From Fidelibacterota bacterium (GTDB lineage Bacteria > Fidelibacterota > Marinisomatia > Marinisomatales > TCS55), in contig JACNKN010000054.1 in assembly GCA_014382015.1 (NCBI GenBank), positions 1-64,000 on the forward strand: a DNA stretch of 64,000 bases, given 5' to 3'. The notes beneath the pieces are model-generated. The model saw nothing but the letters and a program-made list of their open reading frames with translations, was not told the DNA's origin and ran no database searches. Below are positions 1-64,000 of this stretch, one piece after another. Made by a program: the position numbers and the translations under genes. Each line of letters begins with the position of its first letter. Within the stretch, counting starts at the first letter, position 1.

Positions 1-50
1 TTCACTTGAATTTGAGAACCCTGAACCCTTTTTACAGAAAGAATTTTACA

Positions 51-596
51 CTACCGGATTTTGATATTCTGTTCATTAAGCATGGGATACTTTAAAACAT
101 TAACATGATTATTATTTAACACTATTCTTACTTCATCATAAACAAAGTTATAAGTCACAGATAAATGATGCCAATTGAATGCTGTTAATTCGGATTTAGC
201 AATAGGGAAAGAAATCGCCTCATCCATTCCATCAATGCTAAATTCAAAATATGAAGTATCAACTTGCTTAAAATCTATGTAGGTCATTTTACTGGAGGGT
301 AATGAGTCACCATTAATATGAAAAATAAATCCGAATGGATTTGGTTCCCTAATTAAGAATTGGAAAGATAGAGTAAATTCATTCTCCACGGCAATTGGAT
401 CATTTGTGCTGATATCTAAATATGAAAATTCACTAATTTTTCCAAGCCCATATTTATTATAAAATCGAAGGCCCGGACTATTTTCTTGTCCGAGGAGGAA
501 TGCAAAAAGAACACAAAAAGGCAAGCGCCTAATTAAACCTAAATTAGTCTTAAAATGGAAATTTGGTAACCTTAATAATTTCTTAAAATTCCCCAT
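51..596 (-). CDS. Exported LamG/concanavalin-like domain protein, apparently truncated
   Basis: The 181-residue product has a hydrophobic export-like segment (about residues 19-38) followed by a beta-rich LamG/laminin-G-like stretch with aromatic and WHHLSVTY-type strand motifs near residues 140-150. Such jelly-roll domains bind glycans or act as extracellular sensor domains. The frame stops at TAG (51-53) before a full LamG domain would be complete, and the same frame is open again from there to the window edge. It is either a real short gene, a nonsense-disrupted gene or the 5' part of a larger broken one. There are no informative neighbours; a toxin-antitoxin pair lies upstream. The domain call is by pattern only. 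Confidence 0.45.
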   Translation of the reverse strand: MGNFKKLLRLPNFHFKTNLGLIRRLPFCVLFAFLLGQENSPGLRFYNKYGLGKISEFSYLDISTNDPIAVENEFTLSFQFLIREPNPFGFIFHINGDSLPSSKMTYIDFKQVDTSYFEFSIDGMDEAISFPIAKSELTAFNWHHLSVTYNFVYDEVRIVLNNNHVNVLKYPMLNEQNIKIR

Positions 597-801
597 ACCA
601 TCTGGAATTTGAATACGATATATCTGGAATTCAAGTAATTTATATTGTGCCCTTAAAACGAAAATAAAAGTCTAAAATATATCTTAATTCCTTAAATGTC
701 ATTCCATAGGTTATCAGTCATTGCGAGGCTTTTCCAAAACCCATGACAATCATACATAAATACTCAGATTGCTTCCCTACACTCGAAATGGCAATTCTAA
801 T
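597..801. other. AT-rich intergenic stretch with degenerate repeat
   Basis: No coding sequence was recognised. The distal half carries an inverted-repeat element (see 718-795). The rest is AT-rich with no convincing promoter or terminator. Confidence 0.5.
718..795. repeat. Degenerate inverted-repeat element (CATTGCGAG type)
   Basis: CATTGCGAG at 719-727 is matched by CTCGAAATG at 782-790, an inverted pair with one mismatch, and the right part also contains AGATTGCTTC. This layout resembles a dispersed intergenic repeat I recall from many FCB and deltaproteobacterial genomes, with TCATTGCGAGG and GATTGCTTC words. It looks like an eroded copy, about 10 bp downstream (by transcription) of the toxin gene. 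The family assignment is from memory, not from a search. Confidence 0.45.
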
Positions 802-1059
802 TTATTTATATACATCCTTTCGGTCATCCACCTTTAAGATTTTAATTATTTGATTTTTATCATCTATACAATAAATAACCCGATAGTTTCCCTGACGAAT
901 TCTATAGATAGCGTCTCGTCCAGAAAGCTTTTTTACACCATGGGGTCTTGGCAAAAGGGATAAAGAAGAAATTTTACGTTTAATTCTCTTTCGATTGACG
1001 CCATCGATCTTTAACAACTGTTTAACCACCCGCTTTTCAATACGTAAAGTAAAGACCAC
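802..1059 (-). CDS. RelE/ParE-family toxin (predicted mRNA interferase)
   Basis: This 85-residue basic protein has the compact RelE/ParE fold pattern: an N-terminal helix pair rich in Lys/Arg, then the strand signature YRIRQGNYRVIYCIDD near residues 51-66 and a C-terminal KVDDRKDVY strand. RelE toxins cleave mRNA at the ribosome, while ParE homologues poison gyrase; the sequence fits the RelE-like side better, but that is inference. The start is GTG at 1059, seven bases after the antitoxin stop, so the pair is translated from one mRNA. The length is normal for the family and no catalytic truncation is evident. Confidence 0.85.
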   Translation of the reverse strand: MVFTLRIEKRVVKQLLKIDGVNRKRIKRKISSLSLLPRPHGVKKLSGRDAIYRIRQGNYRVIYCIDDKNQIIKILKVDDRKDVYK

Positions 1060-1066
1060 GGTATAT

Positions 1067-1312
1067 CTAAATGGTTTCTTTTACCGTATCCCAATCAACG
1101 AATTCAGAATCATCATCCTCAAGAATTGCTTTTGCGTCCATGAGATCTAATCGATCTTCTAATAATTCCAGAAGTTCAAGGTCTTCCATAGAAATAACTG
1201 TGGCAACAGCTTTACCGTGGCGCGTCAGTACAATTCGATCTTTCCCATACTGGGCAGAATTGATAATTTCTGCTAAATTTTTGCGTGCCTCAAGTGTGGA
1301 TACTTTAGTCAT
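1067..1312 (-). CDS. Phd/YefM-family antitoxin
   Basis: This 81-residue protein has a Phd/YefM-type N-terminus (MTKVSTLEARKNLAEIINSA) followed by the strand motif RIVLTRHGKAVATVIS, typical of the dimerising DNA-binding domain. The acidic C-terminal tail (DDDSEFVDWDTVK) is the part expected to wrap and neutralise the toxin. It is the first gene of the pair, and the RBS AGGA lies about seven bases before ATG 1312. Antitoxins of this family repress their own promoter; two small inverted repeats upstream at 1331-1359 are candidate operators. Confidence 0.88.
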   Translation of the reverse strand: MTKVSTLEARKNLAEIINSAQYGKDRIVLTRHGKAVATVISMEDLELLELLEDRLDLMDAKAILEDDDSEFVDWDTVKETI

Positions 1313-1330
1313 AATTTATTCCTGTACTTT

Positions 1331-1366
1331 ATGTACATAATATACATACTATACAGTATATGGTTC
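1331..1366 (-). promoter_or_regulatory. Candidate promoter/operator of the toxin-antitoxin pair
   Basis: Two inverted repeats overlap: ATGTA/TACAT (1331-1347, 7-nt spacer) and ATACT/AGTAT (1346-1359, 4-nt spacer). On the minus strand TTGAAC lies 18 bp from TATATT, so the repeats sit over and beside a plausible -35/-10 pair. Autorepression by the Phd-type antitoxin is the expected use; this is inferred from position and symmetry. Confidence 0.45.
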
Positions 1367-1668
1367 AATTGTATATATGAAAGATTTACACTATTCTCGG
1401 ACGTTCATGGACAGTGGGTTTAAATTTTTCTTATTTATTTCAGCAGCACCATCTTCTTTGTCTTTACAAAATCTTTGGTTTGTACATGATAGAAATAAAT
1501 ACCTGCATCATTCTATAACACTTGCCGAAAAAATGGAATCCAGGGATCGAATACGGATTTTTTAATTTGCAGCGTGCCTGCTAATCATAATTTATCCATA
1601 TTCACAACAGATCAGGATTTTCGGCTTTATCAGAAATATTTACCCATTCAATTGTATTAAAAGTTGTG

Positions 1669-1738
1669 GGGTGATCATCCTTGATCGCCCAATAAGACAT
1701 CATTTAATCTGTCAACTTCGCAGGACGACAAGTCCTGC
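1669..1738. repeat. Paired hairpin repeat element, copy 1
   Basis: GGGTGATCA/TGATCGCCC (1669-1677 and 1682-1690, one G-T mismatch, loop TCCT) is followed 29 bp later by GCAGGAC/GTCCTGC (1720-1726 and 1732-1738, perfect). A second two-hairpin arrangement with the same TCCT loop and shared ATCATCCTTGAT core occurs at 39762-39829. This suggests a small dispersed palindromic element of unknown function. Confidence 0.45.
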
Positions 1739-1830
1739 CTGAGTTTGTTTGATATTTTTAATGGCCGTCAATCACCCACCATATGAATAAGAAGAGTGAA
1801 ATGTTAGTGATTTCTATTTAAAAGAATCGC

Positions 1831-1846
1831 CGAACAGGGATGTTCG
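1831..1846 (-). terminator. Possible terminator hairpin after the Bat operon
   Basis: A perfect CGAACA/TGTTCG stem with a 4-nt loop lies about 20 bp past the stop of the last gene of the Bat operon, followed on the minus strand by a short T-rich tail (ATTCTTTT). The stem is short, so intrinsic termination is only plausible. Confidence 0.3.
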
Positions 1847-1866
1847 CCGCACATACTCATGGCACT

Positions 1867-2292
1867 TTATTTTAGCTTTGGCTCAATCCGGGTGCGAATA
1901 ATCCATGCGGTGGGGTATCCGGATTTTACCAATGTTTGGCGCATGGTTTCTGCATGGCGGCGATCAATATAATTCCCCAACCGTACTTTATAGTTGGGTG
2001 CTTCAAATACAATATATATATCTTCCGAATATATTTCGCCCAATGCATTTCGTAATTGATCTGCATTTTCCCGGGTTCGTGTGGCCAATACCTGGACACG
2101 AAATCCCTCTATAATAACCTGAATCGAATCGGCTTTTTCTTCCGGTTTTAATCTATCCATGGCTGGTGTTAACGGTGAAATCACCTTGGGCCATCTGGGC
2201 TCCGGATCATTGAGTTTATCCGGATCGAAATCAATCTTTTTCTCTTGGGCCAATCCCATACTTAATGCACCTATAAGTATAATATATCTCAT
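1867..2292 (-). CDS. Exported SPOR-domain protein
   Basis: The 141-residue product starts MRYIILIGALSMGLAQ, a short signal peptide, followed by a Pro/Glu-rich linker and a C-terminal SPOR-like domain (about residues 60-135: FRVQVLATRTRENADQLRNA, then YKVRLGNYIDRRHAE). SPOR domains bind denuded peptidoglycan strands, which suggests a periplasmic cell-wall role. The ATG at 2292 overlaps the batE stop as ATGA, so it is translationally coupled; the open frame extends further upstream but only inside batE. Its place at the end of the Bat operon links it to envelope maintenance, but its exact function is unknown. Confidence 0.75.
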   Translation of the reverse strand: MRYIILIGALSMGLAQEKKIDFDPDKLNDPEPRWPKVISPLTPAMDRLKPEEKADSIQVIIEGFRVQVLATRTRENADQLRNALGEIYSEDIYIVFEAPNYKVRLGNYIDRRHAETMRQTLVKSGYPTAWIIRTRIEPKLK

Positions 2293-3029
2293 AGCGTTCT
2301 CACTTCCCCTACAGGAATCCATCCTTTTTTCCCATCAAGTAAAATCACCTCTATCCAACCGGGTTGGGATGTGGTTATATCGACTTTGGTTCCTTCATGA
2401 ATCCGAAATACCACATTTTCCCCTCGGGCAATGGGCGCAGATCGAACATCGACTGCAGACGAAATAACAATAGCCGCCTGTTCTTCCGATACGGCCCAAT
2501 ATTTATCCAGCATAATCCATCCTGTGGCAATGACAGCTGCAATTAAAATGCTATTGACCAAACCGTCTATTTTACCAAAAGAGAATCCTTTATTTCGTAA
2601 GAGATAGATGCCCCCAAGTGCCATAAAAAGAAAGCCACCTATGGAGAATAAATCTATGATGTTAAATTTTTCAATAATGGCCCGATAAAAAGCAACCACA
2701 ATGAAATCGTCGGGTGGTTGAATTCGATCCCGTACCTGGGCCCGTACAAAATTTAAATTATAGTTAATATCCTGATCTCTAGGCGAAAGCATATGACCTT
2801 TTTCATAGGCCCAAATGGCTTGCCCAATATTGCCTATGCGAAAGTAAGCATTACCCAGATTTAAGTATAAATCCTCGTGCTCAACCTGGGCAGATAATTT
2901 TTCATACGCACGGGCTGCTGCCTCAAATTGTTCCGTCTCGAAATACCGATTGGCGCGCATAAATAATGAATCCGGTGTCTGAGAAAAAAGGGTGACAGAA
3001 AAGATGGTGAATAGCATTATTAATCTCAT
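2289..3029 (-). CDS. batE: BatE-like TPR protein with C-terminal SH3 domain
   Basis: This 246-residue protein has an N-terminal signal segment ending near SQTP, a TPR block (about 20-105, with NLGNAYFRIGNIGQAIWAYE), two membrane helices (about 124-146 and 154-175) and a C-terminal bacterial SH3 domain (about 185-246, with DVRSAPIARG and GWIPVGEV). This is the domain order of BatE from Bacteroidetes Bat operons, which help aerotolerance and stress survival by an unresolved envelope mechanism. It overlaps batD by four bases (ATGA) and the downstream SPOR gene likewise. Confidence 0.85.
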   Translation of the reverse strand: MRLIMLFTIFSVTLFSQTPDSLFMRANRYFETEQFEAAARAYEKLSAQVEHEDLYLNLGNAYFRIGNIGQAIWAYEKGHMLSPRDQDINYNLNFVRAQVRDRIQPPDDFIVVAFYRAIIEKFNIIDLFSIGGFLFMALGGIYLLRNKGFSFGKIDGLVNSILIAAVIATGWIMLDKYWAVSEEQAAIVISSAVDVRSAPIARGENVVFRIHEGTKVDITTSQPGWIEVILLDGKKGWIPVGEVRTL

Positions 3030-4753
3030 GCCAATGCCTCATCAATTTTCGTTAATATATTTTCGACTTGAGATTGGAGTGTATCCTCTGACTCTGATGC
3101 ATGTGGACCAAATCGTCCCGCATCACATAGTTGTGTAACTTTTACAATTTCCGTCATTAAATCCGAAGGTACTCTCCCCTTTAAAGATAATTCGATCGCT
3201 AATGGATCCAGATTGTCTGAAGACAAAAATAGCTTTGATTGAAAATAGCGATATATCACTAATGCTGTATGGGAAAATATATCCTCTTTCGGTTTAGATA
3301 ATTCTTTTAATGCCTGCTTTAAAGCTCCTCTGGATTTTCGAATATCTGCCGTGGATAATCGATTATCACTCATTTTAGTAAAGATACCGGGAAAAATAAA
3401 TAATGCTGCCGCCATGACATAGGTTCCCCACACCCAAATGGGAATGGACTGCTGCCCTTTTTGTCGCCACTTTGGTGTATCCTTCCGGATATAACGAATA
3501 TCGTCCCCAATCATGGTGACATCCTCACGGTTAAATTGCGTGGATGCGATAATACTTTTATCTCCGGGTTTCACAGTGATTTGAACTGGTGTGGATCGAG
3601 CAGTAACAAAATCTTCTATTTCCGGATTAAAATAAGTTAAAGTCACTGGATTTAATCGAAAGTTTCCAGCTGATCTCGGAATTAAAATATAATCCATTTG
3701 CTGTTCACCGGTTAAATCGTCCCTGAATTCATCCCGTTTAAAAGATATGGTGGGCGGGAATACCTCCATATTCTGAGGGAATGAAATTTCACTTAAATTA
3801 AATTGATTCGGATTGCCCGTACCCTTCACCCGAACTTTATAGGTAATGGCTTCATTCACTTTTACATTGGGTGTATCCACCCAGGATTCGATTTCAAATT
3901 GCCCCACTGCGCCGGTGAAATCAGCCGGTGGTGTCTTTGGATATGACGCAACTTCGACGATCAATGAATCTGATACAATAAACTGTCGCTGGGTTTCTCG
4001 AAACATGGAATTAAAAAAGGGATCATCAAATACACCGCCAGATCGGTTTCTACGGGGTTTATCCACATTACATGTTACAGTCATGGGTGCAATAGTTAAC
4101 CGACCCGTTTGCGTCGGGAACATGGCCGCTTTGTATAAAGTTGCAACTTTATATCCCACACCTTGAATTTGGGTATCCCGAAAGCGAACTGTTTGAGATA
4201 CGCGAAGATCTTCATTCCAGAATCCCACACTTTTGGGATATTCAATATTTTCGATGGATAAATTCACCCGGGTAAACAAGCGATAAGTAACGGTGACTTG
4301 CTCTCCGGGAAAAGCCTGTTCTTTGTCCGGTTTTGCTTCGATAAACAGATGGGCCATCTGGGATCGCCCTGCACCCTTTTGGACCTGAATCCCTATAGGG
4401 TTGGTCCGATAGGTCTGTTTCCCGATGGTTACTGCCAACGATGGAATATTGAGTTTCCCATCTTTCTTGGGTAATAATGTCCAACTCAAGCTGCGGGAAC
4501 TGGTCATGGCGCCATTTACCCATTGTATATTGGTTTGCTGGGCCGGTCCACTCACAATTTTAAAATGTTGTAAAATGGGTGAAATATTCACATTCGGTGT
4601 GGCATCTGCATTCACGGCAACAATTTTAAACCCCAAAGTTTCATTCTTGGATATGCGATCCACATCCACGGATGCGGTTACCGACACTTGGGACCATAAA
4701 ACTCCAATCAACCAAATGAATTGAATCGACCTGCGTATAACAATCTTTTTCAA
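3026..4753 (-). CDS. batD: BatD, exported oxygen-tolerance protein
   Basis: The roughly 575-residue protein has repeated beta-sandwich modules, including QAFPGEQVTVTYRLFTR, EAITYKVRVKGTGN and FRLNPVTLTYFNPE, matching BatD of the Bat operon. A single C-terminal membrane helix (around residues 437-460) is followed by a cytoplasmic tail of about 110 residues. I placed the start at TTG 4753, five bases after the batC stop, because it gives a clean signal peptide (KKIVIRRSIQFIWLIGVLW) with GGTGA upstream; another TTG at 4798 would lie inside batC. BatD is thought to be a periplasmic partner of BatA and BatB. Confidence 0.88.
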   Translation of the reverse strand: MKKIVIRRSIQFIWLIGVLWSQVSVTASVDVDRISKNETLGFKIVAVNADATPNVNISPILQHFKIVSGPAQQTNIQWVNGAMTSSRSLSWTLLPKKDGKLNIPSLAVTIGKQTYRTNPIGIQVQKGAGRSQMAHLFIEAKPDKEQAFPGEQVTVTYRLFTRVNLSIENIEYPKSVGFWNEDLRVSQTVRFRDTQIQGVGYKVATLYKAAMFPTQTGRLTIAPMTVTCNVDKPRRNRSGGVFDDPFFNSMFRETQRQFIVSDSLIVEVASYPKTPPADFTGAVGQFEIESWVDTPNVKVNEAITYKVRVKGTGNPNQFNLSEISFPQNMEVFPPTISFKRDEFRDDLTGEQQMDYILIPRSAGNFRLNPVTLTYFNPEIEDFVTARSTPVQITVKPGDKSIIASTQFNREDVTMIGDDIRYIRKDTPKWRQKGQQSIPIWVWGTYVMAAALFIFPGIFTKMSDNRLSTADIRKSRGALKQALKELSKPKEDIFSHTALVIYRYFQSKLFLSSDNLDPLAIELSLKGRVPSDLMTEIVKVTQLCDAGRFGPHASESEDTLQSQVENILTKIDEALA

Positions 4754-4757
4754 ACTA

Positions 4758-5504
4758 TCACCAATCTTTTGCCAATTTACGAGATTTCGATCGGGCAATT
4801 TGCTGCTTTTGCATTATTTTTTCATCCTGTTTCAATGCATCCAAAATACTCTCAGCCTGTTTTAAATCCTGAGACTTTTCTTCCTCCGAAGCCTGTTGCT
4901 CTTTGGGTTCTGGCTGCGCTTGATTCTGGTTTTGATTTTGCTCTTTATTTTCCTGCTGCTCTTCTTTTTCTTCTTTATCTTCTTGCTTCTGATCTTTGTT
5001 TTCTTGTTCTTGTTTTTCTTTTTCCTGGTCTTTTTGATCCTGCTCTTGATTCTCCTCATCATCGTCGCTTTGATCTTGTTCCTGCTTTTTCTGATCCTCA
5101 GGCGGCGGTGACTGGTATTTTAAAAATTCATAATTGTATTTTGCATCTTTGTCTTTAGGATTCAACTCCAACGCTTTTCGATAAAAGGCAAGGGCTTCTT
5201 CTTTTTTCTCATTTTTATAAAATGTATTTCCCAGATTATACATAGCCTTGGATTGCAACTGAGTATCTTTCGATTTCAGGGATTGTTCAAATGCGTGCTT
5301 GGCTGTTTCCAAATCCCCTTGTTGAAATGCAGATGATCCTCTTCCAAATTGCGCCTGAGGATTTCTCCCATTTTCCAGCAACACAGATTCATAATATTTT
5401 TGGGCCTCGTCGTATTCTTGACTTTGGTAATAATTTATTCCTTTGTCCTGACCTAGGCAAATGGACATAAAAACCAATACTGATATACCTATTTTATTGA
5501 ACAA
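4758..5504 (-). CDS. batC: BatC, TPR protein with acidic Gln/Glu/Lys-rich tail
   Basis: This 248-residue product has a signal peptide (FNKIGISVLVFMSICLGQ), about three TPR units (residues 22-128, e.g. MYNLGNTFYKNEKKEEAL) and a low-complexity E/Q/K/D-rich segment (about 135-222). It ends in a basic helix (ARSKSRKLAKDW). TPR proteins scaffold protein complexes; BatC is believed to assemble with BatB and BatE. The start is taken as TTG 5504, preceded by GGGGA and overlapping the batB stop by 11 bases; frames starting further upstream would encode batB out of frame. The charged repeat tail is encoded by near-repetitive DNA. Confidence 0.87.
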   Translation of the reverse strand: MFNKIGISVLVFMSICLGQDKGINYYQSQEYDEAQKYYESVLLENGRNPQAQFGRGSSAFQQGDLETAKHAFEQSLKSKDTQLQSKAMYNLGNTFYKNEKKEEALAFYRKALELNPKDKDAKYNYEFLKYQSPPPEDQKKQEQDQSDDDEENQEQDQKDQEKEKQEQENKDQKQEDKEEKEEQQENKEQNQNQNQAQPEPKEQQASEEEKSQDLKQAESILDALKQDEKIMQKQQIARSKSRKLAKDW

Positions 5505-6519
5505 ACCGTCCCCGCCATTCTTCTTCTTTTTTGTTGCGTGTGGGCATAAGCATCCCCGCGACCATGAGTCCAATAGTCAAAACCGCAAAGGATTGATATC
5601 GATCTTCGTATTCTGAATAAATATGGGATTTTAAAGTTCGTTTTTCCATGGAATCAATGGCGGCCATAATGGTTCGAAAATTGGCTGGTTTATTGTCAAA
5701 CCGTACATAGGTACCCTTCCCCGCATTGGCAATATCTTTCAGTATCGATTCATTCAAAATGGATGTAATCAATTTGCCGCTTCCATCCCGCTTATAATTG
5801 CGGATGCCTTTTTTCCCTTTGATAGGAATCAATGAACCAGATGATGTTCCCACACCTACCGTATGAACAATCATACCACGATCCGCTGCCTTGGCCGCAA
5901 GGTCTATTGCCTGTCCTTCGTGGTCCTCCCCATCGCTCACCAACACCAATACCTTATATTTTGAATCATCTTCCGTAAACGCTGATAATCCTGTTTGGAG
6001 TGCAGAACTGAGGGCTGTACCTTGGGTGGGAATCATGTCAGTATCAATTTGATCTAAAAATAACCTCGCTGCTTCATAGTCAGTGGTTAGGGGTAAATAC
6101 AAATGGCTTGATCCGGCAAAAACAATCAGGGCTACCCTGTCTCCCTTTAATTGACGAATCATCTGGGAAATTTCAAATTTGGATTTCTCGAGACGGCTGG
6201 GCTTCACATCTTCCGCATTCATACTGGTGGAAACATCAATGGCAAACACAAGATCGACACCTTTCCGATCTACCGGTGCCAGCCGAATACCTATCTGTGG
6301 GCCCGATGCGGAGAATATCAATGTAATCATAGATAGGAACATGAGTCGCTTTTTCCATTCAAATCGATTCATATCAAATTTATTGAGTAAACGGGCTCGG
6401 AGATGACTTCCTGTTTCCGGAAGGATGGTATGCTTCCGACTTTGAATCGTCCACACAATCCATAAGAGCATCAATGGAATGTAAAAATAAAGAATATATG
6501 GGAATCTAAATTCAATCAT
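5494..6519 (-). CDS. batB: BatB, membrane-anchored von Willebrand A protein
   Basis: The 341-residue protein has two N-terminal membrane helices (about 8-24 and 58-72), a vWA domain with an intact MIDAS motif DVSTS (95-99) and matching downstream metal-site elements (TQGTALSSAL; VLVSDGEDHEGQ), and a C-terminal helix. BatB binds a divalent metal through the MIDAS and probably interacts with BatA and BatC at the inner membrane, with the vWA domain facing the periplasm. ATG 6519 overlaps the batA stop as ATGA. Length and architecture are normal for the family. Confidence 0.92.
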   Translation of the reverse strand: MIEFRFPYILYFYIPLMLLWIVWTIQSRKHTILPETGSHLRARLLNKFDMNRFEWKKRLMFLSMITLIFSASGPQIGIRLAPVDRKGVDLVFAIDVSTSMNAEDVKPSRLEKSKFEISQMIRQLKGDRVALIVFAGSSHLYLPLTTDYEAARLFLDQIDTDMIPTQGTALSSALQTGLSAFTEDDSKYKVLVLVSDGEDHEGQAIDLAAKAADRGMIVHTVGVGTSSGSLIPIKGKKGIRNYKRDGSGKLITSILNESILKDIANAGKGTYVRFDNKPANFRTIMAAIDSMEKRTLKSHIYSEYEDRYQSFAVLTIGLMVAGMLMPTRNKKEEEWRGRFVQ

Positions 6520-7487
6520 AAGCGCCGCCGGAAAACTGTTCGATCCATGGTTTGTCCGCCCAAACCAAAGATTAATGCAGGAATCAAAAACCATCCGAAT
6601 AATTCTTTATACCGGGTGTATTCTTTTATTTCAATTTCTGTCCGCTCCAGTTCATCAATGGTATCGTAAACTTGTTTGAGACCCGTAACATTGGTTGCTC
6701 TAAAATATTGTCCATCTGTTCGTTCGGCGATGGATTTCAGCGTCGCTTCGTCAATCTCATTCCGGATATAACCCCTGCCAGGGATGAATGATACATCCTG
6801 GTTTGTCCCTGCCCCAATGGTATAGATTTTAATATTAAAGTTGGATGCCAAATCGGCAGAAGTAAGCGGATCTAATTCACCGGCGTTATTACTGCCGTCT
6901 GATAGTAAAATCATCACCTTACTTTTGGCAACTCTGTGACGCAGTCGGTTCGTGGCATTGGCAATGGCCATTCCGATGGCCGTTCCATCATAGGACTGTT
7001 CAGCCACATTTATTTCATCCATGAGTGAGAGCAAAACATCCTGATCCACAGTTAAAGGGCATTGAATAAACGTTTCACCGGCAAATACCAACACGCCAAT
7101 CCGGTCTCCACTTCGAGCATCTATAAAATGTTTGGCGGTTTTTTTCACTGCTTCCAAACGATTGGGAGAAAAATCGGTGGCCAGCATTGATGAACTAATA
7201 TCAATAACCAGAACAATATCAACCACATCAACGTTGGTTTCCTGGAGTGAGTCGCGTAACCGTGGCCTCGACAAACCCATAATAATTAAGGCAATCGTCA
7301 AATATTGGAGTAAATGTAAAACCTGTATGCGAAAACGACCCCGTCGCTTCATGTGTTCTGATATCAAATTCGATGATGAGAAGCGAAGCGTTCCTTCGTT
7401 CTTGTGGCCATATTTATTTTGCCAAATGAAAATGAGGGGAATAATTAATAATCCCAACAAAGCCCATGGATTTTCAAAAATAATCAT
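6516..7487 (-). CDS. batA: BatA, membrane-anchored von Willebrand A protein
   Basis: This 323-residue protein has membrane helices at about 7-22 and 56-73, a vWA domain with MIDAS motif DISSS (96-100) and the paired element DGTAIGMAIANA, and a last helix near 295-312. It is the first gene of the operon here. In many FCB genomes a MoxR ATPase and a DUF58 protein precede batA; neither is present upstream, where tatA lies in another transcriptional unit. The function is inferred from family: an inner-membrane stress/aerotolerance complex. Confidence 0.92.
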   Translation of the reverse strand: MIIFENPWALLGLLIIPLIFIWQNKYGHKNEGTLRFSSSNLISEHMKRRGRFRIQVLHLLQYLTIALIIMGLSRPRLRDSLQETNVDVVDIVLVIDISSSMLATDFSPNRLEAVKKTAKHFIDARSGDRIGVLVFAGETFIQCPLTVDQDVLLSLMDEINVAEQSYDGTAIGMAIANATNRLRHRVAKSKVMILLSDGSNNAGELDPLTSADLASNFNIKIYTIGAGTNQDVSFIPGRGYIRNEIDEATLKSIAERTDGQYFRATNVTGLKQVYDTIDELERTEIEIKEYTRYKELFGWFLIPALIFGLGGQTMDRTVFRRRL

Positions 7488-7570
7488 TGGTTTTTTTCCG
7501 CAAACTCCTTCATGCTTTTACCTACGATTTATCCAATATATAGTTTCATATATCTTGTTCAATCAGCATG

Positions 7571-7595
7571 AAAAAGGGACCATGAAGATCCCTTT
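7571..7595 (-). terminator. Rho-independent terminator of the tatA-end operon
   Basis: On the minus strand an AAAGGGA/TCCCTTT stem (7589-7595 with 7573-7579, 9-nt loop) runs into a T-tract. It lies about 28 bp beyond the tatA stop, closing the long housekeeping run before the Bat operon begins. Confidence 0.75.
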
Positions 7596-7622
7596 ATAAA
7601 TTAAATGAGTAAATGGTGAAAA

Positions 7623-7856
7623 TTAACTTGGATCTTTATCCGGTTTATCGTTTTCAGATTCAACGGTATCTTGTGCATCTTTTAACTCATCTTTAACACC
7701 ATCCACAGCACCTTTGAATTCTCGGATCCCTTGCCCTAAGCCTTTGGCTAACTCCGGCAACTTTTTTGCCCCAAACAGCAATAAAATAACTAAGGCAATG
7801 ACAACCATTTCCCAACCACCGGGCATGCCGGCAAAAACTATTTCATAATGTGACAT
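7623..7856 (-). CDS. tatA: TatA/TatE twin-arginine translocase pore subunit
   Basis: This 77-residue protein has one N-terminal membrane helix (about 15-29: WEMVVIALVILLLFGAKKLP) followed by the hallmark FGxxKLPE hinge and an amphipathic helix (GLGQGIREFKGAVDGVKDEL), then an acidic tail. TatA oligomerises to form the transport conduit for folded proteins. The cognate TatC lies at 62409-63137 in a different operon. It is the last gene of the run and is followed by a good terminator. No TatB is visible, fitting a minimal TatAC system. Confidence 0.95.
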   Translation of the reverse strand: MSHYEIVFAGMPGGWEMVVIALVILLLFGAKKLPELAKGLGQGIREFKGAVDGVKDELKDAQDTVESENDKPDKDPS

Positions 7857-7907
7857 AATATCTCCTCCAGAATAAACATCGATTAATAAGACCTAAATTT
7901 AGAATGG

Positions 7908-8195
7908 TTACCGGAAATACCGTAGAAAATAATATGCAATTGCGAAACCGATAATACTGGTAAAATTAAATGTAAGTGTCAATCCAAATTGAATCGTAAA
8001 CATGATCAAATCCAACGTAATGACGCCTGTGTCATTCCCCACCAATCCTGCCAGGTTAAAATCCACACTTTTGAGAAAGAACTCCCTCACAACACTGTCA
8101 GGTAAAACCCATCCAAAAAACACCCCCAGCAAGGTGCCAAATAGGGTCCCGAAAAATAAAATCATTAAGATGATGCTGATAGATCGCTTATTCAT
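7908..8195 (-). CDS. DUF4321 membrane protein
   Basis: The 95-residue protein has two or three hydrophobic segments (about 8-30 and 55-90) with the motif GTLLGVFFGWVLPDSVVREF and a C-terminal FTSIIGFAIAYYFLRY, matching DUF4321. These small inner-membrane proteins have no known function. I chose ATG 8195, which overlaps the pssA end by 8 bases and has AAGGAA six bases upstream; the frame extends further only within pssA. Co-occurrence with phospholipid genes and tatA may hint at envelope biogenesis, but that is weak inference. Confidence 0.75.
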   Translation of the reverse strand: MNKRSISIILMILFFGTLFGTLLGVFFGWVLPDSVVREFFLKSVDFNLAGLVGNDTGVITLDLIMFTIQFGLTLTFNFTSIIGFAIAYYFLRYFR

Positions 8196-8961
8196 TGTAT
8201 TCCTTTTGGGGCGGTCTTGGTGCAGCATCCTCCTCGAAACGGTCATGATCCAACATCCACTGGGTAATGGACCAAAAAATGTATATTGCCATTAGGGGGA
8301 ACAACACCAATCCCCTGAATAAAATAATCCCAAGAAGGATGACCATGAGCCCAACCAACCTCATATTATTCGAACGACCTTTCTTAAAACTGAGGAGGGG
8401 AAATTTTGAAAATCGTACTGGACTCACCATAAGAAAACTTAAAATGGCTACCAATACAAGTGCCAGCCTGGGATCGCCCATATCTCCATACAATTGGAAA
8501 TTGTACAACATAAAACTAATAATGGTAATTGCGGCTAATGGTGTAGTCAGTCCCATAAAGTACGGTTTTGGGTTATCCCCAGTATCAATATTGAACTTGG
8601 CCAATCGAATGGTGCCAAATAATAAAGGCATAAAACTGATGATTGCACCCAAGAGATTAGGCAACCCTTCAACATAAATGCTATAAACCAAAATAGAAGG
8701 AACCGCACAAAACGAAATTGTATCTGCCAAGGAATCAAATTCGGTACCAAATCGAGAAGTTAAGCCCAACAGCCTTGCCAATTTTCCGTCTATTACATCG
8801 AATAAAACACCCACCATCATGACCCATCCTGCTTTAATCGGTTCGCCGTTCAGAATAAGGGTGATGGCCAAAAATCCCAGGAACATATTAAAAACTGTAG
8901 CCACATTTGGGATGAATGATCGCTTCAACCGTTTAGGTCTATTCTTTTTTATTCGTCTCAT
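8188..8961 (-). CDS. pssA: CDP-diacylglycerol--serine O-phosphatidyltransferase
   Basis: PssA makes phosphatidylserine from CDP-diacylglycerol and serine at the inner membrane. The 257-residue protein carries the complete CDP-alcohol phosphotransferase motif starting DVIDGKLAR (about residues 50-58) and ending FDSLAD, plus six or more membrane helices. The basic N-terminus (RRIKKNRPKRLKR) is typical. It overlaps psd by four bases (ATGA), and Psd acts on its product to give phosphatidylethanolamine, so the pair is a coupled pathway. Confidence 0.93.
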   Translation of the reverse strand: MRRIKKNRPKRLKRSFIPNVATVFNMFLGFLAITLILNGEPIKAGWVMMVGVLFDVIDGKLARLLGLTSRFGTEFDSLADTISFCAVPSILVYSIYVEGLPNLLGAIISFMPLLFGTIRLAKFNIDTGDNPKPYFMGLTTPLAAITIISFMLYNFQLYGDMGDPRLALVLVAILSFLMVSPVRFSKFPLLSFKKGRSNNMRLVGLMVILLGIILFRGLVLFPLMAIYIFWSITQWMLDHDRFEEDAAPRPPQKEYNE

Positions 8962-9599
8962 TGTATTTTTCCAATAATGGTTTCCCCCCCAATCACTTTT
9001 TGGCCCAACTCCACCTGAACAGCCACATGGGCGGGCATGATCAAATCAGTTCTACTGCCAAAGCGGATAAACCCAAGACGGCCTCCCTTATGCATTTTTA
9101 CACCGACTTCCGCATAACATAATATTCTCCGGGCTATCAAACCAGCAATTTGCTTAATTTTATATTTTCCAGAATCATGGGACAATACGGTGATGATTTG
9201 TTCATTTTCATCTGATGCCTTATGGTCAAATGCTGCTAAAAATTTTCCGGATTTTCTTTCCACAGATTCCACAGTCCCATCTATGGGCACTCGATTGGCA
9301 TGGACGTTAAATACATTTAGAAATACGGATACCAATTTTGCTGATTCACCCACATTCGGATCATTCACTTCTTCAATCTTCACAACCTTTCCATCTGCAG
9401 GAGAAATAATAAGTTTTTTATCCATAGGGATGACGCGCTTGGGATCCCGAAAAAAATTGAGAGAAAACAAAAAAAATAATCCAAGGATGCCGTAAAGAAT
9501 AGATAAGGGCGTACTTTCCCATGCATGGGCAAAAATACCGGTACCAAACGTTACAAAAAAAAGAGGAATTAATATGATTCTACCTTCTTTTGCGAGCAT
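8958..9599 (-). CDS. psd: Phosphatidylserine decarboxylase proenzyme (short type)
   Basis: The 213-residue protein has an N-terminal pair of membrane helices, then the catalytic domain with FFRDPKR, SPADGKV and VFLNVFNVHANRVP. The self-cleavage site FGSRTD has Gly181-Ser182, where processing would generate the pyruvoyl cofactor on the alpha chain. Length and motif fit the short, PSD-A type common in non-enteric bacteria. It removes CO2 from phosphatidylserine to form phosphatidylethanolamine. It is followed immediately by pssA. Confidence 0.94.
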   Translation of the reverse strand: MLAKEGRIILIPLFFVTFGTGIFAHAWESTPLSILYGILGLFFLFSLNFFRDPKRVIPMDKKLIISPADGKVVKIEEVNDPNVGESAKLVSVFLNVFNVHANRVPIDGTVESVERKSGKFLAAFDHKASDENEQIITVLSHDSGKYKIKQIAGLIARRILCYAEVGVKMHKGGRLGFIRFGSRTDLIMPAHVAVQVELGQKVIGGETIIGKIQ

Positions 9600-9600
9600 C

Positions 9601-10692
9601 TTAAAGCTTTCCCAATTTTAGTTTTTTAGTTAAATATCGCCCATCTCGCCATATTCGCAATTTCACTTTATCTCCCGGTCTTAAATCATTGATTTCAATA
9701 ATTCCCAATATATCGGATAAACTCAAGACTTTTTCATTTTCGACCGCAATAATTACATCACCATATTCTAACTGGGCTTTTTCTGCAGGACTATCTTTCA
9801 ATATATGCGTAATAATTACACCCTCAGTTATAGGAATATCCAAATACAATGCGGTATTTTTATCCAACGGTTGGGCCCGAATGCCTGTAGAAAAATCTCG
9901 TTCAATATGACCCTTGGTTTTTAATTCCTCAGCAATACGCCGAGCACGATTAATGGGAATGGCAAACCCAATTCCAATAGACCCCTGACCCACATTTGAT
10001 CCTGTAAATATAAAGGTATTGATACCAATTAACTCCCCATTTGCATTAATGAGTGGACCACCGCTATTTCCAGGGTTAATGGCTGCATCGGTCTGGATCA
10101 TATCCTGGAATACCTTACCACTTTGTAACCCAAAATCAAGATCCTTCCCACTAATGATTCCCACCGTAGCCGTGGGTTGCTGATTTACATCGAATAATCC
10201 GAATGGGTTACCCAAGGCGATTGCCCATTCCCCAATAATAAGCTTATCCGAATTGCCCATATTCACGAAAGGAAAATCAGAACCATCCAATTTTAACAAT
10301 GCCATATCCGTAATCATATCCACACCCACTACCTCTGCATTGAATTCATCACCCCCAGGAAGTTTCACAATAATTTTTGTTGCATGTTCAATCACATGAT
10401 TATTGGTTAAAACATAGCCATCGGGACTGATAACAACTCCAGATCCTGACCCTTTGACCTCCCTTTGACGAACTTGTGGTGGGAAAAAATATTCAAACCA
10501 GGGATCCCTCTGGAAGGGGTTCAGGGAATAGCTGCGCACCTGGGTCACATTGATGCTGGCCACCGCCGGACTGGCTTTTTGAATCGCAGCTGTGATGGCA
10601 TTTTTGCGGCTTTGATTAATCGCCGACTGCCCATTTATTCCAACACAGCATAAAAGGATGAAGAATATATTTATTCGTTTTTTATTCGTCAT
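9601..10692 (-). CDS. HtrA/DegP-family periplasmic serine protease with one PDZ domain
   Basis: This 363-residue protein has a signal peptide (KKRINIFFILLCCVGINGQ), a trypsin-like domain with the triad His99 (TNNHVIE), Asp129 (TDMALLKLD) and Ser210 (INPGNSGGP), and one PDZ domain (about 275-360, GVIITHILKDSPAEKAQLE). A single PDZ is the DegS-like layout, but the cleavable-looking signal and absence of a clear anchor leave DegP-like quality control equally possible. ATG 10692 lies six bases inside an alternative TTG start, overlapping the truA end. It is probably involved in envelope protein quality control. Confidence 0.9.
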   Translation of the reverse strand: MTNKKRINIFFILLCCVGINGQSAINQSRKNAITAAIQKASPAVASINVTQVRSYSLNPFQRDPWFEYFFPPQVRQREVKGSGSGVVISPDGYVLTNNHVIEHATKIIVKLPGGDEFNAEVVGVDMITDMALLKLDGSDFPFVNMGNSDKLIIGEWAIALGNPFGLFDVNQQPTATVGIISGKDLDFGLQSGKVFQDMIQTDAAINPGNSGGPLINANGELIGINTFIFTGSNVGQGSIGIGFAIPINRARRIAEELKTKGHIERDFSTGIRAQPLDKNTALYLDIPITEGVIITHILKDSPAEKAQLEYGDVIIAVENEKVLSLSDILGIIEINDLRPGDKVKLRIWRDGRYLTKKLKLGKL

Positions 10693-11416
10693 AATCAACT
10701 TGTGTTAATGCAAGACCTTGAGGAGGTGCTTTATATATATTCACATTATCAATCGGATGATTAATCAATTCCTTAAATTGCTCCAATTTGTATTTTCCTC
10801 GTGATATTTCGACCATAGTCCCCACTAAATAGCGGACCATATGGTGCAAAAAACGATTCCCAGAAACTTGATAATTTACCACGGCACCATCCTCTTTCCA
10901 CACAGAATCATAGACGATACATCGACGATGTTCTAAGTTTTCCGAATTCCGACTGAATGATGTAAAATCATGGTTCCCCACAATCATGCCTGCGGCTTCA
11001 TTTAAAAGAGGCAAACTAACAGAACCAATTTTCCACGTATAACTGCGATCGAGTAAAAAATTATTCGTCCGGCAGCGATAATTGTAGTATCTCCTGGTGG
11101 CGGAGAATCGTGCATGAAATTCAGGTGAAACAACAGTGCAGTCCATTATCTTTACATCCCGAGCCAGATTTCCGTTTATTGCATCCTGCAAGGCACACGT
11201 ATCCAAGTCTGTATTAAAATCAAAATGCGCCACCTGACCTGTGGCATGGACACCTGTATCTGTCCGCCCGGCGCCGTGAACGCGAATTGACTCTTTTTGA
11301 TTCAAAATTTGAAGTGCATCCTCAATTTCTCCCTGGACAGTCCGATCTTTCTTTTGCAGCTGCCAGCCTCGAAATCCAGTACCGTCATATTGAACCGTAA
11401 TTTTAAAACGCGGCAA
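10682..11416 (-). CDS. truA: tRNA pseudouridine(38-40) synthase TruA
   Basis: TruA isomerises uridines 38-40 in the tRNA anticodon stem. The catalytic Asp is in GRTDTGVHA (Asp53), with the family N-terminus PRFKITVQYDGTGFRGWQ and C-terminal NRFLHHMVRYLVGTM. I use TTG 11416, which gives the standard N-terminus (244 residues) and has GGGGA about ten bases upstream; longer forms run into ecfT. It overlaps ecfT by 14 bases. Confidence 0.93.
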   Translation of the reverse strand: MPRFKITVQYDGTGFRGWQLQKKDRTVQGEIEDALQILNQKESIRVHGAGRTDTGVHATGQVAHFDFNTDLDTCALQDAINGNLARDVKIMDCTVVSPEFHARFSATRRYYNYRCRTNNFLLDRSYTWKIGSVSLPLLNEAAGMIVGNHDFTSFSRNSENLEHRRCIVYDSVWKEDGAVVNYQVSGNRFLHHMVRYLVGTMVEISRGKYKLEQFKELINHPIDNVNIYKAPPQGLALTQVDYDE

Positions 11417-12128
11417 TGGAATGAATCCCCCAGTAAAAAAGTGTAATTGCAATCATTTGAAATAATTGGTTTCTTCCAAACGGTATCGGATGTGTCACGC
11501 CTCGTGGGAATTGGTTCCCATATCCGCGCAGTTTCATGGCAGTGGCTACATCATCCGCTCGCCGAAGTTGATGGACCAGTAACCCCGGCATTTCTTTTGA
11601 GGCAGTCTTCACTTGGTTCCAATGACTATTTTCCGATTCTAACCCTAATGCTTTTCGGCTGTTTCTTACGGATTGCCAATTGGATTGAAATGTGGGGTAA
11701 AATCGCAATGTCATACCCAAAAATAAAAAGAAGTCTTCCATTCCTTTCCAGGGCTTTTTCCATTTTATCCAAATGCTCCTAAAAAGAATAATAATATCCT
11801 GGCTGGGGGTGGATACAAAAAAGAACATCATGGCACCGACCATTAAGATCAATTTTAAAAATCCAATAACGACTTCACTAAAAATTATACCCAAAGAATT
11901 ATCTGTTAATAAAATGGAAAAAAGGACATACAAACCCAGCATGACTGGAAAATATAATAGGATTGGTTTTAAGCGAGTACCTACTCGAGAAATATGATTC
12001 TTATTCATCCACGCAATACCGAGAAAAATAGCAAAATGGATTCCCCATGCTCCAAAAGAATTAGAGGTAAGCAAAGAAAACGAAAATCCCAGAAAAAACC
12101 ATAGACTAACAAGTGGATGATTAAACAT
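11403..12128 (-). CDS. ecfT: Energy-coupling factor transporter transmembrane protein EcfT
   Basis: The 241-residue protein has about five membrane helices and the two coupling-helix signatures of EcfT: RNSRKALGLE (about 155-165) and LRRADDVATAMKLRGYG (about 188-204), which contact the ATPases. ECF transporters import vitamins and trace metals through exchangeable S components. No S component or ATPase is adjacent; the only candidate ATPase, a fused double EcfA, is at 57793-59109. It sits between the DUF5683-like gene and truA; an ecfT-truA neighbourhood is common in bacteria. Confidence 0.85.
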   Translation of the reverse strand: MFNHPLVSLWFFLGFSFSLLTSNSFGAWGIHFAIFLGIAWMNKNHISRVGTRLKPILLYFPVMLGLYVLFSILLTDNSLGIIFSEVVIGFLKLILMVGAMMFFFVSTPSQDIIILFRSIWIKWKKPWKGMEDFFLFLGMTLRFYPTFQSNWQSVRNSRKALGLESENSHWNQVKTASKEMPGLLVHQLRRADDVATAMKLRGYGNQFPRGVTHPIPFGRNQLFQMIAITLFYWGIHSIAAF

Positions 12129-12135
12129 TATGGGT

Positions 12136-12771
12136 TTAAAAGTGAAGGGTTAAGGCGTAACCCATCCCGCCAGATTCTAACGGAATCCATGGTTGGACCG
12201 TCAGGTTTTGTTTTCCACCAATTCTCTTTAAATATAACGCATCAATGGCAGACACCATATGGTTCAAAACAATGGCTCCAACTCCAAAAGTAGCTACTTG
12301 TTTCATTTGATCACTCAAAATGCGTTTTTTCTCAAATGAATTTCGATTTGAATCCTTATCCCAATCCCAGCTCCATCTCAAGTTGGCTTCATAAATATCA
12401 TCCATTTCACGATTGCGTAGATGTTCGTCGTTATAATCTTCAATAGAACTAAAATTCCCAATATCCACCCAGTATTTATGACTTTTACCTGAGGATGACA
12501 CGGCAGCATGTTCCACAGCAAAAGCGATATAATTCTTTTTTAATATATTGGAATATGTTGTGGTACCTAAGATTGAAATCAGTAAACCCGACTCCACGTA
12601 AGTAAACAATCGACTTCGTTTAGGATATTGCAGTGATTTTTGCCCCCAACCGGGAATAAGTGCCGATTGAATGACAGGATTCATTTTCTGCTTGGGTTTT
12701 TCCTGACAAATGGAGAAACCAGAGAAAAGAAAAATGCCAATTAGGATGGGTTTGAGCGTCTGATAAACCAT
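12136..12771 (-). CDS. DUF5683-like exported protein
   Basis: This 211-residue product starts MVYQTLKPILIGIFLFSGFS, a signal peptide, then carries the family motif QSALIPGWGQKSLQYPKRSR (about residues 34-53), a hydrophobic helix and a second one near 170-190. The SALIPGWGQ box is typical of DUF5683 proteins, which are common in FCB bacteria and of unknown function. ATG 12771 overlaps the lnt end by 31 bases; GTG 12801 would only add lnt antiphase sequence. The C-terminal strands suggest association with the envelope. Confidence 0.65.
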   Translation of the reverse strand: MVYQTLKPILIGIFLFSGFSICQEKPKQKMNPVIQSALIPGWGQKSLQYPKRSRLFTYVESGLLISILGTTTYSNILKKNYIAFAVEHAAVSSSGKSHKYWVDIGNFSSIEDYNDEHLRNREMDDIYEANLRWSWDWDKDSNRNSFEKKRILSDQMKQVATFGVGAIVLNHMVSAIDALYLKRIGGKQNLTVQPWIPLESGGMGYALTLHF

Positions 12772-14237
12772 ATAATTTGTATTAAAGTTAAAATAAAGCA
12801 CATGTGTGCGAAAACACTTCCGTATCGGGTGAAAAATGTCATGCCTTGATTCAAGGGAACCTTTCCCATAAAAACAACCTGCTCGCCATAATTTATTTTT
12901 TTTGCCACTTTACCTGACGGATAAATGATTCCTGAAATTCCTGTATTGGCACTGCGGACAATTCCAGTTCGCAATTCAACGGCCCGCAACCGCGCCAATT
13001 CAAAATGCTGCCTCACTCCAGAAGAATTTTGCAGCCAGGCGTCGTTGGCTTCAATTGTTAAGAATTGAGCTCCGTTTTGGACAAATCCTCTCGCTGCCAT
13101 GGGGTAGCTCGACTCATAACAAATTAAATTACTAAACTGAATTGAGTCTAAGGGAAATAATGTGAATTCCGTTCCTGCAGTAAAATTCGCCTGACCAAAA
13201 TTTAACTTCTTTAAAATTGAAAATTGTTGAGACAGAGGAATGTATTCAGCAAATGGAACCAGGAATTTTTTATGGTACATTTTATTCCCCTTAACGCCAA
13301 GGTAGATAGCCCCATTATAAACCTCCCGCCCCTTCGAATTTTTTTTATAATCGGCCGTTCCCATGAGAATAGGGATACCCAAATCCATCACTTGTTTTTC
13401 ATATTGATGCCGTTTGGAGGAAACGCGCATATAGACGGGCAATGCCGCTTCCGGCCATAAGATTAAATCTGGTTTCATAGATAATGCTTTTGTATGAAGT
13501 GAATCCATTAACGCATATAATTGAGACCGATAAGATGCTTCCCACTTTTTGTTCGGATTTACATTGGGCTGCAGAACAGCCACATTACGATAAGGTTCCT
13601 TTTCGTCAAAATCGAATGTGGACAATCGAACACTGCCATAAATCCAAGGCAATAGAAATATAATGGATAAATAAATGATTGCGTTTTTATGCTTCATTTT
13701 TCCATGAAGCGATATGTAAAAAATTACATTGATTAACAGAAGCCAAAACCCTACCCCTTCTGTTCCTGTGAACTCCACCATTTGAATCACGGGTAAAAAG
13801 ACAGTTTGAGTCGTGGCTAAATTCGCCCAGGGGAATCCCAATGGACCGAAACCGCGAATCCATTCCATCGTCACCCATAAGAAGGGTATTATGCTCAAAC
13901 TGTTTGATGTTCTCTTTTCTATCCATGCAGCCACCCACCCGATAGTTGCCCAAAATATTCCTAAGTATAAAATGGCAGCTATCATAGATAATAGTACAAT
14001 CGGGATACTTGCCCCAGAGTTCAACCCAATCCAGTAAAGGGAAATCAAGTTTGCAATCACGGCAGCAAAAAATGACCAACGTGCCGATTCTTTTGGTGGC
14101 TGAGTTTGCCAAATATGAATCAGTGGCAAAAATCCAAACCAGGCAGTAATTCCGGGGATGGGGGGGAAAGCGCATCCAATAAGAATGCCTGAAATAATCG
14201 CCAATTGAAATGGCGATCGGTCGAAAATCTTTTTCAT
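12741..14237 (-). CDS. lnt: Apolipoprotein N-acyltransferase
   Basis: Lnt adds the third acyl chain to lipoproteins at the inner membrane, so the organism makes triacylated lipoproteins. The 498-residue protein has about seven membrane helices in its N-terminal 200 residues plus one at the C-terminus, and a periplasmic nitrilase domain with the triad Glu263 (WPEAALPVY), Lys324 (HKKFLVPF) and Cys373 (LICYESSYP). ATG 14237 shares one base with the ruvX stop (TGATG), so the two are coupled. Confidence 0.94.
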   Translation of the reverse strand: MKKIFDRSPFQLAIISGILIGCAFPPIPGITAWFGFLPLIHIWQTQPPKESARWSFFAAVIANLISLYWIGLNSGASIPIVLLSMIAAILYLGIFWATIGWVAAWIEKRTSNSLSIIPFLWVTMEWIRGFGPLGFPWANLATTQTVFLPVIQMVEFTGTEGVGFWLLLINVIFYISLHGKMKHKNAIIYLSIIFLLPWIYGSVRLSTFDFDEKEPYRNVAVLQPNVNPNKKWEASYRSQLYALMDSLHTKALSMKPDLILWPEAALPVYMRVSSKRHQYEKQVMDLGIPILMGTADYKKNSKGREVYNGAIYLGVKGNKMYHKKFLVPFAEYIPLSQQFSILKKLNFGQANFTAGTEFTLFPLDSIQFSNLICYESSYPMAARGFVQNGAQFLTIEANDAWLQNSSGVRQHFELARLRAVELRTGIVRSANTGISGIIYPSGKVAKKINYGEQVVFMGKVPLNQGMTFFTRYGSVFAHMCFILTLIQIIWFIRRSNPS

Positions 14238-14650
14238 CAGCGAGACCGGTCTAAATATTGCTGAAGGACAATCGCTGCAGCTGTTTCGTCAATCCGGCTT
14301 TTATTATGACCCGTTTTTACATTCTGCTGAATTAACGCTTTTTCTGCGCTGATTGAACTCAATCGTTCATCTTCTAACGAAACAGGTAAATGAATAACTT
14401 CTTTCAATTGATTGATGAATTGAGTTACGATTTCAGTCTGCTTTGTGGTCTGCCCCTTCATTCCTTTGGGGTAGCCAACGACAATCTGCTCCACAGATTC
14501 ATCATTAATGATATCACTTATCTGTCTAAAAAGATCATCTACACCCATATATGTGATTGTTTTATAGGGTTTTGCTATAATTTTTAAGGGGTCCGATAGT
14601 GCGAGGCCAACCCGCACATGGCCATGATCAATTCCCAATATTCGTCCCAT
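14237..14650 (-). CDS. ruvX: Putative pre-16S rRNA nuclease RuvX/YqgF
   Basis: This 137-residue RNase H-fold protein has the diagnostic N-terminus GRILGIDHGHVRVGLALSD with the first catalytic Asp8, VVGYPKGMKG in the middle and the C-terminal SRIDETAAAIVLQQYL carrying the last acidic residue. YqgF processes the 5' end of 16S rRNA precursor in E. coli; a role in recombination has also been suggested. The length is normal. It lies between rel and lnt in one operon. Confidence 0.92.
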   Translation of the reverse strand: MGRILGIDHGHVRVGLALSDPLKIIAKPYKTITYMGVDDLFRQISDIINDESVEQIVVGYPKGMKGQTTKQTEIVTQFINQLKEVIHLPVSLEDERLSSISAEKALIQQNVKTGHNKSRIDETAAAIVLQQYLDRSR

Positions 14651-14671
14651 TTTATTTCAGATGAAAACCGA

Positions 14672-16867
14672 TCAGTGCTGAGATCGTTCGACAGAATCAA
14701 TATTTTTTATTTGGCCCATCTTTCGAACAACACGATCCAATTGTTTTAGGTTATTAATCTGAAGGATGAAAACAGCAGTGGCAATTGCTTCCTTTACTTT
14801 TATATCCACAGATGTCAAATTGATATTGAGTTTTGAAATGGATTCTGTCAAATCCTTTAACAATCCTTTTCGGTCTTGTCCGATCACTTTAATTCGCACA
14901 TTAAATATATCATTACGGGCCACCTCCCACTCTACCGGTACCAAACGATCTGATTCCTCGCTTAACAGAGGTAAACTGGTGCAGGAAGATCGATGAACGG
15001 TTACGCCCCGGCCCCTGGTAATAAACCCCACCATATCATCCCCGGGTATTGGGTTGCAGCATTTACCAAAATTGGCCATAATGTTGCTAATACCTTCCAA
15101 CTTAATACTTCGACTTTCTTTACGGGCAAAACTGAAAAAGGTGGACGTTTCTTCCGATTCATCCGTTTCAACCTGTTTGTCTTGTGGTGCGATTTTATTT
15201 AATATGTCTCGAATGGAAATATTACCTTTGCCCACAGCTTCTATTAATTGATCTTCTCCACCAAATCCAAATTTAGTATATGCATTTTTCACATCATCTT
15301 TTAGATTCAATAATTTCAATCGACGAAGGCTTTTGGTAATAATTTCTTCACCAATTTTTACACTTTCGTCACGTTCTTGTTTATTCAAATATCGTTTAAT
15401 ATGGTTGCGTGCTTTTGAGGTGATTGCAATTTTTAGCCATCCATAATTTGGACTCTGGGAACTGCTCGTAATAATTTCAACCGTATCCCCGTTATGCAGT
15501 TCACTATTCAAAGGTACCACCTTATGATTTACCTTTGCACCCAGGCAGGAATGACCAACTTCAGAATGTACATTATAAGCAAAATCCAAGGGAGAAGCTT
15601 TTCTGGGCAACTGAACTAAGTCTCCTTTCGGTGTAAATACAAAGATTTCATCTCCGAATAGATCAATTTTGAGCAAATGCATAAATTCTTTTGGATCGTT
15701 TTCTTCACTTTGAAGAATATCCAATAATTCCCGAAGCCACTTAACATGGCTATCCACATGTTTCGTATCTTTTGATCCTTCTTTATACCTCCAATGGGCA
15801 GCCACGCCGATTTCGGCAGTCTGCTCCATATCATGGGTGCGAATTTGAATTTCAACTAATTTTCCCCCCGGCCCCACAACAGTCGTATGTATAGACTGAT
15901 ACCCGTTACTCTTGGGCGTAGCGATAAAATCTTTAAATCGTTCTTGGACAGGTTTGAAATTTTGATGCAATATACCCAATGTCAGGTAACATTCTTCAAC
16001 TTTCTCAACCACAACCCGGACTGCCAGAATATCATAAATCTCTTCGAATGATTTACCCCTTTTAACCATTTTTCCATAAATGGAGGTATGGGATTTTGGA
16101 CGACCATATATACGGGGATTAATATTATATTCACCAAGTTCTTTCACGAGGGCATCGGTGATTTTTTTTATATATTTTTCTCGTTCTTTTAATGATGATT
16201 TTAATTTTTTTTCTATTTCCTTAAAGGGTTCGGGATTCAGGGTTTTTAATACAAGGTCATCCAACTCCCACTTAACCTTTGCCATACCTAACCGATGGGC
16301 CAGGGGGGCATATACTTCCCGAGTTTCAACAGCAATTCGATGCTGTTTCATTCTCGGCATATATTCGATGGTAGACATATTATGGAGTCGATCTGCAAAT
16401 TTAATAATGATGACCCGTAAATCCTTTGCCACTGAAATGAGCATCTTCATAAAGTTACCTGCTTGCTCCGCCTTTCGACTGGAAAAACGAATACCACCCA
16501 GTTTGGTAACCCCATTCACTAAATTGGCAACATCTGTTCCAAATATTTCTTCGATTTCTTCATATGTAGCTTCTGTGTCCTCTAATGTATCATGGAGTAA
16601 TCCGCCGATAATTGTAATGGGATCCATTTTCCACTCGGCCAGAATCTTCGCAACCTCTACACAATGATTTTCAAAATAGGACTTTCCGGAGCGCCGCTTT
16701 TGTCCCTCATGATAACGGGAACCAAAATCGTAGGCTTGCCATAATTCTTTTTCAAGATTGTCGTTATTAATTTGTTCATTCTGGGCTACTTTGTTATATA
16801 AGTCTTGGAATGGTCGGGGAAACTCCCCTACAAGAAATGGAACGAATTTGGTTAACGGATTTTCCAT
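14672..16867 (-). CDS. rel: Bifunctional (p)ppGpp synthetase/hydrolase
   Basis: The 731-residue Rel enzyme governs the stringent response. Visible domains are an HD hydrolase with HDTLED (92-97), a synthetase domain (about 240-360) with RFKDFIATPKSNGYQSIHTT, TGS (about 410-470, VFTPKGDLVQLP), a zinc-finger-like helical region with CCNPIPGD, and a C-terminal ACT domain (about 655-730). Both the hydrolase HDxxED and the synthetase signature are intact, so it should make and degrade the alarmone. ATG 16867 overlaps the dnaB stop by one base (TAATG). Confidence 0.95.
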   Translation of the reverse strand: MENPLTKFVPFLVGEFPRPFQDLYNKVAQNEQINNDNLEKELWQAYDFGSRYHEGQKRRSGKSYFENHCVEVAKILAEWKMDPITIIGGLLHDTLEDTEATYEEIEEIFGTDVANLVNGVTKLGGIRFSSRKAEQAGNFMKMLISVAKDLRVIIIKFADRLHNMSTIEYMPRMKQHRIAVETREVYAPLAHRLGMAKVKWELDDLVLKTLNPEPFKEIEKKLKSSLKEREKYIKKITDALVKELGEYNINPRIYGRPKSHTSIYGKMVKRGKSFEEIYDILAVRVVVEKVEECYLTLGILHQNFKPVQERFKDFIATPKSNGYQSIHTTVVGPGGKLVEIQIRTHDMEQTAEIGVAAHWRYKEGSKDTKHVDSHVKWLRELLDILQSEENDPKEFMHLLKIDLFGDEIFVFTPKGDLVQLPRKASPLDFAYNVHSEVGHSCLGAKVNHKVVPLNSELHNGDTVEIITSSSQSPNYGWLKIAITSKARNHIKRYLNKQERDESVKIGEEIITKSLRRLKLLNLKDDVKNAYTKFGFGGEDQLIEAVGKGNISIRDILNKIAPQDKQVETDESEETSTFFSFARKESRSIKLEGISNIMANFGKCCNPIPGDDMVGFITRGRGVTVHRSSCTSLPLLSEESDRLVPVEWEVARNDIFNVRIKVIGQDRKGLLKDLTESISKLNINLTSVDIKVKEAIATAVFILQINNLKQLDRVVRKMGQIKNIDSVERSQH

Positions 16868-18231
16868 TAGAACGGTGATTCAGATTCCATTTCAGCAAAA
16901 GCGGACATGTTTTCAAACCGGGCGAACCGATCTACAAATGTTGCTTCAACAATACCTGTAGGGCCGTTCCTTTGTTTCGCTACAATAATTTCTGCTTTCC
17001 CGCGATCCTCATCTTCATGCGAATATACCCAGGGCCGATATAAGAAAATGACCACATCTGCATCCTGCTCTATGGCACCGGATTCACGAAGATCCGATAA
17101 CTGTGGACGACGATCACTTCTACTTTCAACCGCACGGGATAACTGGGACAATCCAAGGACAGGCACTTCTATTTCTTTTGCCAATGCTTTTAAAGACCTG
17201 GAAATCTGGGAGATTTCCTGCTGACGGCTTTCTGCACCTTTTGGTCCAGTCATAAGCTGGAGATAGTCAACAATGATTAACCCGATATCATGCTCTGCTT
17301 TTAATCGGCGAGATTTCGCCCGAACTTCCAATACAGACATTCCCGGTGTATCATCAAGGTAAATGGGTGCTTCAGCCAGGTTACCCACAGCAATACTTAA
17401 ATTTTTCCATTGGGCTTTGGGTAATTTTCCGGTTCGAACCAAATGACTGTCCACCCGTCCTTCCGCACAAAGCAGTCGCATGGCCAATTGATGATTCGCC
17501 ATTTCAAGGCTGAACATACCCACGCCCGTTTTATCCATGATAGCCGCATTCCGACCCATGGATAAAGCCAAAGCAGTCTTTCCCATACCTGGGCGTCCTG
17601 CGACGATGATCAATTCCCCCGGGTGGAAACCGGAAGTTATATCATCTAAATCAATGAGTCCAGATGGGACACCTGTTACGCTGCCCGGTTTTGATGCAAT
17701 CTTATCTAATTCTTCAAAAGTGTGGTGGAGAATGGGATCAATATGCTGAAATCCTCCCCGCAATCTTTTTTCGGAAATATTGAAAATGGCAGATTCTGCT
17801 GAATCTAATATATCATCTACATCTTGTGAATCTTCAAATGCTTCTTTAGAGATTTCATGCGCAACTTGAATCAGTCTTCGTAGAAGGTGTTTTTCTAATA
17901 TAATTTTTGCATAATGTTCAACATTTGCAGTTGTGGGAACCGATTCTGCCAATCCTGTGATGTAATAAGCACCTCCAACACCTTCTAATTCCTTTTTCTT
18001 TTTTAAACGGTCCACGACAGAAATAGCATCAATGGGCTCTCCCTTTTCGAACAAATCGCTCATGCAAGAAAAGATACGAACGTGGGCATCTTTATAAAAT
18101 TGATTGGCAGACACCCATTGCATCGCCTTACTTACCGCCTCTTTGGTCGTAAGCATAGATCCTAACACTGCTTGTTCCGCTTCAAGAGCTTGAGGCTGGG
18201 CAGTTAATTTTATTTCGTTACTTTTAGCCAT
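16867..18231 (-). CDS. dnaB: Replicative DNA helicase DnaB
   Basis: The 454-residue helicase unwinds DNA at the fork. It has the N-terminal primase-interacting domain (PQALEAEQAVLGSML), a linker and the RecA-like motor with Walker A GRPGMGKTALA (about 211-221), LIIVDYLQLM (Walker B) and LSQLSRAVE. The length is standard and there is no intein. It overlaps rel by one base and follows the uracil-DNA glycosylase gene with five bases between them. Confidence 0.95.
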   Translation of the reverse strand: MAKSNEIKLTAQPQALEAEQAVLGSMLTTKEAVSKAMQWVSANQFYKDAHVRIFSCMSDLFEKGEPIDAISVVDRLKKKKELEGVGGAYYITGLAESVPTTANVEHYAKIILEKHLLRRLIQVAHEISKEAFEDSQDVDDILDSAESAIFNISEKRLRGGFQHIDPILHHTFEELDKIASKPGSVTGVPSGLIDLDDITSGFHPGELIIVAGRPGMGKTALALSMGRNAAIMDKTGVGMFSLEMANHQLAMRLLCAEGRVDSHLVRTGKLPKAQWKNLSIAVGNLAEAPIYLDDTPGMSVLEVRAKSRRLKAEHDIGLIIVDYLQLMTGPKGAESRQQEISQISRSLKALAKEIEVPVLGLSQLSRAVESRSDRRPQLSDLRESGAIEQDADVVIFLYRPWVYSHEDEDRGKAEIIVAKQRNGPTGIVEATFVDRFARFENMSAFAEMESESPF

Positions 18232-18236
18232 TTTAT

Positions 18237-18920
18237 TTACGCATCAATAATGGAACGAATCCATTTGAAATCCTTCCATGTTTCCGGTTTCCAATTTGGG
18301 TTTCTTAATAAAGCAGCCGGGTGATATGTTACGATGAGAGGTGTCCCATGATAATCATGGAGAATACCGCGCATACTTTTCAACGGTTTGTCCACATTGA
18401 GAAGTGTCTTTCCGGCAACTCGTCCCAAAGCTACAATGAGTTTTGGCTGAATCAAATTAATTTGATGAATTAAATAAGGTTCGCATTCACTGACCTCATC
18501 TGCCAGCGGGTCCCGATTGCTGGGAGGTCTGCATTTTAATACATTACAAATATATACATCTTTTTGGCGAGATCGATTAATCGCAGCCAGGATTTTATCT
18601 AATAATTGGCCTGCACGACCAACAAATGGTTCTCCCTTTAAATCCTCCTTCTCCCCCGGGGCTTCGCCCACAAGGACTAAAGAGGCTTCTGGATCTCCCA
18701 CACCAAATACAAATTCCGTGCGTGAATCACCCAGTGCACAATTGTGACACTGATGTATTTGTTTATAAAAATTATTTAAATCCGACGGAAAGTCAGGATT
18801 CATTTGTTGGGGATCTTCCTTCAACGATGCCTGGGGTTTATCCAAAAATAATTCATCCCCGAATAACTCTCGAGTTTGTTTTAAATATCGGTTTATCGCA
18901 TCAGCAGAAACTGGACCCAT
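18237..18920 (-). CDS. Family 4 uracil-DNA glycosylase (Fe-S)
   Basis: This 227-residue enzyme removes uracil from DNA. It has the family 4 motifs GEAPGEKEDLKGEPFVGRAG and HPAALLRNP and four cysteines placed to bind a 4Fe-4S cluster (QCHNCALG, LKCRPP, SECEPYL). An N-terminal region of about 50 residues precedes the catalytic domain. ATG 18920 is close to the rpoZ stop. It is encoded next to dnaB within a nucleotide/DNA-themed part of the operon (gmk, rpoZ, dnaB). Confidence 0.9.
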   Translation of the reverse strand: MGPVSADAINRYLKQTRELFGDELFLDKPQASLKEDPQQMNPDFPSDLNNFYKQIHQCHNCALGDSRTEFVFGVGDPEASLVLVGEAPGEKEDLKGEPFVGRAGQLLDKILAAINRSRQKDVYICNVLKCRPPSNRDPLADEVSECEPYLIHQINLIQPKLIVALGRVAGKTLLNVDKPLKSMRGILHDYHGTPLIVTYHPAALLRNPNWKPETWKDFKWIRSIIDA

Positions 18921-18943
18921 AGTTTCAAATAGGCCGCCTGGAC

Positions 18944-19222
18944 CTAATCTTCGTCTTCAGAATTATGCCAAACTAAATCACCGTTAATGAATTCTTTTAC
19001 TGCCACAGTGGTGGCTTTTTCTACTTCTTCGTAATCTTCTGGATTTTTTTCGAAGACCTGGTCATAAACGCCCATTTCAACTTCTTCGGTAGATACCATC
19101 ATTTCTTCCATGATTCTATTATTCAGTATTTGCTTTGCCCGTCTGGACATCACGACAACTGCTTCATAAAAATCTGGTGTTAGGTCTTCCATTTTTCGAA
19201 TGGATATTGGTTCAAGAGCCAT
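18944..19222 (-). CDS. rpoZ: RNA polymerase omega subunit
   Basis: The 92-residue omega subunit stabilises the beta' subunit and in some bacteria forms part of the ppGpp site. The N-terminal helix region MALEPISIRKMEDLT and the basic SRRAKQILNNRI segment are characteristic, as is AVKEFINGDL in the C-terminal half. ATG 19222 overlaps the gmk stop by 11 bases and has AGGAAG upstream. The gmk-rpoZ order, with rel in the same operon, is classic. Confidence 0.85.
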   Translation of the reverse strand: MALEPISIRKMEDLTPDFYEAVVVMSRRAKQILNNRIMEEMMVSTEEVEMGVYDQVFEKNPEDYEEVEKATTVAVKEFINGDLVWHNSEDED

Positions 19223-19790
19223 AATATACTTCCTCATTTTCATGTTGTAAAATATTCATTATTTCATCGACTGCATGGTCCACATTATCGTTGATAATCT
19301 GGTAAGTAAAATTGGATTTGTATTCCAATTCTGTACTGAGCCTCTCCAGCCGCTTTGCAATTCTTTTTTCAGAATCGGTCCCGCGATTCACCAGTCTTGT
19401 TCGTAAATCATCCAAACTTGGTGGTTCTACAAAAATTGATATTGTTTTATTTGGATATAAGGTTTGAATGGAAATGGCACCTTTTACATCCAATTCCAAC
19501 AAAAGATATTCCTGCCCCATGATCGCTGTTTCTAATGTGGATTTTAAGGTACCGTAATAAAAATCACCATGAATTTGTTCCCATTCCACAAAATCATTTT
19601 TTGCAATGCCCTTTTCAAATGCATCGTTTGTTAAAAAATTGTAATCAACTCCATCAACTTCACCATTCCGCTGCTCACGGGTTGTGCAGGAAACAGAAAA
19701 ATGAATTGTCTTATCCCGTTTCTGAAGGGCACGACAAATCGTTGTTTTCCCCGATCCAGATGGTGCTGAAATAATGATCAAATTTTTCAT
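19212..19790 (-). CDS. gmk: Guanylate kinase
   Basis: This 192-residue enzyme phosphorylates GMP to GDP. Walker A is APSGSGKTT (9-17); the GMP-binding region shows SVSCTTREQRNGEVDGVDYN and the lid/arginine motif NRGTDSEKRIAKRL. Length and motifs are normal. The gene lies two bases after yicC and overlaps rpoZ. Confidence 0.95.
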   Translation of the reverse strand: MKNLIIISAPSGSGKTTICRALQKRDKTIHFSVSCTTREQRNGEVDGVDYNFLTNDAFEKGIAKNDFVEWEQIHGDFYYGTLKSTLETAIMGQEYLLLELDVKGAISIQTLYPNKTISIFVEPPSLDDLRTRLVNRGTDSEKRIAKRLERLSTELEYKSNFTYQIINDNVDHAVDEIMNILQHENEEVYYGS

Positions 19791-19792
19791 CT

Positions 19793-20653
19793 TTATAAAA
19801 TGTTTTGGATTTGCTCACGCATTTTTTCTGCTTCATCCTTCAATGTAATTACGTGATTTACAATATGTTCTGAAGAACTTTTTGATCCAATTGTATTGAT
19901 TTCTCTACCCATCTCCTGCAAGAGAAAATTCAATCTTTTTCCTGCAGAACCCTTCTCAACCAATAATGATTTAAATTGTTGAAAATGGCTTCTAAGTCGA
20001 ACGGTTTCTTCTGTCACATCCGCTTTTTCAGCCAACATGGCAATTTCCTGGGCAATGCGATTTTCATCTACCGCGGCCCCATCCAGTAATTCCGCAATGC
20101 GTGACTTATAACGTTTTTCCCGTTTTTGAAATTCTTTTGGCAATTCTTTTTCGACCTGATTTAAAACATCCTCCAGAATGGATATGCGATCCTCAAAATC
20201 ATTTTTGAGTTTCTCTCCCTCAGTTTTACGCATTTGAATTACTTCTGTACATGCGTTTTCAACCGCTTTGATTAAATGGTTTGATCCTGGAGAATCCGCA
20301 TCCACATGGGTAAAAAGGTCATTCGCATTCACAATATCACCCAAATCCAAATGACGCCCATAATCTTTTTGAATATTAAGTATAATAGCTTCTATGGCTT
20401 CAAATCTATCTTTATTAAAAGTGAGGGATTGAGACTGTCCATTTCCTTCGATTTCAAGATTAACATGAATCGTCCCTCGAACCAGTTTTTCTGAAATGAT
20501 ATCCCGAATCTTTTTATCATCGGAAGGATCAATATCAAACCCACGGATTTTAACTTCAAGGAACCGTCCGTTCACTGCCTTAATTAAGACAATCACTTTT
20601 GCAGCACCCTTTCCGGTTTTACCCCGGCCATATCCTGTCATACTTTGAATCAT
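19793..20653 (-). CDS. yicC: YicC/YloC-family endoribonuclease
   Basis: The 286-residue protein begins with the family signature MIQSMTGYGRGK, and has the C-terminal GSAGKRLNFLLQEMGREINT followed by IVNHVITLKDEAEKMREQIQ. YicC proteins are metal-dependent RNA-degrading enzymes in E. coli. A coiled-coil segment occupies about residues 150-210. It is the first gene of the long minus-strand run and is divergent from the SDR gene at 20755. The yicC-gmk pairing is widely conserved. Confidence 0.92.
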   Translation of the reverse strand: MIQSMTGYGRGKTGKGAAKVIVLIKAVNGRFLEVKIRGFDIDPSDDKKIRDIISEKLVRGTIHVNLEIEGNGQSQSLTFNKDRFEAIEAIILNIQKDYGRHLDLGDIVNANDLFTHVDADSPGSNHLIKAVENACTEVIQMRKTEGEKLKNDFEDRISILEDVLNQVEKELPKEFQKREKRYKSRIAELLDGAAVDENRIAQEIAMLAEKADVTEETVRLRSHFQQFKSLLVEKGSAGKRLNFLLQEMGREINTIGSKSSSEHIVNHVITLKDEAEKMREQIQNIL

Positions 20654-20754
20654 AATTTTTCGCTCTGAGAAAAGCCGATAAATTTACACTTTATATATAT
20701 TGTATGCCAATGAATGCATTGGTTCTTTTAAATGGTTTTTCCCTAAATTCAGAC

Positions 20755-21498
20755 ATGAAGAAAAAAGTATTTATTACAGGTGCAAGCAGTGGTATTGGTG
20801 AATATTTAGCTTATGCCTATGCGAAACGAGGATATTTTATTGGATTGGTGGCTCGTAGAAGAGATAGGTTGGAGAAAGTGGGAACCCATTGTTCCGAATT
20901 AGGTGGTCAAATAAAAATATATGCAATAGACGTTCTGAAGGGTGACGACTGCAAAACGGCTATCGATAATTTTATTTCCCTGCCCGGCGACATGGACTCC
21001 ATTTATGCCAATGCCGGTGTGGGCAGTCCCGATGGATTAAGTTCTGGCAGTGCTGAAAATATGAACCATGTGTTAAGCGTAAATATATTGGGCGTCACCA
21101 ATACAGTTATGCCTTTTATCCCGCATTTAAAAGAAATACAAGATGGTAAAATTGCCGTGATTAGTTCTGTGGCCAGTTTTCGTGGTTTGGCTCATCATGC
21201 CGCCTATAGCGGTTCGAAGGCAGCGGTCCGAAACATAAGCCAGGGATGGAGCACTGCACTTTATAAACATGGTATTTCTGTCACTGCTGTCTGTCCTGGT
21301 TTTATTAAAAGTGAAATGACGGGAGACAATGAATTCCCCATGCCATTCCTCATGGAAACACATGTGGCCGTTCAAAAAATAATCCGTGCAGTTGACCGAA
21401 GGAAAAAAGTATTTATTTTCCCCTGGCAAATGAAATATTTTATGGTTCCTTTAATGAAATGGGCGCCGGACTGGATGTTCCGAAAAGTAGGAATGTAA
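20755..21498 (+). CDS. Short-chain dehydrogenase/reductase (first gene of lipid cassette)
   Basis: This 247-residue classical SDR has the cofactor motif TGASSGIG (residues 8-15), NAGVG near 90, catalytic Ser in VISSVASF and YSGSK for the Tyr-x-x-x-Lys pair. Arginines in VARRRDRL after the second strand suggest NADPH preference. ATG 20755 gives a normal Rossmann N-terminus; ATG 20704 would add 17 residues that look non-coding. The C-terminal hydrophobic MKYFMVPLMKWAPDWMFRK resembles SDRs acting on membrane lipids. The substrate is unknown; its position suggests a role with the downstream lipid enzymes. Confidence 0.8.
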   Translation: MKKKVFITGASSGIGEYLAYAYAKRGYFIGLVARRRDRLEKVGTHCSELGGQIKIYAIDVLKGDDCKTAIDNFISLPGDMDSIYANAGVGSPDGLSSGSAENMNHVLSVNILGVTNTVMPFIPHLKEIQDGKIAVISSVASFRGLAHHAAYSGSKAAVRNISQGWSTALYKHGISVTAVCPGFIKSEMTGDNEFPMPFLMETHVAVQKIIRAVDRRKKVFIFPWQMKYFMVPLMKWAPDWMFRKVGM

Positions 21499-21567
21499 CC
21501 GGTACTCTGTGGATTAACTCAATTATTTTCGGCGTCAACCACCCTTTTATCTGAATTTTATTTATGA

Positions 21568-21583
21568 TTTAATTTGAATTAAA
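21568..21583 (+). promoter_or_regulatory. AT-rich palindrome upstream of HMG-CoA reductase gene
   Basis: TTTAATT and AATTAAA flank TG as perfect 7-bp arms, 19 bp before the GTG start. It lies in the 104-bp gap after the SDR gene. It could be an operator for a lipid-responsive regulator or simply AT-rich symmetry; nothing beyond symmetry and place supports it. Confidence 0.3.
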
Positions 21584-21602
21584 ATCAAGTAGATTCGGAG
21601 CC

Positions 21603-22763
21603 GTGGCTAACCAAAAAAATAACAAAAAATCAAGAATTCCCAATGGCTATAATTCTGATGATAAAAAGAGGCGTATCGCTTGGCTGGAGGATTATACCGG
21701 TTTTAATTATATAGATTCTCCTGTTAATCCACCTGAAGAACTTAAGGGGATCATTGAAAACCATATTGGATTTATGAAAATCCCAATGGCAATTGCCGGA
21801 CCATTGCGATTGGATGGCCAATATGCCAAAGGTGAATTTTTTGTCCCTATTTGTACCTTAGAGGGTACGCTGGCTATTTCCATGACCCGGGGAATGTATG
21901 CTTCTTCCATTTCTGGCGGCATTCGGGTCCGCCATGCAAAACAAGAATTGTCACGAGCACCCGTCTTTATTTTTGAAGATTTGAATGATTCCTTTGAATT
22001 CATACGCTGGGTAAATGACCATTATGAAGATATTAAAAAAGTAGCTGAATCCACCACCCAGCATGGAAAACTTCTAAGGATTGATCAATATCCCGTTCAG
22101 AATTATGTCATCCTTGATATTATTTTAGATACAGGAAATGCCGCAGGCCAAAATATGGTCACCCTGGCAGCAAAAGTCGCCTGCGATTATATTAAAGAAC
22201 AAACTGGCCATGAATTCATCCTTGAGTCCGGTTTCAACAGCGATAAAAAAGCATCCTCCAGAAATATGATTATGGGACGGGGACACACGGTTTTAGCAGA
22301 GGTTACCCTCACCCATTCAGTTATGAGACGTTTCCTGGGCATCAACCCCAAGGATGTGGAAAGATTCCAGCAATTAGGCCCCACAATCACCACCATGGCC
22401 GGCACCTCAGGTTGCCATCTCCATATTTCCAATGCACTGACGGCGATTTATTTGGCCACGGGACAGGATACAGCATGTGTAGCCGAAAATGCCATGGGAC
22501 ATTTCCAAACGGAACCAGTAGATCATGGTATAAAATGCAGGCTGACACTTCCTTCCCTCACCGTTGGAACCGTCGGTGGCGGTACCCGCCTCCTTCCTCA
22601 GCAACAAAATTTGGAATTCCTGGGATGTCATGAAGGTGAATACTCTTCTCGGAAACTTGCAGAGATTATAGGCGCATCCGCGCTGGCATTGGAAATTTCC
22701 CTCATGTCTGCCATAGCATCCGATACATTTGCCATGGCTCATATGAAATATGGTCGAAAGTAA
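21603..22763 (+). CDS. Hydroxymethylglutaryl-CoA reductase, class I-like
   Basis: The enzyme reduces HMG-CoA to mevalonate with NAD(P)H. The 386-residue protein aligns by eye with class I HMGR: ENHIGFMKIPMAIAGPL, TLEGTLAIS (catalytic Glu), SDKKAS (Lys), ATGQD (Asp), GTVGGGTRLLPQQ and a C-terminal AMAHMK (His), so all four catalytic residues are present. The GDAMGMNM-type motif is altered to DTGNAAGQNMVT. The start is GTG 21603 with GGAG very close; no better start exists upstream. The acyltransferase gene starts right at its stop (TAAATG). No other mevalonate-pathway gene is in the window. Confidence 0.85.
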   Translation: MANQKNNKKSRIPNGYNSDDKKRRIAWLEDYTGFNYIDSPVNPPEELKGIIENHIGFMKIPMAIAGPLRLDGQYAKGEFFVPICTLEGTLAISMTRGMYASSISGGIRVRHAKQELSRAPVFIFEDLNDSFEFIRWVNDHYEDIKKVAESTTQHGKLLRIDQYPVQNYVILDIILDTGNAAGQNMVTLAAKVACDYIKEQTGHEFILESGFNSDKKASSRNMIMGRGHTVLAEVTLTHSVMRRFLGINPKDVERFQQLGPTITTMAGTSGCHLHISNALTAIYLATGQDTACVAENAMGHFQTEPVDHGIKCRLTLPSLTVGTVGGGTRLLPQQQNLEFLGCHEGEYSSRKLAEIIGASALALEISLMSAIASDTFAMAHMKYGRK

Positions 22764-23510
22764 ATGACCCAATCAACGGTTCTTGATAATCCAAAATATT
22801 CATATTTAGTTAAAAAACAACCGGCATTCTTTCGCGTTTGGAAAAAACTATTTTATTATTATACTAAATTTGTTTTTCTCTGGTACACACCACTAAAAGT
22901 TTATGGTCGGGAAAATATTCCTGATACCTCTTTCATTTATTCCTGTAACCATAATAGCCATATGGATGTCGCTTTACTTGCAGCATCCGTCAACAAAAGT
23001 TTTAATTATTTTGGAATGCTTGCAGCAAAAGATTACTGGTTTGATAATCGGTTCAAACGATTCTTTATGAGGATTATTATGAACTTAATTCCTATCGACC
23101 GGAAAATAAATGATGTTCGAAAATTTTCTATCGATGACACGATCACATTATGCAATGCTTTCATGGCTTTTGATAATCGAAACTTAATTATGTTTCCTGA
23201 AGGAACCCGGGGAAATCCTGGTGAAATGCGTCCTTTCAAAACAGGCGGTGCAATTTTCGCAATCAAACTCAATGTCCCAATATTACCTGCGTTGGTTTTC
23301 GGTTCACATCAGGCTTGGCCTAAGGACAAAATTTTCATGCGTCCCACTCCTATTCATATCCACATATTAGATCCCATATATCCTGAGCAGTTTATTCAGG
23401 GAAATTCTTCGGGGGAATTCGATGAAGATATTATCAAACAGGCTGCCCAAAAAATGACCACACAATTGGAAAACACAATCCGTGAAAAAGGAAAAATATT
23501 CTATGGATAA
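22764..23510 (+). CDS. PlsC-like lysophospholipid/glycerolipid acyltransferase
   Basis: The 248-residue protein has the acyltransferase motif I NHNSHMD (around residues 53-59, His and Asp catalytic), motif III MFPEGTRG and the following PFKTGGAIFA, with an N-terminal membrane-associated stretch (WKKLFYYYTKFVFLWY). Family members acylate position 1 or 2 of glycerol-3-phosphate derivatives. It abuts the HMG-CoA reductase stop and overlaps the AGPS-like gene by 8 bases, so the three are probably co-translated. In the ether-lipid context it might acylate dihydroxyacetone phosphate or a 1-alkyl lyso-lipid; which one cannot be told from sequence. Confidence 0.85.
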   Translation: MTQSTVLDNPKYSYLVKKQPAFFRVWKKLFYYYTKFVFLWYTPLKVYGRENIPDTSFIYSCNHNSHMDVALLAASVNKSFNYFGMLAAKDYWFDNRFKRFFMRIIMNLIPIDRKINDVRKFSIDDTITLCNAFMAFDNRNLIMFPEGTRGNPGEMRPFKTGGAIFAIKLNVPILPALVFGSHQAWPKDKIFMRPTPIHIHILDPIYPEQFIQGNSSGEFDEDIIKQAAQKMTTQLENTIREKGKIFYG

Positions 23511-25275
23511 ACTGTATAAAACTAAATATGAAAAATTCTTTGCCCATACGCATAATACATGGGGACATAAATGGGGTTATAAAGATACAAAATTTGTCCT
23601 GAATGATGACCGTACGGTCCGGATGGCGGGTGATCGTTATGAGTTATGCGGGTCGGACATGCCTGATTTTATACCTTATATCGAAGAAATGCTGGGTATC
23701 ACCATTGACCCAAATGACACACTTTCTGAAGTTGAAAATAAACCGGTTCGGGGATCCAATATTAATGAACAATTCTTGGAACAGGTTAAATCCACCTTCC
23801 CGGATGATCGGTTCAGTTTTGCAGACGATGACCGATTAATTCATAGTCATGGACAAACCACATCAGAGGAAGTGTATAAGGTTCTTTATTCTGAAGTTAA
23901 ACGCAATATTGATATGGTGTTTTATCTGGAATCAGAAGATGAAGCTGTTCAGTTGATTCAACTCGCTGATCGGTTTGATGTATGCCTTGTCCCCTTTGGT
24001 GGTGGAACCAGTGTAAGCAGTGCACTCATCATTCCTCAATCAGAAACGCGAATGGTTGTGGCCGTTGATACCCGTCGCATGGACAAGATCGAATGGATTA
24101 ATGAAGAGGATCGTCGGGTTTGTATTCAGGCTGGGATTACCGGCAGCCGAATGGAAGAGCTACTGGAAGAAAAAGGATTTACGGTTGGGCATGAACCGGA
24201 TAGTATTGAACTTTCAACCCTGGGCGGGTGGATTGCTACCAATGCCAGTGGAATGAAAAAGAACCGTTATGGTAATATTGAAGATATTGTTGAAAACGTA
24301 ACCATGGTATCACCCAATGGCACGATCGAACAAGTGGATCCAATCATACGGGCATCCATTGGAATTAAGCCACAAAATATATTATTTGGATCCGAAGGTA
24401 ACCTTGGCCTGATCACAAAAGCGGTTTTAAAACTCCATAAAAAACCAGAAACCAAAAAATATAATTCTGCTGTTTTTCCAAATTGGAAAGCAGGCGTAAA
24501 ATTCCTTTATGAACTTTCCAAAACTAATTTTATTCCTGCCAGTGTTCGCCTTGTGGATAACGTCCAGTTCCGCTTTGGGCAGGCATTGAAACCCAAAACA
24601 GAAGGTATTCATAAAACCATCGACTCCCTGAAAAAATTCATGGTCCTTAATATAAAGGGTTTTGACCCCGATAAAATGTGCGCGTCTACTTTTGTCATGG
24701 AGGGATCCAGAGAAGAAGTGGCGTACCAGGAAAAGAATATATCAAAACTGGCTAAGTCTTGTGGTGGACTTATCGGCGGTGAGGAGAATGGAAAACGAGG
24801 CTACATGCTTACATTCGCGATTGCTTATGTTCGTGATTTTCTCACCGATTTTCATGTGATCGGTGAAACCATGGAAACCTCCGTACCATGGAGTAAAATA
24901 AAACCGACCTGCGAGGCGGCACACGAAAAACTGATTGAACTCCACAAAAAACATAATTTCCCGGGGAATCCATACATGTCCTATCGAATTCCCCAGATTT
25001 ACCATACGGGTGTTTGTATTTATTTTATGTTGGGAATGAGCATAAAGGGAGTACCTCATGCGGAAGATGTTTTTGGATCCATTGAGCATGAGATTCGAAA
25101 GGTAATCATGGAAAATGGCGGTTCGATTTCTCATCATCACGGTGTGGGGAAATTACGTAAAGATTTTATGTCGAATACCCTTTCCCAATCGAGTATTAAC
25201 CTGATTAAGAATATTAAAAAAGTACATGACCCAAAAAATATTTTTGGTATTCGGAATAACGTATTTTCCGATTAG
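23503..25275 (+). CDS. Alkyldihydroxyacetonephosphate synthase (AGPS-like FAD enzyme)
   Basis: AGPS swaps the acyl chain of acyl-DHAP for a fatty alcohol, forming the ether bond. The 590-residue protein follows the human enzyme almost along its length: N-terminal WGYKDTKFVLNDD, FAD-binding PFGGGTSVSSAL (about 164-175), GHEPDSIELSTLGGW with ASGMKKNRYGNIED (about 229-261), GEENGKRGYMLTF, a conserved Tyr507 in CIYF and the His cluster SHHHGVGKLRK (His544-546). A generic glycolate oxidase or lactate dehydrogenase would lack these. ATG 23503 is preferred over GTG 23482; AAGGAA precedes it. No peroxisomal or signal sequence is visible, so it is probably cytosolic or membrane-peripheral. Confidence 0.9.
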   Translation: MDKLYKTKYEKFFAHTHNTWGHKWGYKDTKFVLNDDRTVRMAGDRYELCGSDMPDFIPYIEEMLGITIDPNDTLSEVENKPVRGSNINEQFLEQVKSTFPDDRFSFADDDRLIHSHGQTTSEEVYKVLYSEVKRNIDMVFYLESEDEAVQLIQLADRFDVCLVPFGGGTSVSSALIIPQSETRMVVAVDTRRMDKIEWINEEDRRVCIQAGITGSRMEELLEEKGFTVGHEPDSIELSTLGGWIATNASGMKKNRYGNIEDIVENVTMVSPNGTIEQVDPIIRASIGIKPQNILFGSEGNLGLITKAVLKLHKKPETKKYNSAVFPNWKAGVKFLYELSKTNFIPASVRLVDNVQFRFGQALKPKTEGIHKTIDSLKKFMVLNIKGFDPDKMCASTFVMEGSREEVAYQEKNISKLAKSCGGLIGGEENGKRGYMLTFAIAYVRDFLTDFHVIGETMETSVPWSKIKPTCEAAHEKLIELHKKHNFPGNPYMSYRIPQIYHTGVCIYFMLGMSIKGVPHAEDVFGSIEHEIRKVIMENGGSISHHHGVGKLRKDFMSNTLSQSSINLIKNIKKVHDPKNIFGIRNNVFSD

Positions 25276-25286
25276 ATTAACCCAAG

Positions 25287-26093
25287 ATGAACCTTTCTGG
25301 AAAAACATTTATTGTAACCGGAGCTTCTTCCGGAATTGGTAAAGTTTTATCGAAAAAACTCGCCACAAAGGGGGCTCAAATTATATGTGCTTCTCGAAAT
25401 TTAGATAACCTGAATCGCGTTGTTGAGGAAATTAAGATTCAAGGCGGTACGGCAATTTCAGTCCAAACAGATATCACCCAAATGGATCAATGCCAGTTAT
25501 TAGTAGAGAAAACTATCAATCATTATGGAAAATTAGATGCATTGGTTTTGAATGCTGGTATCAGCATGTGGACCCCTTTCGAATCTTTAAAAGATGTGAG
25601 TTTTTTTCGCCAATTAATGGAAACTAATTATATGGGCGCCGTTCATTGCTGCCACGCCGCATTGCCCTTTTTAAAATCATCTAATGGTTTAATCGTTAAT
25701 TGTTCAACCGGCCAGGCATTAATGGGATTCCCCAATCATACAGGATATGCAGCATCCAAACATGCACTCCGCGGATTTTTGGCATCTTTGGATATTGAGA
25801 TGAAGGGTGAAATACAATTTCTTGATGTCATTATGGGATGGATTCGCGGCACGGGATTAAGAGAAAATGCTTTTGGCCCCAATGGACAAAAACTTGGAGA
25901 AACAAAACGAAATCATACCAGCCAGTCCGTACCTCTTATTGAGTGTGTCCAAGCGATTGTTTCGGGAATTGAAAATGATAAAAAAGTGATTTACATCCCG
26001 AAAAAACTACGGCTTGTCCCCTTTTTTAATGTTTTTTTTAAAGGTCTATTAAACAGGAAAGTGGCAAAAGCTGTGAATGATCATCAAGATTAA
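25287..26093 (+). CDS. DHRS7-like short-chain dehydrogenase (candidate acyl/alkyl-DHAP reductase)
   Basis: This 268-residue SDR has TGASSGIG (12-19), NAGIS, METNYMGAV, a Ser in NCSTGQ and YAASKHALRGFLASLDIEM with the catalytic Tyr and Lys. The METNY, YAASKHA and downstream GPNGQKLGE features resemble the DHRS7/DHRS7B group; DHRS7B (PexRAP) reduces acyl- and alkyl-DHAP in animals. Its position 11 bases after the AGPS-like gene makes it the natural candidate for that step. The SDR family is broad, so the substrate remains inference. It is the last gene of the cassette and converges with the porV-like gene. Confidence 0.8.
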   Translation: MNLSGKTFIVTGASSGIGKVLSKKLATKGAQIICASRNLDNLNRVVEEIKIQGGTAISVQTDITQMDQCQLLVEKTINHYGKLDALVLNAGISMWTPFESLKDVSFFRQLMETNYMGAVHCCHAALPFLKSSNGLIVNCSTGQALMGFPNHTGYAASKHALRGFLASLDIEMKGEIQFLDVIMGWIRGTGLRENAFGPNGQKLGETKRNHTSQSVPLIECVQAIVSGIENDKKVIYIPKKLRLVPFFNVFFKGLLNRKVAKAVNDHQD

Positions 26094-26127
26094 TCTGCAC
26101 TGGGGTTCATGGCATTTTTCTTTTGTT

Positions 26128-27165
26128 TTATAATTTTTCCACATATTGACGAACCCAATTCGAATTCACCGCCAATGATACCATATGAGAACTTCCCAAT
26201 CCAGAGCCGGTTGGTTCATTCAAAAACGCATAGTCTAAAGACAAATTTTCCCAACTAAGACCGATACCTCCTGTGGTGGAACCAATGGCATTCCGTCCCA
26301 GTCGAAGCGCAATTTTATTATCATAAACACCATTAAAGCCAAGTCGGTAATTGGCACCCTGGTCACCCAAATTGATATCATCGTCGATGGATTTCCCTGC
26401 GCCATCCCAAACGATATTCACCATAGCTGAAATCGATAACGGTAAATGCATAAAATGATGGGTATGGGAAAGCCCCGCAATTGCTGTAGGTTTAAATCGT
26501 TCAATTGTTCCATTCTCCCACACTTGCCAACTGGTGGATATATCACGAATCGTTAGACCCAATCGCCCATTTTTCCAAGGAACTGTCAACATACCAAAAT
26601 CAAGTCCGATCCCAGAACCGGTATAATCACCAATTGAATGAAATAATGTTTTGACAGCCAACCCCATTTCAAACTGATCTCTATGCCATGAAGTACTCAG
26701 ATGAAGCCCCAACTGTCTTTGTGAAAAATATTTTAGTTTATCCTCGTCCAGCCTTTCCCCTTCATCCAATGTACCATTTCCCTCGCCAATATCCCCCGTT
26801 CCCGGAACACCATCTAATCCAAAATCTAAAAGAATATTTCGTGTATCGGGAATTTGATCGATACCTTCATGAATGATAATGAGATTGAGTGGGCGTGAAA
26901 AGTTCTGAATGGGAAACCCCAATAAATCACTATTAATCATTCCAGCCAATCGGCTTTGATGGGTATAGTTTATATTATGGAGTCCCACTTTTCCACTGGC
27001 GGCCGGATTAAATAAAGGAGAAACAGATGTACCATAATCAGTAACAGCTGCACCACCCAGAGCAAGGATTCGCGCATCTCCTGCACTATTAAAGACCTGC
27101 CAACCATACTTTACCCAATAAGATTGAGATAAACCGATATTAATTAGGATAAAAATAACTGTCAT
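26128..27165 (-). CDS. PorV/PorQ-family outer-membrane beta-barrel protein
   Basis: The 345-residue product opens with a short signal peptide (MTVIFILINIGLSQ) and continues NSAGDARILALGGAAVTDYG then LFNPAASG, the hallmark start of PorV/PorQ-like (UPF0164-related) barrels of FCB bacteria. Many alternating amphipathic strands follow, ending in aromatic-rich segments. Relatives act in type IX secretion or lipid/surface protein traffic; no other secretion gene is nearby, so function is open. The ATG at 27165 lies in one arm of a repeat (27160-27261); longer in-frame starts up to 27282 would translate the repeat and are rejected. Confidence 0.78.
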   Translation of the reverse strand: MTVIFILINIGLSQSYWVKYGWQVFNSAGDARILALGGAAVTDYGTSVSPLFNPAASGKVGLHNINYTHQSRLAGMINSDLLGFPIQNFSRPLNLIIIHEGIDQIPDTRNILLDFGLDGVPGTGDIGEGNGTLDEGERLDEDKLKYFSQRQLGLHLSTSWHRDQFEMGLAVKTLFHSIGDYTGSGIGLDFGMLTVPWKNGRLGLTIRDISTSWQVWENGTIERFKPTAIAGLSHTHHFMHLPLSISAMVNIVWDGAGKSIDDDINLGDQGANYRLGFNGVYDNKIALRLGRNAIGSTTGGIGLSWENLSLDYAFLNEPTGSGLGSSHMVSLAVNSNWVRQYVEKL

Positions 27166-27261
27166 TCTGAATGCTTGCTTTAGGCAAGAATGAAGAATCT
27201 CAAGCATTCCATTTTTGGTATTTTTTTGCTTGAGATACTTTGCCTTTGGCTCAGTATCAAA
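27160..27261. repeat. Inverted-repeat element spanning the porV-like gene start
   Basis: A left part beginning GTCATTCTGA (27161) and reaching GAAGAATCTC is mirrored by GAGATACTTTGCC ending near CTCAGTATC. The inner arms TCTCAAGCA (27198-27206) and TGCTTGAGA (27227-27235) are perfect; the flanks are imperfect. The words match a dispersed GTCATTCTGA-GAAGAATCTC repeat that I recall from other FCB genomes. The element overlaps the start codon of the porV-like gene and fills its leader. Confidence 0.6.
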
Positions 27262-27271
27262 AACTTGGTGG

Positions 27272-29863
27272 TTATAGCCCATGCTTTTTCTTCAGCGCAT
27301 CCAATCGTTGAATCGCATCAAGCGGTGAAATATTAAGCACATCTAATTTGGATAAATCTTCTTTTAATTCAGACTCGGCCTTTTCAAACATGGACATTTG
27401 ATTATCCGCCTCAGGAATTTCACCTTTTGATTCAGTAGGGTGGTTTTGAATATGATAATTTAATATTTCTGTCGCCCTGGAAATAACCTGGTTCGGCAAT
27501 CCCGCCATCTGCGCCACATGAATTCCGTAACTCTTATCCCCCGGTCCCGGCATTATTTGACGCAAGAAAACAATTTTATCCCCGAATTCTTTCACAGCGA
27601 TATGATGATTTTCTAAACGATCTAATGTTTTCTCCAAATCAGTCAATTCATGATAATGGGTGGCAAATAATGTCCGTGCCGCCACTGATTCATTATTATG
27701 CAAATGTTCTGTAATCGCCCATGCCAAAGATAATCCATCATAAGTCGCAGTCCCTCGCCCAATTTCATCTAAGAGTATGAGACTTTTTTCCGTGGCATTA
27801 TTCAGAATATTCGCCGCTTCATTCATTTCCACCAAGAATGTACTTTCACCACCAGCCAGGTTATCACTGGCACCAACCCGGGTAAAGAGTTTATCCACAA
27901 GACCGATTATGGCAGTGTTAGCAGGCACGAAAGACCCCACCTGTGCCATGAGTACAATGAGCCCGATTTGACGTAAATAAGTGGATTTCCCTGCCATATT
28001 TGGCCCGGTAATGAGGTGAATCTGATTATGCCGCGTATCCATTGTTAAATCGTTAGGTATAAATCGTTCTGTGGCAGGTAAAAGCTGCTCCACGACTGGA
28101 TGGCGACCGCCTTTTATTTTCAGGACACTTTTATTATCTAATGTGGGACGTATATACTTATTCGCTTTGGCCACTTGTCCAAAGTTGGTCAGAACATCCA
28201 ATCGGCTCAAAACGGATGCATTTTCCTGTAACTTTGCCGCTTCGGATAATATTTCTTGACAAAGGTTGGTAAATAGTTTTGATTCTATCGTTTCAATCTT
28301 TTCTTCTGCTGATATAATTTTTTCTTCATATTCCTTTAATTCCGGTGTGATATACCGTTCTGAATTCACTAAGGTTTGTTTTCGGATATAGTTTTCGGGC
28401 ACTTTGTCGCCGTGAGTTTTGGTGATTTCCAGATAATAACCAAATACACTATTAAATCCAATTTTTAATGATGGTATCCCGGTTCGTTCCCGTTCAGACG
28501 ATTGGAGTTCTGTAATCCACTCCTTACCGCCAGATCTCAACTTCCGAAGTTCATCTAATTCTTCATTCACCCCGGTTAAAATGACATTCCCCTGCTTAAT
28601 TTGAGAGGGTGCATCTAAATCCAGAGTTTGGATTATTGTATCCTTAATCTTATCCGTATCTCCAAAATATTTTGTAAATGCTTTTAAATGTTTATCACCT
28701 GCTTTTTTTAATGCACCAATAATTTCAGGAATTTGCTCCAAGCTTAACCGAAGTCCATTGATTTCTTTTGGGGTGACTTTTCCATTATTAACCCGACCCA
28801 CAATCCGTTCAATATCAGATACATTTTTAAGACGATCTCTCATATCTTCCCGACTACGAGTATTCTCTACAAATGCACCCACAATATCCAATCGCTTGAT
28901 TAATCGTTTTTTATCAGTAATAGGTCGGTTCAGCCATTGTTTCAGTAACCGTCCCCCTCCCGCCGTAACCGTATCATCCAATACATCTATGAGGGTACCG
29001 TGTGTACCTTGCGTGGCGAGACTTTTAAATATTTCAAGATTGCGGACCGTAAACCCATCCAGACCCATTACATTTTCATCCAATACAGGATGGATAGCGG
29101 ATACATGTTCCATGGCACCACTGAGGGTCTGGGTCATGTGATGAAAAATTGTCCCCGCAGCCGTAATACCATCAGGCAATGATTCACAACCAAACCCTTT
29201 GAGCGATTTTACATGAAAGTGCTCCGTAAGTGCCCGATATCCCTGATCATAATTATACACCCAATCTTCCACTTTGGTCATAAAGGGTTTGAGTGTGCGA
29301 TACCAGTCCGCAGTGGAATAAACCACCGATTCTCCCACCAATACTTCTCGTGGTGAAAATTTTCGTAACGATTCCGTTAATCGTTCCGGTGCGCACTCAC
29401 CGACAAAAAACTCGCCTGTAGATTGATCTAAAACGGCAAAACCCACTTTTGTTTTTCCAAAATGGAGAGATGCCAGATATTGATTTGCTTTTTGGTCCAA
29501 TGCCTGGGCGGCCGTAATTGTTCCTGGTGTTACCACTTCAATCACTTCTCTCTTGACGATACCCTTCGCCAATTTAGGATCTTCCACCTGTTCGCAAATG
29601 GCCACCCGATGGCCTGCATTCACCAGTTTATGTAAATAATTATCCAATGCATGATATGGGAACCCGGCTAATGGTACATCCGCAGCGGCACCGTTGGATC
29701 TTTTGGTTAATACAATTCCTAATATTTTCGCAGTGAGTTTTGCATCTTCCTTAAATGTTTCATAAAAATCCCCCATACGAAACAAAACAATCGCATCGCT
29801 ATACTGAGTTTTTACCTCCATATATTGGCGCATGAGTGGCGTACCGCTGGAATCTTTAGCCAC
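27272..29863 (-). CDS. mutS: DNA mismatch repair protein MutS
   Basis: MutS recognises mispairs and small loops. The 863-residue protein has the mismatch-recognition Phe-x-Glu in GDFYETF (Phe33, Glu35), connector, lever and clamp domains, and the ATPase with Walker A GPNMAGKST (about residue 618), ILLDEIGRGTATYDG and FATHYHELT. The C-terminus is full. GTG 29863 gives the standard N-terminus and has AAAGGAG seven bases upstream; ATG 29911 lies inside selB. It overlaps the selB stop by eight bases. MutL is not in the window. Confidence 0.95.
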   Translation of the reverse strand: MAKDSSGTPLMRQYMEVKTQYSDAIVLFRMGDFYETFKEDAKLTAKILGIVLTKRSNGAAADVPLAGFPYHALDNYLHKLVNAGHRVAICEQVEDPKLAKGIVKREVIEVVTPGTITAAQALDQKANQYLASLHFGKTKVGFAVLDQSTGEFFVGECAPERLTESLRKFSPREVLVGESVVYSTADWYRTLKPFMTKVEDWVYNYDQGYRALTEHFHVKSLKGFGCESLPDGITAAGTIFHHMTQTLSGAMEHVSAIHPVLDENVMGLDGFTVRNLEIFKSLATQGTHGTLIDVLDDTVTAGGGRLLKQWLNRPITDKKRLIKRLDIVGAFVENTRSREDMRDRLKNVSDIERIVGRVNNGKVTPKEINGLRLSLEQIPEIIGALKKAGDKHLKAFTKYFGDTDKIKDTIIQTLDLDAPSQIKQGNVILTGVNEELDELRKLRSGGKEWITELQSSERERTGIPSLKIGFNSVFGYYLEITKTHGDKVPENYIRKQTLVNSERYITPELKEYEEKIISAEEKIETIESKLFTNLCQEILSEAAKLQENASVLSRLDVLTNFGQVAKANKYIRPTLDNKSVLKIKGGRHPVVEQLLPATERFIPNDLTMDTRHNQIHLITGPNMAGKSTYLRQIGLIVLMAQVGSFVPANTAIIGLVDKLFTRVGASDNLAGGESTFLVEMNEAANILNNATEKSLILLDEIGRGTATYDGLSLAWAITEHLHNNESVAARTLFATHYHELTDLEKTLDRLENHHIAVKEFGDKIVFLRQIMPGPGDKSYGIHVAQMAGLPNQVISRATEILNYHIQNHPTESKGEIPEADNQMSMFEKAESELKEDLSKLDVLNISPLDAIQRLDALKKKHGL

Positions 29864-31700
29864 AGTTTTCTCCTTTGATCCGGGAATCACCCACCCGTTC
29901 TGTTGAACCATGCTTGTCGCAGTATTCCAATAATGGAATGGCCGATTTACGGGTAGTTCCCGTTAACGATTTAAAGTCCGCCACATTCATTTCTGGGTTG
30001 GCTGCAAAAAAGAGACATAATTCATCCTTCAATTTATCCAAAACATCTCCATGAATCCACATACCTCGTCCCACTTCAAAAATTTTCCCTTCTCCCTTTA
30101 AAATGTGGAGAATCTCCAAAGTGCTTTTTGGGTTTTCTGATGATAATTCCTTCGCAGTGGGAATCGTATACCCGGATTTTTTCACCGAATCTTCTAATGA
30201 TTTGGCCAAGGATGCATCGGTGTCTGATAAGACAACGGAATGACTTTTGAGCGCAAAGCCACCTTCAACATGGATCAATTCATCACCCATAACCGTCAAT
30301 ATGTAGGATAACCAATTAGTACTGAATTTAGTTGCATCTTTCACCCGCTCTTGAGATAAGGATTTTTTATAGGGATTTTCTTCGTGAAACTGAGACAAAA
30401 CCTCTCGAATATAATCCATGGATTCATCACGTTTTTCTGACGTATATAAGAATCCTTTTTCATTTATTATTTCTTCTAATTTTATCCAATTTTTTACCTG
30501 GCTTTCCGTCGTCTGAAAATATCGGGACCAATTCCCCAATGACTTCGGTGATCTCCAATTCTGATTAACAAATTGTTTAAACCGTTCAGATGGATTTTCT
30601 TTCAGTGCGGATACCCATGATTTGAGTTCTTTTCGATTGGGAATTGGATCTGAATCTAACACCACACACCCACCCATGGTTTCCATAGGTGAAAGGCTAC
30701 GGATAATAAAACGTTCATCCATCATTGCAGCAATGGGTTTTTCCAGTAAAAATAGTACATTGCCAGACTGCCCCGCTTCTAATGGATTTTCCATCACCGC
30801 TTTGGCCACCACTTCTGCCGTACCAATATGGAGGTGAACCCGTTGGCGATTTTTTAATTTCCATCGTGTATCTTCAATCAAAGTTACATGAGCAATAAGT
30901 TTATCTGTCGATTGCACCCATCGGGGATCCGCAATTACTGCACCACGATACAATTCATCTAAATCAGTTCCTGCTAAATTGATGGCAGCTCGATCTCCCA
31001 TTTTCACCGATGAAGTTTCCGTGCCATGGGTTTGCATGCCCCGTACTTTTGCTTTTTGATTCCCGGGAATAATCTCTAATTCCTGGCCATCTTTAGTTTT
31101 TCCCGATAGCACCGTTCCAGTCACCACAGAACCAAACCCCGTTTTGGAAAAGACACGATCCACGGGGAGATGGAAAAACCCACGGTCCAATTCTGTCTCA
31201 ATATTTTTGGACTGGGATAATATAGCTTGTTTCAGCGTATCAATCCCTTCCCCAGTATCAATCGATGTGCGAACAATAGGCGCATCCTTGAGGAATGTAT
31301 CCCCAACCAACTCCTGGATTTCCAATTCAACCAAATCTATCCAGTCATTATCATCGGCGAGGTCTGTTTTAGTCAGGGCAATAATCCCCTGTTTTACACC
31401 AAGAAGTTTAAGAATGTGTAGATGCTCTTTGGTTTGGGGCATAATGCCATCATCGGCGGCAATAACGAGAAGTGCGATGTGAATGGTAGAGACGCCCGCC
31501 ACCATATTACGAATGAATTTTTCGTGCCCGGGAACGTCTATAATGGTAATGGATTGATCCAGGTAAGCAAACCCCAGATCGATGGTCATACCCCGTGCTT
31601 TTTCTTCAGCGAGACGATCCGTATCCGTACCGGTGAGGGCCTTGACCAAGGCCGTCTTTCCGTGGTCAATATGACCGGCTGTACCGACAACGATTTGCAT
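29856..31700 (-). CDS. selB: Selenocysteine-specific elongation factor SelB
   Basis: SelB carries selenocysteyl-tRNA to UGA codons marked by a SECIS hairpin. The 614-residue GTPase has G1 [16 protein letters not shown] and TKTD, then EF-Tu-like domains and a C-terminal set of winged helices (about residues 380-614) that bind SECIS RNA. The length is full. It follows selA by 14 bases. The gene for tRNA-Sec and selD are not in the window, and no selenoprotein is recognised here. Confidence 0.95.
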
Positions 31701-31714
31701 ATTTTTCTTTTATG

Positions 31715-33082
31715 TTAAATGGCACTGATGGCGCCTGCCAAATCTTTTTCCTGTCCCGGAATGACTGCTTTTAGATCAATGTAAAATGTATTCCCGTGAA
31801 TATAGCCCACTACCGCCGTATCTCCCGTTCTGAATTGAGCCGCCAGTTTCGATGCACTGATTCCCTTTGGCTTAAAGCGAAACGCCATACTGTCCAATTT
31901 TTCTTCCGGTAAGGAACCACTCCCCGCTTCTACGTCCGATTCAACCAAAGTTATACCCAAATTATCTACGGTCTTCTTAGGCAAATGGGATAGTATGGTT
32001 TCGCCTCTTTTCGTCAGTGCTTTTCTGGAAGATGTCATGAGTGAAATGGTCAAATTGTCTTTCGACGGCCCATCATCACCAAAGGACCGTAATGATTCTT
32101 CTAAAAATGCCAAACTCCATTTATCGCATCGAACGGCCCGGGCGATAGGGTTTTTCTTCAGTTTATTCACCAATGTCTTTTTGCCAACAATGAGTCCCGC
32201 CTGAGGACCGCCCAACAATTTATCGCCAGAGAAAGTGACTAAACCCACACCGGACTTTACCACATCTTGGACCAGCATATCCTTGGGAACGCCTTTTTCT
32301 GATAGATCTACAAGGGCGCCGCTGCCCAAATCTGCCACCACCGGAACCCGCTTCTTTTTTCCCAATTGAACCAAATCGGATAAACCTACATCGTGGGTAA
32401 ATCCCCGTACCACATAGTTGCTGGTATGAACCCAAAGGATTATACCCGTTTTTTTGTTAATGGCCTTTTCATAATCTTTTATGTGAGTACGGTTGGTGGA
32501 ACCCACTTCTTTTAAAATACATCCACTTTTCTTAATCACATCTGGAATGCGAAAAGAACCACCGATTTCCACTTGCTGCCCTCGAGAAACAATCACTTCC
32601 TTTCCTTCTCCCAATTCATTCAATGCCAAAAGCACCGCCGCCGCATTGTTGTTCACCGCCATGGTAGATTGAGCCCCTGTGAGTGCGGAGAGCAATCCAT
32701 TCACATGGTTCTGCCGTTGGCCTCTCGTGCCCGTGGGGAGATCAAATTCTAAATTGGTATATCCGGAAACTCGCTTCGCTACTTGTTTGGCCACGGATTC
32801 TTTCATGGGCGCCCGACCCAAACCGGTATGGAGCACAATTCCCGTTCCGTTAATTATGGATTTCATACTCGGCTTCATAAATCCTTCAATATCGGATAAA
32901 ATATTTTGGGTAATCTGGGCTCGTTTTAATTTGAGTGTCCCCTTTATTGCGGCACGGCGAAACCCATCCAATTCTGCTTTTATGATATAGGTTATATATT
33001 TACTATTCAGTGACTTATACGGATCAGATTCAAGTAATACTTCCGATACGGATGGGAGTTCTTTTAGTTGGTTTTGAGTCAT
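31715..33082 (-). CDS. selA: L-seryl-tRNA(Sec) selenium transferase SelA
   Basis: SelA converts seryl-tRNA-Sec to selenocysteyl-tRNA-Sec using selenophosphate and PLP. The 455-residue protein has the N-terminal tRNA-binding region (LKELPSVSEVLLES), TGTRGQRQNHVNGL and the PLP-lysine region FSGDKLLGGPQAG (Lys near 287). ATG 33082 is the natural start. The selA-selB order with tight spacing is typical, so the organism presumably decodes UGA as selenocysteine. Confidence 0.95.
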   Translation of the reverse strand: MTQNQLKELPSVSEVLLESDPYKSLNSKYITYIIKAELDGFRRAAIKGTLKLKRAQITQNILSDIEGFMKPSMKSIINGTGIVLHTGLGRAPMKESVAKQVAKRVSGYTNLEFDLPTGTRGQRQNHVNGLLSALTGAQSTMAVNNNAAAVLLALNELGEGKEVIVSRGQQVEIGGSFRIPDVIKKSGCILKEVGSTNRTHIKDYEKAINKKTGIILWVHTSNYVVRGFTHDVGLSDLVQLGKKKRVPVVADLGSGALVDLSEKGVPKDMLVQDVVKSGVGLVTFSGDKLLGGPQAGLIVGKKTLVNKLKKNPIARAVRCDKWSLAFLEESLRSFGDDGPSKDNLTISLMTSSRKALTKRGETILSHLPKKTVDNLGITLVESDVEAGSGSLPEEKLDSMAFRFKPKGISASKLAAQFRTGDTAVVGYIHGNTFYIDLKAVIPGQEKDLAGAISAI

Positions 33083-33117
33083 GAGAATAGAAAAGGTAGA
33101 TTAATTATAAGCATAAA

Positions 33118-34290
33118 TCAAGAGCTTCTCGCCGCCCGTCTCATAAAGAATGCAAATATCACGCTGGGTATCAGCAAAATTCCCATGGCGGGGAATACAA
33201 AAGCTACACCCATGTTTTCTGCAATAATGCCGCTGAATCCTGCAGCCAAAGAGCCAATCCCGAAACTGAGGAAAAAACTGATGCCATAACCCAGTCCTCT
33301 GTTTTGGCTATGGGTGAATTCCGCTATAAGCGTATTCCCAATAGGCTGATTGCTGAAATAGGCAATCCCCAGCAAAATGCCCGACAGAATCAATAATAAA
33401 TCTGAACTAAATCCCATTAAAAGAAAAATGGGAATATTGGCAGCAATGATAAAAATGAGTGCCGTAGGTTTATGAAAGCGTTCTCCGATCTTTGCGCCAA
33501 CCAATTGCCCACCGATACCTGCAACAAAGACCATGGTCGGGAATAAGCCCGCTTTCATATTGGCCGAAAGATTCGGCAAAATGGATGAAGTATTTTCCGC
33601 AAAATGAACGGGCATGAATGTGGTAAATCCATAATAAGCCATTCCCAATAAGGCATTGGTGAGAAAGTACAAAATGAGGGCCGGTTTATTGGTCGTCTCC
33701 TCGTGGTTTTCAAATTCTGTTTCATTCATACTACTGCGCTTCCGATAGGGGATAGCTATAAAGGTACTGATAGCAAGAAGCCCGTTGAAAATACCCAAAA
33801 ATGCATAAGCAGATCGCCAGGAAATAATGGCCGCTGCAGTGGTGGCTAAAATGGGTCCAATCGCTGATCCCGTGGAACCAAAGATGCCATGAATCGCCAT
33901 ACCTCTTGTGAGTGTTTTAACGCGATGAGAAATAAGAGTCAATCCCGCCGGATGATAGATACTACAGAAAAAGCCCATAAAACTGAGACCGACCACCATC
34001 ATGGTAAACGAACCCGAAAGGGCCACTAAAAGTGCCGATATGGACGATCCTGCCTGATAAATGAGCAATAACTGTCTACCCCCAAACCGTTTTTCTGCCC
34101 AACCGGCTGGTATGGCACCCAATCCAAACATGAACCCACTGATGGAGACCACAAATCCCAATGTACTGAGTCCCACATCAAATTCGTTACGAATGACTGG
34201 AATTAAACTGGGCAATGCCAGCATAAGGGCATGAACCGACAGATGGCTTCCGCCGGTAATGCTTAAAATGATTTTTTCGAATCGGGTCAT
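33118..34290 (-). CDS. Major facilitator superfamily transporter
   Basis: This 390-residue protein has about twelve hydrophobic helices in two halves, with the MFS inter-helix motif GWAEKRFGGRQ after helix 2 and FCSIYHPAG in helix 4. The HPAGL motif recalls the fosmidomycin-resistance-like subgroup, suggesting efflux of a small anion or drug, but the substrate is not deducible. I use ATG 34290; TTG 34320 falls inside the rplS terminator. It is separated from rplS by that terminator and precedes selA. Confidence 0.8.
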   Translation of the reverse strand: MTRFEKIILSITGGSHLSVHALMLALPSLIPVIRNEFDVGLSTLGFVVSISGFMFGLGAIPAGWAEKRFGGRQLLLIYQAGSSISALLVALSGSFTMMVVGLSFMGFFCSIYHPAGLTLISHRVKTLTRGMAIHGIFGSTGSAIGPILATTAAAIISWRSAYAFLGIFNGLLAISTFIAIPYRKRSSMNETEFENHEETTNKPALILYFLTNALLGMAYYGFTTFMPVHFAENTSSILPNLSANMKAGLFPTMVFVAGIGGQLVGAKIGERFHKPTALIFIIAANIPIFLLMGFSSDLLLILSGILLGIAYFSNQPIGNTLIAEFTHSQNRGLGYGISFFLSFGIGSLAAGFSGIIAENMGVAFVFPAMGILLIPSVIFAFFMRRAARSS

Positions 34291-34294
34291 AACT

Positions 34295-34328
34295 AAAAAA
34301 CCCCCACTACCAAAAAGCAATGAGGGTT
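34295..34328 (-). terminator. Rho-independent terminator after rplS
   Basis: On the minus strand AACCCTCA pairs with TGGGGGTT (one mismatch) across a 14-nt loop, followed by TTTTTTAG. It lies 24 bp past the rplS stop and ends the ffh-rplS operon before the MFS gene. Confidence 0.75.
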
Positions 34329-34351
34329 CATATTAATTTGGAAAAACAGGA

Positions 34352-34696
34352 TTAGCGTTTTTCAGCAATACGGGTGGCTTTAGAACCTGTCAGTTTTCGC
34401 AAATAATTCAACTTTGCGCGACGGACCTTTCCACGGCGTTTTACTTCAATTTTACTCAACATGGGTGAATGGACGGGAAATATTCTTTCCACACCAATAC
34501 CGCCGGAAATTTTTCGGACCGTGAATGTTTCAGAAACATCGCTCCCTTTGCGACCAATAACCAATCCTTCAAATTTCTGCACACGTTCTTTTCCACCTTC
34601 AACCACACGGACATCCAATATGACCGTATCGCCAGGACCAAATTCAGGTAAATCTGTTTTTAGATGGTTTTCATAAGCTGATTTCATATTATTCAT
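34352..34696 (-). CDS. rplS: 50S ribosomal protein L19
   Basis: L19 sits at the 30S-50S interface. The 114-residue protein shows [46 protein letters not shown]-like [13 protein letters not shown] and [18 protein letters not shown], all diagnostic. ATG 34696 has GGAG seven bases upstream and overlaps the trmD stop by eight bases; ATG 34687 is an alternative. It is the last gene of the operon. Confidence 0.95.
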
Positions 34697-35417
34697 CGCT
34701 TTTCTCCGATTCATTTAATTTTAAATAATGTTCCCAAATATCCGGACGTTTTTCTTTCGTCCTCTCTTCTTGGCGCACTTTACGCCATTCATCAATTTTT
34801 TTATGGTGTCCCGAAATGAGCACATCCGGAACCGCCATGCCGTCTATTTCCCTCGGCTGGGTATAATGGGGCGCATCTAAAAGATCCGCCGCAAAGGTAT
34901 CACTCAATGCTGAATCTATTTTATTTAGCACACCGGGAATAAGCCTCACAATACTATCAATCAAAATCATTCCAGGGATTTCTCCACTGGTGACTACAAA
35001 ATCTCCGATTGAATACTCATGAGTCACACACTTTTCAATAACCCGCTCATCAATACCTTTGTAATGTCCGCAAATGACAATAAGCTTTTCCACAGAACTG
35101 TTTTCTACTGCCAGTTCATGTGTCCAGGTTTTTCCCTGGGGTGAGGGATAAATAATCCGAAGATTATCCGATCCACCCACTTTTTCTATGGCATCTTCAA
35201 TAGCCTTAAACAAAGGCCCTGCCATCATGACCATTCCAGCGCCGCCGCCGAATGGTGTATCGTCGGTTTGACGATAATTTCCTTCACCGAATTCTCGCAG
35301 GTTTACCAAGTGAAAATCCACTTTTTCCCGCGCCACTGCCTGTCTCAACATAGAATGCTGAACCACCGCTTCCACTAAGTCAGGAGTCGGTGTAATAATG
35401 GCTATTTGGTGTTTCAA
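34689..35417 (-). CDS. trmD: tRNA (guanine-N1)-methyltransferase TrmD
   Basis: TrmD methylates G37 of tRNA to prevent frameshifting. The 242-residue SPOUT enzyme shows [25 protein letters not shown] and the trefoil-knot segment [16 protein letters not shown]. The start is TTG 35417, which overlaps the rimM stop (TTGA); the resulting N-terminus [12 protein letters not shown] fits the family and no ATG is available. The rimM-trmD-rplS order is conserved across bacteria. Confidence 0.95.
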
Positions 35418-35917
35418 TCCAATAAACCGTCCATAGGCGAAATCGTTACCAGTCCCATCTCAAGATCAACCGCCCGTACAATTTCCGGTACGACCGGAAT
35501 TAATACTTCCTTTTTGCCTCGCTTAATCACGTAAACATCGTTGGCAGGAAGACTAATCATATCCACCAATTCTCCGATAATTTCACCATTATCTGCAACA
35601 ACAGTTGCCCCTAACAATTCAGATGAAATTAAATTAATAGGATCGGAATCTTCCACAGAGGCAAATAATAATTGACCAATCATGGATTCGGCTTCGTCCC
35701 GGGTTTTTAATCCCTCAAACAAAAAACGTCGTTTTTTATTTAATCCTGTCACTTTTTCAAGCTTTACATCCCGGGCAATGGTTTCATCAAAACCAATAAA
35801 CAAGGATTTATCCGTCACATAATCATCGAAATGTCGAACAAGGGGGCGAACCCCCACTTCTCCTTTTAACCCAGAAGCACGGGTAATTTTTGCAATGGCA
35901 AAAAGCTTACTACTCAT
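35414..35917 (-). CDS. rimM: 16S rRNA processing protein RimM
   Basis: The 167-residue protein begins FAIAKITRASGLKGEVGVRP, the RimM signature, and has the C-terminal PRC-barrel with LPANDVYVIKRGKKEVLIPVV. RimM binds S19 and helps mature the 30S head. ATG 35917 overlaps the khpA stop by eight bases, and TrmD follows by a TTGA overlap. Confidence 0.94.
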   Translation of the reverse strand: MSSKLFAIAKITRASGLKGEVGVRPLVRHFDDYVTDKSLFIGFDETIARDVKLEKVTGLNKKRRFLFEGLKTRDEAESMIGQLLFASVEDSDPINLISSELLGATVVADNGEIIGELVDMISLPANDVYVIKRGKKEVLIPVVPEIVRAVDLEMGLVTISPMDGLLD

Positions 35918-36152
35918 TTCTATCGATCACCTCAAGACGAGCGCGTTTGCCACCTTCCTTTGCATTCACTGCAAATAACAATGTACGGATAGCAGAAATA
36001 TTTCTGCCCCGTTTCCCGATTACTTTTCCATAATCGCCGTCACCTACGGTGAGTTCAAAAATGATACTTTGCTCAGATTCTACCGTTTCCACTTCTACTT
36101 CATCTGGCTTATCTACCAGTTGTTTTACCATTATTTCTATAAACTCTTTCAT
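35910..36152 (-). CDS. khpA: KH-domain RNA-binding protein KhpA
   Basis: This 80-residue single-KH protein has the GDYGKVIGKRGRNISAIRTL loop with the GxxG-type RNA contact (GKRG). KhpA works with KhpB on small-RNA and cell-elongation control in Firmicutes; elsewhere its role is less clear. ATG 36152 is preferred because AGGGAG is seven bases upstream; ATG 36158 is too close to it. Its place between rpsP and rimM is the standard one. Confidence 0.92.
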   Translation of the reverse strand: MKEFIEIMVKQLVDKPDEVEVETVESEQSIIFELTVGDGDYGKVIGKRGRNISAIRTLLFAVNAKEGGKRARLEVIDRNE

Positions 36153-36179
36153 AACCATTCTCCCTTCAATCCAAGGATG

Positions 36180-37097
36180 TTATTTTTCCTCGGACTTTTC
36201 GTCTTTTTCATCATTATCAGGTGCATCTTTTTCAACTGCTTCTTCTTCAGTCTTTTCCTCTTTAGATGCATCTTCTTTTTCTACATCTTCAGAAGTTTCT
36301 TCAACGACCACTTTTTCTACCGCTTCCTCCACTGAAACTTCTTCCTTCCCCACTTCTTCTACTTCTGCAGCTTTTTCATCTCCGCCTGCCTTTTCTTCAA
36401 CTGGTGCTTCCTTTTTCACTTCTTCAGCTGATTCTACAGGTTCCTCTTCAGTGGATTCTTCTTCAACTTTCTTCTCTGCCTCTGCACCTTCTTCTTTTTC
36501 TTCGGCTGCTGCTTCTTCCTTGGATTCCTCTGCAGGCTTTTCCTCTTCACCCGCTTTAGGTTCCTCCGGAGTTTTTTCGACCGGCGCTTCATCAGTTGAT
36601 ACTTCGACAGGTACTTCTTCTTTAGCTTCTTGAACTTCTTCTACCGCTGCCGCTTCCTCAACCGTTTCTTCTACGCTTGCTTCTACAGCGGTCGCTGCTT
36701 CCGCTTCAGCCTTCAATTTTTCCTCAGCCTTTTTGGCTTTATTTGATGCTTTTTCTACACGATTCTTCAAAGTTTCTTCACGGGTTAAAGCCCATTTTTT
36801 CATTTCTTTTTCAATCGTTTTCTCATCTAATCCTTGTTGGGTTAAATGCCAACGATGAGCGAGCCCAGAACGTTTCATTAAACCATGGGCCGCTTCAGAG
36901 GGTTGTGCACCTTCTTTTAGCCAATGCATAAAACGACCTTCATCCAGTTTAAAAGTTTTATCCGCTTCAATTGGATTGAACCAACCCAATTCCTCGATGG
37001 CTGCCCCATCGCGACGGTTCCGTGAATCCATTACCACTACACGGTAAAATGGTCTGTTTCGTCTTCCAATTCGTTTAAGTCTAATTTTAGTCGCCAA
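36180..37097 (-). CDS. rpsP: 30S ribosomal protein S16 with long acidic C-terminal extension
   Basis: Residues 1-85 are a normal S16 (ATKIRLKRIGRRNRPFYRVV, SRNRRDGAAIEELGWFNP, HWLKEGAQPSE). Residues 86-130 form a basic helical linker. Residues 131-305 are almost entirely Glu, Ala, Val, Lys, Ser and Thr with strong negative charge and no fold signature. Typical S16 is 80-90 residues, so about 200 residues are extra. Modest tails occur in Bacteroidetes relatives, but this one is long. The ORF is uninterrupted and sits in its expected operon, so it is not a fusion artefact by eye. The tail function is unknown. Confidence 0.93.
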   Translation of the reverse strand: MATKIRLKRIGRRNRPFYRVVVMDSRNRRDGAAIEELGWFNPIEADKTFKLDEGRFMHWLKEGAQPSEAAHGLMKRSGLAHRWHLTQQGLDEKTIEKEMKKWALTREETLKNRVEKASNKAKKAEEKLKAEAEAATAVEASVEETVEEAAAVEEVQEAKEEVPVEVSTDEAPVEKTPEEPKAGEEEKPAEESKEEAAAEEKEEGAEAEKKVEEESTEEEPVESAEEVKKEAPVEEKAGGDEKAAEVEEVGKEEVSVEEAVEKVVVEETSEDVEKEDASKEEKTEEEAVEKDAPDNDEKDEKSEEK

Positions 37098-37109
37098 TTC
37101 GTCTTCTCC

Positions 37110-38441
37110 TTAGTTTAATCCCAACATTTTAGGGTTCATGTTTTTGGGTAATTTCATTTTACCCATTTTTTTCATCATTTTTTTCATTTGGTCAAATTGC
37201 TTTAAAAGCTGGTTCACTTCCTGGACCGATCTACCTGATCCTTTCGCAATCCGGGATCGGCGGGAACCATTAATCTTGAGTGGATTTTTCCGCTCTTCCG
37301 GCGTCATGGAACAAATAATGGCCTCTGTCCAGGACAATTGCCGATCGTCCAGGCTCAACCCTTTCATCATCTTCCGATTCATTCCAGGCATCATACCCAC
37401 AATCTGGTTTAAAGGTCCCATCTTTTTCAACTGCTTTAACTGGTCTTTATAATCCTCCAGATCAAAGGTCGCATTCTTGAGTTTTTTCTCCAGCTTTATA
37501 GCTTCATCTTCATCCACCATATCCTTGGCTTTTGCCACCAGAGATACCACATCACCAAACCCAAGAATTCGATCTACAATACGTTTCGGATCAAATACCT
37601 CAAGGCCATCCATCTTTTCTGATACACCCACAAATTTTATGGGTACGCCAGTGACCTCTGTGATACTTACTGCAGCTCCGCCTCGGGCATCTCCATCTAA
37701 CTTGGTTAAAATTGTTCCCGTTAACTTAAGAGCGGCAGCAAAAGCTTTAGCTGAATTCACAGCATCCTGCCCCGTCATGCCGTCGACGACAAAAAGAATT
37801 TCAACTGGATGAACTGCTTCAGCGATTTCCTGAATTTCCGTCATCATTTCACCATCTACGTGAAGACGGCCTGCCGTATCCAGAATCACCACATCGGTTT
37901 TTGTCGCCCCTGCTTCTTCTACTGCACTTTGACAAATAACTACCGGATCTCCCGTCCCTTGTTCGTACACAGGAACATCCACTGTTTTTCCCACCTGAAT
38001 CAGTTGTTCAATTGCCGCAGGACGATACACATCCGCTGCAGTTAAAAGTACCGATTTCCCCTGCTTTTTTAAGGCGGCTGCCAATTTTCCGCAGGTGGTG
38101 GTTTTACCGGACCCTTGCAATCCTGCCATGAGGATTACAGCCGGCTTCTTTGAACCAAGTTTAAGCGGTGCAGCATCTTTGCCTAGGAGATTCACCAATT
38201 CATCGTGAATAATCTTGATGAATTGTTCTCCCGGTTTGACCGATTTGAGAACTTTTGTCCCTTCGGCGCGATCTTTCACACGGCTCACAAACGCTTTGGC
38301 CACTTTGAAATTCACATCCGCTTCCAAAAGGACACGGCGAATTTCTCGTGAAGTCTGCTGAATGTTAGCATCGGTGATCTTCCCCAAACCTCGAAGGTTT
38401 CGGAAAATCGTGTCGAACCGGTCTGCCAGCTGATTAAACAT
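37110..38441 (-). CDS. ffh: Signal recognition particle protein Ffh
   Basis: Ffh binds signal sequences and 4.5S RNA and targets ribosomes to FtsY. The 443-residue GTPase has an N domain (FNQLADRFDTIFRNLRG), G1 GLQGSGKTT, DTAGRLHVD, TKLDGDARGG and a methionine-rich M domain at the C-terminus (QMKKMMKKMGKMKLPKNM). ATG 38441 gives the standard N-terminus. Its receptor FtsY is at 56340-57236. It is the first gene of the ffh-rpsP-khpA-rimM-trmD-rplS operon. Confidence 0.95.
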   Translation of the reverse strand: MFNQLADRFDTIFRNLRGLGKITDANIQQTSREIRRVLLEADVNFKVAKAFVSRVKDRAEGTKVLKSVKPGEQFIKIIHDELVNLLGKDAAPLKLGSKKPAVILMAGLQGSGKTTTCGKLAAALKKQGKSVLLTAADVYRPAAIEQLIQVGKTVDVPVYEQGTGDPVVICQSAVEEAGATKTDVVILDTAGRLHVDGEMMTEIQEIAEAVHPVEILFVVDGMTGQDAVNSAKAFAAALKLTGTILTKLDGDARGGAAVSITEVTGVPIKFVGVSEKMDGLEVFDPKRIVDRILGFGDVVSLVAKAKDMVDEDEAIKLEKKLKNATFDLEDYKDQLKQLKKMGPLNQIVGMMPGMNRKMMKGLSLDDRQLSWTEAIICSMTPEERKNPLKINGSRRSRIAKGSGRSVQEVNQLLKQFDQMKKMMKKMGKMKLPKNMNPKMLGLN

Positions 38442-38506
38442 AAATTTTCGGCTCAATAAAAGCTTGGGAAATTAATTGTACTTTCTATCGCAATCAATAA
38501 AGAAAG

Positions 38507-39022
38507 ATGATAATCTATGACTTAATTTTACCAATGAATTTTTCCATTTTTACTGCTACACGGGGTAATTTGCCTCAGGTCCTTGAACTAAATGAAGCTG
38601 CCCTGCCCGCAGTGAGTAGTGTTACTCTTGTTGAAATGGAACATTTTCTGTCTATTGCAGATTATTTTCGCATCCTAAAAATCAAAAATCAAATTGCCGG
38701 ATTCCTCATTGCACTCTCACCCGGGAAATATTATGAAAGTCTCAATTATAAATGGTTCGAGAAAAAGTATAAATCATTTATGTATGTAGATCGCATTGTT
38801 ATTTCCCCTCCATTTCATGGAAATGGGCTTGGTCGTGCATTTTATGATAATCTATGGGATTACTCATTAGAAAAAGCATCAAGAATTACCTGCGAAGTAA
38901 ATATTCGTCCCATGAATGAAGGATCGATTCTATTTCATGAAAAATATGGATTCAAACAGGTCGGGACTCAGGAAACGGAAGGTGGAAAAAAAGAAGTATC
39001 GCTTTTGACCTTGGATCTTTAA
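38507..39022 (+). CDS. GNAT-family N-acetyltransferase
   Basis: The 171-residue protein has the GNAT core: YVDRIVISPPFHGNGLGRAF, where HGNGLG is the acetyl-CoA pyrophosphate loop, then EVNIRPMNEGSILFHEKYGF, the usual fourth-motif region. The substrate is unknown. ATG 38507 follows a weak purine-rich stretch; ATG 38534 is an alternative. It stands alone, divergent from ffh and convergent with the VapC gene. Confidence 0.82.
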   Translation: MIIYDLILPMNFSIFTATRGNLPQVLELNEAALPAVSSVTLVEMEHFLSIADYFRILKIKNQIAGFLIALSPGKYYESLNYKWFEKKYKSFMYVDRIVISPPFHGNGLGRAFYDNLWDYSLEKASRITCEVNIRPMNEGSILFHEKYGFKQVGTQETEGGKKEVSLLTLDL

Positions 39023-39047
39023 AACATATTTTTTGGATTATCCATTA

Positions 39048-39449
39048 TCATTTTGAAGGGATTTCTACAGGAAAACCAATCAACTCACCGCCTTTAATAA
39101 AAAAGGCATCCAATGTTACTAAAGTTAATTTAAATGATTTTGCATGTGAGGCGATCAAGGAATCAGGCGTACTCATAGAGAGTCCTTTCTTGAATAATGA
39201 TCGTCTAATCTGCCCCGCTTGTTTATAATCCGCATACTTGGTGGGTAAATAAGTTAAACCGGAAAGCATACTTTCAATTTTTTTTTCTTCTTTTAGTGAT
39301 CGAACACCCGACATTAATTCTGTTAAAACAATGCCATTATAATAAACAGATTTCTCTCGAACCAAAGTCAGGACAACTTCCAGGTTTGAAAGTTCGCGCC
39401 CTTTTATATATTCAATCAGAAACGAGGTATCAAGAAATAGGGGGTTCAT
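39048..39449 (-). CDS. VapC-family PIN-domain toxin
   Basis: This 133-residue PIN ribonuclease has the acidic metal-binding residues of the family: Asp7 in FLDTSFL, Glu in VLTELMSG, Asp in STPDSLIASHA and Asp in LVTLDAFF. VapC toxins cleave tRNA or rRNA at specific sites. It overlaps the antitoxin gene by 20 bases, the usual coupled arrangement. The length is normal and the active site appears intact. Confidence 0.9.
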   Translation of the reverse strand: MNPLFLDTSFLIEYIKGRELSNLEVVLTLVREKSVYYNGIVLTELMSGVRSLKEEKKIESMLSGLTYLPTKYADYKQAGQIRRSLFKKGLSMSTPDSLIASHAKSFKLTLVTLDAFFIKGGELIGFPVEIPSK

Positions 39450-39681
39450 TTACGGATCCGGGTTCAATAATCGATTCCTCCTGCTCCCGCCATTTCCGAA
39501 CTTCTTTTGCAGATAAGTCAAAATCGTCAATTGCCCCAAAAGAGTTAACAAATGCATCTATATTATTGGAGGATATTAATTCTTTTAATCCCGCCTCAAT
39601 GACCGCTTTTTTGGTTTTTAGTCCTGTGGCAGCCAAGGCCGCTTCAACCAAGGAATTATCTATGTCTAATGTTGTTCGCAT
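39430..39681 (-). CDS. VapB-type antitoxin (ribbon-helix-helix-like)
   Basis: The 83-residue protein begins MRTTLDIDNSLVEAALAATG, then KKAVIEAGLKELI, the pattern of VapB/DUF2191 antitoxins with a ribbon-helix-helix DNA-binding N-terminus; the acidic C-terminus binds the toxin. ATG 39681 gives this N-terminus, while the longer frame to 39765 reads through the operator. A near-perfect 21-bp palindrome immediately upstream supports autoregulation. Confidence 0.85.
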   Translation of the reverse strand: MRTTLDIDNSLVEAALAATGLKTKKAVIEAGLKELISSNNIDAFVNSFGAIDDFDLSAKEVRKWREQEESIIEPGSVNEPPIS

Positions 39682-39686
39682 AGTGG

Positions 39687-39723
39687 AATATATGCATAAG
39701 TTATGCATATTATCAATGCATAA
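39687..39723 (-). promoter_or_regulatory. VapBC promoter with 21-bp palindromic operator
   Basis: ATATGCATAA and TTATGCATAT flank a single G (39690-39710), a perfect 10-bp-arm palindrome. A further half-site ATGCATAA lies at 39716-39723. On the minus strand TTGATA (39711-39716) and TATATT (39687-39692) make a -35/-10 pair 18 bp apart with the palindrome filling the spacer. Bound VapBC complex would block RNA polymerase. Confidence 0.7.
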
Positions 39724-39761
39724 TATTCTCCCCCCTTGATTATAATGCGTCGGCCTGTTCG

Positions 39762-39829
39762 TCAATCATCCTTGATTGATGTAGATTAGTACGATTGAAA
39801 ATCATGACGACAACCATGAAGGGTTGTCG
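39762..39829. repeat. Paired hairpin repeat element, copy 2
   Basis: TCAATCA/TGATTGA (39762-39768, 39773-39779, loop TCCT) is followed by CGACAACC/GGTTGTCG (39808-39815, 39822-39829, 6-nt loop). The first hairpin shares the core ATCATCCTTGAT with copy 1 at 1669-1690. The second hairpin lies seven bases past the stop of the 39836 gene and may also stop its transcripts. Confidence 0.5.
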
Positions 39830-39835
39830 GACTTT

Positions 39836-40267
39836 TTATGGTTTATAGCGCTTTTGCGCTTTTAATAGATATAAATCAGCTTTTTCTGTTTTACCATCTT
39901 GAGCCAACGAAACGATCCGAAGTGATTCTAACAAGGGGATCGCTGTATTATCATAATTGGAATAAAAAGCATCCATTGCCTTAGCCACTATATCTACCTG
40001 ATAGCCCACTTCTTTTGAACGATGCTCATCTACGATGTTATAAAACCGTTCGATATAATAAGGCTCCACCCAATTTGGATCCTGATTATATTGCTTTTTC
40101 ACCTCTTGCTTGTGGTGATATTTTAACTTCGCACCTGCAGCATAGACCCCATTAATAAATGCTACTTTTTCTTTTATTTCCAAGGATTCCCAATAGGTGG
40201 CGGGCGTGCGTTTTTGGGCAGTGAGGCTGACGATGATTAAGAGAATAGTGGAGATATAACGTATCAT
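39836..40267 (-). CDS. Small exported protein of unknown function
   Basis: The 143-residue product has a signal peptide (MIRYISTILLIIVSLTAQ) and an all-helical soluble remainder with repeated aromatic and charged residues (GVYAAGAKLKYHHKQEV; VDIVAKAMDAFYSNY). No family is recognised. It overlaps the nadE stop as ATGA, so it is co-translated with it. It could be a periplasmic helical-bundle protein; no function is proposed. Confidence 0.6.
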   Translation of the reverse strand: MIRYISTILLIIVSLTAQKRTPATYWESLEIKEKVAFINGVYAAGAKLKYHHKQEVKKQYNQDPNWVEPYYIERFYNIVDEHRSKEVGYQVDIVAKAMDAFYSNYDNTAIPLLESLRIVSLAQDGKTEKADLYLLKAQKRYKP

Positions 40268-41880
40268 GGTATTAATTCATCAAATTTATTGACGATCGGC
40301 ACCCTTCTGCCGATGCCAAACGCTTTCGAAGTTACGCGTAAACCCGGTGCTGCCTGACGTCTTTTATATTCATTGATGCGAATCCGCCTAGAAATATCTT
40401 TAACGAGTTCAGGATCGGCCCCTTCTTCAATGAGTTCTGTGGGAGATTTTTCATCCTCTACCATTGCAGTGACTAGGGGACTGACCACATCATAATCAAA
40501 GGGATCAACCTGATCTGGTGCCAGTTCTGCTGAGGGTGGTTTTTCTATAGAATTGATTGGAATTCGGTCTATACCTGCCTTTGTATTTACCCATCGTGAT
40601 AGTGCATACACATCCGTCTTTGATAAATCAGAAATAACAGCAAGACCCCCATTCATATCCCCATAAAGTGTGCAGTATCCCATGGCCAATTCTGTTTTAT
40701 TTCCTGTGGATAACACAAGCCAATTAAATTTATTTGAAAGGGCCATGAGTAAACTCCCCCGAATCCGTGCCTGGATATTTTCTTCAGCCACGCCAGATTC
40801 TGTCCCAGAAAAACTTTCTGTCAGTACATCCCCGAATTGTCCTACAATCGTTTCAATGGGAATCGATCGATACTCTACCCCCAGATTATGGGCCAGTATT
40901 TCAGCATCATCCATGCTATGGTCACTGGAATATTGTGAAGGCATGGATACACCATGGATATTTTCAGCACCTAATGCATCCACCGCGATACATGCAGTAA
41001 GACTTGAATCAATGCCACCACTCAGACCCAATACAGCTTCGGAATGACCCGTCTTTTGAAAATAATCCCGAACGCCCAAAACAAGTGCATTATATATTTT
41101 TTCTTCCCTCACATCAGGTTTTGTTATAATTGGTTTCGGATGATCTAAATCCACAATAATAAGATCTTCCTTAAATGCTTTCCCTTGCCCGATTAATTTG
41201 CCGCCGCCGTCATAAGCCAAGGATTGCCCGTCAAAAATAAGTTCATCCTGTGCACCCACAAGATTGCAGTAAAAAAAAGAAAGTCCAGTCTCAGATACCT
41301 TTGTTTCGATGAGTGTTTGGCGATCGGTTAATCGATCTGCTCGATAGGGAGATGCGGAAATATTAATCATGAGTTGTGCGCCATTTTCTTTTAACGAATC
41401 GGTTATATTACAGGCATAATCTTTATCCCATAAATCCTCGCAAATCTGCAAACCAATTTTTATTTTTTCACTCTCAATTTCAATTTCTATTACACCTGTT
41501 GTTTCTCCGGGTGAAAAATAACGAACTTCGTCAAAAACATCATAAGTTGGGAGAAGCATTTTTTTATAATAATTTATAATTCTCCCATTCCCACAAACAA
41601 AAGCACAGTTATATAGGTTTCCATTTTCACGAAATGCATTTCCAATGATCATGGGGACAGTGGCATTTGCTGCCAACCATGATAATGCCTCATTCGCTTC
41701 GAGAATAAAATCTTCCCGAAGGAGTAAATCTTGAGGTGGGTAACCAATGATTACTAATTCAGGAAAAACAACAAGGTCAGCACCAACATCAATTGCTTTT
41801 TGATACCATTCGGATATTTTATCACGATTTCGACCAATGGCACCTACAGTAGGATTAATCTGACAAAGGGCAATTTTCAT
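40264..41880 (-). CDS. nadE: Glutamine-dependent NAD(+) synthetase
   Basis: The enzyme amidates nicotinic acid adenine dinucleotide to NAD using glutamine. The 538-residue protein has an N-terminal glutaminase (nitrilase fold) with Glu41 (VFPELVI), Lys106/107 (KKMLLPTYDVFDE) and Cys147 (LQICEDLW), and a C-terminal synthetase with the PP-loop LGLSGGIDSSLTA (around residue 286) and LSTGNKTELAMGYCTLYGD. Both halves are complete. It overlaps acyP by four bases. Confidence 0.95.
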   Translation of the reverse strand: MKIALCQINPTVGAIGRNRDKISEWYQKAIDVGADLVVFPELVIIGYPPQDLLLREDFILEANEALSWLAANATVPMIIGNAFRENGNLYNCAFVCGNGRIINYYKKMLLPTYDVFDEVRYFSPGETTGVIEIEIESEKIKIGLQICEDLWDKDYACNITDSLKENGAQLMINISASPYRADRLTDRQTLIETKVSETGLSFFYCNLVGAQDELIFDGQSLAYDGGGKLIGQGKAFKEDLIIVDLDHPKPIITKPDVREEKIYNALVLGVRDYFQKTGHSEAVLGLSGGIDSSLTACIAVDALGAENIHGVSMPSQYSSDHSMDDAEILAHNLGVEYRSIPIETIVGQFGDVLTESFSGTESGVAEENIQARIRGSLLMALSNKFNWLVLSTGNKTELAMGYCTLYGDMNGGLAVISDLSKTDVYALSRWVNTKAGIDRIPINSIEKPPSAELAPDQVDPFDYDVVSPLVTAMVEDEKSPTELIEEGADPELVKDISRRIRINEYKRRQAAPGLRVTSKAFGIGRRVPIVNKFDELIP

Positions 41881-42161
41881 ACATACCTTATTTCAAAATT
41901 GTCAAAAGCATTATTTAAGTTCCCCCATTCCATTGCCACATGATCGACTCTTGCCAAATTTGGACCCACTTTCACTTTTCGAATAAATGTTTCCAAATCA
42001 GAGGTTTTTCCTTCTACCAGAATTTCTACAGACCCATCTGGAAGGTTTTTTGCGTACCCCTTCAACTTCAGGTTTCTCCCAATCCTAACTGAATACCAGC
42101 GAAAACTCACCCCCTGGACTTTCCCGGAAACGATCATCCGAACTGAAGATTCATTTTGCAT
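41877..42161 (-). CDS. acyP: Acylphosphatase
   Basis: The 94-residue enzyme hydrolyses acyl phosphates. It has the two family signatures, GKVQGVSFRWY (catalytic Arg) and GYAKNLPDGSVEIL (catalytic Asn). It overlaps the upstream TIGR00725-like gene by 11 bases and nadE by four. Its physiological substrate is uncertain in all bacteria. Confidence 0.93.
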   Translation of the reverse strand: MQNESSVRMIVSGKVQGVSFRWYSVRIGRNLKLKGYAKNLPDGSVEILVEGKTSDLETFIRKVKVGPNLARVDHVAMEWGNLNNAFDNFEIRYV

Positions 42162-42612
42162 TTATTAAGTCGTTAACTTTATTAATTACTTCAGTTGGCG
42201 TATTTACTTTATGTATATCATCCAATTCCCATGTTCCAAATCCGACTACAGGTTTTTCCAATTGGAAGGCAAATGCGATTTCACTCAAAGTACCATACTT
42301 CCCGGATATAGCAACGGCTACATCACAATTATAAGCCAACATTATATTTCGCCCAACACCCATTCCAGTGGAAACAGGAATATCAATATGACCGTTAACT
42401 TCCGATTTGTCTGGTCCCTTTAAAATGCCAACACAGGTACCGCCACCTTCTTTCACGCCTTTAGCAATCGCTTCCATCACCCCTTTTCCACCTCCGCAAT
42501 AGACTAAATAGTTTTCTGCTGCGAGCAGTCTTCCAATTTCTACTGTATCCGAAAATGTTTGCTCATCAATGATTCGGCCACCAAAAACGGATATCCTGGC
42601 AGAATACCCCAT
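42151..42612 (-). CDS. TIGR00725-family Rossmann protein (LOG/lysine decarboxylase superfamily)
   Basis: This 153-residue protein has the nucleotide-binding glycine cluster VYCGGGKGVMEAIAKG and GRNIMLAYNCDVAVAISGKY followed by GTLSEIAFA. The canonical LOG box PGGxGTxxE is replaced by SGKYGTLSE, so cytokinin phosphoribohydrolase activity is not assured. The TIGR00725 subfamily fits best; some relatives bind molybdenum cofactor. Its start overlaps the asnS stop (TGATG). Confidence 0.78.
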   Translation of the reverse strand: MGYSARISVFGGRIIDEQTFSDTVEIGRLLAAENYLVYCGGGKGVMEAIAKGVKEGGGTCVGILKGPDKSEVNGHIDIPVSTGMGVGRNIMLAYNCDVAVAISGKYGTLSEIAFAFQLEKPVVGFGTWELDDIHKVNTPTEVINKVNDLINAK

Positions 42613-43901
42613 CAGGGCTCGATACGATACATTGTTCGAGGATAGGGAATCGTTTCACGCACATGCTTGGCGCCCGTAATCCATCCCACGGTTCTCTCAA
42701 TTCCCAAACCAAATCCGGAATGAGGAACGGACCCATATTTTCGTAAATCCAGATACCATTGGAAAGGCTCAATTGGCAATTTATGTTCTTTAATTCTGCT
42801 TAATAATATATCGTGATCGTCTTCCCGCTGACCGCCACCGATAATTTCACCATAACCTTCGGGCGCAATCATATCTACACCCAATGCTAAATCATTATTA
42901 TCTTTATCACGTTTCATATAAAATGCCTTAATCTCTGCAGGCCATCGATGAATCATGACAGGACGGTCAAATTTTTCAGAAATAACCGTTTCATCTTTAC
43001 CACCAAAATCGGAACCATAGGTAAAGTCCGTCCCTTTATCCTTTAGAATTTTGGCTGCTTCATCATAAGTGATCCGTGGAAACGGAGGTACCACTTTTTC
43101 AAGACATGCCGTATCCCGTTCTAATATTTTTAATTCTTCTTTGCAATTTTCTAAACACCACTGAACCACGTAACTCACATATTTCTCTGCCCAATCCATA
43201 TTTTCATCCAAATCACAATATGCCATTTCCGGTTCAACCATCCAGAATTCAGTCAAATGACGACGTGTTTTAGATTTTTCTGCACGAAAGGTGGGACCAA
43301 AAACATATATTTTCCCAAATGCCATAGCACTGGCTTCACCATAAAGTTGTCCACTTTGAGTTAAATAGGCCGATCGGTCAAAATAATCCAATTCAAATAA
43401 AGTACTGGTTCCTTCCACAGAATTACCCGTAAGAATTGGAGAATCCATGAGTGTGAATCCGTTGTCGTCAAAAAAGTCTCGAGTGGCTTTCACCACCTGA
43501 TGACGAACACGTAATATCGCATTTTGATTCTTAGATCTAAGCCATAGATGTCGGTTATTCATTAAGAAGTCTGTTCCATGCTCCTTATGGGAAATGGGAA
43601 ATTCATCTGCAATCTGATGGACTTCAATATTTGTCACACCCAACTCAAATCCCCCCACTGATCGAGGTTCTGACCGAACCGTTCCCGTTACCGTCACAGA
43701 TGATTCTTGAGTCAGTTCACTTTCCAGGTTAAAAATATTTTCATCCGTTTCTGCCTTCACAACGACACATTGGACTAACCCCGTGCCATCACGAAGAATC
43801 AAAAACCAAATTTTTCCTATAGATCGAATATTATACACCCAACCATTAAGGGTAACTTCCTGTCCATCAAAATCTTTTAATTGTTTTATTGTTGTTATCA
43901 T
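42612..43901 (-). CDS. asnS: Asparaginyl-tRNA synthetase (AsnRS-like class IIb)
   Basis: The 429-residue enzyme has an N-terminal OB fold (VTLNGWVYNIRSIGKIWFLI) and a class II core with FRAEKSKTRRHLTEFWMVEP (motif 2) and a C-terminal HSGFGLGIERTVGWI (motif 3). It most resembles AsnRS, though the related archaeal AspRS/AsnRS group has similar motifs. ATG 43901 is preferred over GTG 43910. It heads a four-to-five gene coupled operon running to 39836. Confidence 0.88.
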   Translation of the reverse strand: MITTIKQLKDFDGQEVTLNGWVYNIRSIGKIWFLILRDGTGLVQCVVVKAETDENIFNLESELTQESSVTVTGTVRSEPRSVGGFELGVTNIEVHQIADEFPISHKEHGTDFLMNNRHLWLRSKNQNAILRVRHQVVKATRDFFDDNGFTLMDSPILTGNSVEGTSTLFELDYFDRSAYLTQSGQLYGEASAMAFGKIYVFGPTFRAEKSKTRRHLTEFWMVEPEMAYCDLDENMDWAEKYVSYVVQWCLENCKEELKILERDTACLEKVVPPFPRITYDEAAKILKDKGTDFTYGSDFGGKDETVISEKFDRPVMIHRWPAEIKAFYMKRDKDNNDLALGVDMIAPEGYGEIIGGGQREDDHDILLSRIKEHKLPIEPFQWYLDLRKYGSVPHSGFGLGIERTVGWITGAKHVRETIPYPRTMYRIEP

Positions 43902-43935
43902 TACACTCACACTTTAGATTAAATAAGTAAAGAAA

Positions 43936-44514
43936 TTACCACGATGTCATTATCTCGTTCAAAACATCTTCTGCAATTTTTGTCACTGCCGCTGATGTTG
44001 CAAATTCCCTTGGGTCTCCATATTCATTATTATCATCTCCATCGATTAAACCATCATTGTCATTATCAATCCCATCAGTACTAATATCACCAGATAGTCC
44101 ATAGGCGCCCCACCCTGAGAAGTTTTTCTTTATGAGGACCTTATCCTCGCGAACATCATACCACTCTACTTTCATATGGACTGTGAATCGATACTCCGTC
44201 ACTGCCTCTTCCTTTGTGAAAGTATAAGGTGCATCTGTCACTTTAGTAATGGTACCTCTAAGAATGGATGTGGCCTGATCTTCATCAGTCACCCGAAGAA
44301 TATTTTCCTCATTAAATTTTTCAATTAAGTTTTCCGTCACGGATTCACTCATACCAAATTCTGCCGTCTGATTTTCTACAATGGGAATGGCAATAGAATT
44401 AATATGTGCCGGTATGCTCCCGGCCATGGAGTAGAACATACAGCCAGTGATTAATACCCACGAAAAGCACAAAATTACGCGAAATAGATTCAAGATTATT
44501 TTTATAATTTTCAT
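43936..44514 (-). CDS. LptE-like lipoprotein with Asp-rich calcium-binding-like insert
   Basis: LptE plugs LptD and delivers LPS to the outer leaflet. The 192-residue lipoprotein has lipobox LITGC (Cys25), the FCB LptE pattern of an early beta-alpha core (SIAIPIVENQTAEFG, SVTENLIEKF, GTITKVTDAPYTF) and a C-terminal EDVLNEIMTSW. Residues about 143-167 hold DGIDNDNDGLIDGDDNN, an aspartate-rich motif typical of calcium-binding repeats and not usual in LptE. ATG 44514 overlaps the GxxExxY remnant stop (ATGA); ATG 44526 is an alternative. In Bacteroidetes a sigma-54 regulator also precedes lptE. Confidence 0.7.
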   Translation of the reverse strand: MKIIKIILNLFRVILCFSWVLITGCMFYSMAGSIPAHINSIAIPIVENQTAEFGMSESVTENLIEKFNEENILRVTDEDQATSILRGTITKVTDAPYTFTKEEAVTEYRFTVHMKVEWYDVREDKVLIKKNFSGWGAYGLSGDISTDGIDNDNDGLIDGDDNNEYGDPREFATSAAVTKIAEDVLNEIMTSW

Positions 44515-44777
44515 ATTAAATGGCATTTATGAATTTCGTGGGAAGTTTTCTTTTTATTTGCATAAACATGATCAGTGAGAATGAATCTTTCGTGTTCTAT
44601 TTTTGGATTGTGACCAAAATTAACAAGTAGTCCCAACTCAAAGCCAGTCGCATTCAAATAATTCAAAACTTGTGCTCGATTTAAATCCTCTAAAAAATCG
44701 CAACCCATCGATTTATAGACTTCAAAACAAGCACCTATAATTTTATAACTTTCGTCCTTAAATAATATTTTTTCCAT
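44511..44777 (-). pseudogene. GxxExxY protein with internal deletion
   Basis: The 88-residue frame begins like a GxxExxY family protein (SYKIIGACFEVYKSMGCDFLE) and ends like one (QVLNYLNATGFELGLLVNFG), but the middle 45-50 residues, including the conserved core that names the family, are missing at LED-LNRA. Normal members are about 125-130 residues. The reading frame survives, so it may still be translated, but function is unlikely. It separates the sigma-54 activator from the lptE-like gene. Confidence 0.65.
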
Positions 44778-44846
44778 TTGGTCCTACCTTTCTTACTTTT
44801 CGTGCCTTTCGCGTTTTTTGTGGGCGAAAAATATTTATATAGATAA
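44778..44846. other. Leader carrying CGCGAAA-type words
   Basis: On the minus strand it reads CGCGAAAGGCACGAAAAG shortly before the GxxExxY remnant. Similar words (CGCGAAATACGCGAAA) lie at 46090-46122, on the other side of the sigma-54 activator gene. I recall such words upstream of GxxExxY genes in many genomes. Confidence 0.35.
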
Positions 44847-46043
44847 TTAAACCTTTATCTTTCTTTCCAACCCATACTGGTCAATTTTACGGTATAATGT
44901 TCGTTCACTCATACCCAAAGATTTAGCAGTTGCCCGCCGATTATTTCGAAAAAACTTCAAGGTGCGTTCTATGGCTTCCCGTTCCAGATCTTCAAGACTC
45001 ATATCTCCAATTGAACTGTTTCGTATAAAATATTCTGATTCAGCATTAATGTGAAGACTTGATGTAACCGACTCACTTTCCTGACCAATAATCGGAACAC
45101 TCATTTGATCTGAAACAATGGTTCCCTGTGTGGCAAATTGTTTTAAGAATTCAACATCTTGACGCAATAAAAACAATTGGCGTAAAATAAGTTCACGTTC
45201 TGCAGCCTCCGGCGGCTGATTCAAAAGCATGGGTAAGGCAGTATTTGGTGTCCCTTCTTTAATGACAATTCCTAAATGATGTTCAACCATCTCCACGGTG
45301 ATTCGCTCCCCTTTTTCAAGTACAATTATACTTTCCACAAAATTCTTTAACTCACGAATATTACCTTTCCATGGGTTAGTTTTCATCACCCGAATGGCTT
45401 CCGGTATGAAGCCACGATAAACAATATCATTTGCCCGGGTGAATTCCAAAGCAAAGCGTTCGACCAATAAATTGATATCTTCTACCCGATGTCGAAGTGC
45501 AGGCACATCAATGGTTACTGTTTTTAATCGATAGAATAAATCCTGACGAAACTTTCCACCTTCTACTAATTCAGATAGATTCTTATTGGTGGCAGCCACG
45601 ACTCGAACATCTGTTTTTTTGGACGTAGATGCACCCACCGGAGTAAACTCTCCGCTTTCCAACACACGAAGAAGTTTTACCTGTGTTTCTAAAGGTGTCT
45701 CTCCAATTTCATCGAGAAAAATAGTTCCTTTATTGGCTGTCTCAAAATACCCTTTTCGATCGCCACGTGCATCCGTGTAAGCGCCTTTTTTATGACCGAA
45801 AAGTTCACTTTCTATGATCCCTTCCGGAATCGCACCGCAATTCACGGTTACCAATGGTTGGTGAGATCGTTTACTATGTTGATGCAGTGCTTTCGCTACC
45901 AATTCTTTTCCTGTCCCAGATTCTCCTGTTACGAGGACAGATATGTCGATTGGTGCCACCTGAGCAACCATATCCAGCACTTCACGAATGGCATCGGACC
46001 CCCCAACCATTCCAGATGTTTTTTGTATTCGTTCTATATTCAT
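44847..46043 (-). CDS. Sigma-54-dependent transcriptional activator lacking a receiver domain
   Basis: The 398-residue AAA+ enhancer-binding protein has Walker A GESGTGKE (40-47), the sigma-54 contact loop ELFGHKKGAYTDA (81-93), Walker B GTIFLDEIGE, an arginine finger region and a C-terminal Fis-type helix-turn-helix (RRATAKSLGMSERTLYRKI). The loop is GAYTDA instead of the consensus GAFTGA. There is no N-terminal response-regulator or sensor domain, so it is constitutively ready or controlled by partner proteins. ATG 46043 has AAAGGAA upstream. An LptE-like gene follows after the remnant. Confidence 0.88.
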   Translation of the reverse strand: MNIERIQKTSGMVGGSDAIREVLDMVAQVAPIDISVLVTGESGTGKELVAKALHQHSKRSHQPLVTVNCGAIPEGIIESELFGHKKGAYTDARGDRKGYFETANKGTIFLDEIGETPLETQVKLLRVLESGEFTPVGASTSKKTDVRVVAATNKNLSELVEGGKFRQDLFYRLKTVTIDVPALRHRVEDINLLVERFALEFTRANDIVYRGFIPEAIRVMKTNPWKGNIRELKNFVESIIVLEKGERITVEMVEHHLGIVIKEGTPNTALPMLLNQPPEAAERELILRQLFLLRQDVEFLKQFATQGTIVSDQMSVPIIGQESESVTSSLHINAESEYFIRNSSIGDMSLEDLEREAIERTLKFFRNNRRATAKSLGMSERTLYRKIDQYGLERKIKV

Positions 46044-46122
46044 ATGTTTCCTTTTTCCCCTGAAATCAAACAAAAATATGCGAAAGATACAAATTAATAT
46101 TTCGCGTATTTCGCGGAATGTC

Positions 46123-48123
46123 TTAAAATGCTTTTTCTATTTCTTTTTCCATTTTAGTAATTTCATCCCGCAACCGAGCTGCCCGTTCAAAATTTAAATT
46201 TTCTGCAGATTCAAGCATTTCCTGCCGCATCATATCTACAGCCAACTTTTTATCCATATTGCTGAAATCATCACCCCGTCGGCTTTTATATGGTTCAGGC
46301 GCGGTGTCATGTATCGAGTCTGCCACGGCAGTTGTGCCTATAATATCATCTGTTGATTTGTAAACAGTTTTGGGTTTTACATCATTATCTCGATTAAACT
46401 GTTTTTGGATTTCACGACGACGAGTGGTTTCTTTAATTAAATATTCCATAGCATCAGACACACGGTCTCCATAAAGTATAACTTGTCCATTCACGTGTCG
46501 TGCGGCCCGGCCGGCCACCTGCATGAGAGAACTGCGTGAGCGGAGAAACCCTTGTTTATCTGCATCAATCACTGCCACCAATGATACTTCCGGTAAATCC
46601 AGTCCCTCTCTCAGCAGATTAATGCCAACCAGAACATCAAATTCCCCGAGTCGAAGATCTCGAAGAATCTGTACGCGCTCGAAAGTAGCAATTTCACTGT
46701 GTAAATATCGGACACGAAGATTTACGCCTCGTAAAAATTCGCTTAAATCTTCTGCCATCCGTTTGGTTAAGGTTGTCACCAAAATCCGTTCGTTTCGTTC
46801 CGTTCGTTCTCGAATCTCCCCAATTAAATTATCAATCTGACCTTCACTTTTTCGCACTTTGACTATAGGATCCAACAAACCTGTGGGACGAATAACTTGT
46901 TCAACAACCACACCTTTGGCCAATTCTAATTCTCGATCTGCCGGCGTAGCCGACACATAAATTACCTGATTCTGCTTCTTATGGAATTCCTCAATTTTCA
47001 TAGGGCGATTATCCATTGCACTTGGGAGTCGAAAACCATGCTCTACCAATACTTCTTTGCGCGCCCGATCTCCATTATACATGGCTTGAATCTGGGGTAA
47101 GGATACGTGAGATTCATCAAGGATGGTTATAAAATTATCCGGGAAAAAATCAATGAGCGTAAATGGACGATCTCCGGGTTTTCTCCCTGAAAAATATCGA
47201 GAATAATTTTCAATTCCAGAACAATATCCCACTTCCATCATCATTTCAAGATCAAAGTTGGTTCGTTGCTCCAGTCGCTGCGCTTCTAACAGTTTATCCA
47301 TCCCCCGCAAGTCTTCCAGGCGATGGATCATTTCAAGGCGAATATCTCCCACCACATTGTTGATAGTTGCTTGGTCAGTTACAAAATGTTTGCCTGGATA
47401 TATAAAATCAGAATCCATTTCCTTCAATATTTCACCGGTTAATGGATCGAATCGGGTAATTTGGTCAATTGTATTTCCAAATAATTCTATTCGAATACCC
47501 ACTTCTTCGTAAGCTAAATATAATTCAATCACATCACCACGGACACGAAATGTACTCCGTTCGAATGTCAAATCATTTCTCAGATAATGTATGTTGATTA
47601 ATTTTTTTAGAAAATCTTTTCGATTTAACTCTGTTCCTCTCTTCAAATGAATTACTTTATCTCGATACTCTTCGGGTGATCCAATACCATATATACAGGA
47701 AACAGAACTAATCACAATTACATCTTTTCGTTCTAAAAGTGAACTGGTGGCCTTTAACCTGAGTATGTCGATTTCTTCATTCACAGACATATCTTTTTCA
47801 ATAAATGTATCTGTAATTGGCATATAGGCTTCCGGTTGATAATAGTCATAATAACTGATAAAAAACTCAACCGCATTATTTGGGAAGAGTTGTTTGAATT
47901 CGCCATACAATTGGGCAGCCAATGTTTTATTATGAGATATAATAAGGGTCGGTCTCTGGACTTCCTGAATCACATTTGCCATGGTAAATGTTTTCCCTGA
48001 ACCGGTAATCCCCAGTAACACCTGATGCTTATCCCCATTATTCAGGCCTTTGACTAATCCATCAATTGCCTGGGGTTGATCCCCTTGGGGTTTGAAGTCT
48101 GATTGAATTTGAAACTCTGTCAT
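46123..48123 (-). CDS. uvrB: Excinuclease ABC subunit B
   Basis: UvrB verifies DNA damage and nicks with UvrC. The 666-residue protein has Walker A GITGSGKTF (about 39-47), the beta-hairpin region around YYDYYQPEAYMP, ILDESHVSLPQIQAMYNGDR, RPTGLLDP, helicase motif VAGRAARH and a C-terminal UVR domain (DMRQEMLESAENLNFERAA). Full length. It is the first gene of its transcription unit, divergent from the amidase gene. Confidence 0.95.
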   Translation of the reverse strand: MTEFQIQSDFKPQGDQPQAIDGLVKGLNNGDKHQVLLGITGSGKTFTMANVIQEVQRPTLIISHNKTLAAQLYGEFKQLFPNNAVEFFISYYDYYQPEAYMPITDTFIEKDMSVNEEIDILRLKATSSLLERKDVIVISSVSCIYGIGSPEEYRDKVIHLKRGTELNRKDFLKKLINIHYLRNDLTFERSTFRVRGDVIELYLAYEEVGIRIELFGNTIDQITRFDPLTGEILKEMDSDFIYPGKHFVTDQATINNVVGDIRLEMIHRLEDLRGMDKLLEAQRLEQRTNFDLEMMMEVGYCSGIENYSRYFSGRKPGDRPFTLIDFFPDNFITILDESHVSLPQIQAMYNGDRARKEVLVEHGFRLPSAMDNRPMKIEEFHKKQNQVIYVSATPADRELELAKGVVVEQVIRPTGLLDPIVKVRKSEGQIDNLIGEIRERTERNERILVTTLTKRMAEDLSEFLRGVNLRVRYLHSEIATFERVQILRDLRLGEFDVLVGINLLREGLDLPEVSLVAVIDADKQGFLRSRSSLMQVAGRAARHVNGQVILYGDRVSDAMEYLIKETTRRREIQKQFNRDNDVKPKTVYKSTDDIIGTTAVADSIHDTAPEPYKSRRGDDFSNMDKKLAVDMMRQEMLESAENLNFERAARLRDEITKMEKEIEKAF

Positions 48124-48295
48124 ATCGGCAAATTTACCTCGGTTAACTCATAGGATACAATGGCAGAGATCAAGAATTTTTATTTTTATAATCTTACTCC
48201 AAAAACTAACCATTACTTCACTAATTGGGTTATGAATTAATTATAAATAACGGTAATATGTAGCTAAACATCCTCAAACAAACCCACATAAATCT

Positions 48296-49861
48296 ATGCC
48301 TAAAAAAATACAATCTTCTTTTTCTATAATGATTCTTATTTCTTTGTGGGCGTTTTCTTGCAATAAGAAGCCAACCTTTACACAATTTAACGTCATTGAA
48401 ACCACTATTGCCAAAGTGCACCATGCGTTTGAGAACGGTGACTTAACGGCACGGCAATTGGTTCAAATGTATCTGGATAGAATCGAAACATACGATCAAT
48501 CCACAAGACTCAATGCCATTGTTGTGGTAAACCCAAATGCATTAAAAATAGCCGACGAACTAGATGCTGAGTATAAAAAGACTGGGTTACTTCGCCCCCT
48601 CCATGGAATTCCTATCATTGTAAAGGACAATTACGATACCTACGATTTACCTACTACAGGGGGATCTTTGGCTATGAAAGGATCCATTGCACCTGATGAT
48701 GCCTTTCAAGTAGCAAAAATTAGAGAGGCCGGCGCCATTGTACTGGGAAAATCCAATATGGCTGAATGGGCATTTAGTGCTTACAAAACAGAAAGTTCAA
48801 TTGCTGGTATTACCCGAAACCCTTACGATTTATCCCGGGTTCCCGCAGGATCCAGTGGAGGCACAGCTGCTGCAGTAGCCGCCAATTTGGCCTTGGCCGG
48901 TTTAGGTACGGATACAGGGAATTCCATACGCGGTCCATCGTCTCATAATAACCTTGTTGGTATTCGATCCACCATGGGTGCCACCAGCCGTGACGGCATC
49001 ATTCCCCTCATGCTGCGGAATGATATTGGAGGTCCATTCGCCAGAACCGTCGAAGATGCCGTTCGCATTTATGAAGTGATCGCCGGTTATGATCCAAAAG
49101 ATCCCATCACAAAACGATCTCAAGGCAAAATCGCAGATGATTATTTACAATATTTATCCTCCAACAGTTTGAAAGGTGCACGGATTGGTGTTCTTCGTCG
49201 ATATATTGATACGCCCACTGCGGACTCTGAAATTATTTCAATAACCGAAAAAGCAATTTCAGATTTAAAATCGGCGGGTGCAGAAATTGTCGACCCATTT
49301 GATATTCCCAATTACGATGCATTGATTGACGGCATTTGGTGTAATGTATTTCGACACGATGTAAATAACTACCTCGCCACTCTCGGAGATAATACACCGG
49401 TTAAGTCACTCCAGGATGTAAAGGATTCCGGCTTGTATTTACCCTATGTGGAAAAAATGCTTGAGGGTAGCCTCAAGAAAACGATTCCGCCGGATGAACG
49501 GGATCCCATTTGCATTGACCTCTACAACTCACCCAAGAATGTGGCATTCTCAATAGCGGTGAATGATGCCATGGATGCAGCAAATATTGATGCTTTCGTT
49601 TATCCCACATGGAGCAACCCACCTCGCCTTGTTGGGGATATGGACAGTCCCGCTGGAGATAACAGCCAATATATTTCTCCCCATACGGGAATGCCGGCGA
49701 TCACCGTACCCTCCGGTTTCACAAAAAATGGATTACCAGCAGGTATTACATTTATCGGCCGTCATTTTGATGAACCCAGAATCATGGGCTTTGTATATAA
49801 CTTTGAACAAGCCACCCACCATCGGAAACCACCAACGGGATTTGCACCATTAAGTAAATAG
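48296..49861 (+). CDS. Amidase-signature lipoprotein
   Basis: This 521-residue hydrolase of the amidase signature family has the Ser-cisSer-Lys triad: Lys110 (IIVKDN), Ser186/187 ([14 protein letters not shown]) and nucleophile Ser210 ([13 protein letters not shown]). The N-terminus [20 protein letters not shown] ends at a lipobox-like SCNKK (Cys22), so it is probably anchored in the outer membrane or periplasm rather than being a GatA homologue. Substrates could be amides or peptides in the medium. It starts a plus-strand run of exported hydrolases. Confidence 0.85.
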
Positions 49862-49866
49862 GGAGT

Positions 49867-51162
49867 ATGATACCTATGCCAATATTCAATCGCGTCAATA
49901 AAACGATTATATATGGATTGTTTTTCCTCTCTATTGTATTTGCCCAACCATTACGCCAAGTTCAGCCCGAATCTGTGGGTATGTCCAGCAAACGACTGGA
50001 GAAGCTTACAGAACAAATGGAATCCTATGTATTTAATAATCAACTGTCTGGTGGCGTTACACTTGTCCTGCGTCATGGAAAAATCGCCTACCTTGATGCA
50101 TTTGGCTATCGAGATTTAGAGTCAAAAGACAAAATGGAAATAGATGACATTTTCCGGATCGCCTCTCAGACTAAATCTATTATCAGTGTAGGTATCATGA
50201 TACTTCAAGAAAGAGGGCAATTGTTGATTAGCGACCCCGTGGGCCAATATATTCCAGAATTCAATTCAACCACAGTTGCGGTGAAAACAGAAGATGCGTA
50301 TAAAATCGTTCCCGCCAATCGGAAAATTACTATTCGGGATCTTCTCACCCATACGGCAGGAATAGGTTGGGGATTTGGCCCCGGTAGAGATCAATGGGAA
50401 AAAGCTGACATTATGGGATGGTATTTCGCCCATAGAGACGAACCCATTCAAGCCACTGTAAAACGATTTGCCTCCCTCCCGATGGATGCCCAACCGGGAG
50501 AACGGTTTGTTTATGGTTTAAGTACCGATATATTGGGAGCCCTGATTGAAGTTGTTTCCGGTCTTTCATTGGATCATTTTTTAGAAACAGAAATTTTTAA
50601 ACCGCTTAAAATGGCCGACACTCATTTTTATCTACCGGCAAATAAACATAATCGCCTTGCCACTGTTTATTCATCGACAGAGAATGGCATTTCCCTCTCC
50701 CCAGATCCCGGGCAAAGGAATGGTGCAGGCATGATCGGTCAGGGGCACTACATAAACGGGCCGCGGAAAAGTTTTTCCGGCGGTGCCGGTCTATTATCCA
50801 CTGCTGAAGATTATGCTTTCTTTCTCCAAATGATGCTCAATGGCGGTATCTTCAATAGACAACGGATTCTTAGCAGAAAAAGTGTTGAACTCATGACGGT
50901 TGACCATTTGGGTTCAGTCAATTTTCCGTGGACAAATGGCATGGGTTTTGGATTGGGTTTTTCAATCGTGAAAGATCTGGGGAAACGGGGTACTTTGGGG
51001 TCACATGGGGAATTTGGGTGGGGCGGTGCATACCATTCCACCTATTGGGTTGATCCTGAAGAAGAACTGGTCGTTGTATATTTCACCCAGATAATACCTG
51101 CAAAAAACATTGATGACCATGATAAACTGAGAACCCTTATTTACCAAGCCATCATCGATTGA
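49867..51162 (+). CDS. Serine hydrolase, class C beta-lactamase fold
   Basis: The 431-residue protein has a signal peptide (TIIYGLFFLSIVFAQ) and the beta-lactamase-related motifs SQTK (Ser100, Lys103) and YGLSTD in place of YxN, with GSHGEFGWGG near the C-terminus as the third box. Such enzymes are usually esterases, D-peptidases or beta-lactamase-like proteins. ATG 49867 begins five bases after the amidase stop. Substrate specificity is unknown. Confidence 0.85.
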   Translation: MIPMPIFNRVNKTIIYGLFFLSIVFAQPLRQVQPESVGMSSKRLEKLTEQMESYVFNNQLSGGVTLVLRHGKIAYLDAFGYRDLESKDKMEIDDIFRIASQTKSIISVGIMILQERGQLLISDPVGQYIPEFNSTTVAVKTEDAYKIVPANRKITIRDLLTHTAGIGWGFGPGRDQWEKADIMGWYFAHRDEPIQATVKRFASLPMDAQPGERFVYGLSTDILGALIEVVSGLSLDHFLETEIFKPLKMADTHFYLPANKHNRLATVYSSTENGISLSPDPGQRNGAGMIGQGHYINGPRKSFSGGAGLLSTAEDYAFFLQMMLNGGIFNRQRILSRKSVELMTVDHLGSVNFPWTNGMGFGLGFSIVKDLGKRGTLGSHGEFGWGGAYHSTYWVDPEEELVVVYFTQIIPAKNIDDHDKLRTLIYQAIID

Positions 51163-51168
51163 CACACA

Positions 51169-51411
51169 ATGAAATACATGGTCATTGAAACATTCAAATC
51201 TGGTAAAAAGGATCAAGCTTATGAACGATTTAATAGTGCCGGACGTTTTTTACCTGAAGGACTTACTTTTATAAACAGTTGGCTTGAAAAGGATGGCAAT
51301 CGTTGTTTTCAACTTATGGAGACAGACACACCCTCCCTGTTTGATTCGTGGATAAAAAAATGGGTAGATTTAGTGGAATTTGAGATCATTCCATTGGAAA
51401 TTGAGCAATGA
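51169..51411 (+). CDS. DUF3303-like small protein
   Basis: This 80-residue protein with MKYMVIETFKSGKKDQAYER, ARFLPEG-like AGRFLPEGLTFINSW and NRCFQLMETDTPSLFDSW matches the DUF3303 pattern of a small ferredoxin-like fold. No function is known. It overlaps the next lipoprotein gene by four bases (ATGA) and lies seven bases after the serine hydrolase. Confidence 0.75.
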   Translation: MKYMVIETFKSGKKDQAYERFNSAGRFLPEGLTFINSWLEKDGNRCFQLMETDTPSLFDSWIKKWVDLVEFEIIPLEIEQ

Positions 51412-51851
51412 ATAAACCATCAAAATTTTGTTTAGTTCTCCTATTCTTAATTTTTGCCTGCGACAACGAACCGGATTCTGATCTTATCACCTGGCAAAAA
51501 AACTGGAATAAATGGCAATCTATGGAAATGGCTCAATATACATACAAATTTTATGCCGTGTGTGAATGTATAGATGAGTGGACACGGGAAGTCCAGGTAT
51601 CCGTACGGAATGATTCAGTCATTTCTGTGCTATTTACCAATGATAATCTGCCGCCAAAAAATCTAAAAATCAGCGACTGGCATACCATTAATTCATTATT
51701 CAATTTATCCAAAACGGTTATAGAAGAAGCGGCTCAGTATGAGATTCAGTATGATAATACTTATGGAAATCCAAAAAAAATATTTATAGATTGGGATAAA
51801 GAAATGGTTGACGATGAGGCAACCTTTTTTATTACGGATGTGGAGAATTAA
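51408..51851 (+). CDS. DUF6174-like lipoprotein
   Basis: The 147-residue product has a lipobox at LLFLIFACDNE (Cys18) and a mature region with WNKWQSMEMAQYTYKFYAVC, a Cys-x-Cys pair in VCECID, DWHTINSLF and YDNTYGNPKKIFID with a late DDEATFFI, the pattern of DUF6174. The function is unknown. It overlaps the DUF3303 gene. Confidence 0.7.
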   Translation: MNKPSKFCLVLLFLIFACDNEPDSDLITWQKNWNKWQSMEMAQYTYKFYAVCECIDEWTREVQVSVRNDSVISVLFTNDNLPPKNLKISDWHTINSLFNLSKTVIEEAAQYEIQYDNTYGNPKKIFIDWDKEMVDDEATFFITDVEN

Positions 51852-51875
51852 TAAGTAACAAATAAGGACATTATT

Positions 51876-52346
51876 ATGAGAAGATTTATTTTATTATTCT
51901 TTATTTTTTCAACTGCTTTTACACAAAATACCGCTTCCATTGATGAAGTAAATAAAGTATTAAACAATCTTCACCATTACGCCTCCACAGCCAACGTAAA
52001 ATACTTTAATCTCTTTTCTGAGGATGCAATCTTCTTTGGAACGGATATGTCCGAGCGCTGGAATATAGAAGAATTTAAAGCATACGGAATGCCTATATTC
52101 GAAAAGGGTCCTGGCTGGACTTATATCATGACTGCAAGAAATATTTTCTTTTCCGATGATGGTAAAACAGTCTGGTTTGATGAAGTACTGACAAATAAAA
52201 AATACGGAGATTTCCGCGGTACAGGCGTTTTAAAAATAGTCGGTACTGAATGGAAAATTGCCCAATACAATCTTCTACTTCCTATCCCTAATGATTTAAT
52301 GATGAAATATGCCAAGGAAATCAAAAATTATTATAACCAAAAATGA
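51876..52346 (+). CDS. Exported NTF2/SnoaL-like fold protein
   Basis: This 156-residue protein has a signal peptide (RRFILLFFIFSTAFTQ) and an NTF2-like alpha+beta barrel with LNNLHHYASTANVKYFNLFS, EDAIFFGTDMSERW and a terminal strand GTGVLKIVGTEWKIAQYN. Family members are small ligand-binding or isomerase-like folds; the role here is unknown. Its stop overlaps the start of the acetyltransferase gene by four bases. Confidence 0.75.
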   Translation: MRRFILLFFIFSTAFTQNTASIDEVNKVLNNLHHYASTANVKYFNLFSEDAIFFGTDMSERWNIEEFKAYGMPIFEKGPGWTYIMTARNIFFSDDGKTVWFDEVLTNKKYGDFRGTGVLKIVGTEWKIAQYNLLLPIPNDLMMKYAKEIKNYYNQK

Positions 52347-52855
52347 AATGGATATTGGAGACAAAGCGACTCAAACTTCGAGAGATTATCCAGGATGATT
52401 TTGATTCACTTTATCTAATGCTTTCTTGCTCCGAAACCATGTCCTTCTACCCTGCACCCTATACAAAATCAGACGTACAACAATTTATTGATAAAAACTT
52501 GGAGTGGTATAAATCAATAAGATGCGGACTTTGGGCCATCATACTAAAATCAAAAAATACATTTATTGGTGATTGTGGTATTACAATTCAAGATATTGAT
52601 GGAAAGAATGAATACGAAATTGGATACCATTTGAATAAAGATTATTGGGGAAATGGCTATGCCATTGAAGCGGCACAAGCTGTAAAAGAATATGGATTCC
52701 AATCCATGAGATTAAAAAAACTTTGTTCTTATATGGCCTCCGATCATTGGTCATCTCGTAAAGTGGCTGAAAGAAATGATATGGCTTTAGAAAAAACAAT
52801 TCATAATCCACAAAATCGAGATTTACCTACCGTGGTCTATACCATTTATCAATAA
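52343..52855 (+). CDS. RimJ/RimL-type GNAT N-acetyltransferase
   Basis: The 170-residue protein starts ILETKRLKLREIIQDD, typical of RimJ-like enzymes, and contains YEIGYHLNKDYWGNGYAIEA with the acetyl-CoA loop WGNGYA, then a Tyr-bearing helix. It may acetylate a protein N-terminus or a small amine. ATG 52343 overlaps the previous stop as ATGA. Confidence 0.88.
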   Translation: MKWILETKRLKLREIIQDDFDSLYLMLSCSETMSFYPAPYTKSDVQQFIDKNLEWYKSIRCGLWAIILKSKNTFIGDCGITIQDIDGKNEYEIGYHLNKDYWGNGYAIEAAQAVKEYGFQSMRLKKLCSYMASDHWSSRKVAERNDMALEKTIHNPQNRDLPTVVYTIYQ

Positions 52856-52856
52856 C

Positions 52857-53375
52857 TTGCATCCCTTACTAAAATCTCTATCTCATGGCGACAAACGAAT
52901 GGTATTGGGTGTAAAAGAGGCAATTGACACTGTCCAGAAAGATCCGCTCTTATTTTCAATTTTAATCAAAGGAATGCCCCACGAGAATGAACTCATTGCC
53001 ATGCGTTCTGCGGATGCTGTCGAAAAACTAACTTACACTCAGCCCAAATGGCTGGCACCTCATAAAAGGTTCTTAATAGACCTATTAGGGAAATCGAATC
53101 AGCAAGAAGTATTGTGGCATTTGGCTCAGATCATTCCCAGATTATCATTATCGAAAAAAGAAAAAGAGCAATTGATTTACGTGTTTGAATCTTTATTAAA
53201 AAACAAAAGCAGGATTTTGGTCACATTCTCCATGCAGGCCATGGTCGATTTATCAAATGGAAACAAAGAATTAAAAAATCAAATCTTTCCCATCATTCAA
53301 GATTTGACGAAAACGGGATCTGGTGCCATGCGCTCCCGTGGCCGAAAACTGTTAAAACAAATGGAAACAACATGA
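52857..53375 (+). CDS. HEAT-repeat-like helical protein
   Basis: The 172-residue protein is predicted all-helical, with paired amphipathic helices resembling HEAT/armadillo repeats (LIAMRSADAVEKLTY, EVLWHLAQIIPRLSL, LVTFSMQAMVDLS). It uses a TTG start at 52857, one base after the acetyltransferase stop, and overlaps the amidohydrolase gene by four bases. Such small HEAT proteins are usually adaptors; no specific role can be named. Confidence 0.7.
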   Translation: MHPLLKSLSHGDKRMVLGVKEAIDTVQKDPLLFSILIKGMPHENELIAMRSADAVEKLTYTQPKWLAPHKRFLIDLLGKSNQQEVLWHLAQIIPRLSLSKKEKEQLIYVFESLLKNKSRILVTFSMQAMVDLSNGNKELKNQIFPIIQDLTKTGSGAMRSRGRKLLKQMETT

Positions 53376-55021
53376 AAAAACATATTCTCATTTCAACTCT
53401 TTTATTCATATTTGCATGCTCAATGCCGGAAGTGGACAAAGTGTATTATAACGGAAACATCTGGACAGGTGATTCAGACAATCCATTCGCAGAAGCCATT
53501 GCGGTATTTCAAGATCGAATTATTTTTGTTGGAAACAATGAAAACGCCATGATACTGGCTGGAGATCAAACGGACAAAATCGATCTTAAAGGTGCATTTG
53601 TCACCCCTGGGCTCATGGATAATCATACCCATTTTATGTGGGGTGGATTTCAAATTTTTAGTGTAAATCTCCGGGAAGTTTCCAGTAAAAAAGAATTTCA
53701 GAGACGCATTAAAGAATTTGCTCAAAACTTACCCGATGGTGCATGGATGTTAAATGGAAATTGGGATCATGAATTATGGGGTGGTGAATTACCAGATAAA
53801 TCCTGGATTGATGATGTTATCCCTAATATTCCTGTTCATATCGGACGATTAGATGGTCACATGTCCTTGGCAAACCAAAAAGCAATGGATTTAGCCAATG
53901 TAAATCGACAAACATCCAGTCCTGCTGGCGGCATCATCATAAAGGACAAAGATGGAAATCCTACGGGTGTTTTTAAAGATGAAGCCATGGGCCTCATCAG
54001 TCGGGCAGAACCACCAAAAACACAAGGTGAATTGGATAGGGCGTTTCAAGCAGCCATGGATTTTGCATTATCAATTGGTGTCACCCAAGTGCATGATATG
54101 GGAAGTTGGGAAGATTTGGAAACCTATATTCGGGCGAAAGAGGATGGTTGGCTGAAGATTCGGATCAAGGCTTTCCCCTGGTATACCAACTGGGAGCGCA
54201 TTCTTTCTCGAGTAGAAACCCATGGGCCCGGAGATGATTGGTTACGGTGGGACGGCATCAAAGGTATGATTGATGGATCTCTCGGCTCTCGTACCGGTTG
54301 GATGTATGACCCATATTTAGATGACCCTTCGACTCGAGGCATTATTACTTTAGAAGATACGACTATGTTCAAAAAGATTCTCCGGGAAACAGATAGAGCA
54401 AATATTCAGCATGCGGTTCATGCCATTGGTGATCGTGCCAATGATTGGATTCTAAACCAATTTGCAGAAATCCGGCAAGAAAATGGCAAAAGAGATCGGC
54501 GACCCAGAATTGAGCATGCACAACATTTATCTAAATCTGCCGTTAATCGGTTTGCGGATGAACATATAATTCCATCTATGCAGCCTTACCATGTGTTTGA
54601 CGATGCCTCCTGGGCCCATAAACGGATAGATCCAGACCGACTTTCCCGAACCTATTATTTTAATACTTTACTTAAAAGCGGCGCCAATCTCACATTTGGT
54701 TCCGATTGGACTGTAGCCCCATTGAGTCCCATAAAAGGTATTTACGCAGCCATTACCCGCCATACTCGGGATGGTAAAAACCCTGACGGCTGGTATCCTG
54801 ATGAACGCCTCAACGTGGAAGAAGTATTACAATGTTATACAATCAATAATGCCTATGCTGCATTTCGAGAAGATATTACCGGATCAATTTCAATGGGTAA
54901 ATATGCAGATTTTGTCGTCCATTCAGTGGATTTTTTAACTGTTACACCAGATGAAATTTTGAATTCGAAGGTAATGAGAACAGTTGTGGGTGGGAAAGAT
55001 GTATATATATTAGACAAATAG
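53372..55021 (+). CDS. Amidohydrolase family 3 lipoprotein (YtcJ-like)
   Basis: This 549-residue metal-dependent hydrolase has a lipobox at LLFIFACSM (Cys16), the start DKVYYNGNIWTGD and GAFVTPGLMDNHTHF with the HxH metal motif, HAVHAIGDRAND, RIEHAQHL and a C-terminal FGSDWTVAPLSP (metal Asp). YtcJ-type enzymes hydrolyse N-substituted amides or related compounds. It is probably periplasmic or surface-bound. It ends the plus-strand run at a convergent junction with rimO. Confidence 0.87.
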   Translation: MKKHILISTLLFIFACSMPEVDKVYYNGNIWTGDSDNPFAEAIAVFQDRIIFVGNNENAMILAGDQTDKIDLKGAFVTPGLMDNHTHFMWGGFQIFSVNLREVSSKKEFQRRIKEFAQNLPDGAWMLNGNWDHELWGGELPDKSWIDDVIPNIPVHIGRLDGHMSLANQKAMDLANVNRQTSSPAGGIIIKDKDGNPTGVFKDEAMGLISRAEPPKTQGELDRAFQAAMDFALSIGVTQVHDMGSWEDLETYIRAKEDGWLKIRIKAFPWYTNWERILSRVETHGPGDDWLRWDGIKGMIDGSLGSRTGWMYDPYLDDPSTRGIITLEDTTMFKKILRETDRANIQHAVHAIGDRANDWILNQFAEIRQENGKRDRRPRIEHAQHLSKSAVNRFADEHIIPSMQPYHVFDDASWAHKRIDPDRLSRTYYFNTLLKSGANLTFGSDWTVAPLSPIKGIYAAITRHTRDGKNPDGWYPDERLNVEEVLQCYTINNAYAAFREDITGSISMGKYADFVVHSVDFLTVTPDEILNSKVMRTVVGGKDVYILDK

Positions 55022-55024
55022 TAA

Positions 55025-55044
55025 AGGTACGGCATGCCTGACCT
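55025..55044. terminator. Possible bidirectional terminator between convergent genes
   Basis: AGGT..GGC and GCC..ACCT form an interrupted stem between the stops of the amidohydrolase and rimO genes. T-runs on either side are short, so it is a weak candidate. Confidence 0.3.
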
Positions 55045-55053
55045 CTGCTATAC

Positions 55054-56343
55054 TTAAATGGGACTTCCAATCAATTCAAATTCGTTAGCCGATTCAATCT
55101 TTACATCCACAAAATCACCTTTGGGTACTGCTGAATTAATATGCACAATATTATCAATCTCCGGTGAATCATATTCTGTTCGCCCTACAGAAACGGTCTC
55201 GCCACTTTTATCCACCAACACTTTGAATGTTTGGCCAATCATGGTATTATTTTTTTCTGAACTAATGTTGGCCTGTAAATCCATAATTTCAGCTCTTCGT
55301 TCATTCTTTACGGCAAAGGGTACATCATCTTTTAATGCTTCGGCTATAGTGCCCTCTTCTTCTGAATAGGTAAATACACCCATTCGGTCAAATGCCATTT
55401 CTTCAATAAAATCATAAAGTTGTTTGAATTCGTCTTCGGTCTCTCCTGGATATCCCACAATTAAGGTAGTCCGAATGCGAATATCAGGTATGGCTTCTCT
55501 TAACTGATTTATCCGTTTTCGAATGCCGTCTTGCCCCAATCCGCGCCGCATATACTTTAATATGGCATCAGATCCATGTTGAATAGGCATATCCAAATAT
55601 CGGCATACATTTTTGGCTTTGGCCATGGCATTAATAATCCGTAGCGATAAATGGGCGGGATGAGCATAATGAAGGCGAATCCATTCAATATCCAGAGTAT
55701 CCAATTCTTTGATCAAATCACTTAAATATTTTTTTGGACTTAAATCCCATCCATAGCTGGTTGAATCTTGGGCAATGACCAACATTTCTTTAATGCCTTG
55801 ATCGACCAGTTTTTCTGCTTCCCACATAATAGAATCAATGGGTCTGCTTTTTTGGAGACCTCGCATGATGGGAATACTGCAAAACGAACAGCCATTATCG
55901 CACCCTTCTGCAATTTTCAAATAGGCATAATGACTGGGTGTTAATAAAGATCTATAAAATAAAGGATCATCTTTTGAAAAGGGTTTCCCTGTTAAAAAAG
56001 AGGACACCTGATGAATATCTTTACTGCCAAAAAAACGATCCACTTCAGGGATTTCTTTAGCCAATTCTTCTGGATATCGTTCAGATAGACACCCCATCAC
56101 CACCAATTGTTTTAATTGCCCAGTTTTCTTTAATTCAGCTGCTTGTAGAATTGTTTCAATGGATTCTTCTCGTGCAATATCTAAAAATCCGCATGTATTT
56201 ACCACAATGGTATCTGCATCCTCCGGTTCCTGAGTTATTTCAAATTGGGCATTCTTCAATCCGCCTAAAAGTAATTCTGAATCCACTAATGCTTTGGCGC
56301 AGCCCAAACTGACCATATTCAACTTTTGATTTGGTTGGCTCAT
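55054..56343 (-). CDS. rimO: Ribosomal protein S12 methylthiotransferase RimO
   Basis: RimO is a radical-SAM enzyme that methylthiolates an Asp of S12. The 429-residue protein has the auxiliary cluster cysteines Cys15, Cys51 and Cys85 (SLGCAK, VNTCGF, MGCLS), the radical-SAM CxxxCxxC at Cys148, 152 and 155 (CDNGCSFC), and a C-terminal TRAM domain. RimO rather than MiaB is indicated by MVSLGCAKALVDSE and the S12-type active site layout. It overlaps ftsY by four bases. Confidence 0.93.
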   Translation of the reverse strand: MSQPNQKLNMVSLGCAKALVDSELLLGGLKNAQFEITQEPEDADTIVVNTCGFLDIAREESIETILQAAELKKTGQLKQLVVMGCLSERYPEELAKEIPEVDRFFGSKDIHQVSSFLTGKPFSKDDPLFYRSLLTPSHYAYLKIAEGCDNGCSFCSIPIMRGLQKSRPIDSIMWEAEKLVDQGIKEMLVIAQDSTSYGWDLSPKKYLSDLIKELDTLDIEWIRLHYAHPAHLSLRIINAMAKAKNVCRYLDMPIQHGSDAILKYMRRGLGQDGIRKRINQLREAIPDIRIRTTLIVGYPGETEDEFKQLYDFIEEMAFDRMGVFTYSEEEGTIAEALKDDVPFAVKNERRAEIMDLQANISSEKNNTMIGQTFKVLVDKSGETVSVGRTEYDSPEIDNIVHINSAVPKGDFVDVKIESANEFELIGSPI

Positions 56344-57236
56344 CGATCTTCAGCCGTCCCCAGCAATCCTTGAACATATTCGGTCCGATCAAAGACGATT
56401 AAATCATCCAGATCTTCACCTACACCTATAAACGTTACCGGAATTTTCAAATCTTTATATAAGGGAAATATGATTCCACCCTTTGCGGTACCATCCATTT
56501 TAGTCAGCACGGCCCCATCTACTTGCACTGTATTGGCAAATTCCCGCGCCTGAATGAGTGAATTCTGACCCAAACTGGCATCTAATGTGATGAGTGAATG
56601 AATTTCGTATTCCGGGAATCTTGATTGAACTACTCTATACATTTTTTCAAGTTCAGCCATCAGATTTTTAACCGTGTGTAATCGGCCTGCCGTATCCACG
56701 ATAACAATTTCAGCTCCTTGGGCCTTTGCAGCGGTTACCCCATCATACAATACTGCAGATGGTTGTTGAGAATGCTCATTACACACAATATTTACATCTA
56801 CACGTTTGGCCCATATTTTCAATTGTTCCGCCGCTGCAGCGCGATACGTATCGGCCCCAACTAACATGACCTTTTTCCCAAATGATTTATAATAATTTGC
56901 TAATTTCGCTGCAGATGTTGTTTTCCCGGTTCCATTCACCCCCACCACCATAAGCACAACGGATTTTTCAAACGATAATTCAACATTTTTTCTATCAGGT
57001 AATTCAGAAATAAGATAAGATTCAACTCTGTTGATGAACCCCTTTTTTTGGTGTTTCTCAACCACTTCCAACACGGTCTCTGCTGTAGAAAATCCCATAT
57101 CTGCAGAAATGAGTGTATCTTCCAATTCTTCCATTGATTCTGGACTGACTTTACTTTTGATCACTGACTCAAAAGCATCAGAAACAGATTCACGGGTCCG
57201 CCGGAGCGCCTGAAAAATCTTCCCCATAAAGGCCAT
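56340..57236 (-). CDS. ftsY: Signal recognition particle receptor FtsY
   Basis: FtsY docks SRP-ribosome complexes at the membrane. The 298-residue GTPase has a short N-terminal helical part, no long acidic A domain, G1 GVNGTGKTT (about 98-106), VDTAGRLH, TKMDGTAKGG and the C-terminal FIGVGEDLDDL. The partner Ffh is at 37110-38441. ATG 57236 is used; ATG 57227 is possible. It overlaps rimO by ATGA. Confidence 0.94.
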   Translation of the reverse strand: MAFMGKIFQALRRTRESVSDAFESVIKSKVSPESMEELEDTLISADMGFSTAETVLEVVEKHQKKGFINRVESYLISELPDRKNVELSFEKSVVLMVVGVNGTGKTTSAAKLANYYKSFGKKVMLVGADTYRAAAAEQLKIWAKRVDVNIVCNEHSQQPSAVLYDGVTAAKAQGAEIVIVDTAGRLHTVKNLMAELEKMYRVVQSRFPEYEIHSLITLDASLGQNSLIQAREFANTVQVDGAVLTKMDGTAKGGIIFPLYKDLKIPVTFIGVGEDLDDLIVFDRTEYVQGLLGTAEDR

Positions 57237-57239
57237 TTT

Positions 57240-57803
57240 TTATATCGCTTTAAACTTTTGAATGAATGTGCGGATATATACGATCCAACTGATCGAAAGT
57301 AAAACAGCAGCAATATAAATCGTTACCTCCTGCATCCAGGGAAAAGCCTGCCAGGGCCAAATATGAACCATTAGCGCCATAGCTGTTATGCCTGCAGCCC
57401 ATTTCCCCCACCAATTAGCACTTAAAATAAAATGGCTGTAATTCAATAGATATATGGCGGGAATCGCAATAGCCACATACCGAACGATATAAAAAATAAA
57501 AAACCAACCCGGAAATCGACCCACAAGAGTTAAGTAACCAACCACAGATATAATACAGGCAAAATCAGCAATAGGATCTAACCATTTTCCAAAATGGGTT
57601 ACTTCATGGGCTTTTCGGGCAAACCAGCCATCCAGAGTATCAGAAAGAACTGCAAGAATAATTAATAAGAATGTGGTTGTCCCCATTGCGGGATCCTGCA
57701 ATGTATGAATAATGGGTATGGCTAATAGTGCCCTCCCAAGACTAATCATATTCGCCACAGTTAAAATTCGAGTGGGATCCATAATTTTAGGTTTATTTGA
57801 CAT
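57240..57803 (-). CDS. CDP-alcohol phosphatidyltransferase family protein (PgsA-like)
   Basis: The 187-residue membrane protein has the complete family motif SDTLDGWFARKAHEVTHFGK then LDPIAD (about 54-80), with four or more helices. It probably makes phosphatidylglycerophosphate from CDP-diacylglycerol and glycerol phosphate, the entry to anionic lipids, but other acceptor alcohols are possible. It overlaps the ecfAA gene by 11 bases and lies four bases before ftsY. Confidence 0.85.
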   Translation of the reverse strand: MSNKPKIMDPTRILTVANMISLGRALLAIPIIHTLQDPAMGTTTFLLIILAVLSDTLDGWFARKAHEVTHFGKWLDPIADFACIISVVGYLTLVGRFPGWFFIFYIVRYVAIAIPAIYLLNYSHFILSANWWGKWAAGITAMALMVHIWPWQAFPWMQEVTIYIAAVLLSISWIVYIRTFIQKFKAI

Positions 57804-59109
57804 GAGCTAAAATTCCTTGGTTGTCTTTAACTGACATTGAATCTAAATCAAAAATGAAATCGCAATGTGCAGAAACAAATTGTTTATCATGAGATATGAG
57901 AATCAAATGCTTTTGGGTGAGCATTTCCTTAAAAAATTGACTTAAAATTAACTTTTGATTCCATCCCAGTCCAAAGGTTGGTTCATCTAAAATCAAGACG
58001 TCATATTCACAGTGGGCTAAGATAATTATCAATGCCATCCGTAGGTTTGACCATGGGATATCCAATGCAGATTGATCTTTTACCATTTCCAAATTAATCT
58101 GGTATGAATAAAGACGATTGATACATTTATTCAATAACCGAGGATTCATTTTTTTATTCACAATCAATTCAGTCAAGAGTGAATCTAAGGTGTCGGGACC
58201 CAGCATGCGTTCCGGGAATTGATCTAATGCTGCAATTTGGGGTATTTTGCCATCAATACTCAGGTTTATTTCACCTTGGTCAGGAACAAATATTCCTGTT
58301 ATTAATTTGCAGAGCGTGGTTTTCCCACACCCGTTTTTACCAATTAAACCGATCGCACGTGCCTTGCTGATTTCACAGGAACAGTGGTTCAGTATTCGAG
58401 TGTTATCCCCCTCATATTGAAAGTCTATGTTTTTTATTATTAATGACAACTTACCTGCGGGATGGTGATAATCATAATCGGTAATATCTGATTCAGGATT
58501 AAAGACATTTAGATCGGAAAGACTCAATTCCCATTGTGTTTCTCCATATTTTAAATCATTCGGGTCCGAAGTAAACCACAAAACGGTTTGTCCGTTACAT
58601 ATTTTATTTCGAATCCATTCTACCCAATGATATTTTGCATTTTCATTCAGGAAAGAAAGGCCATCATCAATAAATATAGCATCTGGATCGGTACTAAACG
58701 CCGTCACAAGGTTTAGCATTTCCATTTCTCCACCACTCAAGGTGGCAGGATGGCGGTGCCAATCTATAATCATGGGTAAATCACTTTTCAATTCAGAGAG
58801 CTTTTTATGAAGTATCTTCGTATCTGTAAATTGATTTTCAGAACCGAATGCCAATTCTGATTCCAGGGTATGGGATAAAATCTGGTTTTCAGGATTTTGG
58901 AAAACAATCTGGATAGTATCTGGTATCAATATTTCATCAAAAGAAAAGTTAGAATCACCCTCAGAATCAAACCCGGCCATGGTTCGGATAAACTGGGTTT
59001 TTCCACACCCGCTTTCTCCATAAATCACATGGAGCCCTGGCGAAAAAGAGAAAGACGAAGAACGATCAAATTTTTGAAAATTCAGTTTAAAGGAAATTGA
59101 ATCAGTCAT
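57793..59109 (-). CDS. Fused double ATPase of an ECF-type ABC transporter
   Basis: Two ABC ATPase domains lie in one 438-residue chain. Domain 1 (1-205) has Walker A GESGCGKT (31-38), the EcfA-like Q-loop QNPENQILSHTLESELAFG, signature LSGGE (124-128), a Walker B ending D148-D149 instead of Asp-Glu, and Ser181 where the switch His should be. Domain 2 (about 222-438) has Walker A GKNGCGKT (257-264), Glu376 and His407 intact but signature DIPWS instead of LSGGQ. Together they would form one normal and one degenerate ATP site. The partner EcfT is probably the one at 11403. It overlaps waaA by eight bases and the CDP-alcohol gene by 11. Confidence 0.85.
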   Translation of the reverse strand: MTDSISFKLNFQKFDRSSSFSFSPGLHVIYGESGCGKTQFIRTMAGFDSEGDSNFSFDEILIPDTIQIVFQNPENQILSHTLESELAFGSENQFTDTKILHKKLSELKSDLPMIIDWHRHPATLSGGEMEMLNLVTAFSTDPDAIFIDDGLSFLNENAKYHWVEWIRNKICNGQTVLWFTSDPNDLKYGETQWELSLSDLNVFNPESDITDYDYHHPAGKLSLIIKNIDFQYEGDNTRILNHCSCEISKARAIGLIGKNGCGKTTLCKLITGIFVPDQGEINLSIDGKIPQIAALDQFPERMLGPDTLDSLLTELIVNKKMNPRLLNKCINRLYSYQINLEMVKDQSALDIPWSNLRMALIIILAHCEYDVLILDEPTFGLGWNQKLILSQFFKEMLTQKHLILISHDKQFVSAHCDFIFDLDSMSVKDNQGILAHVK

Positions 59110-60379
59110 GAATCAAATTACGTACGATTCGTGTAGATGAGCCTAAATTACGATGAATCACATCCGTAGCCGCATAACTCGCTTTTAGGAATGCATTTCG
59201 ATCTTCAAATAATTGTTTTACCCCAAGAAAAAGATCGGTTCCAGACTCAATTGAATACCCACCTCCATCGGCAATAAGTTCTTCTGCTTCTATAAAATTA
59301 TTATAACGAGGCCCAAAGAAAACGGGAAGACGGGCAATGGCCGGTTCCATGACATTATGCACGCCGGTAGAAAATCCGCCCCCAATGTAAGCAACTTGTC
59401 CATCCCAATAGAGTTGGGACAAACGACCAATCGTATCCACAATAATCACGCGCGCATCAAGGTCGGTGGGATTTTTATATCCCAACCTGGCAGTGGAAAA
59501 ATGATTGGATTGAAAAAATGATTCTGCTGCAGATACATTTCTTTCTGTCGGTTCGTGAGGAACCCAGACAAGAGATAAATCTTCAATCTCATTCATGAGA
59601 CTCACAATAGACCCCTGAATAATTTTTTCATCTTCTGCGTGAATACTCCCTGCCAATAGCCGCTTTGGACGCAGAAGTACAGATTCAGTCCGCTCTGCTG
59701 TAAATTTATCCGCTTTCTGTTTAACTTGATCATACCGTGGATTACCTAATACACGTACGATTGGCTGGCCAGTGGGGTAAAGTATGTGTTGTAAACGATC
59801 ATGATCCTGGGCAGAAATCGTGTATATAGCTGAAAAACACCCATAAACATTTTGATAAAAATTTCGAACACCGGGGGAAAGTTTGGAGGTATTCTCAGAA
59901 AATCGAGCAGCAAATAAAGCAGAATGAATACCCATGGATTTTGCTTGCCAAATTAAATTAGGCCATACATCATAAGCGGCGAGAATTAATTTTTTGGGTT
60001 GAACAATGTTGAAACATTTTTTCACAACCCATGGTAAGTCAATGGGTAAATATACTTTACAGTCAATATGCTCATCATTCACATGGTGAAAACCGGATGG
60101 TGAGAAAAAACTCACAATTGCCAAGGAATGGGGTTCAACTTCCTTAAGTCCTGCCAAAACCGGTTTCACCTGTTCAAATTCACCATGAGAAGCTGCGTGA
60201 AACCAATAGATCGTTTTACCACTGCCAATCCGTTTCATAAATAATTTTAACTCTCTATATGTCCGTAATCGCCCGATCATTCCATCTCGGATTTTTTTAT
60301 TAAACAATGAGCCAACAATGCCAAAAATCATGAGTGATGGCAGGAGAATTATGTTATAAATAATTTTCCAAAAAATCAT
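59102..60379 (-). CDS. waaA: 3-deoxy-D-manno-octulosonic acid (Kdo) transferase
   Basis: WaaA adds Kdo to lipid A precursor at the inner membrane. The 425-residue GT30 enzyme has an N-terminal membrane anchor, YWFHAASHGEFEQVKPVL with the catalytic Glu, and GNPRYDQVKQ, LLAGSIHAEDEKI and YIGGGFSTGVHNVMEPA in the C-terminal lobe. It confirms LPS synthesis. It overlaps the GT9 gene (ATGA) and ecfAA. Confidence 0.93.
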   Translation of the reverse strand: MIFWKIIYNIILLPSLMIFGIVGSLFNKKIRDGMIGRLRTYRELKLFMKRIGSGKTIYWFHAASHGEFEQVKPVLAGLKEVEPHSLAIVSFFSPSGFHHVNDEHIDCKVYLPIDLPWVVKKCFNIVQPKKLILAAYDVWPNLIWQAKSMGIHSALFAARFSENTSKLSPGVRNFYQNVYGCFSAIYTISAQDHDRLQHILYPTGQPIVRVLGNPRYDQVKQKADKFTAERTESVLLRPKRLLAGSIHAEDEKIIQGSIVSLMNEIEDLSLVWVPHEPTERNVSAAESFFQSNHFSTARLGYKNPTDLDARVIIVDTIGRLSQLYWDGQVAYIGGGFSTGVHNVMEPAIARLPVFFGPRYNNFIEAEELIADGGGYSIESGTDLFLGVKQLFEDRNAFLKASYAATDVIHRNLGSSTRIVRNLIHD

Positions 60380-61404
60380 GATATACCCAGGTTGGATATT
60401 GCCGATAAAACCTGATGAGTTTCAATACCGCTCATACAATATTGTTCTTTTCGGTAACAGGGAATGCTTCCATTTTGAGAACAAGGTCTGCACCATAAAC
60501 GATTATTCTCAACTACTTTGGACTTCTCTAAAAATACACCTGCCCCAGTCTCTCTAGATGTGGGTCCCAACAGGGTGACGGCAGGAATACCTAAGGATTC
60601 TCCTGCATGGAGAAATCCCGTATCACTGCCAAGAACAAATTCGGCTTGACTGATAATGGCCAATGATTCTCTTAAATTTGTTTTTCCATGGCGATCTATC
60701 ACCTTGGAATCTGCAGAATTTTTAATACTTTCACAAATATCATCACCCACACCGCCAATCAATATAGACTGCAGATTAAACTCATTGGCACATTGGTCAA
60801 TTACTTCAGCATATTGTTCTGCTGTCCAACGCTTTTGGGCCCAAGCTGCGCCTGGAGTCACCACAAAATAATTTCCATTTAAACCAACATTTTTTAATAA
60901 TTCCGAAGCACTTATTGTTTCAGCTTCCGAAACAAATAATTGTGAATGTTCTAGGGTATAATTTTCTGGCAATAAATATTGAATCGGTTCATGGAGCCAG
61001 GACCGTACCGTGAAGTTGTTCGGGAAATCATTTTTATGGAAAGCAAATAATTTAAACCGATTCCATCGGGGTTTTCTAATATGGACATGCCTTGTGGTTA
61101 TAAATCCCCATCGAATTATCTGGGACCGGGTTGTATTATGGAGATCAATGACCAAGTCATATTCCATCATTTCCATTTCGAAACCTGTTCGACGAAGTTG
61201 TGTATATCCTGCATTTATATCAACAGCGTGGACTTTGTTAATCAATGGATGACCTTCCAACAATGGTGCAAATTTAGACAAAGTCATAAAGTCAATTTTA
61301 GATTCAGGAAAATATTTTTTTAAGGTGCCAATAACCGATGTGGTATGGACAATATCCCCGATTGAACTGAAACGAAGGACCAGAATGGTCCGTGGGTCGG
61401 GCAT
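60376..61404 (-). CDS. Glycosyltransferase family 9 protein (heptosyltransferase-like)
   Basis: The 342-residue protein has the GT9 N-terminus ILVLRFSSIGDIVHTTSVI (Asp12-like catalytic) and the C-terminal lobe LGSDTGFLHAGESLGIPAVTLLGPTS. It probably adds heptose or another sugar to the LPS core. It overlaps waaA, supporting an LPS core function. The exact donor is unknown. Confidence 0.88.
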   Translation of the reverse strand: MPDPRTILVLRFSSIGDIVHTTSVIGTLKKYFPESKIDFMTLSKFAPLLEGHPLINKVHAVDINAGYTQLRRTGFEMEMMEYDLVIDLHNTTRSQIIRWGFITTRHVHIRKPRWNRFKLFAFHKNDFPNNFTVRSWLHEPIQYLLPENYTLEHSQLFVSEAETISASELLKNVGLNGNYFVVTPGAAWAQKRWTAEQYAEVIDQCANEFNLQSILIGGVGDDICESIKNSADSKVIDRHGKTNLRESLAIISQAEFVLGSDTGFLHAGESLGIPAVTLLGPTSRETGAGVFLEKSKVVENNRLWCRPCSQNGSIPCYRKEQYCMSGIETHQVLSAISNLGIS

Positions 61405-61409
61405 GGCGG

Positions 61410-62399
61410 TTATCCTGTACGCTGTGCGTTAAAACTAATCAAATCTACCATGGATTGCTTGTAGGGTGAATCCGGATATGGTGAAATAGCATCCAATGCC
61501 TGGTGATTAAATTCCTCTATTTTTTGTTCAGCGTAATTGAATCCACCGGCCCTATCTACGATTATTTTTAAATCATTTAAATCAGCGGAGGATTTCTTTT
61601 TTAGAGATAATATTTTTTTCACTTGCCGTGTTTCTGCCTTTGAAAGTTTTTCATACGTATGAATCAATGGTAATGTGACCATATTTCGTTTCACATCGGC
61701 GCCAATATCTTTTCCCGTTTGGTTTTCACTGCCCAATAAATCGAATAAATCATCTTTCACCTGAAATGCCATTCCCAATTTTGTCCCGTAGGTAACCATG
61801 GCTTTCCTGTCTTTATCTTTCCCTGTGGATGTGATTGCACCCAGTTCACAACTGGTGGACATAAGGGATGCGGTTTTTTGATAAATCATATCGTAATAAA
61901 CTTCTTCAGTCATGGATCGAGTTAATGCCTTTTCAACCTGGAGGATTTCACCTGCTGCAAGTTTTTCCGCCGTATCCGCAATGAGCTGCAATGCAGCGAA
62001 ATCTTTTAATCCCACCATATTAATCAATGTTTTACTTAAAATAAAATCGCCCATTAGAACAGCTATTTTATTCTTCCATATTCGATTAATTGAAGGAAAA
62101 CCACGACGTTTTTCTGCTTCGTCAACCACATCATCGTGGATCAATGTGGCCAGATGGAGCAACTCAATCATGGCTGCGGCTTTATAGCTGTTAATCGTGG
62201 GTTGACTGCAAACTCTGGATGCAAGTATGGTTAAGACGGGCCGAATATGTTTTCCTTTATGGCGAATGATATATTTACCAACCAGATTGATTAACCGAAC
62301 CTCCGAACGTAGTGCGTTCCGAAATTCCTCTTCGAAAAGTTTGATATCCTCGAATATGGGTTTGGTAATGAGTTTTAGCGTTTTGAGTTCTTGTTTCAC
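61410..62399 (-). CDS. Polyprenyl diphosphate synthase
   Basis: This 329-residue trans-prenyltransferase has the two aspartate-rich motifs LIHDDVVDEAEKRRG (Asp89, 90 and 93) and FQVKDDLFD, plus KHIRPVLTILA for substrate binding. It elongates farnesyl diphosphate for quinone side chains or similar; chain length is not certain by eye. The start is GTG 62399, just after the tatC stop. It belongs to the meaB-to-rimO operon. Confidence 0.92.
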   Translation of the reverse strand: MKQELKTLKLITKPIFEDIKLFEEEFRNALRSEVRLINLVGKYIIRHKGKHIRPVLTILASRVCSQPTINSYKAAAMIELLHLATLIHDDVVDEAEKRRGFPSINRIWKNKIAVLMGDFILSKTLINMVGLKDFAALQLIADTAEKLAAGEILQVEKALTRSMTEEVYYDMIYQKTASLMSTSCELGAITSTGKDKDRKAMVTYGTKLGMAFQVKDDLFDLLGSENQTGKDIGADVKRNMVTLPLIHTYEKLSKAETRQVKKILSLKKKSSADLNDLKIIVDRAGGFNYAEQKIEEFNHQALDAISPYPDSPYKQSMVDLISFNAQRTG

Positions 62400-62408
62400 T
62401 GGTTGAAA

Positions 62409-63137
62409 TTACCCATGTTTTTTCCGATTTACCAGCCAACTCACACCAATACTCAATTCGAATAAAGCCAACAAGGGTATGGACATTAAAATGAGACTGA
62501 CAGGATCTGGAGGTGTGATAAATGCACTTAAAACTAAAATAACCACAGCCGCATGTCGGCGGTAATGGCTCATAAATGCCGGTGTTAATAATCCGATGAT
62601 TGACAGAATAAATACCAATACGGGTAATTCAAAAATGAATCCACTACCAACCATGAGCCACGTAATAAAATTGAAATAATAATTAATAGAAAAATTATTA
62701 TCAATTCCCGTCATTCCTACTGAAGTAAAAAATTCCAGTGAAATTGGAATCATGACCGTGTAGGCGAATATCAATCCGATAAGAAAGGATAAGTATGTAA
62801 AAATGATTAATGGAACTGCATATTTCTTTTCATTTAGGTAAAGACCTGGTGCGATAAATTTCCACAACTGGTATGTTAAAACAGGTATAGCAAGGACCAC
62901 ACCACCGATAATGGCAATCCCCCACTTTATCATAAACATTCCTTGAACTTTCAACACCTGTAAATCCATGGGAGATGATAAATCTCGTGTAGGCCGGATT
63001 AAAAGATCAATCAGGGAATCAATAAAGAAAAAGGTGATCGCAGCACCCAATAGAATGGATCCCAAGGACTTCACAAGCCGCCAGCGTAATTCTTCCAAAT
63101 GATCAAGGAATGGCATTGAGTTTTGTTTTTTACTCAT
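62409..63137 (-). CDS. tatC: Sec-independent protein translocase TatC
   Basis: TatC recognises twin-arginine signal peptides. The 242-residue protein has the conserved N-terminal MPFLDHLEELRWRLVKS with key Glu residues, six membrane helices and the periplasmic-loop and LPVLVFILSIIGLL motif. TatA is encoded at 7623-7856. ATG 63137 overlaps the meaB stop by eight bases. Confidence 0.95.
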   Translation of the reverse strand: MSKKQNSMPFLDHLEELRWRLVKSLGSILLGAAITFFFIDSLIDLLIRPTRDLSSPMDLQVLKVQGMFMIKWGIAIIGGVVLAIPVLTYQLWKFIAPGLYLNEKKYAVPLIIFTYLSFLIGLIFAYTVMIPISLEFFTSVGMTGIDNNFSINYYFNFITWLMVGSGFIFELPVLVFILSIIGLLTPAFMSHYRRHAAVVILVLSAFITPPDPVSLILMSIPLLALFELSIGVSWLVNRKKHG

Positions 63138-64000
63138 GAGCTTTATTCAATAAAATACTCGCTACTTCGTGGGGAGAAGTTTGGGTGGTTTCCAAATTAT
63201 TGATGGATATTTCCAATTGATCTAACCGTTCCGGCGTCCAGAATTTTTTAAGGAGTCTATCCTGAATTAAATTATACACCCGGTTTCTATGTCGGTCTAA
63301 TTGTTTTTGAATCAAGATTCCTTTTGATTCCATCACTGATAGTAATTCATTCAGGGCGTTGTAGAGATCAGCGATTCCTTCATTTCGATCCGCAGACGTA
63401 TTATAAACCGGCGGTTCCAATTTTCCCTTTTTTGTAAATGTATGAAGCATACTTTTTAAAGTTTGAGCTAATCTCCCCGCCCCTTCTCGGTCAGATTTAT
63501 TGATAACAAACATATCTCCAATTTCGATTAAACCAGCTTTCATCAGTTGAATTTCATCTCCAGATTCCGGAACCAATAAAACTAATGTTAAATCAACTGC
63601 TTTGGCCACATCATGCTCGCCCTGGCCTACACCCACCGTTTCAATAATGACCACATCCTTACCGCTGGCAGAGAGAATGTCTCCCACATCCTGGGTTTTC
63701 CGTGCCAATCCACCCAAATCGCCATGAGATCCCATGCTCCGAATAAAAACATTATCATCCCAAATATAATTGTTCATCCGAACACGATCGCCCAGTAGCG
63801 CACCGCCGGTGAAAGGGCTGGTGGGATCTACAGCCACCACGCCCACACTTTTCCCGTCATCGATATATTGCTGAATTAATAAATTGGTCAGGGTGCTTTT
63901 TCCTGCACCGGGAGGCCCCGTAATACCAATTCTCAAGGCCTGATTTTCGATAGTATGAACATCCTTAAAAAATGAGTCAGGAATATCACCGTCATTTTCT
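63130..64000 (-). CDS. meaB: MeaB/ArgK-family GTPase, 5' end beyond the window
   Basis: MeaB is a G3E-type chaperone GTPase that protects and loads methylmalonyl-CoA mutase with cobalamin. The frame has G1 ITGPPGAGKST, VAVDPTSPFTGGALLGDR, RSMGSHGDLGG, ETVGVGQGE and VINKSD. The frame is open through to the window edge without a stop upstream of the P-loop, so the gene continues outside; a TTG at 63936 sits inside the conserved region and is not the start. About 290 residues are visible. It suggests a methylmalonyl-CoA mutase elsewhere in the genome. Confidence 0.93.
   Translation of the reverse strand, partial: ENDGDIPDSFFKDVHTIENQALRIGITGPPGAGKSTLTNLLIQQYIDDGKSVGVVAVDPTSPFTGGALLGDRVRMNNYIWDDNVFIRSMGSHGDLGGLARKTQDVGDILSASGKDVVIIETVGVGQGEHDVAKAVDLTLVLLVPESGDEIQLMKAGLIEIGDMFVINKSDREGAGRLAQTLKSMLHTFTKKGKLEPPVYNTSADRNEGIADLYNALNELLSVMESKGILIQKQLDRHRNRVYNLIQDRLLKKFWTPERLDQLEISINNLETTQTSPHEVASILLNKAHE

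Follow-up and report, generated by a model that had tools for sequence, protein, structure and literature searches.

Five genes lying on the forward strand occupy positions 20755-26093 of the window, by which we refer to the whole 64,000-nucleotide stretch of DNA that was analysed (Table 1). The HMGR-like gene follows SDR1 after 104 bp and directly abuts the PlsC-like gene (0 bp), which in turn overlaps the gene for alkylglycerone-phosphate synthase (AGPS) by 8 bp, with 11 bp between AGPS and SDR2. The description given in an earlier note on this DNA, five co-directional genes with gaps or overlaps of 0-11 bp among the last four, is therefore accurate. The ATG of AGPS sits within the overlap with the PlsC-like gene, its frame being open from 23482. 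Gene families were assigned through Pfam, NCBIfam and PDB searches, which confirmed those called earlier from the sequence, except that the supposed class I HMG-CoA reductase belongs to the right fold family and very probably has a different function. The block is flanked by yicC on one side and, on the other, by a PorV-like/mutS pair encoded on the complementary strand, within a genome of 2.54 Mb that is closest, among named organisms, to Candidatus Neomarinimicrobiota. Candidate promoter and terminator sites were no commoner in the scanned sequence than in shuffled sequence.

Table 1. Genes of the block, with family evidence and proposed roles.
Gene	Position	Strand	Remarks
SDR1	20755-21498	+	Second ATG at 20704; accessory neighbour outside the conserved core
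HMGR-like (FcrA-type homologue)	21603-22763	+	GTG start; PF00368 (4.6e-97); proposed NADPH fatty acyl-CoA reductase
PlsC-like acyltransferase	22764-23510	+	PF01553 (7.6e-22); proposed DHAP (glycerone-phosphate) acyltransferase or sn-2 acyltransferase
AGPS (alkylglycerone-phosphate synthase)	23503-25275	+	PDB 4bby (1.6e-150); catalytic residues conserved; in AGPS clade
SDR2, classical SDR	25287-26093	+	PF00106 (4.6e-47); proposed acyl/alkyl-glycerone-phosphate reductase (DHRS7B role)

Across a sample of 245 Marinimicrobia genomes, AGPS was found in 54 and the HMGR homologue in 52, while 191 carried neither gene. In each of the 52 genomes with an HMGR homologue, this gene is followed on its contig and strand by AGPS at a distance of 714-894 bp, with the PlsC-like gene between them, and no HMGR homologue was detected without AGPS in any of the 245. 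The arrangement, which links both genes in 52 of the 54 AGPS genomes, is not due to chance (Fisher's p = 2e-51, to be taken as a rough guide since the genomes are related by descent). Every cassette among the loci read includes the PlsC-like gene, and SDR2 is found directly downstream of AGPS in all those that reach far enough. The genes surrounding this core differ, i.e. yicC and porV-mutS in the window, unrelated genes in L072, a third set in L075 and L082, and a fourth in L079 and L091; the flanks being unrelated between lineages, the core has been held together while its surroundings changed. The conserved unit is consequently formed by HMGR-like, PlsC-like, AGPS and SDR2 genes (21603-26093), intact at several unrelated genomic positions. 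SDR1 was discarded as a member on the basis of synteny: besides the window, just two close relatives (L073 in G089 and L078 in G096) have it upstream of the cassette, so that of the five-gene block proposed earlier a four-gene core is widely kept and the fifth gene is not. Four remote AGPS matches (28-32% identity; G157, G001, G025 and G004) were considered AGPS-like oxidases and set aside. At least two of these oxidases have a glycerol-3-phosphate dehydrogenase-like gene as partner.

The best PDB match of the window AGPS was the guinea-pig peroxisomal enzyme (4bby, 1.6e-150), followed by Dictyostelium AGPS (4.9e-83) and, much further away, 3pm9 (1.1e-21); matches to oxidases of the lactate-dehydrogenase type were weaker than the Dictyostelium match by some 60 orders of magnitude. 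Residues T309, R419, R515, Y578 and H615-H617 (guinea-pig numbering), which we take to be the catalytic sites of AGPS, are identical in the window protein, 14 of its relatives and six other bacterial AGPS. Two of these positions are represented among AGPS mutant entries (R419H in 4bc7 and Y578F in 4bca), and a paralogue in the same genome (L001) lacks all these residues except H617. The phylogeny placed the window protein inside the AGPS clade, in agreement with the earlier proposal, and joined the Marinimicrobia sequences with two eukaryotic ones (99/98), on long branches and with thin sampling. From these similarities and residues, its identification as a genuine AGPS is close to certain. 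Its former description as eukaryote-like was nevertheless overstated despite this grouping, because identity to guinea-pig AGPS (42%) is about the same as that to the myxobacterial, acidobacterial and Sericytochromatia enzymes (43-45%), and bacterial AGPS are widespread.

FcrA is a fatty acyl-CoA reductase derived from HMGR, in which the HMGR catalytic residues are kept and three pocket positions are changed: S684 to an acidic residue, a pocket lysine to a small residue and L862 to a bulky one (PMC11948995). The lysine is printed as Lys795 in that publication, and the numbering offset fits Lys735. In the window HMGR homologue and 35 relatives, the catalytic E559, K691, D767 and H866 are all conserved, one unread X aside. 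The pocket of the window protein shows S684E, K735G and L862F, and its relatives have E or D at 684, never K at 735, and F or W at 862; at these positions, HMGRs from human, archaea and Streptomyces mevalonate operons retain S, K and L. Position 735 is variable within the Marinimicrobia family (G, F, Y, A, L or S), compared with the mostly small residues reported in PMC11948995. In the HMGR tree, the canonical enzymes split off (96/92) and the window homologue groups with other non-canonical bacterial homologues. At 386 aa, the window protein consists of the catalytic core alone, devoid of the N-terminal Lad domain that is specific to certain FcrA and present in the two most closely studied (PMC11948995). 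Judging by the published hallmark residues, it is most likely an FcrA-type, fatty-alcohol-forming reductase.

Only two AGPS genomes lacked the HMGR homologue, namely G140, in which the locus is cut by the contig end, and G193, which holds the sole complete Marinimicrobia AGPS locus without it. In G193 the slot is filled by a 563-aa fatty acyl-CoA reductase (FAR; PF07993 and PF03015; PDB 7eoz fatty acyl-CoA reductase, 2.4e-75) overlapping the start of the PlsC gene. A similar FAR occurs in two of the 245 genomes; in the second it is a fragment with 36% identity, from an assembly that is partly contaminated and lacks AGPS. Since the G193 AGPS nests beside that of G190, a genome carrying the HMGR homologue (100/99), replacement of this homologue by FAR is the simplest history, known from this single case. 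Beyond the phylum, the gene next after AGPS in the myxobacterial-type loci of Myxococcales, Sericytochromatia and one unclassified bacterium (L084, L085, L087 and L090) encodes a single protein with fused FAR and PlsC domains; where the contig is readable, an extended SDR comes next. In two acidobacterial loci (L086 and L088) a classical SDR adjoins AGPS, and no FAR was seen alongside. Loci of the FAR-PlsC-fusion kind pair AGPS with a fatty-alcohol-forming reductase, a place taken in Marinimicrobia by the HMGR homologue. Residues, linkage and displacement together lend strong support to the FcrA step.

Starting from gene anatomy, gene families, active-site residues, obligate linkage and the in-slot FAR replacement, all of which were observed directly, we infer the catalytic activities of all the cassette proteins as well as ether-lipid production itself. 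Because AGPS loci elsewhere carry FAR-PlsC, a FAR occupies the slot in G193, the HMGR homologue has an FcrA pocket and the linkage is obligate, the block most likely runs the four early peroxisomal steps. In the proposed pathway, the FcrA-type homologue would reduce fatty acyl-CoA to fatty alcohol (using NADPH, in a four-electron reaction), the PlsC-like protein would convert DHAP to acyl-DHAP, AGPS would use acyl-DHAP and the fatty alcohol to produce 1-O-alkyl-DHAP, and SDR2 would reduce the ketone of the latter to 1-O-alkyl-G3P, which would enter normal phospholipid synthesis; the gene order of the core would then match the order of reactions. We consider it very probable that the four-gene core (21603-26093) constitutes an ether-lipid module of this kind, with the HMGR homologue as its fatty-alcohol maker. 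The ether-lipid reading put forward earlier is well supported by a true AGPS with its catalytic residues and by the conserved PlsC-AGPS-SDR order. That account left the HMG-CoA reductase unexplained and the fatty-alcohol step without an enzyme; as the HMGR homologue most likely performs this step, the cassette is more complete than first claimed. The plasmalogen desaturase family PF10520 was not detected in the window genome, and the expected products are therefore saturated alkyl ethers and not plasmalogens, whereas G193, with a strong PF10520 match, could synthesize plasmalogens.

The assignment of PlsC-like and SDR2 proteins derives from family membership and pathway need, which suggest action on DHAP rather than at sn-2 for the former and ketone reduction for the latter. 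SDR2 is a classical SDR above the cut-off of NCBIfam PRK06181, and its DHRS7B-type role is a proposal, given how wide the SDR superfamily is. In a variant of the preferred explanation that differs from it in one step, the cassette would still produce fatty alcohols and ether lipids, with PlsC acting as an sn-2 (alkyl-G3P) acyltransferase and acyl-DHAP being supplied by another acyltransferase in the genome. This is a possibility to be taken seriously, if not the one we favour: the closest structural match is a PlsC (5kym, 2.3e-17) and four further PF01553 proteins above the cut-off are encoded elsewhere in the window genome, yet AGPS requires acyl-DHAP, the acyltransferase is tied to AGPS or FAR in both Marinimicrobia and Myxococcales-type loci, and the Myxococcus equivalent has been termed GNPAT-like (PMC9131029).

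Alternatives that would change the nature of the pathway are far less plausible. The HMGR homologue might be a true HMG-CoA reductase serving mevalonate and isoprenoid synthesis, its adjacency to AGPS then reflecting isoprenoid or archaeal-type ether lipids, as could be read from its class I fold, the complete set of HMGR catalytic residues and an archaeal HMGR as its best PDB match. This is very unlikely given that HMG-CoA synthase, used as the marker of the mevalonate pathway, was absent from all the 245 Marinimicrobia genomes in a search that was positive in four control genomes, that the MEP pathway marker GcpE is present in the window genome, that the HMG-contact residues S684, K735 and L862 have been lost (to E, G and F), and that a FAR takes the same slot in G193. 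We therefore discarded a mevalonate or isoprenoid role on account of the missing HMG-CoA synthase and the altered pocket. Wax esters are similarly an unlikely sink for the fatty alcohol because WS/DGAT was not found in any of the 245 genomes (0/245; the same search on seven outgroup genomes was positive in 4/7), and this absence led us to reject a wax-ester role of the cassette. Still less credible is a role of the AGPS-like protein as a different FAD oxidase, of the D-lactate, glycolate or 2-hydroxyglutarate dehydrogenase type, with no ether synthase activity. It shares the FAD_binding_4/FAD-oxidase_C superfamily with these enzymes and matches NCBIfam GlcD far below the cut-off, against which stand the E-value of 1.6e-150 to AGPS as opposed to about 1e-21 to dehydrogenases and the presence of Y578, R419, R515 and the HHH motif.

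The module proposed here, an FcrA-type reductase feeding AGPS, has partial counterparts among known systems. The window protein shares with FcrA (PMC11948995) the class I HMGR fold, the catalytic residues, the three pocket substitutions and a host without HMG-CoA synthase, and differs from it in lacking the Lad domain, in being tied to AGPS rather than WS/DGAT and in representing a distant branch in sequence. The Myxococcus xanthus operon MXAN_1676-1674, coding for AGPS, a FAR1 and GNPAT-like fusion and a NAD epimerase (PMC9131029), also places AGPS together with a fatty acyl reductase, an acyltransferase resembling PlsC/GNPAT and a further reductase, whereas in Marinimicrobia the fatty acyl reductase is a stand-alone HMGR homologue, the acyltransferase likewise has a gene of its own, the SDR belongs to the classical type and the genes are ordered differently. 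A point against the ether-lipid reading is that disruption of AGPS in Myxococcus lowered ether lipids only slightly (PMC9131029). The mammalian peroxisomal pathway (FAR1, GNPAT, AGPS and DHRS7B) has in common the four proposed reactions, an AGPS with identical catalytic residues and DHRS7B as another SDR; in the bacterial version, FAR1 is replaced by an unrelated enzyme family, the acyltransferase is PlsC-like, and there is a single operon-like block and no organelle. The elb cluster of myxobacteria also represents bacterial alkyl ether-lipid synthesis with FAR and PlsC-type domains, but ElbD combines several domains (FAR, ACS, ACP and acyltransferase) in one protein and lacks AGPS, and the Marinimicrobia block has no ElbD-like gene. 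Our literature search for an FcrA-AGPS operon retrieved only two relevant studies, one reporting AGPS in Marinisomatota, with 49 of 134 MAGs from the Black Sea (PMC11868695), and the other suggesting that FcrA feeds ether lipids from a looser linkage, AGPS lying nine genes from FcrA in Promineifilum (PMC11948995). The novelty appears to lie in an obligate cassette of four genes (FcrA-PlsC-AGPS-SDR), in its linkage throughout the phylum and in the exchange of FcrA for FAR within one slot.

Our results provide strong genetic evidence for an HMGR-derived reductase feeding ether-lipid synthesis, beyond the looser linkage described in PMC11948995, and the exchange between HMGR-type and FAR1-type enzymes at one slot clearly exemplifies non-orthologous gene displacement. 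They also caution against reading HMG-CoA reductase annotations beside lipid genes as mevalonate synthesis. More tentatively, FcrA-type HMGR homologues might be a widespread source of fatty alcohol for AGPS-dependent ether lipids, with these lipids, rather than wax esters, as their old or original role, which could explain AGPS-bearing bacteria without FAR1, e.g. Leptospira (PMC9131029). Within this abundant marine phylum, several families are likely to produce alkyl ether lipids, all the early steps being encoded in a single block.

The four-gene cassette (FcrA-type HMGR homologue, PlsC-like, AGPS and SDR2 genes) is patchily distributed within g1, the genus of the window, being present in seven genomes and absent from six, some of the latter more than 90% complete, and this patchiness suggests repeated loss or transfer. 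In G189, the start of the gene for the FcrA-type HMGR homologue, a proposed fatty acyl-CoA reductase, is repeated at a contig end (L118:8769-9213 versus 1687 onward), probably as an assembly-end duplication. The remote AGPS-like oxidases of other Marinimicrobia constitute an AGPS-related group of their own.

Related features at other loci
Locus	Strand	Feature	Remarks
L095:348-2681		FcrA-like protein	Sericytochromatia; C-terminal APH-type phosphotransferase domain
L099:3998-5242		HMGR homologue	Sinorhizobium plasmid; within acyl-CoA carboxylase-type cluster
L112:3403-6646		Remote AGPS-like FAD oxidase + glycerol-3-phosphate dehydrogenase-like gene	Pairing Pfam-confirmed
L114:3086-6290		Same pair	Pairing Pfam-confirmed
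G001, G004 loci (L113, L115)		Same pair	Pfam confirmation limited to L112, L114
L117:4658-5473 (G193:C17)	-	CarF/PEDS1-type Lipid_desat protein	PF10520, 3.5e-44

The Sericytochromatia genome also harbours AGPS and a FAR-PlsC fusion. In the Sinorhizobium homologue, the alignment indicates that the catalytic Lys position is apparently not occupied by Lys, and the protein perhaps has another non-mevalonate role.

In G193, a Marinimicrobia genome in which a FAR takes the slot of the HMGR homologue in the AGPS locus, the Lipid_desat gene has a cyclopropane-synthase-like gene on one side and a fatty-acid desaturase on the other. Outside myxobacteria, true CarF has been reported in Leptospira only (PMC9131029). 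Given its PF10520 protein, plasmalogen synthesis is possible in G193.
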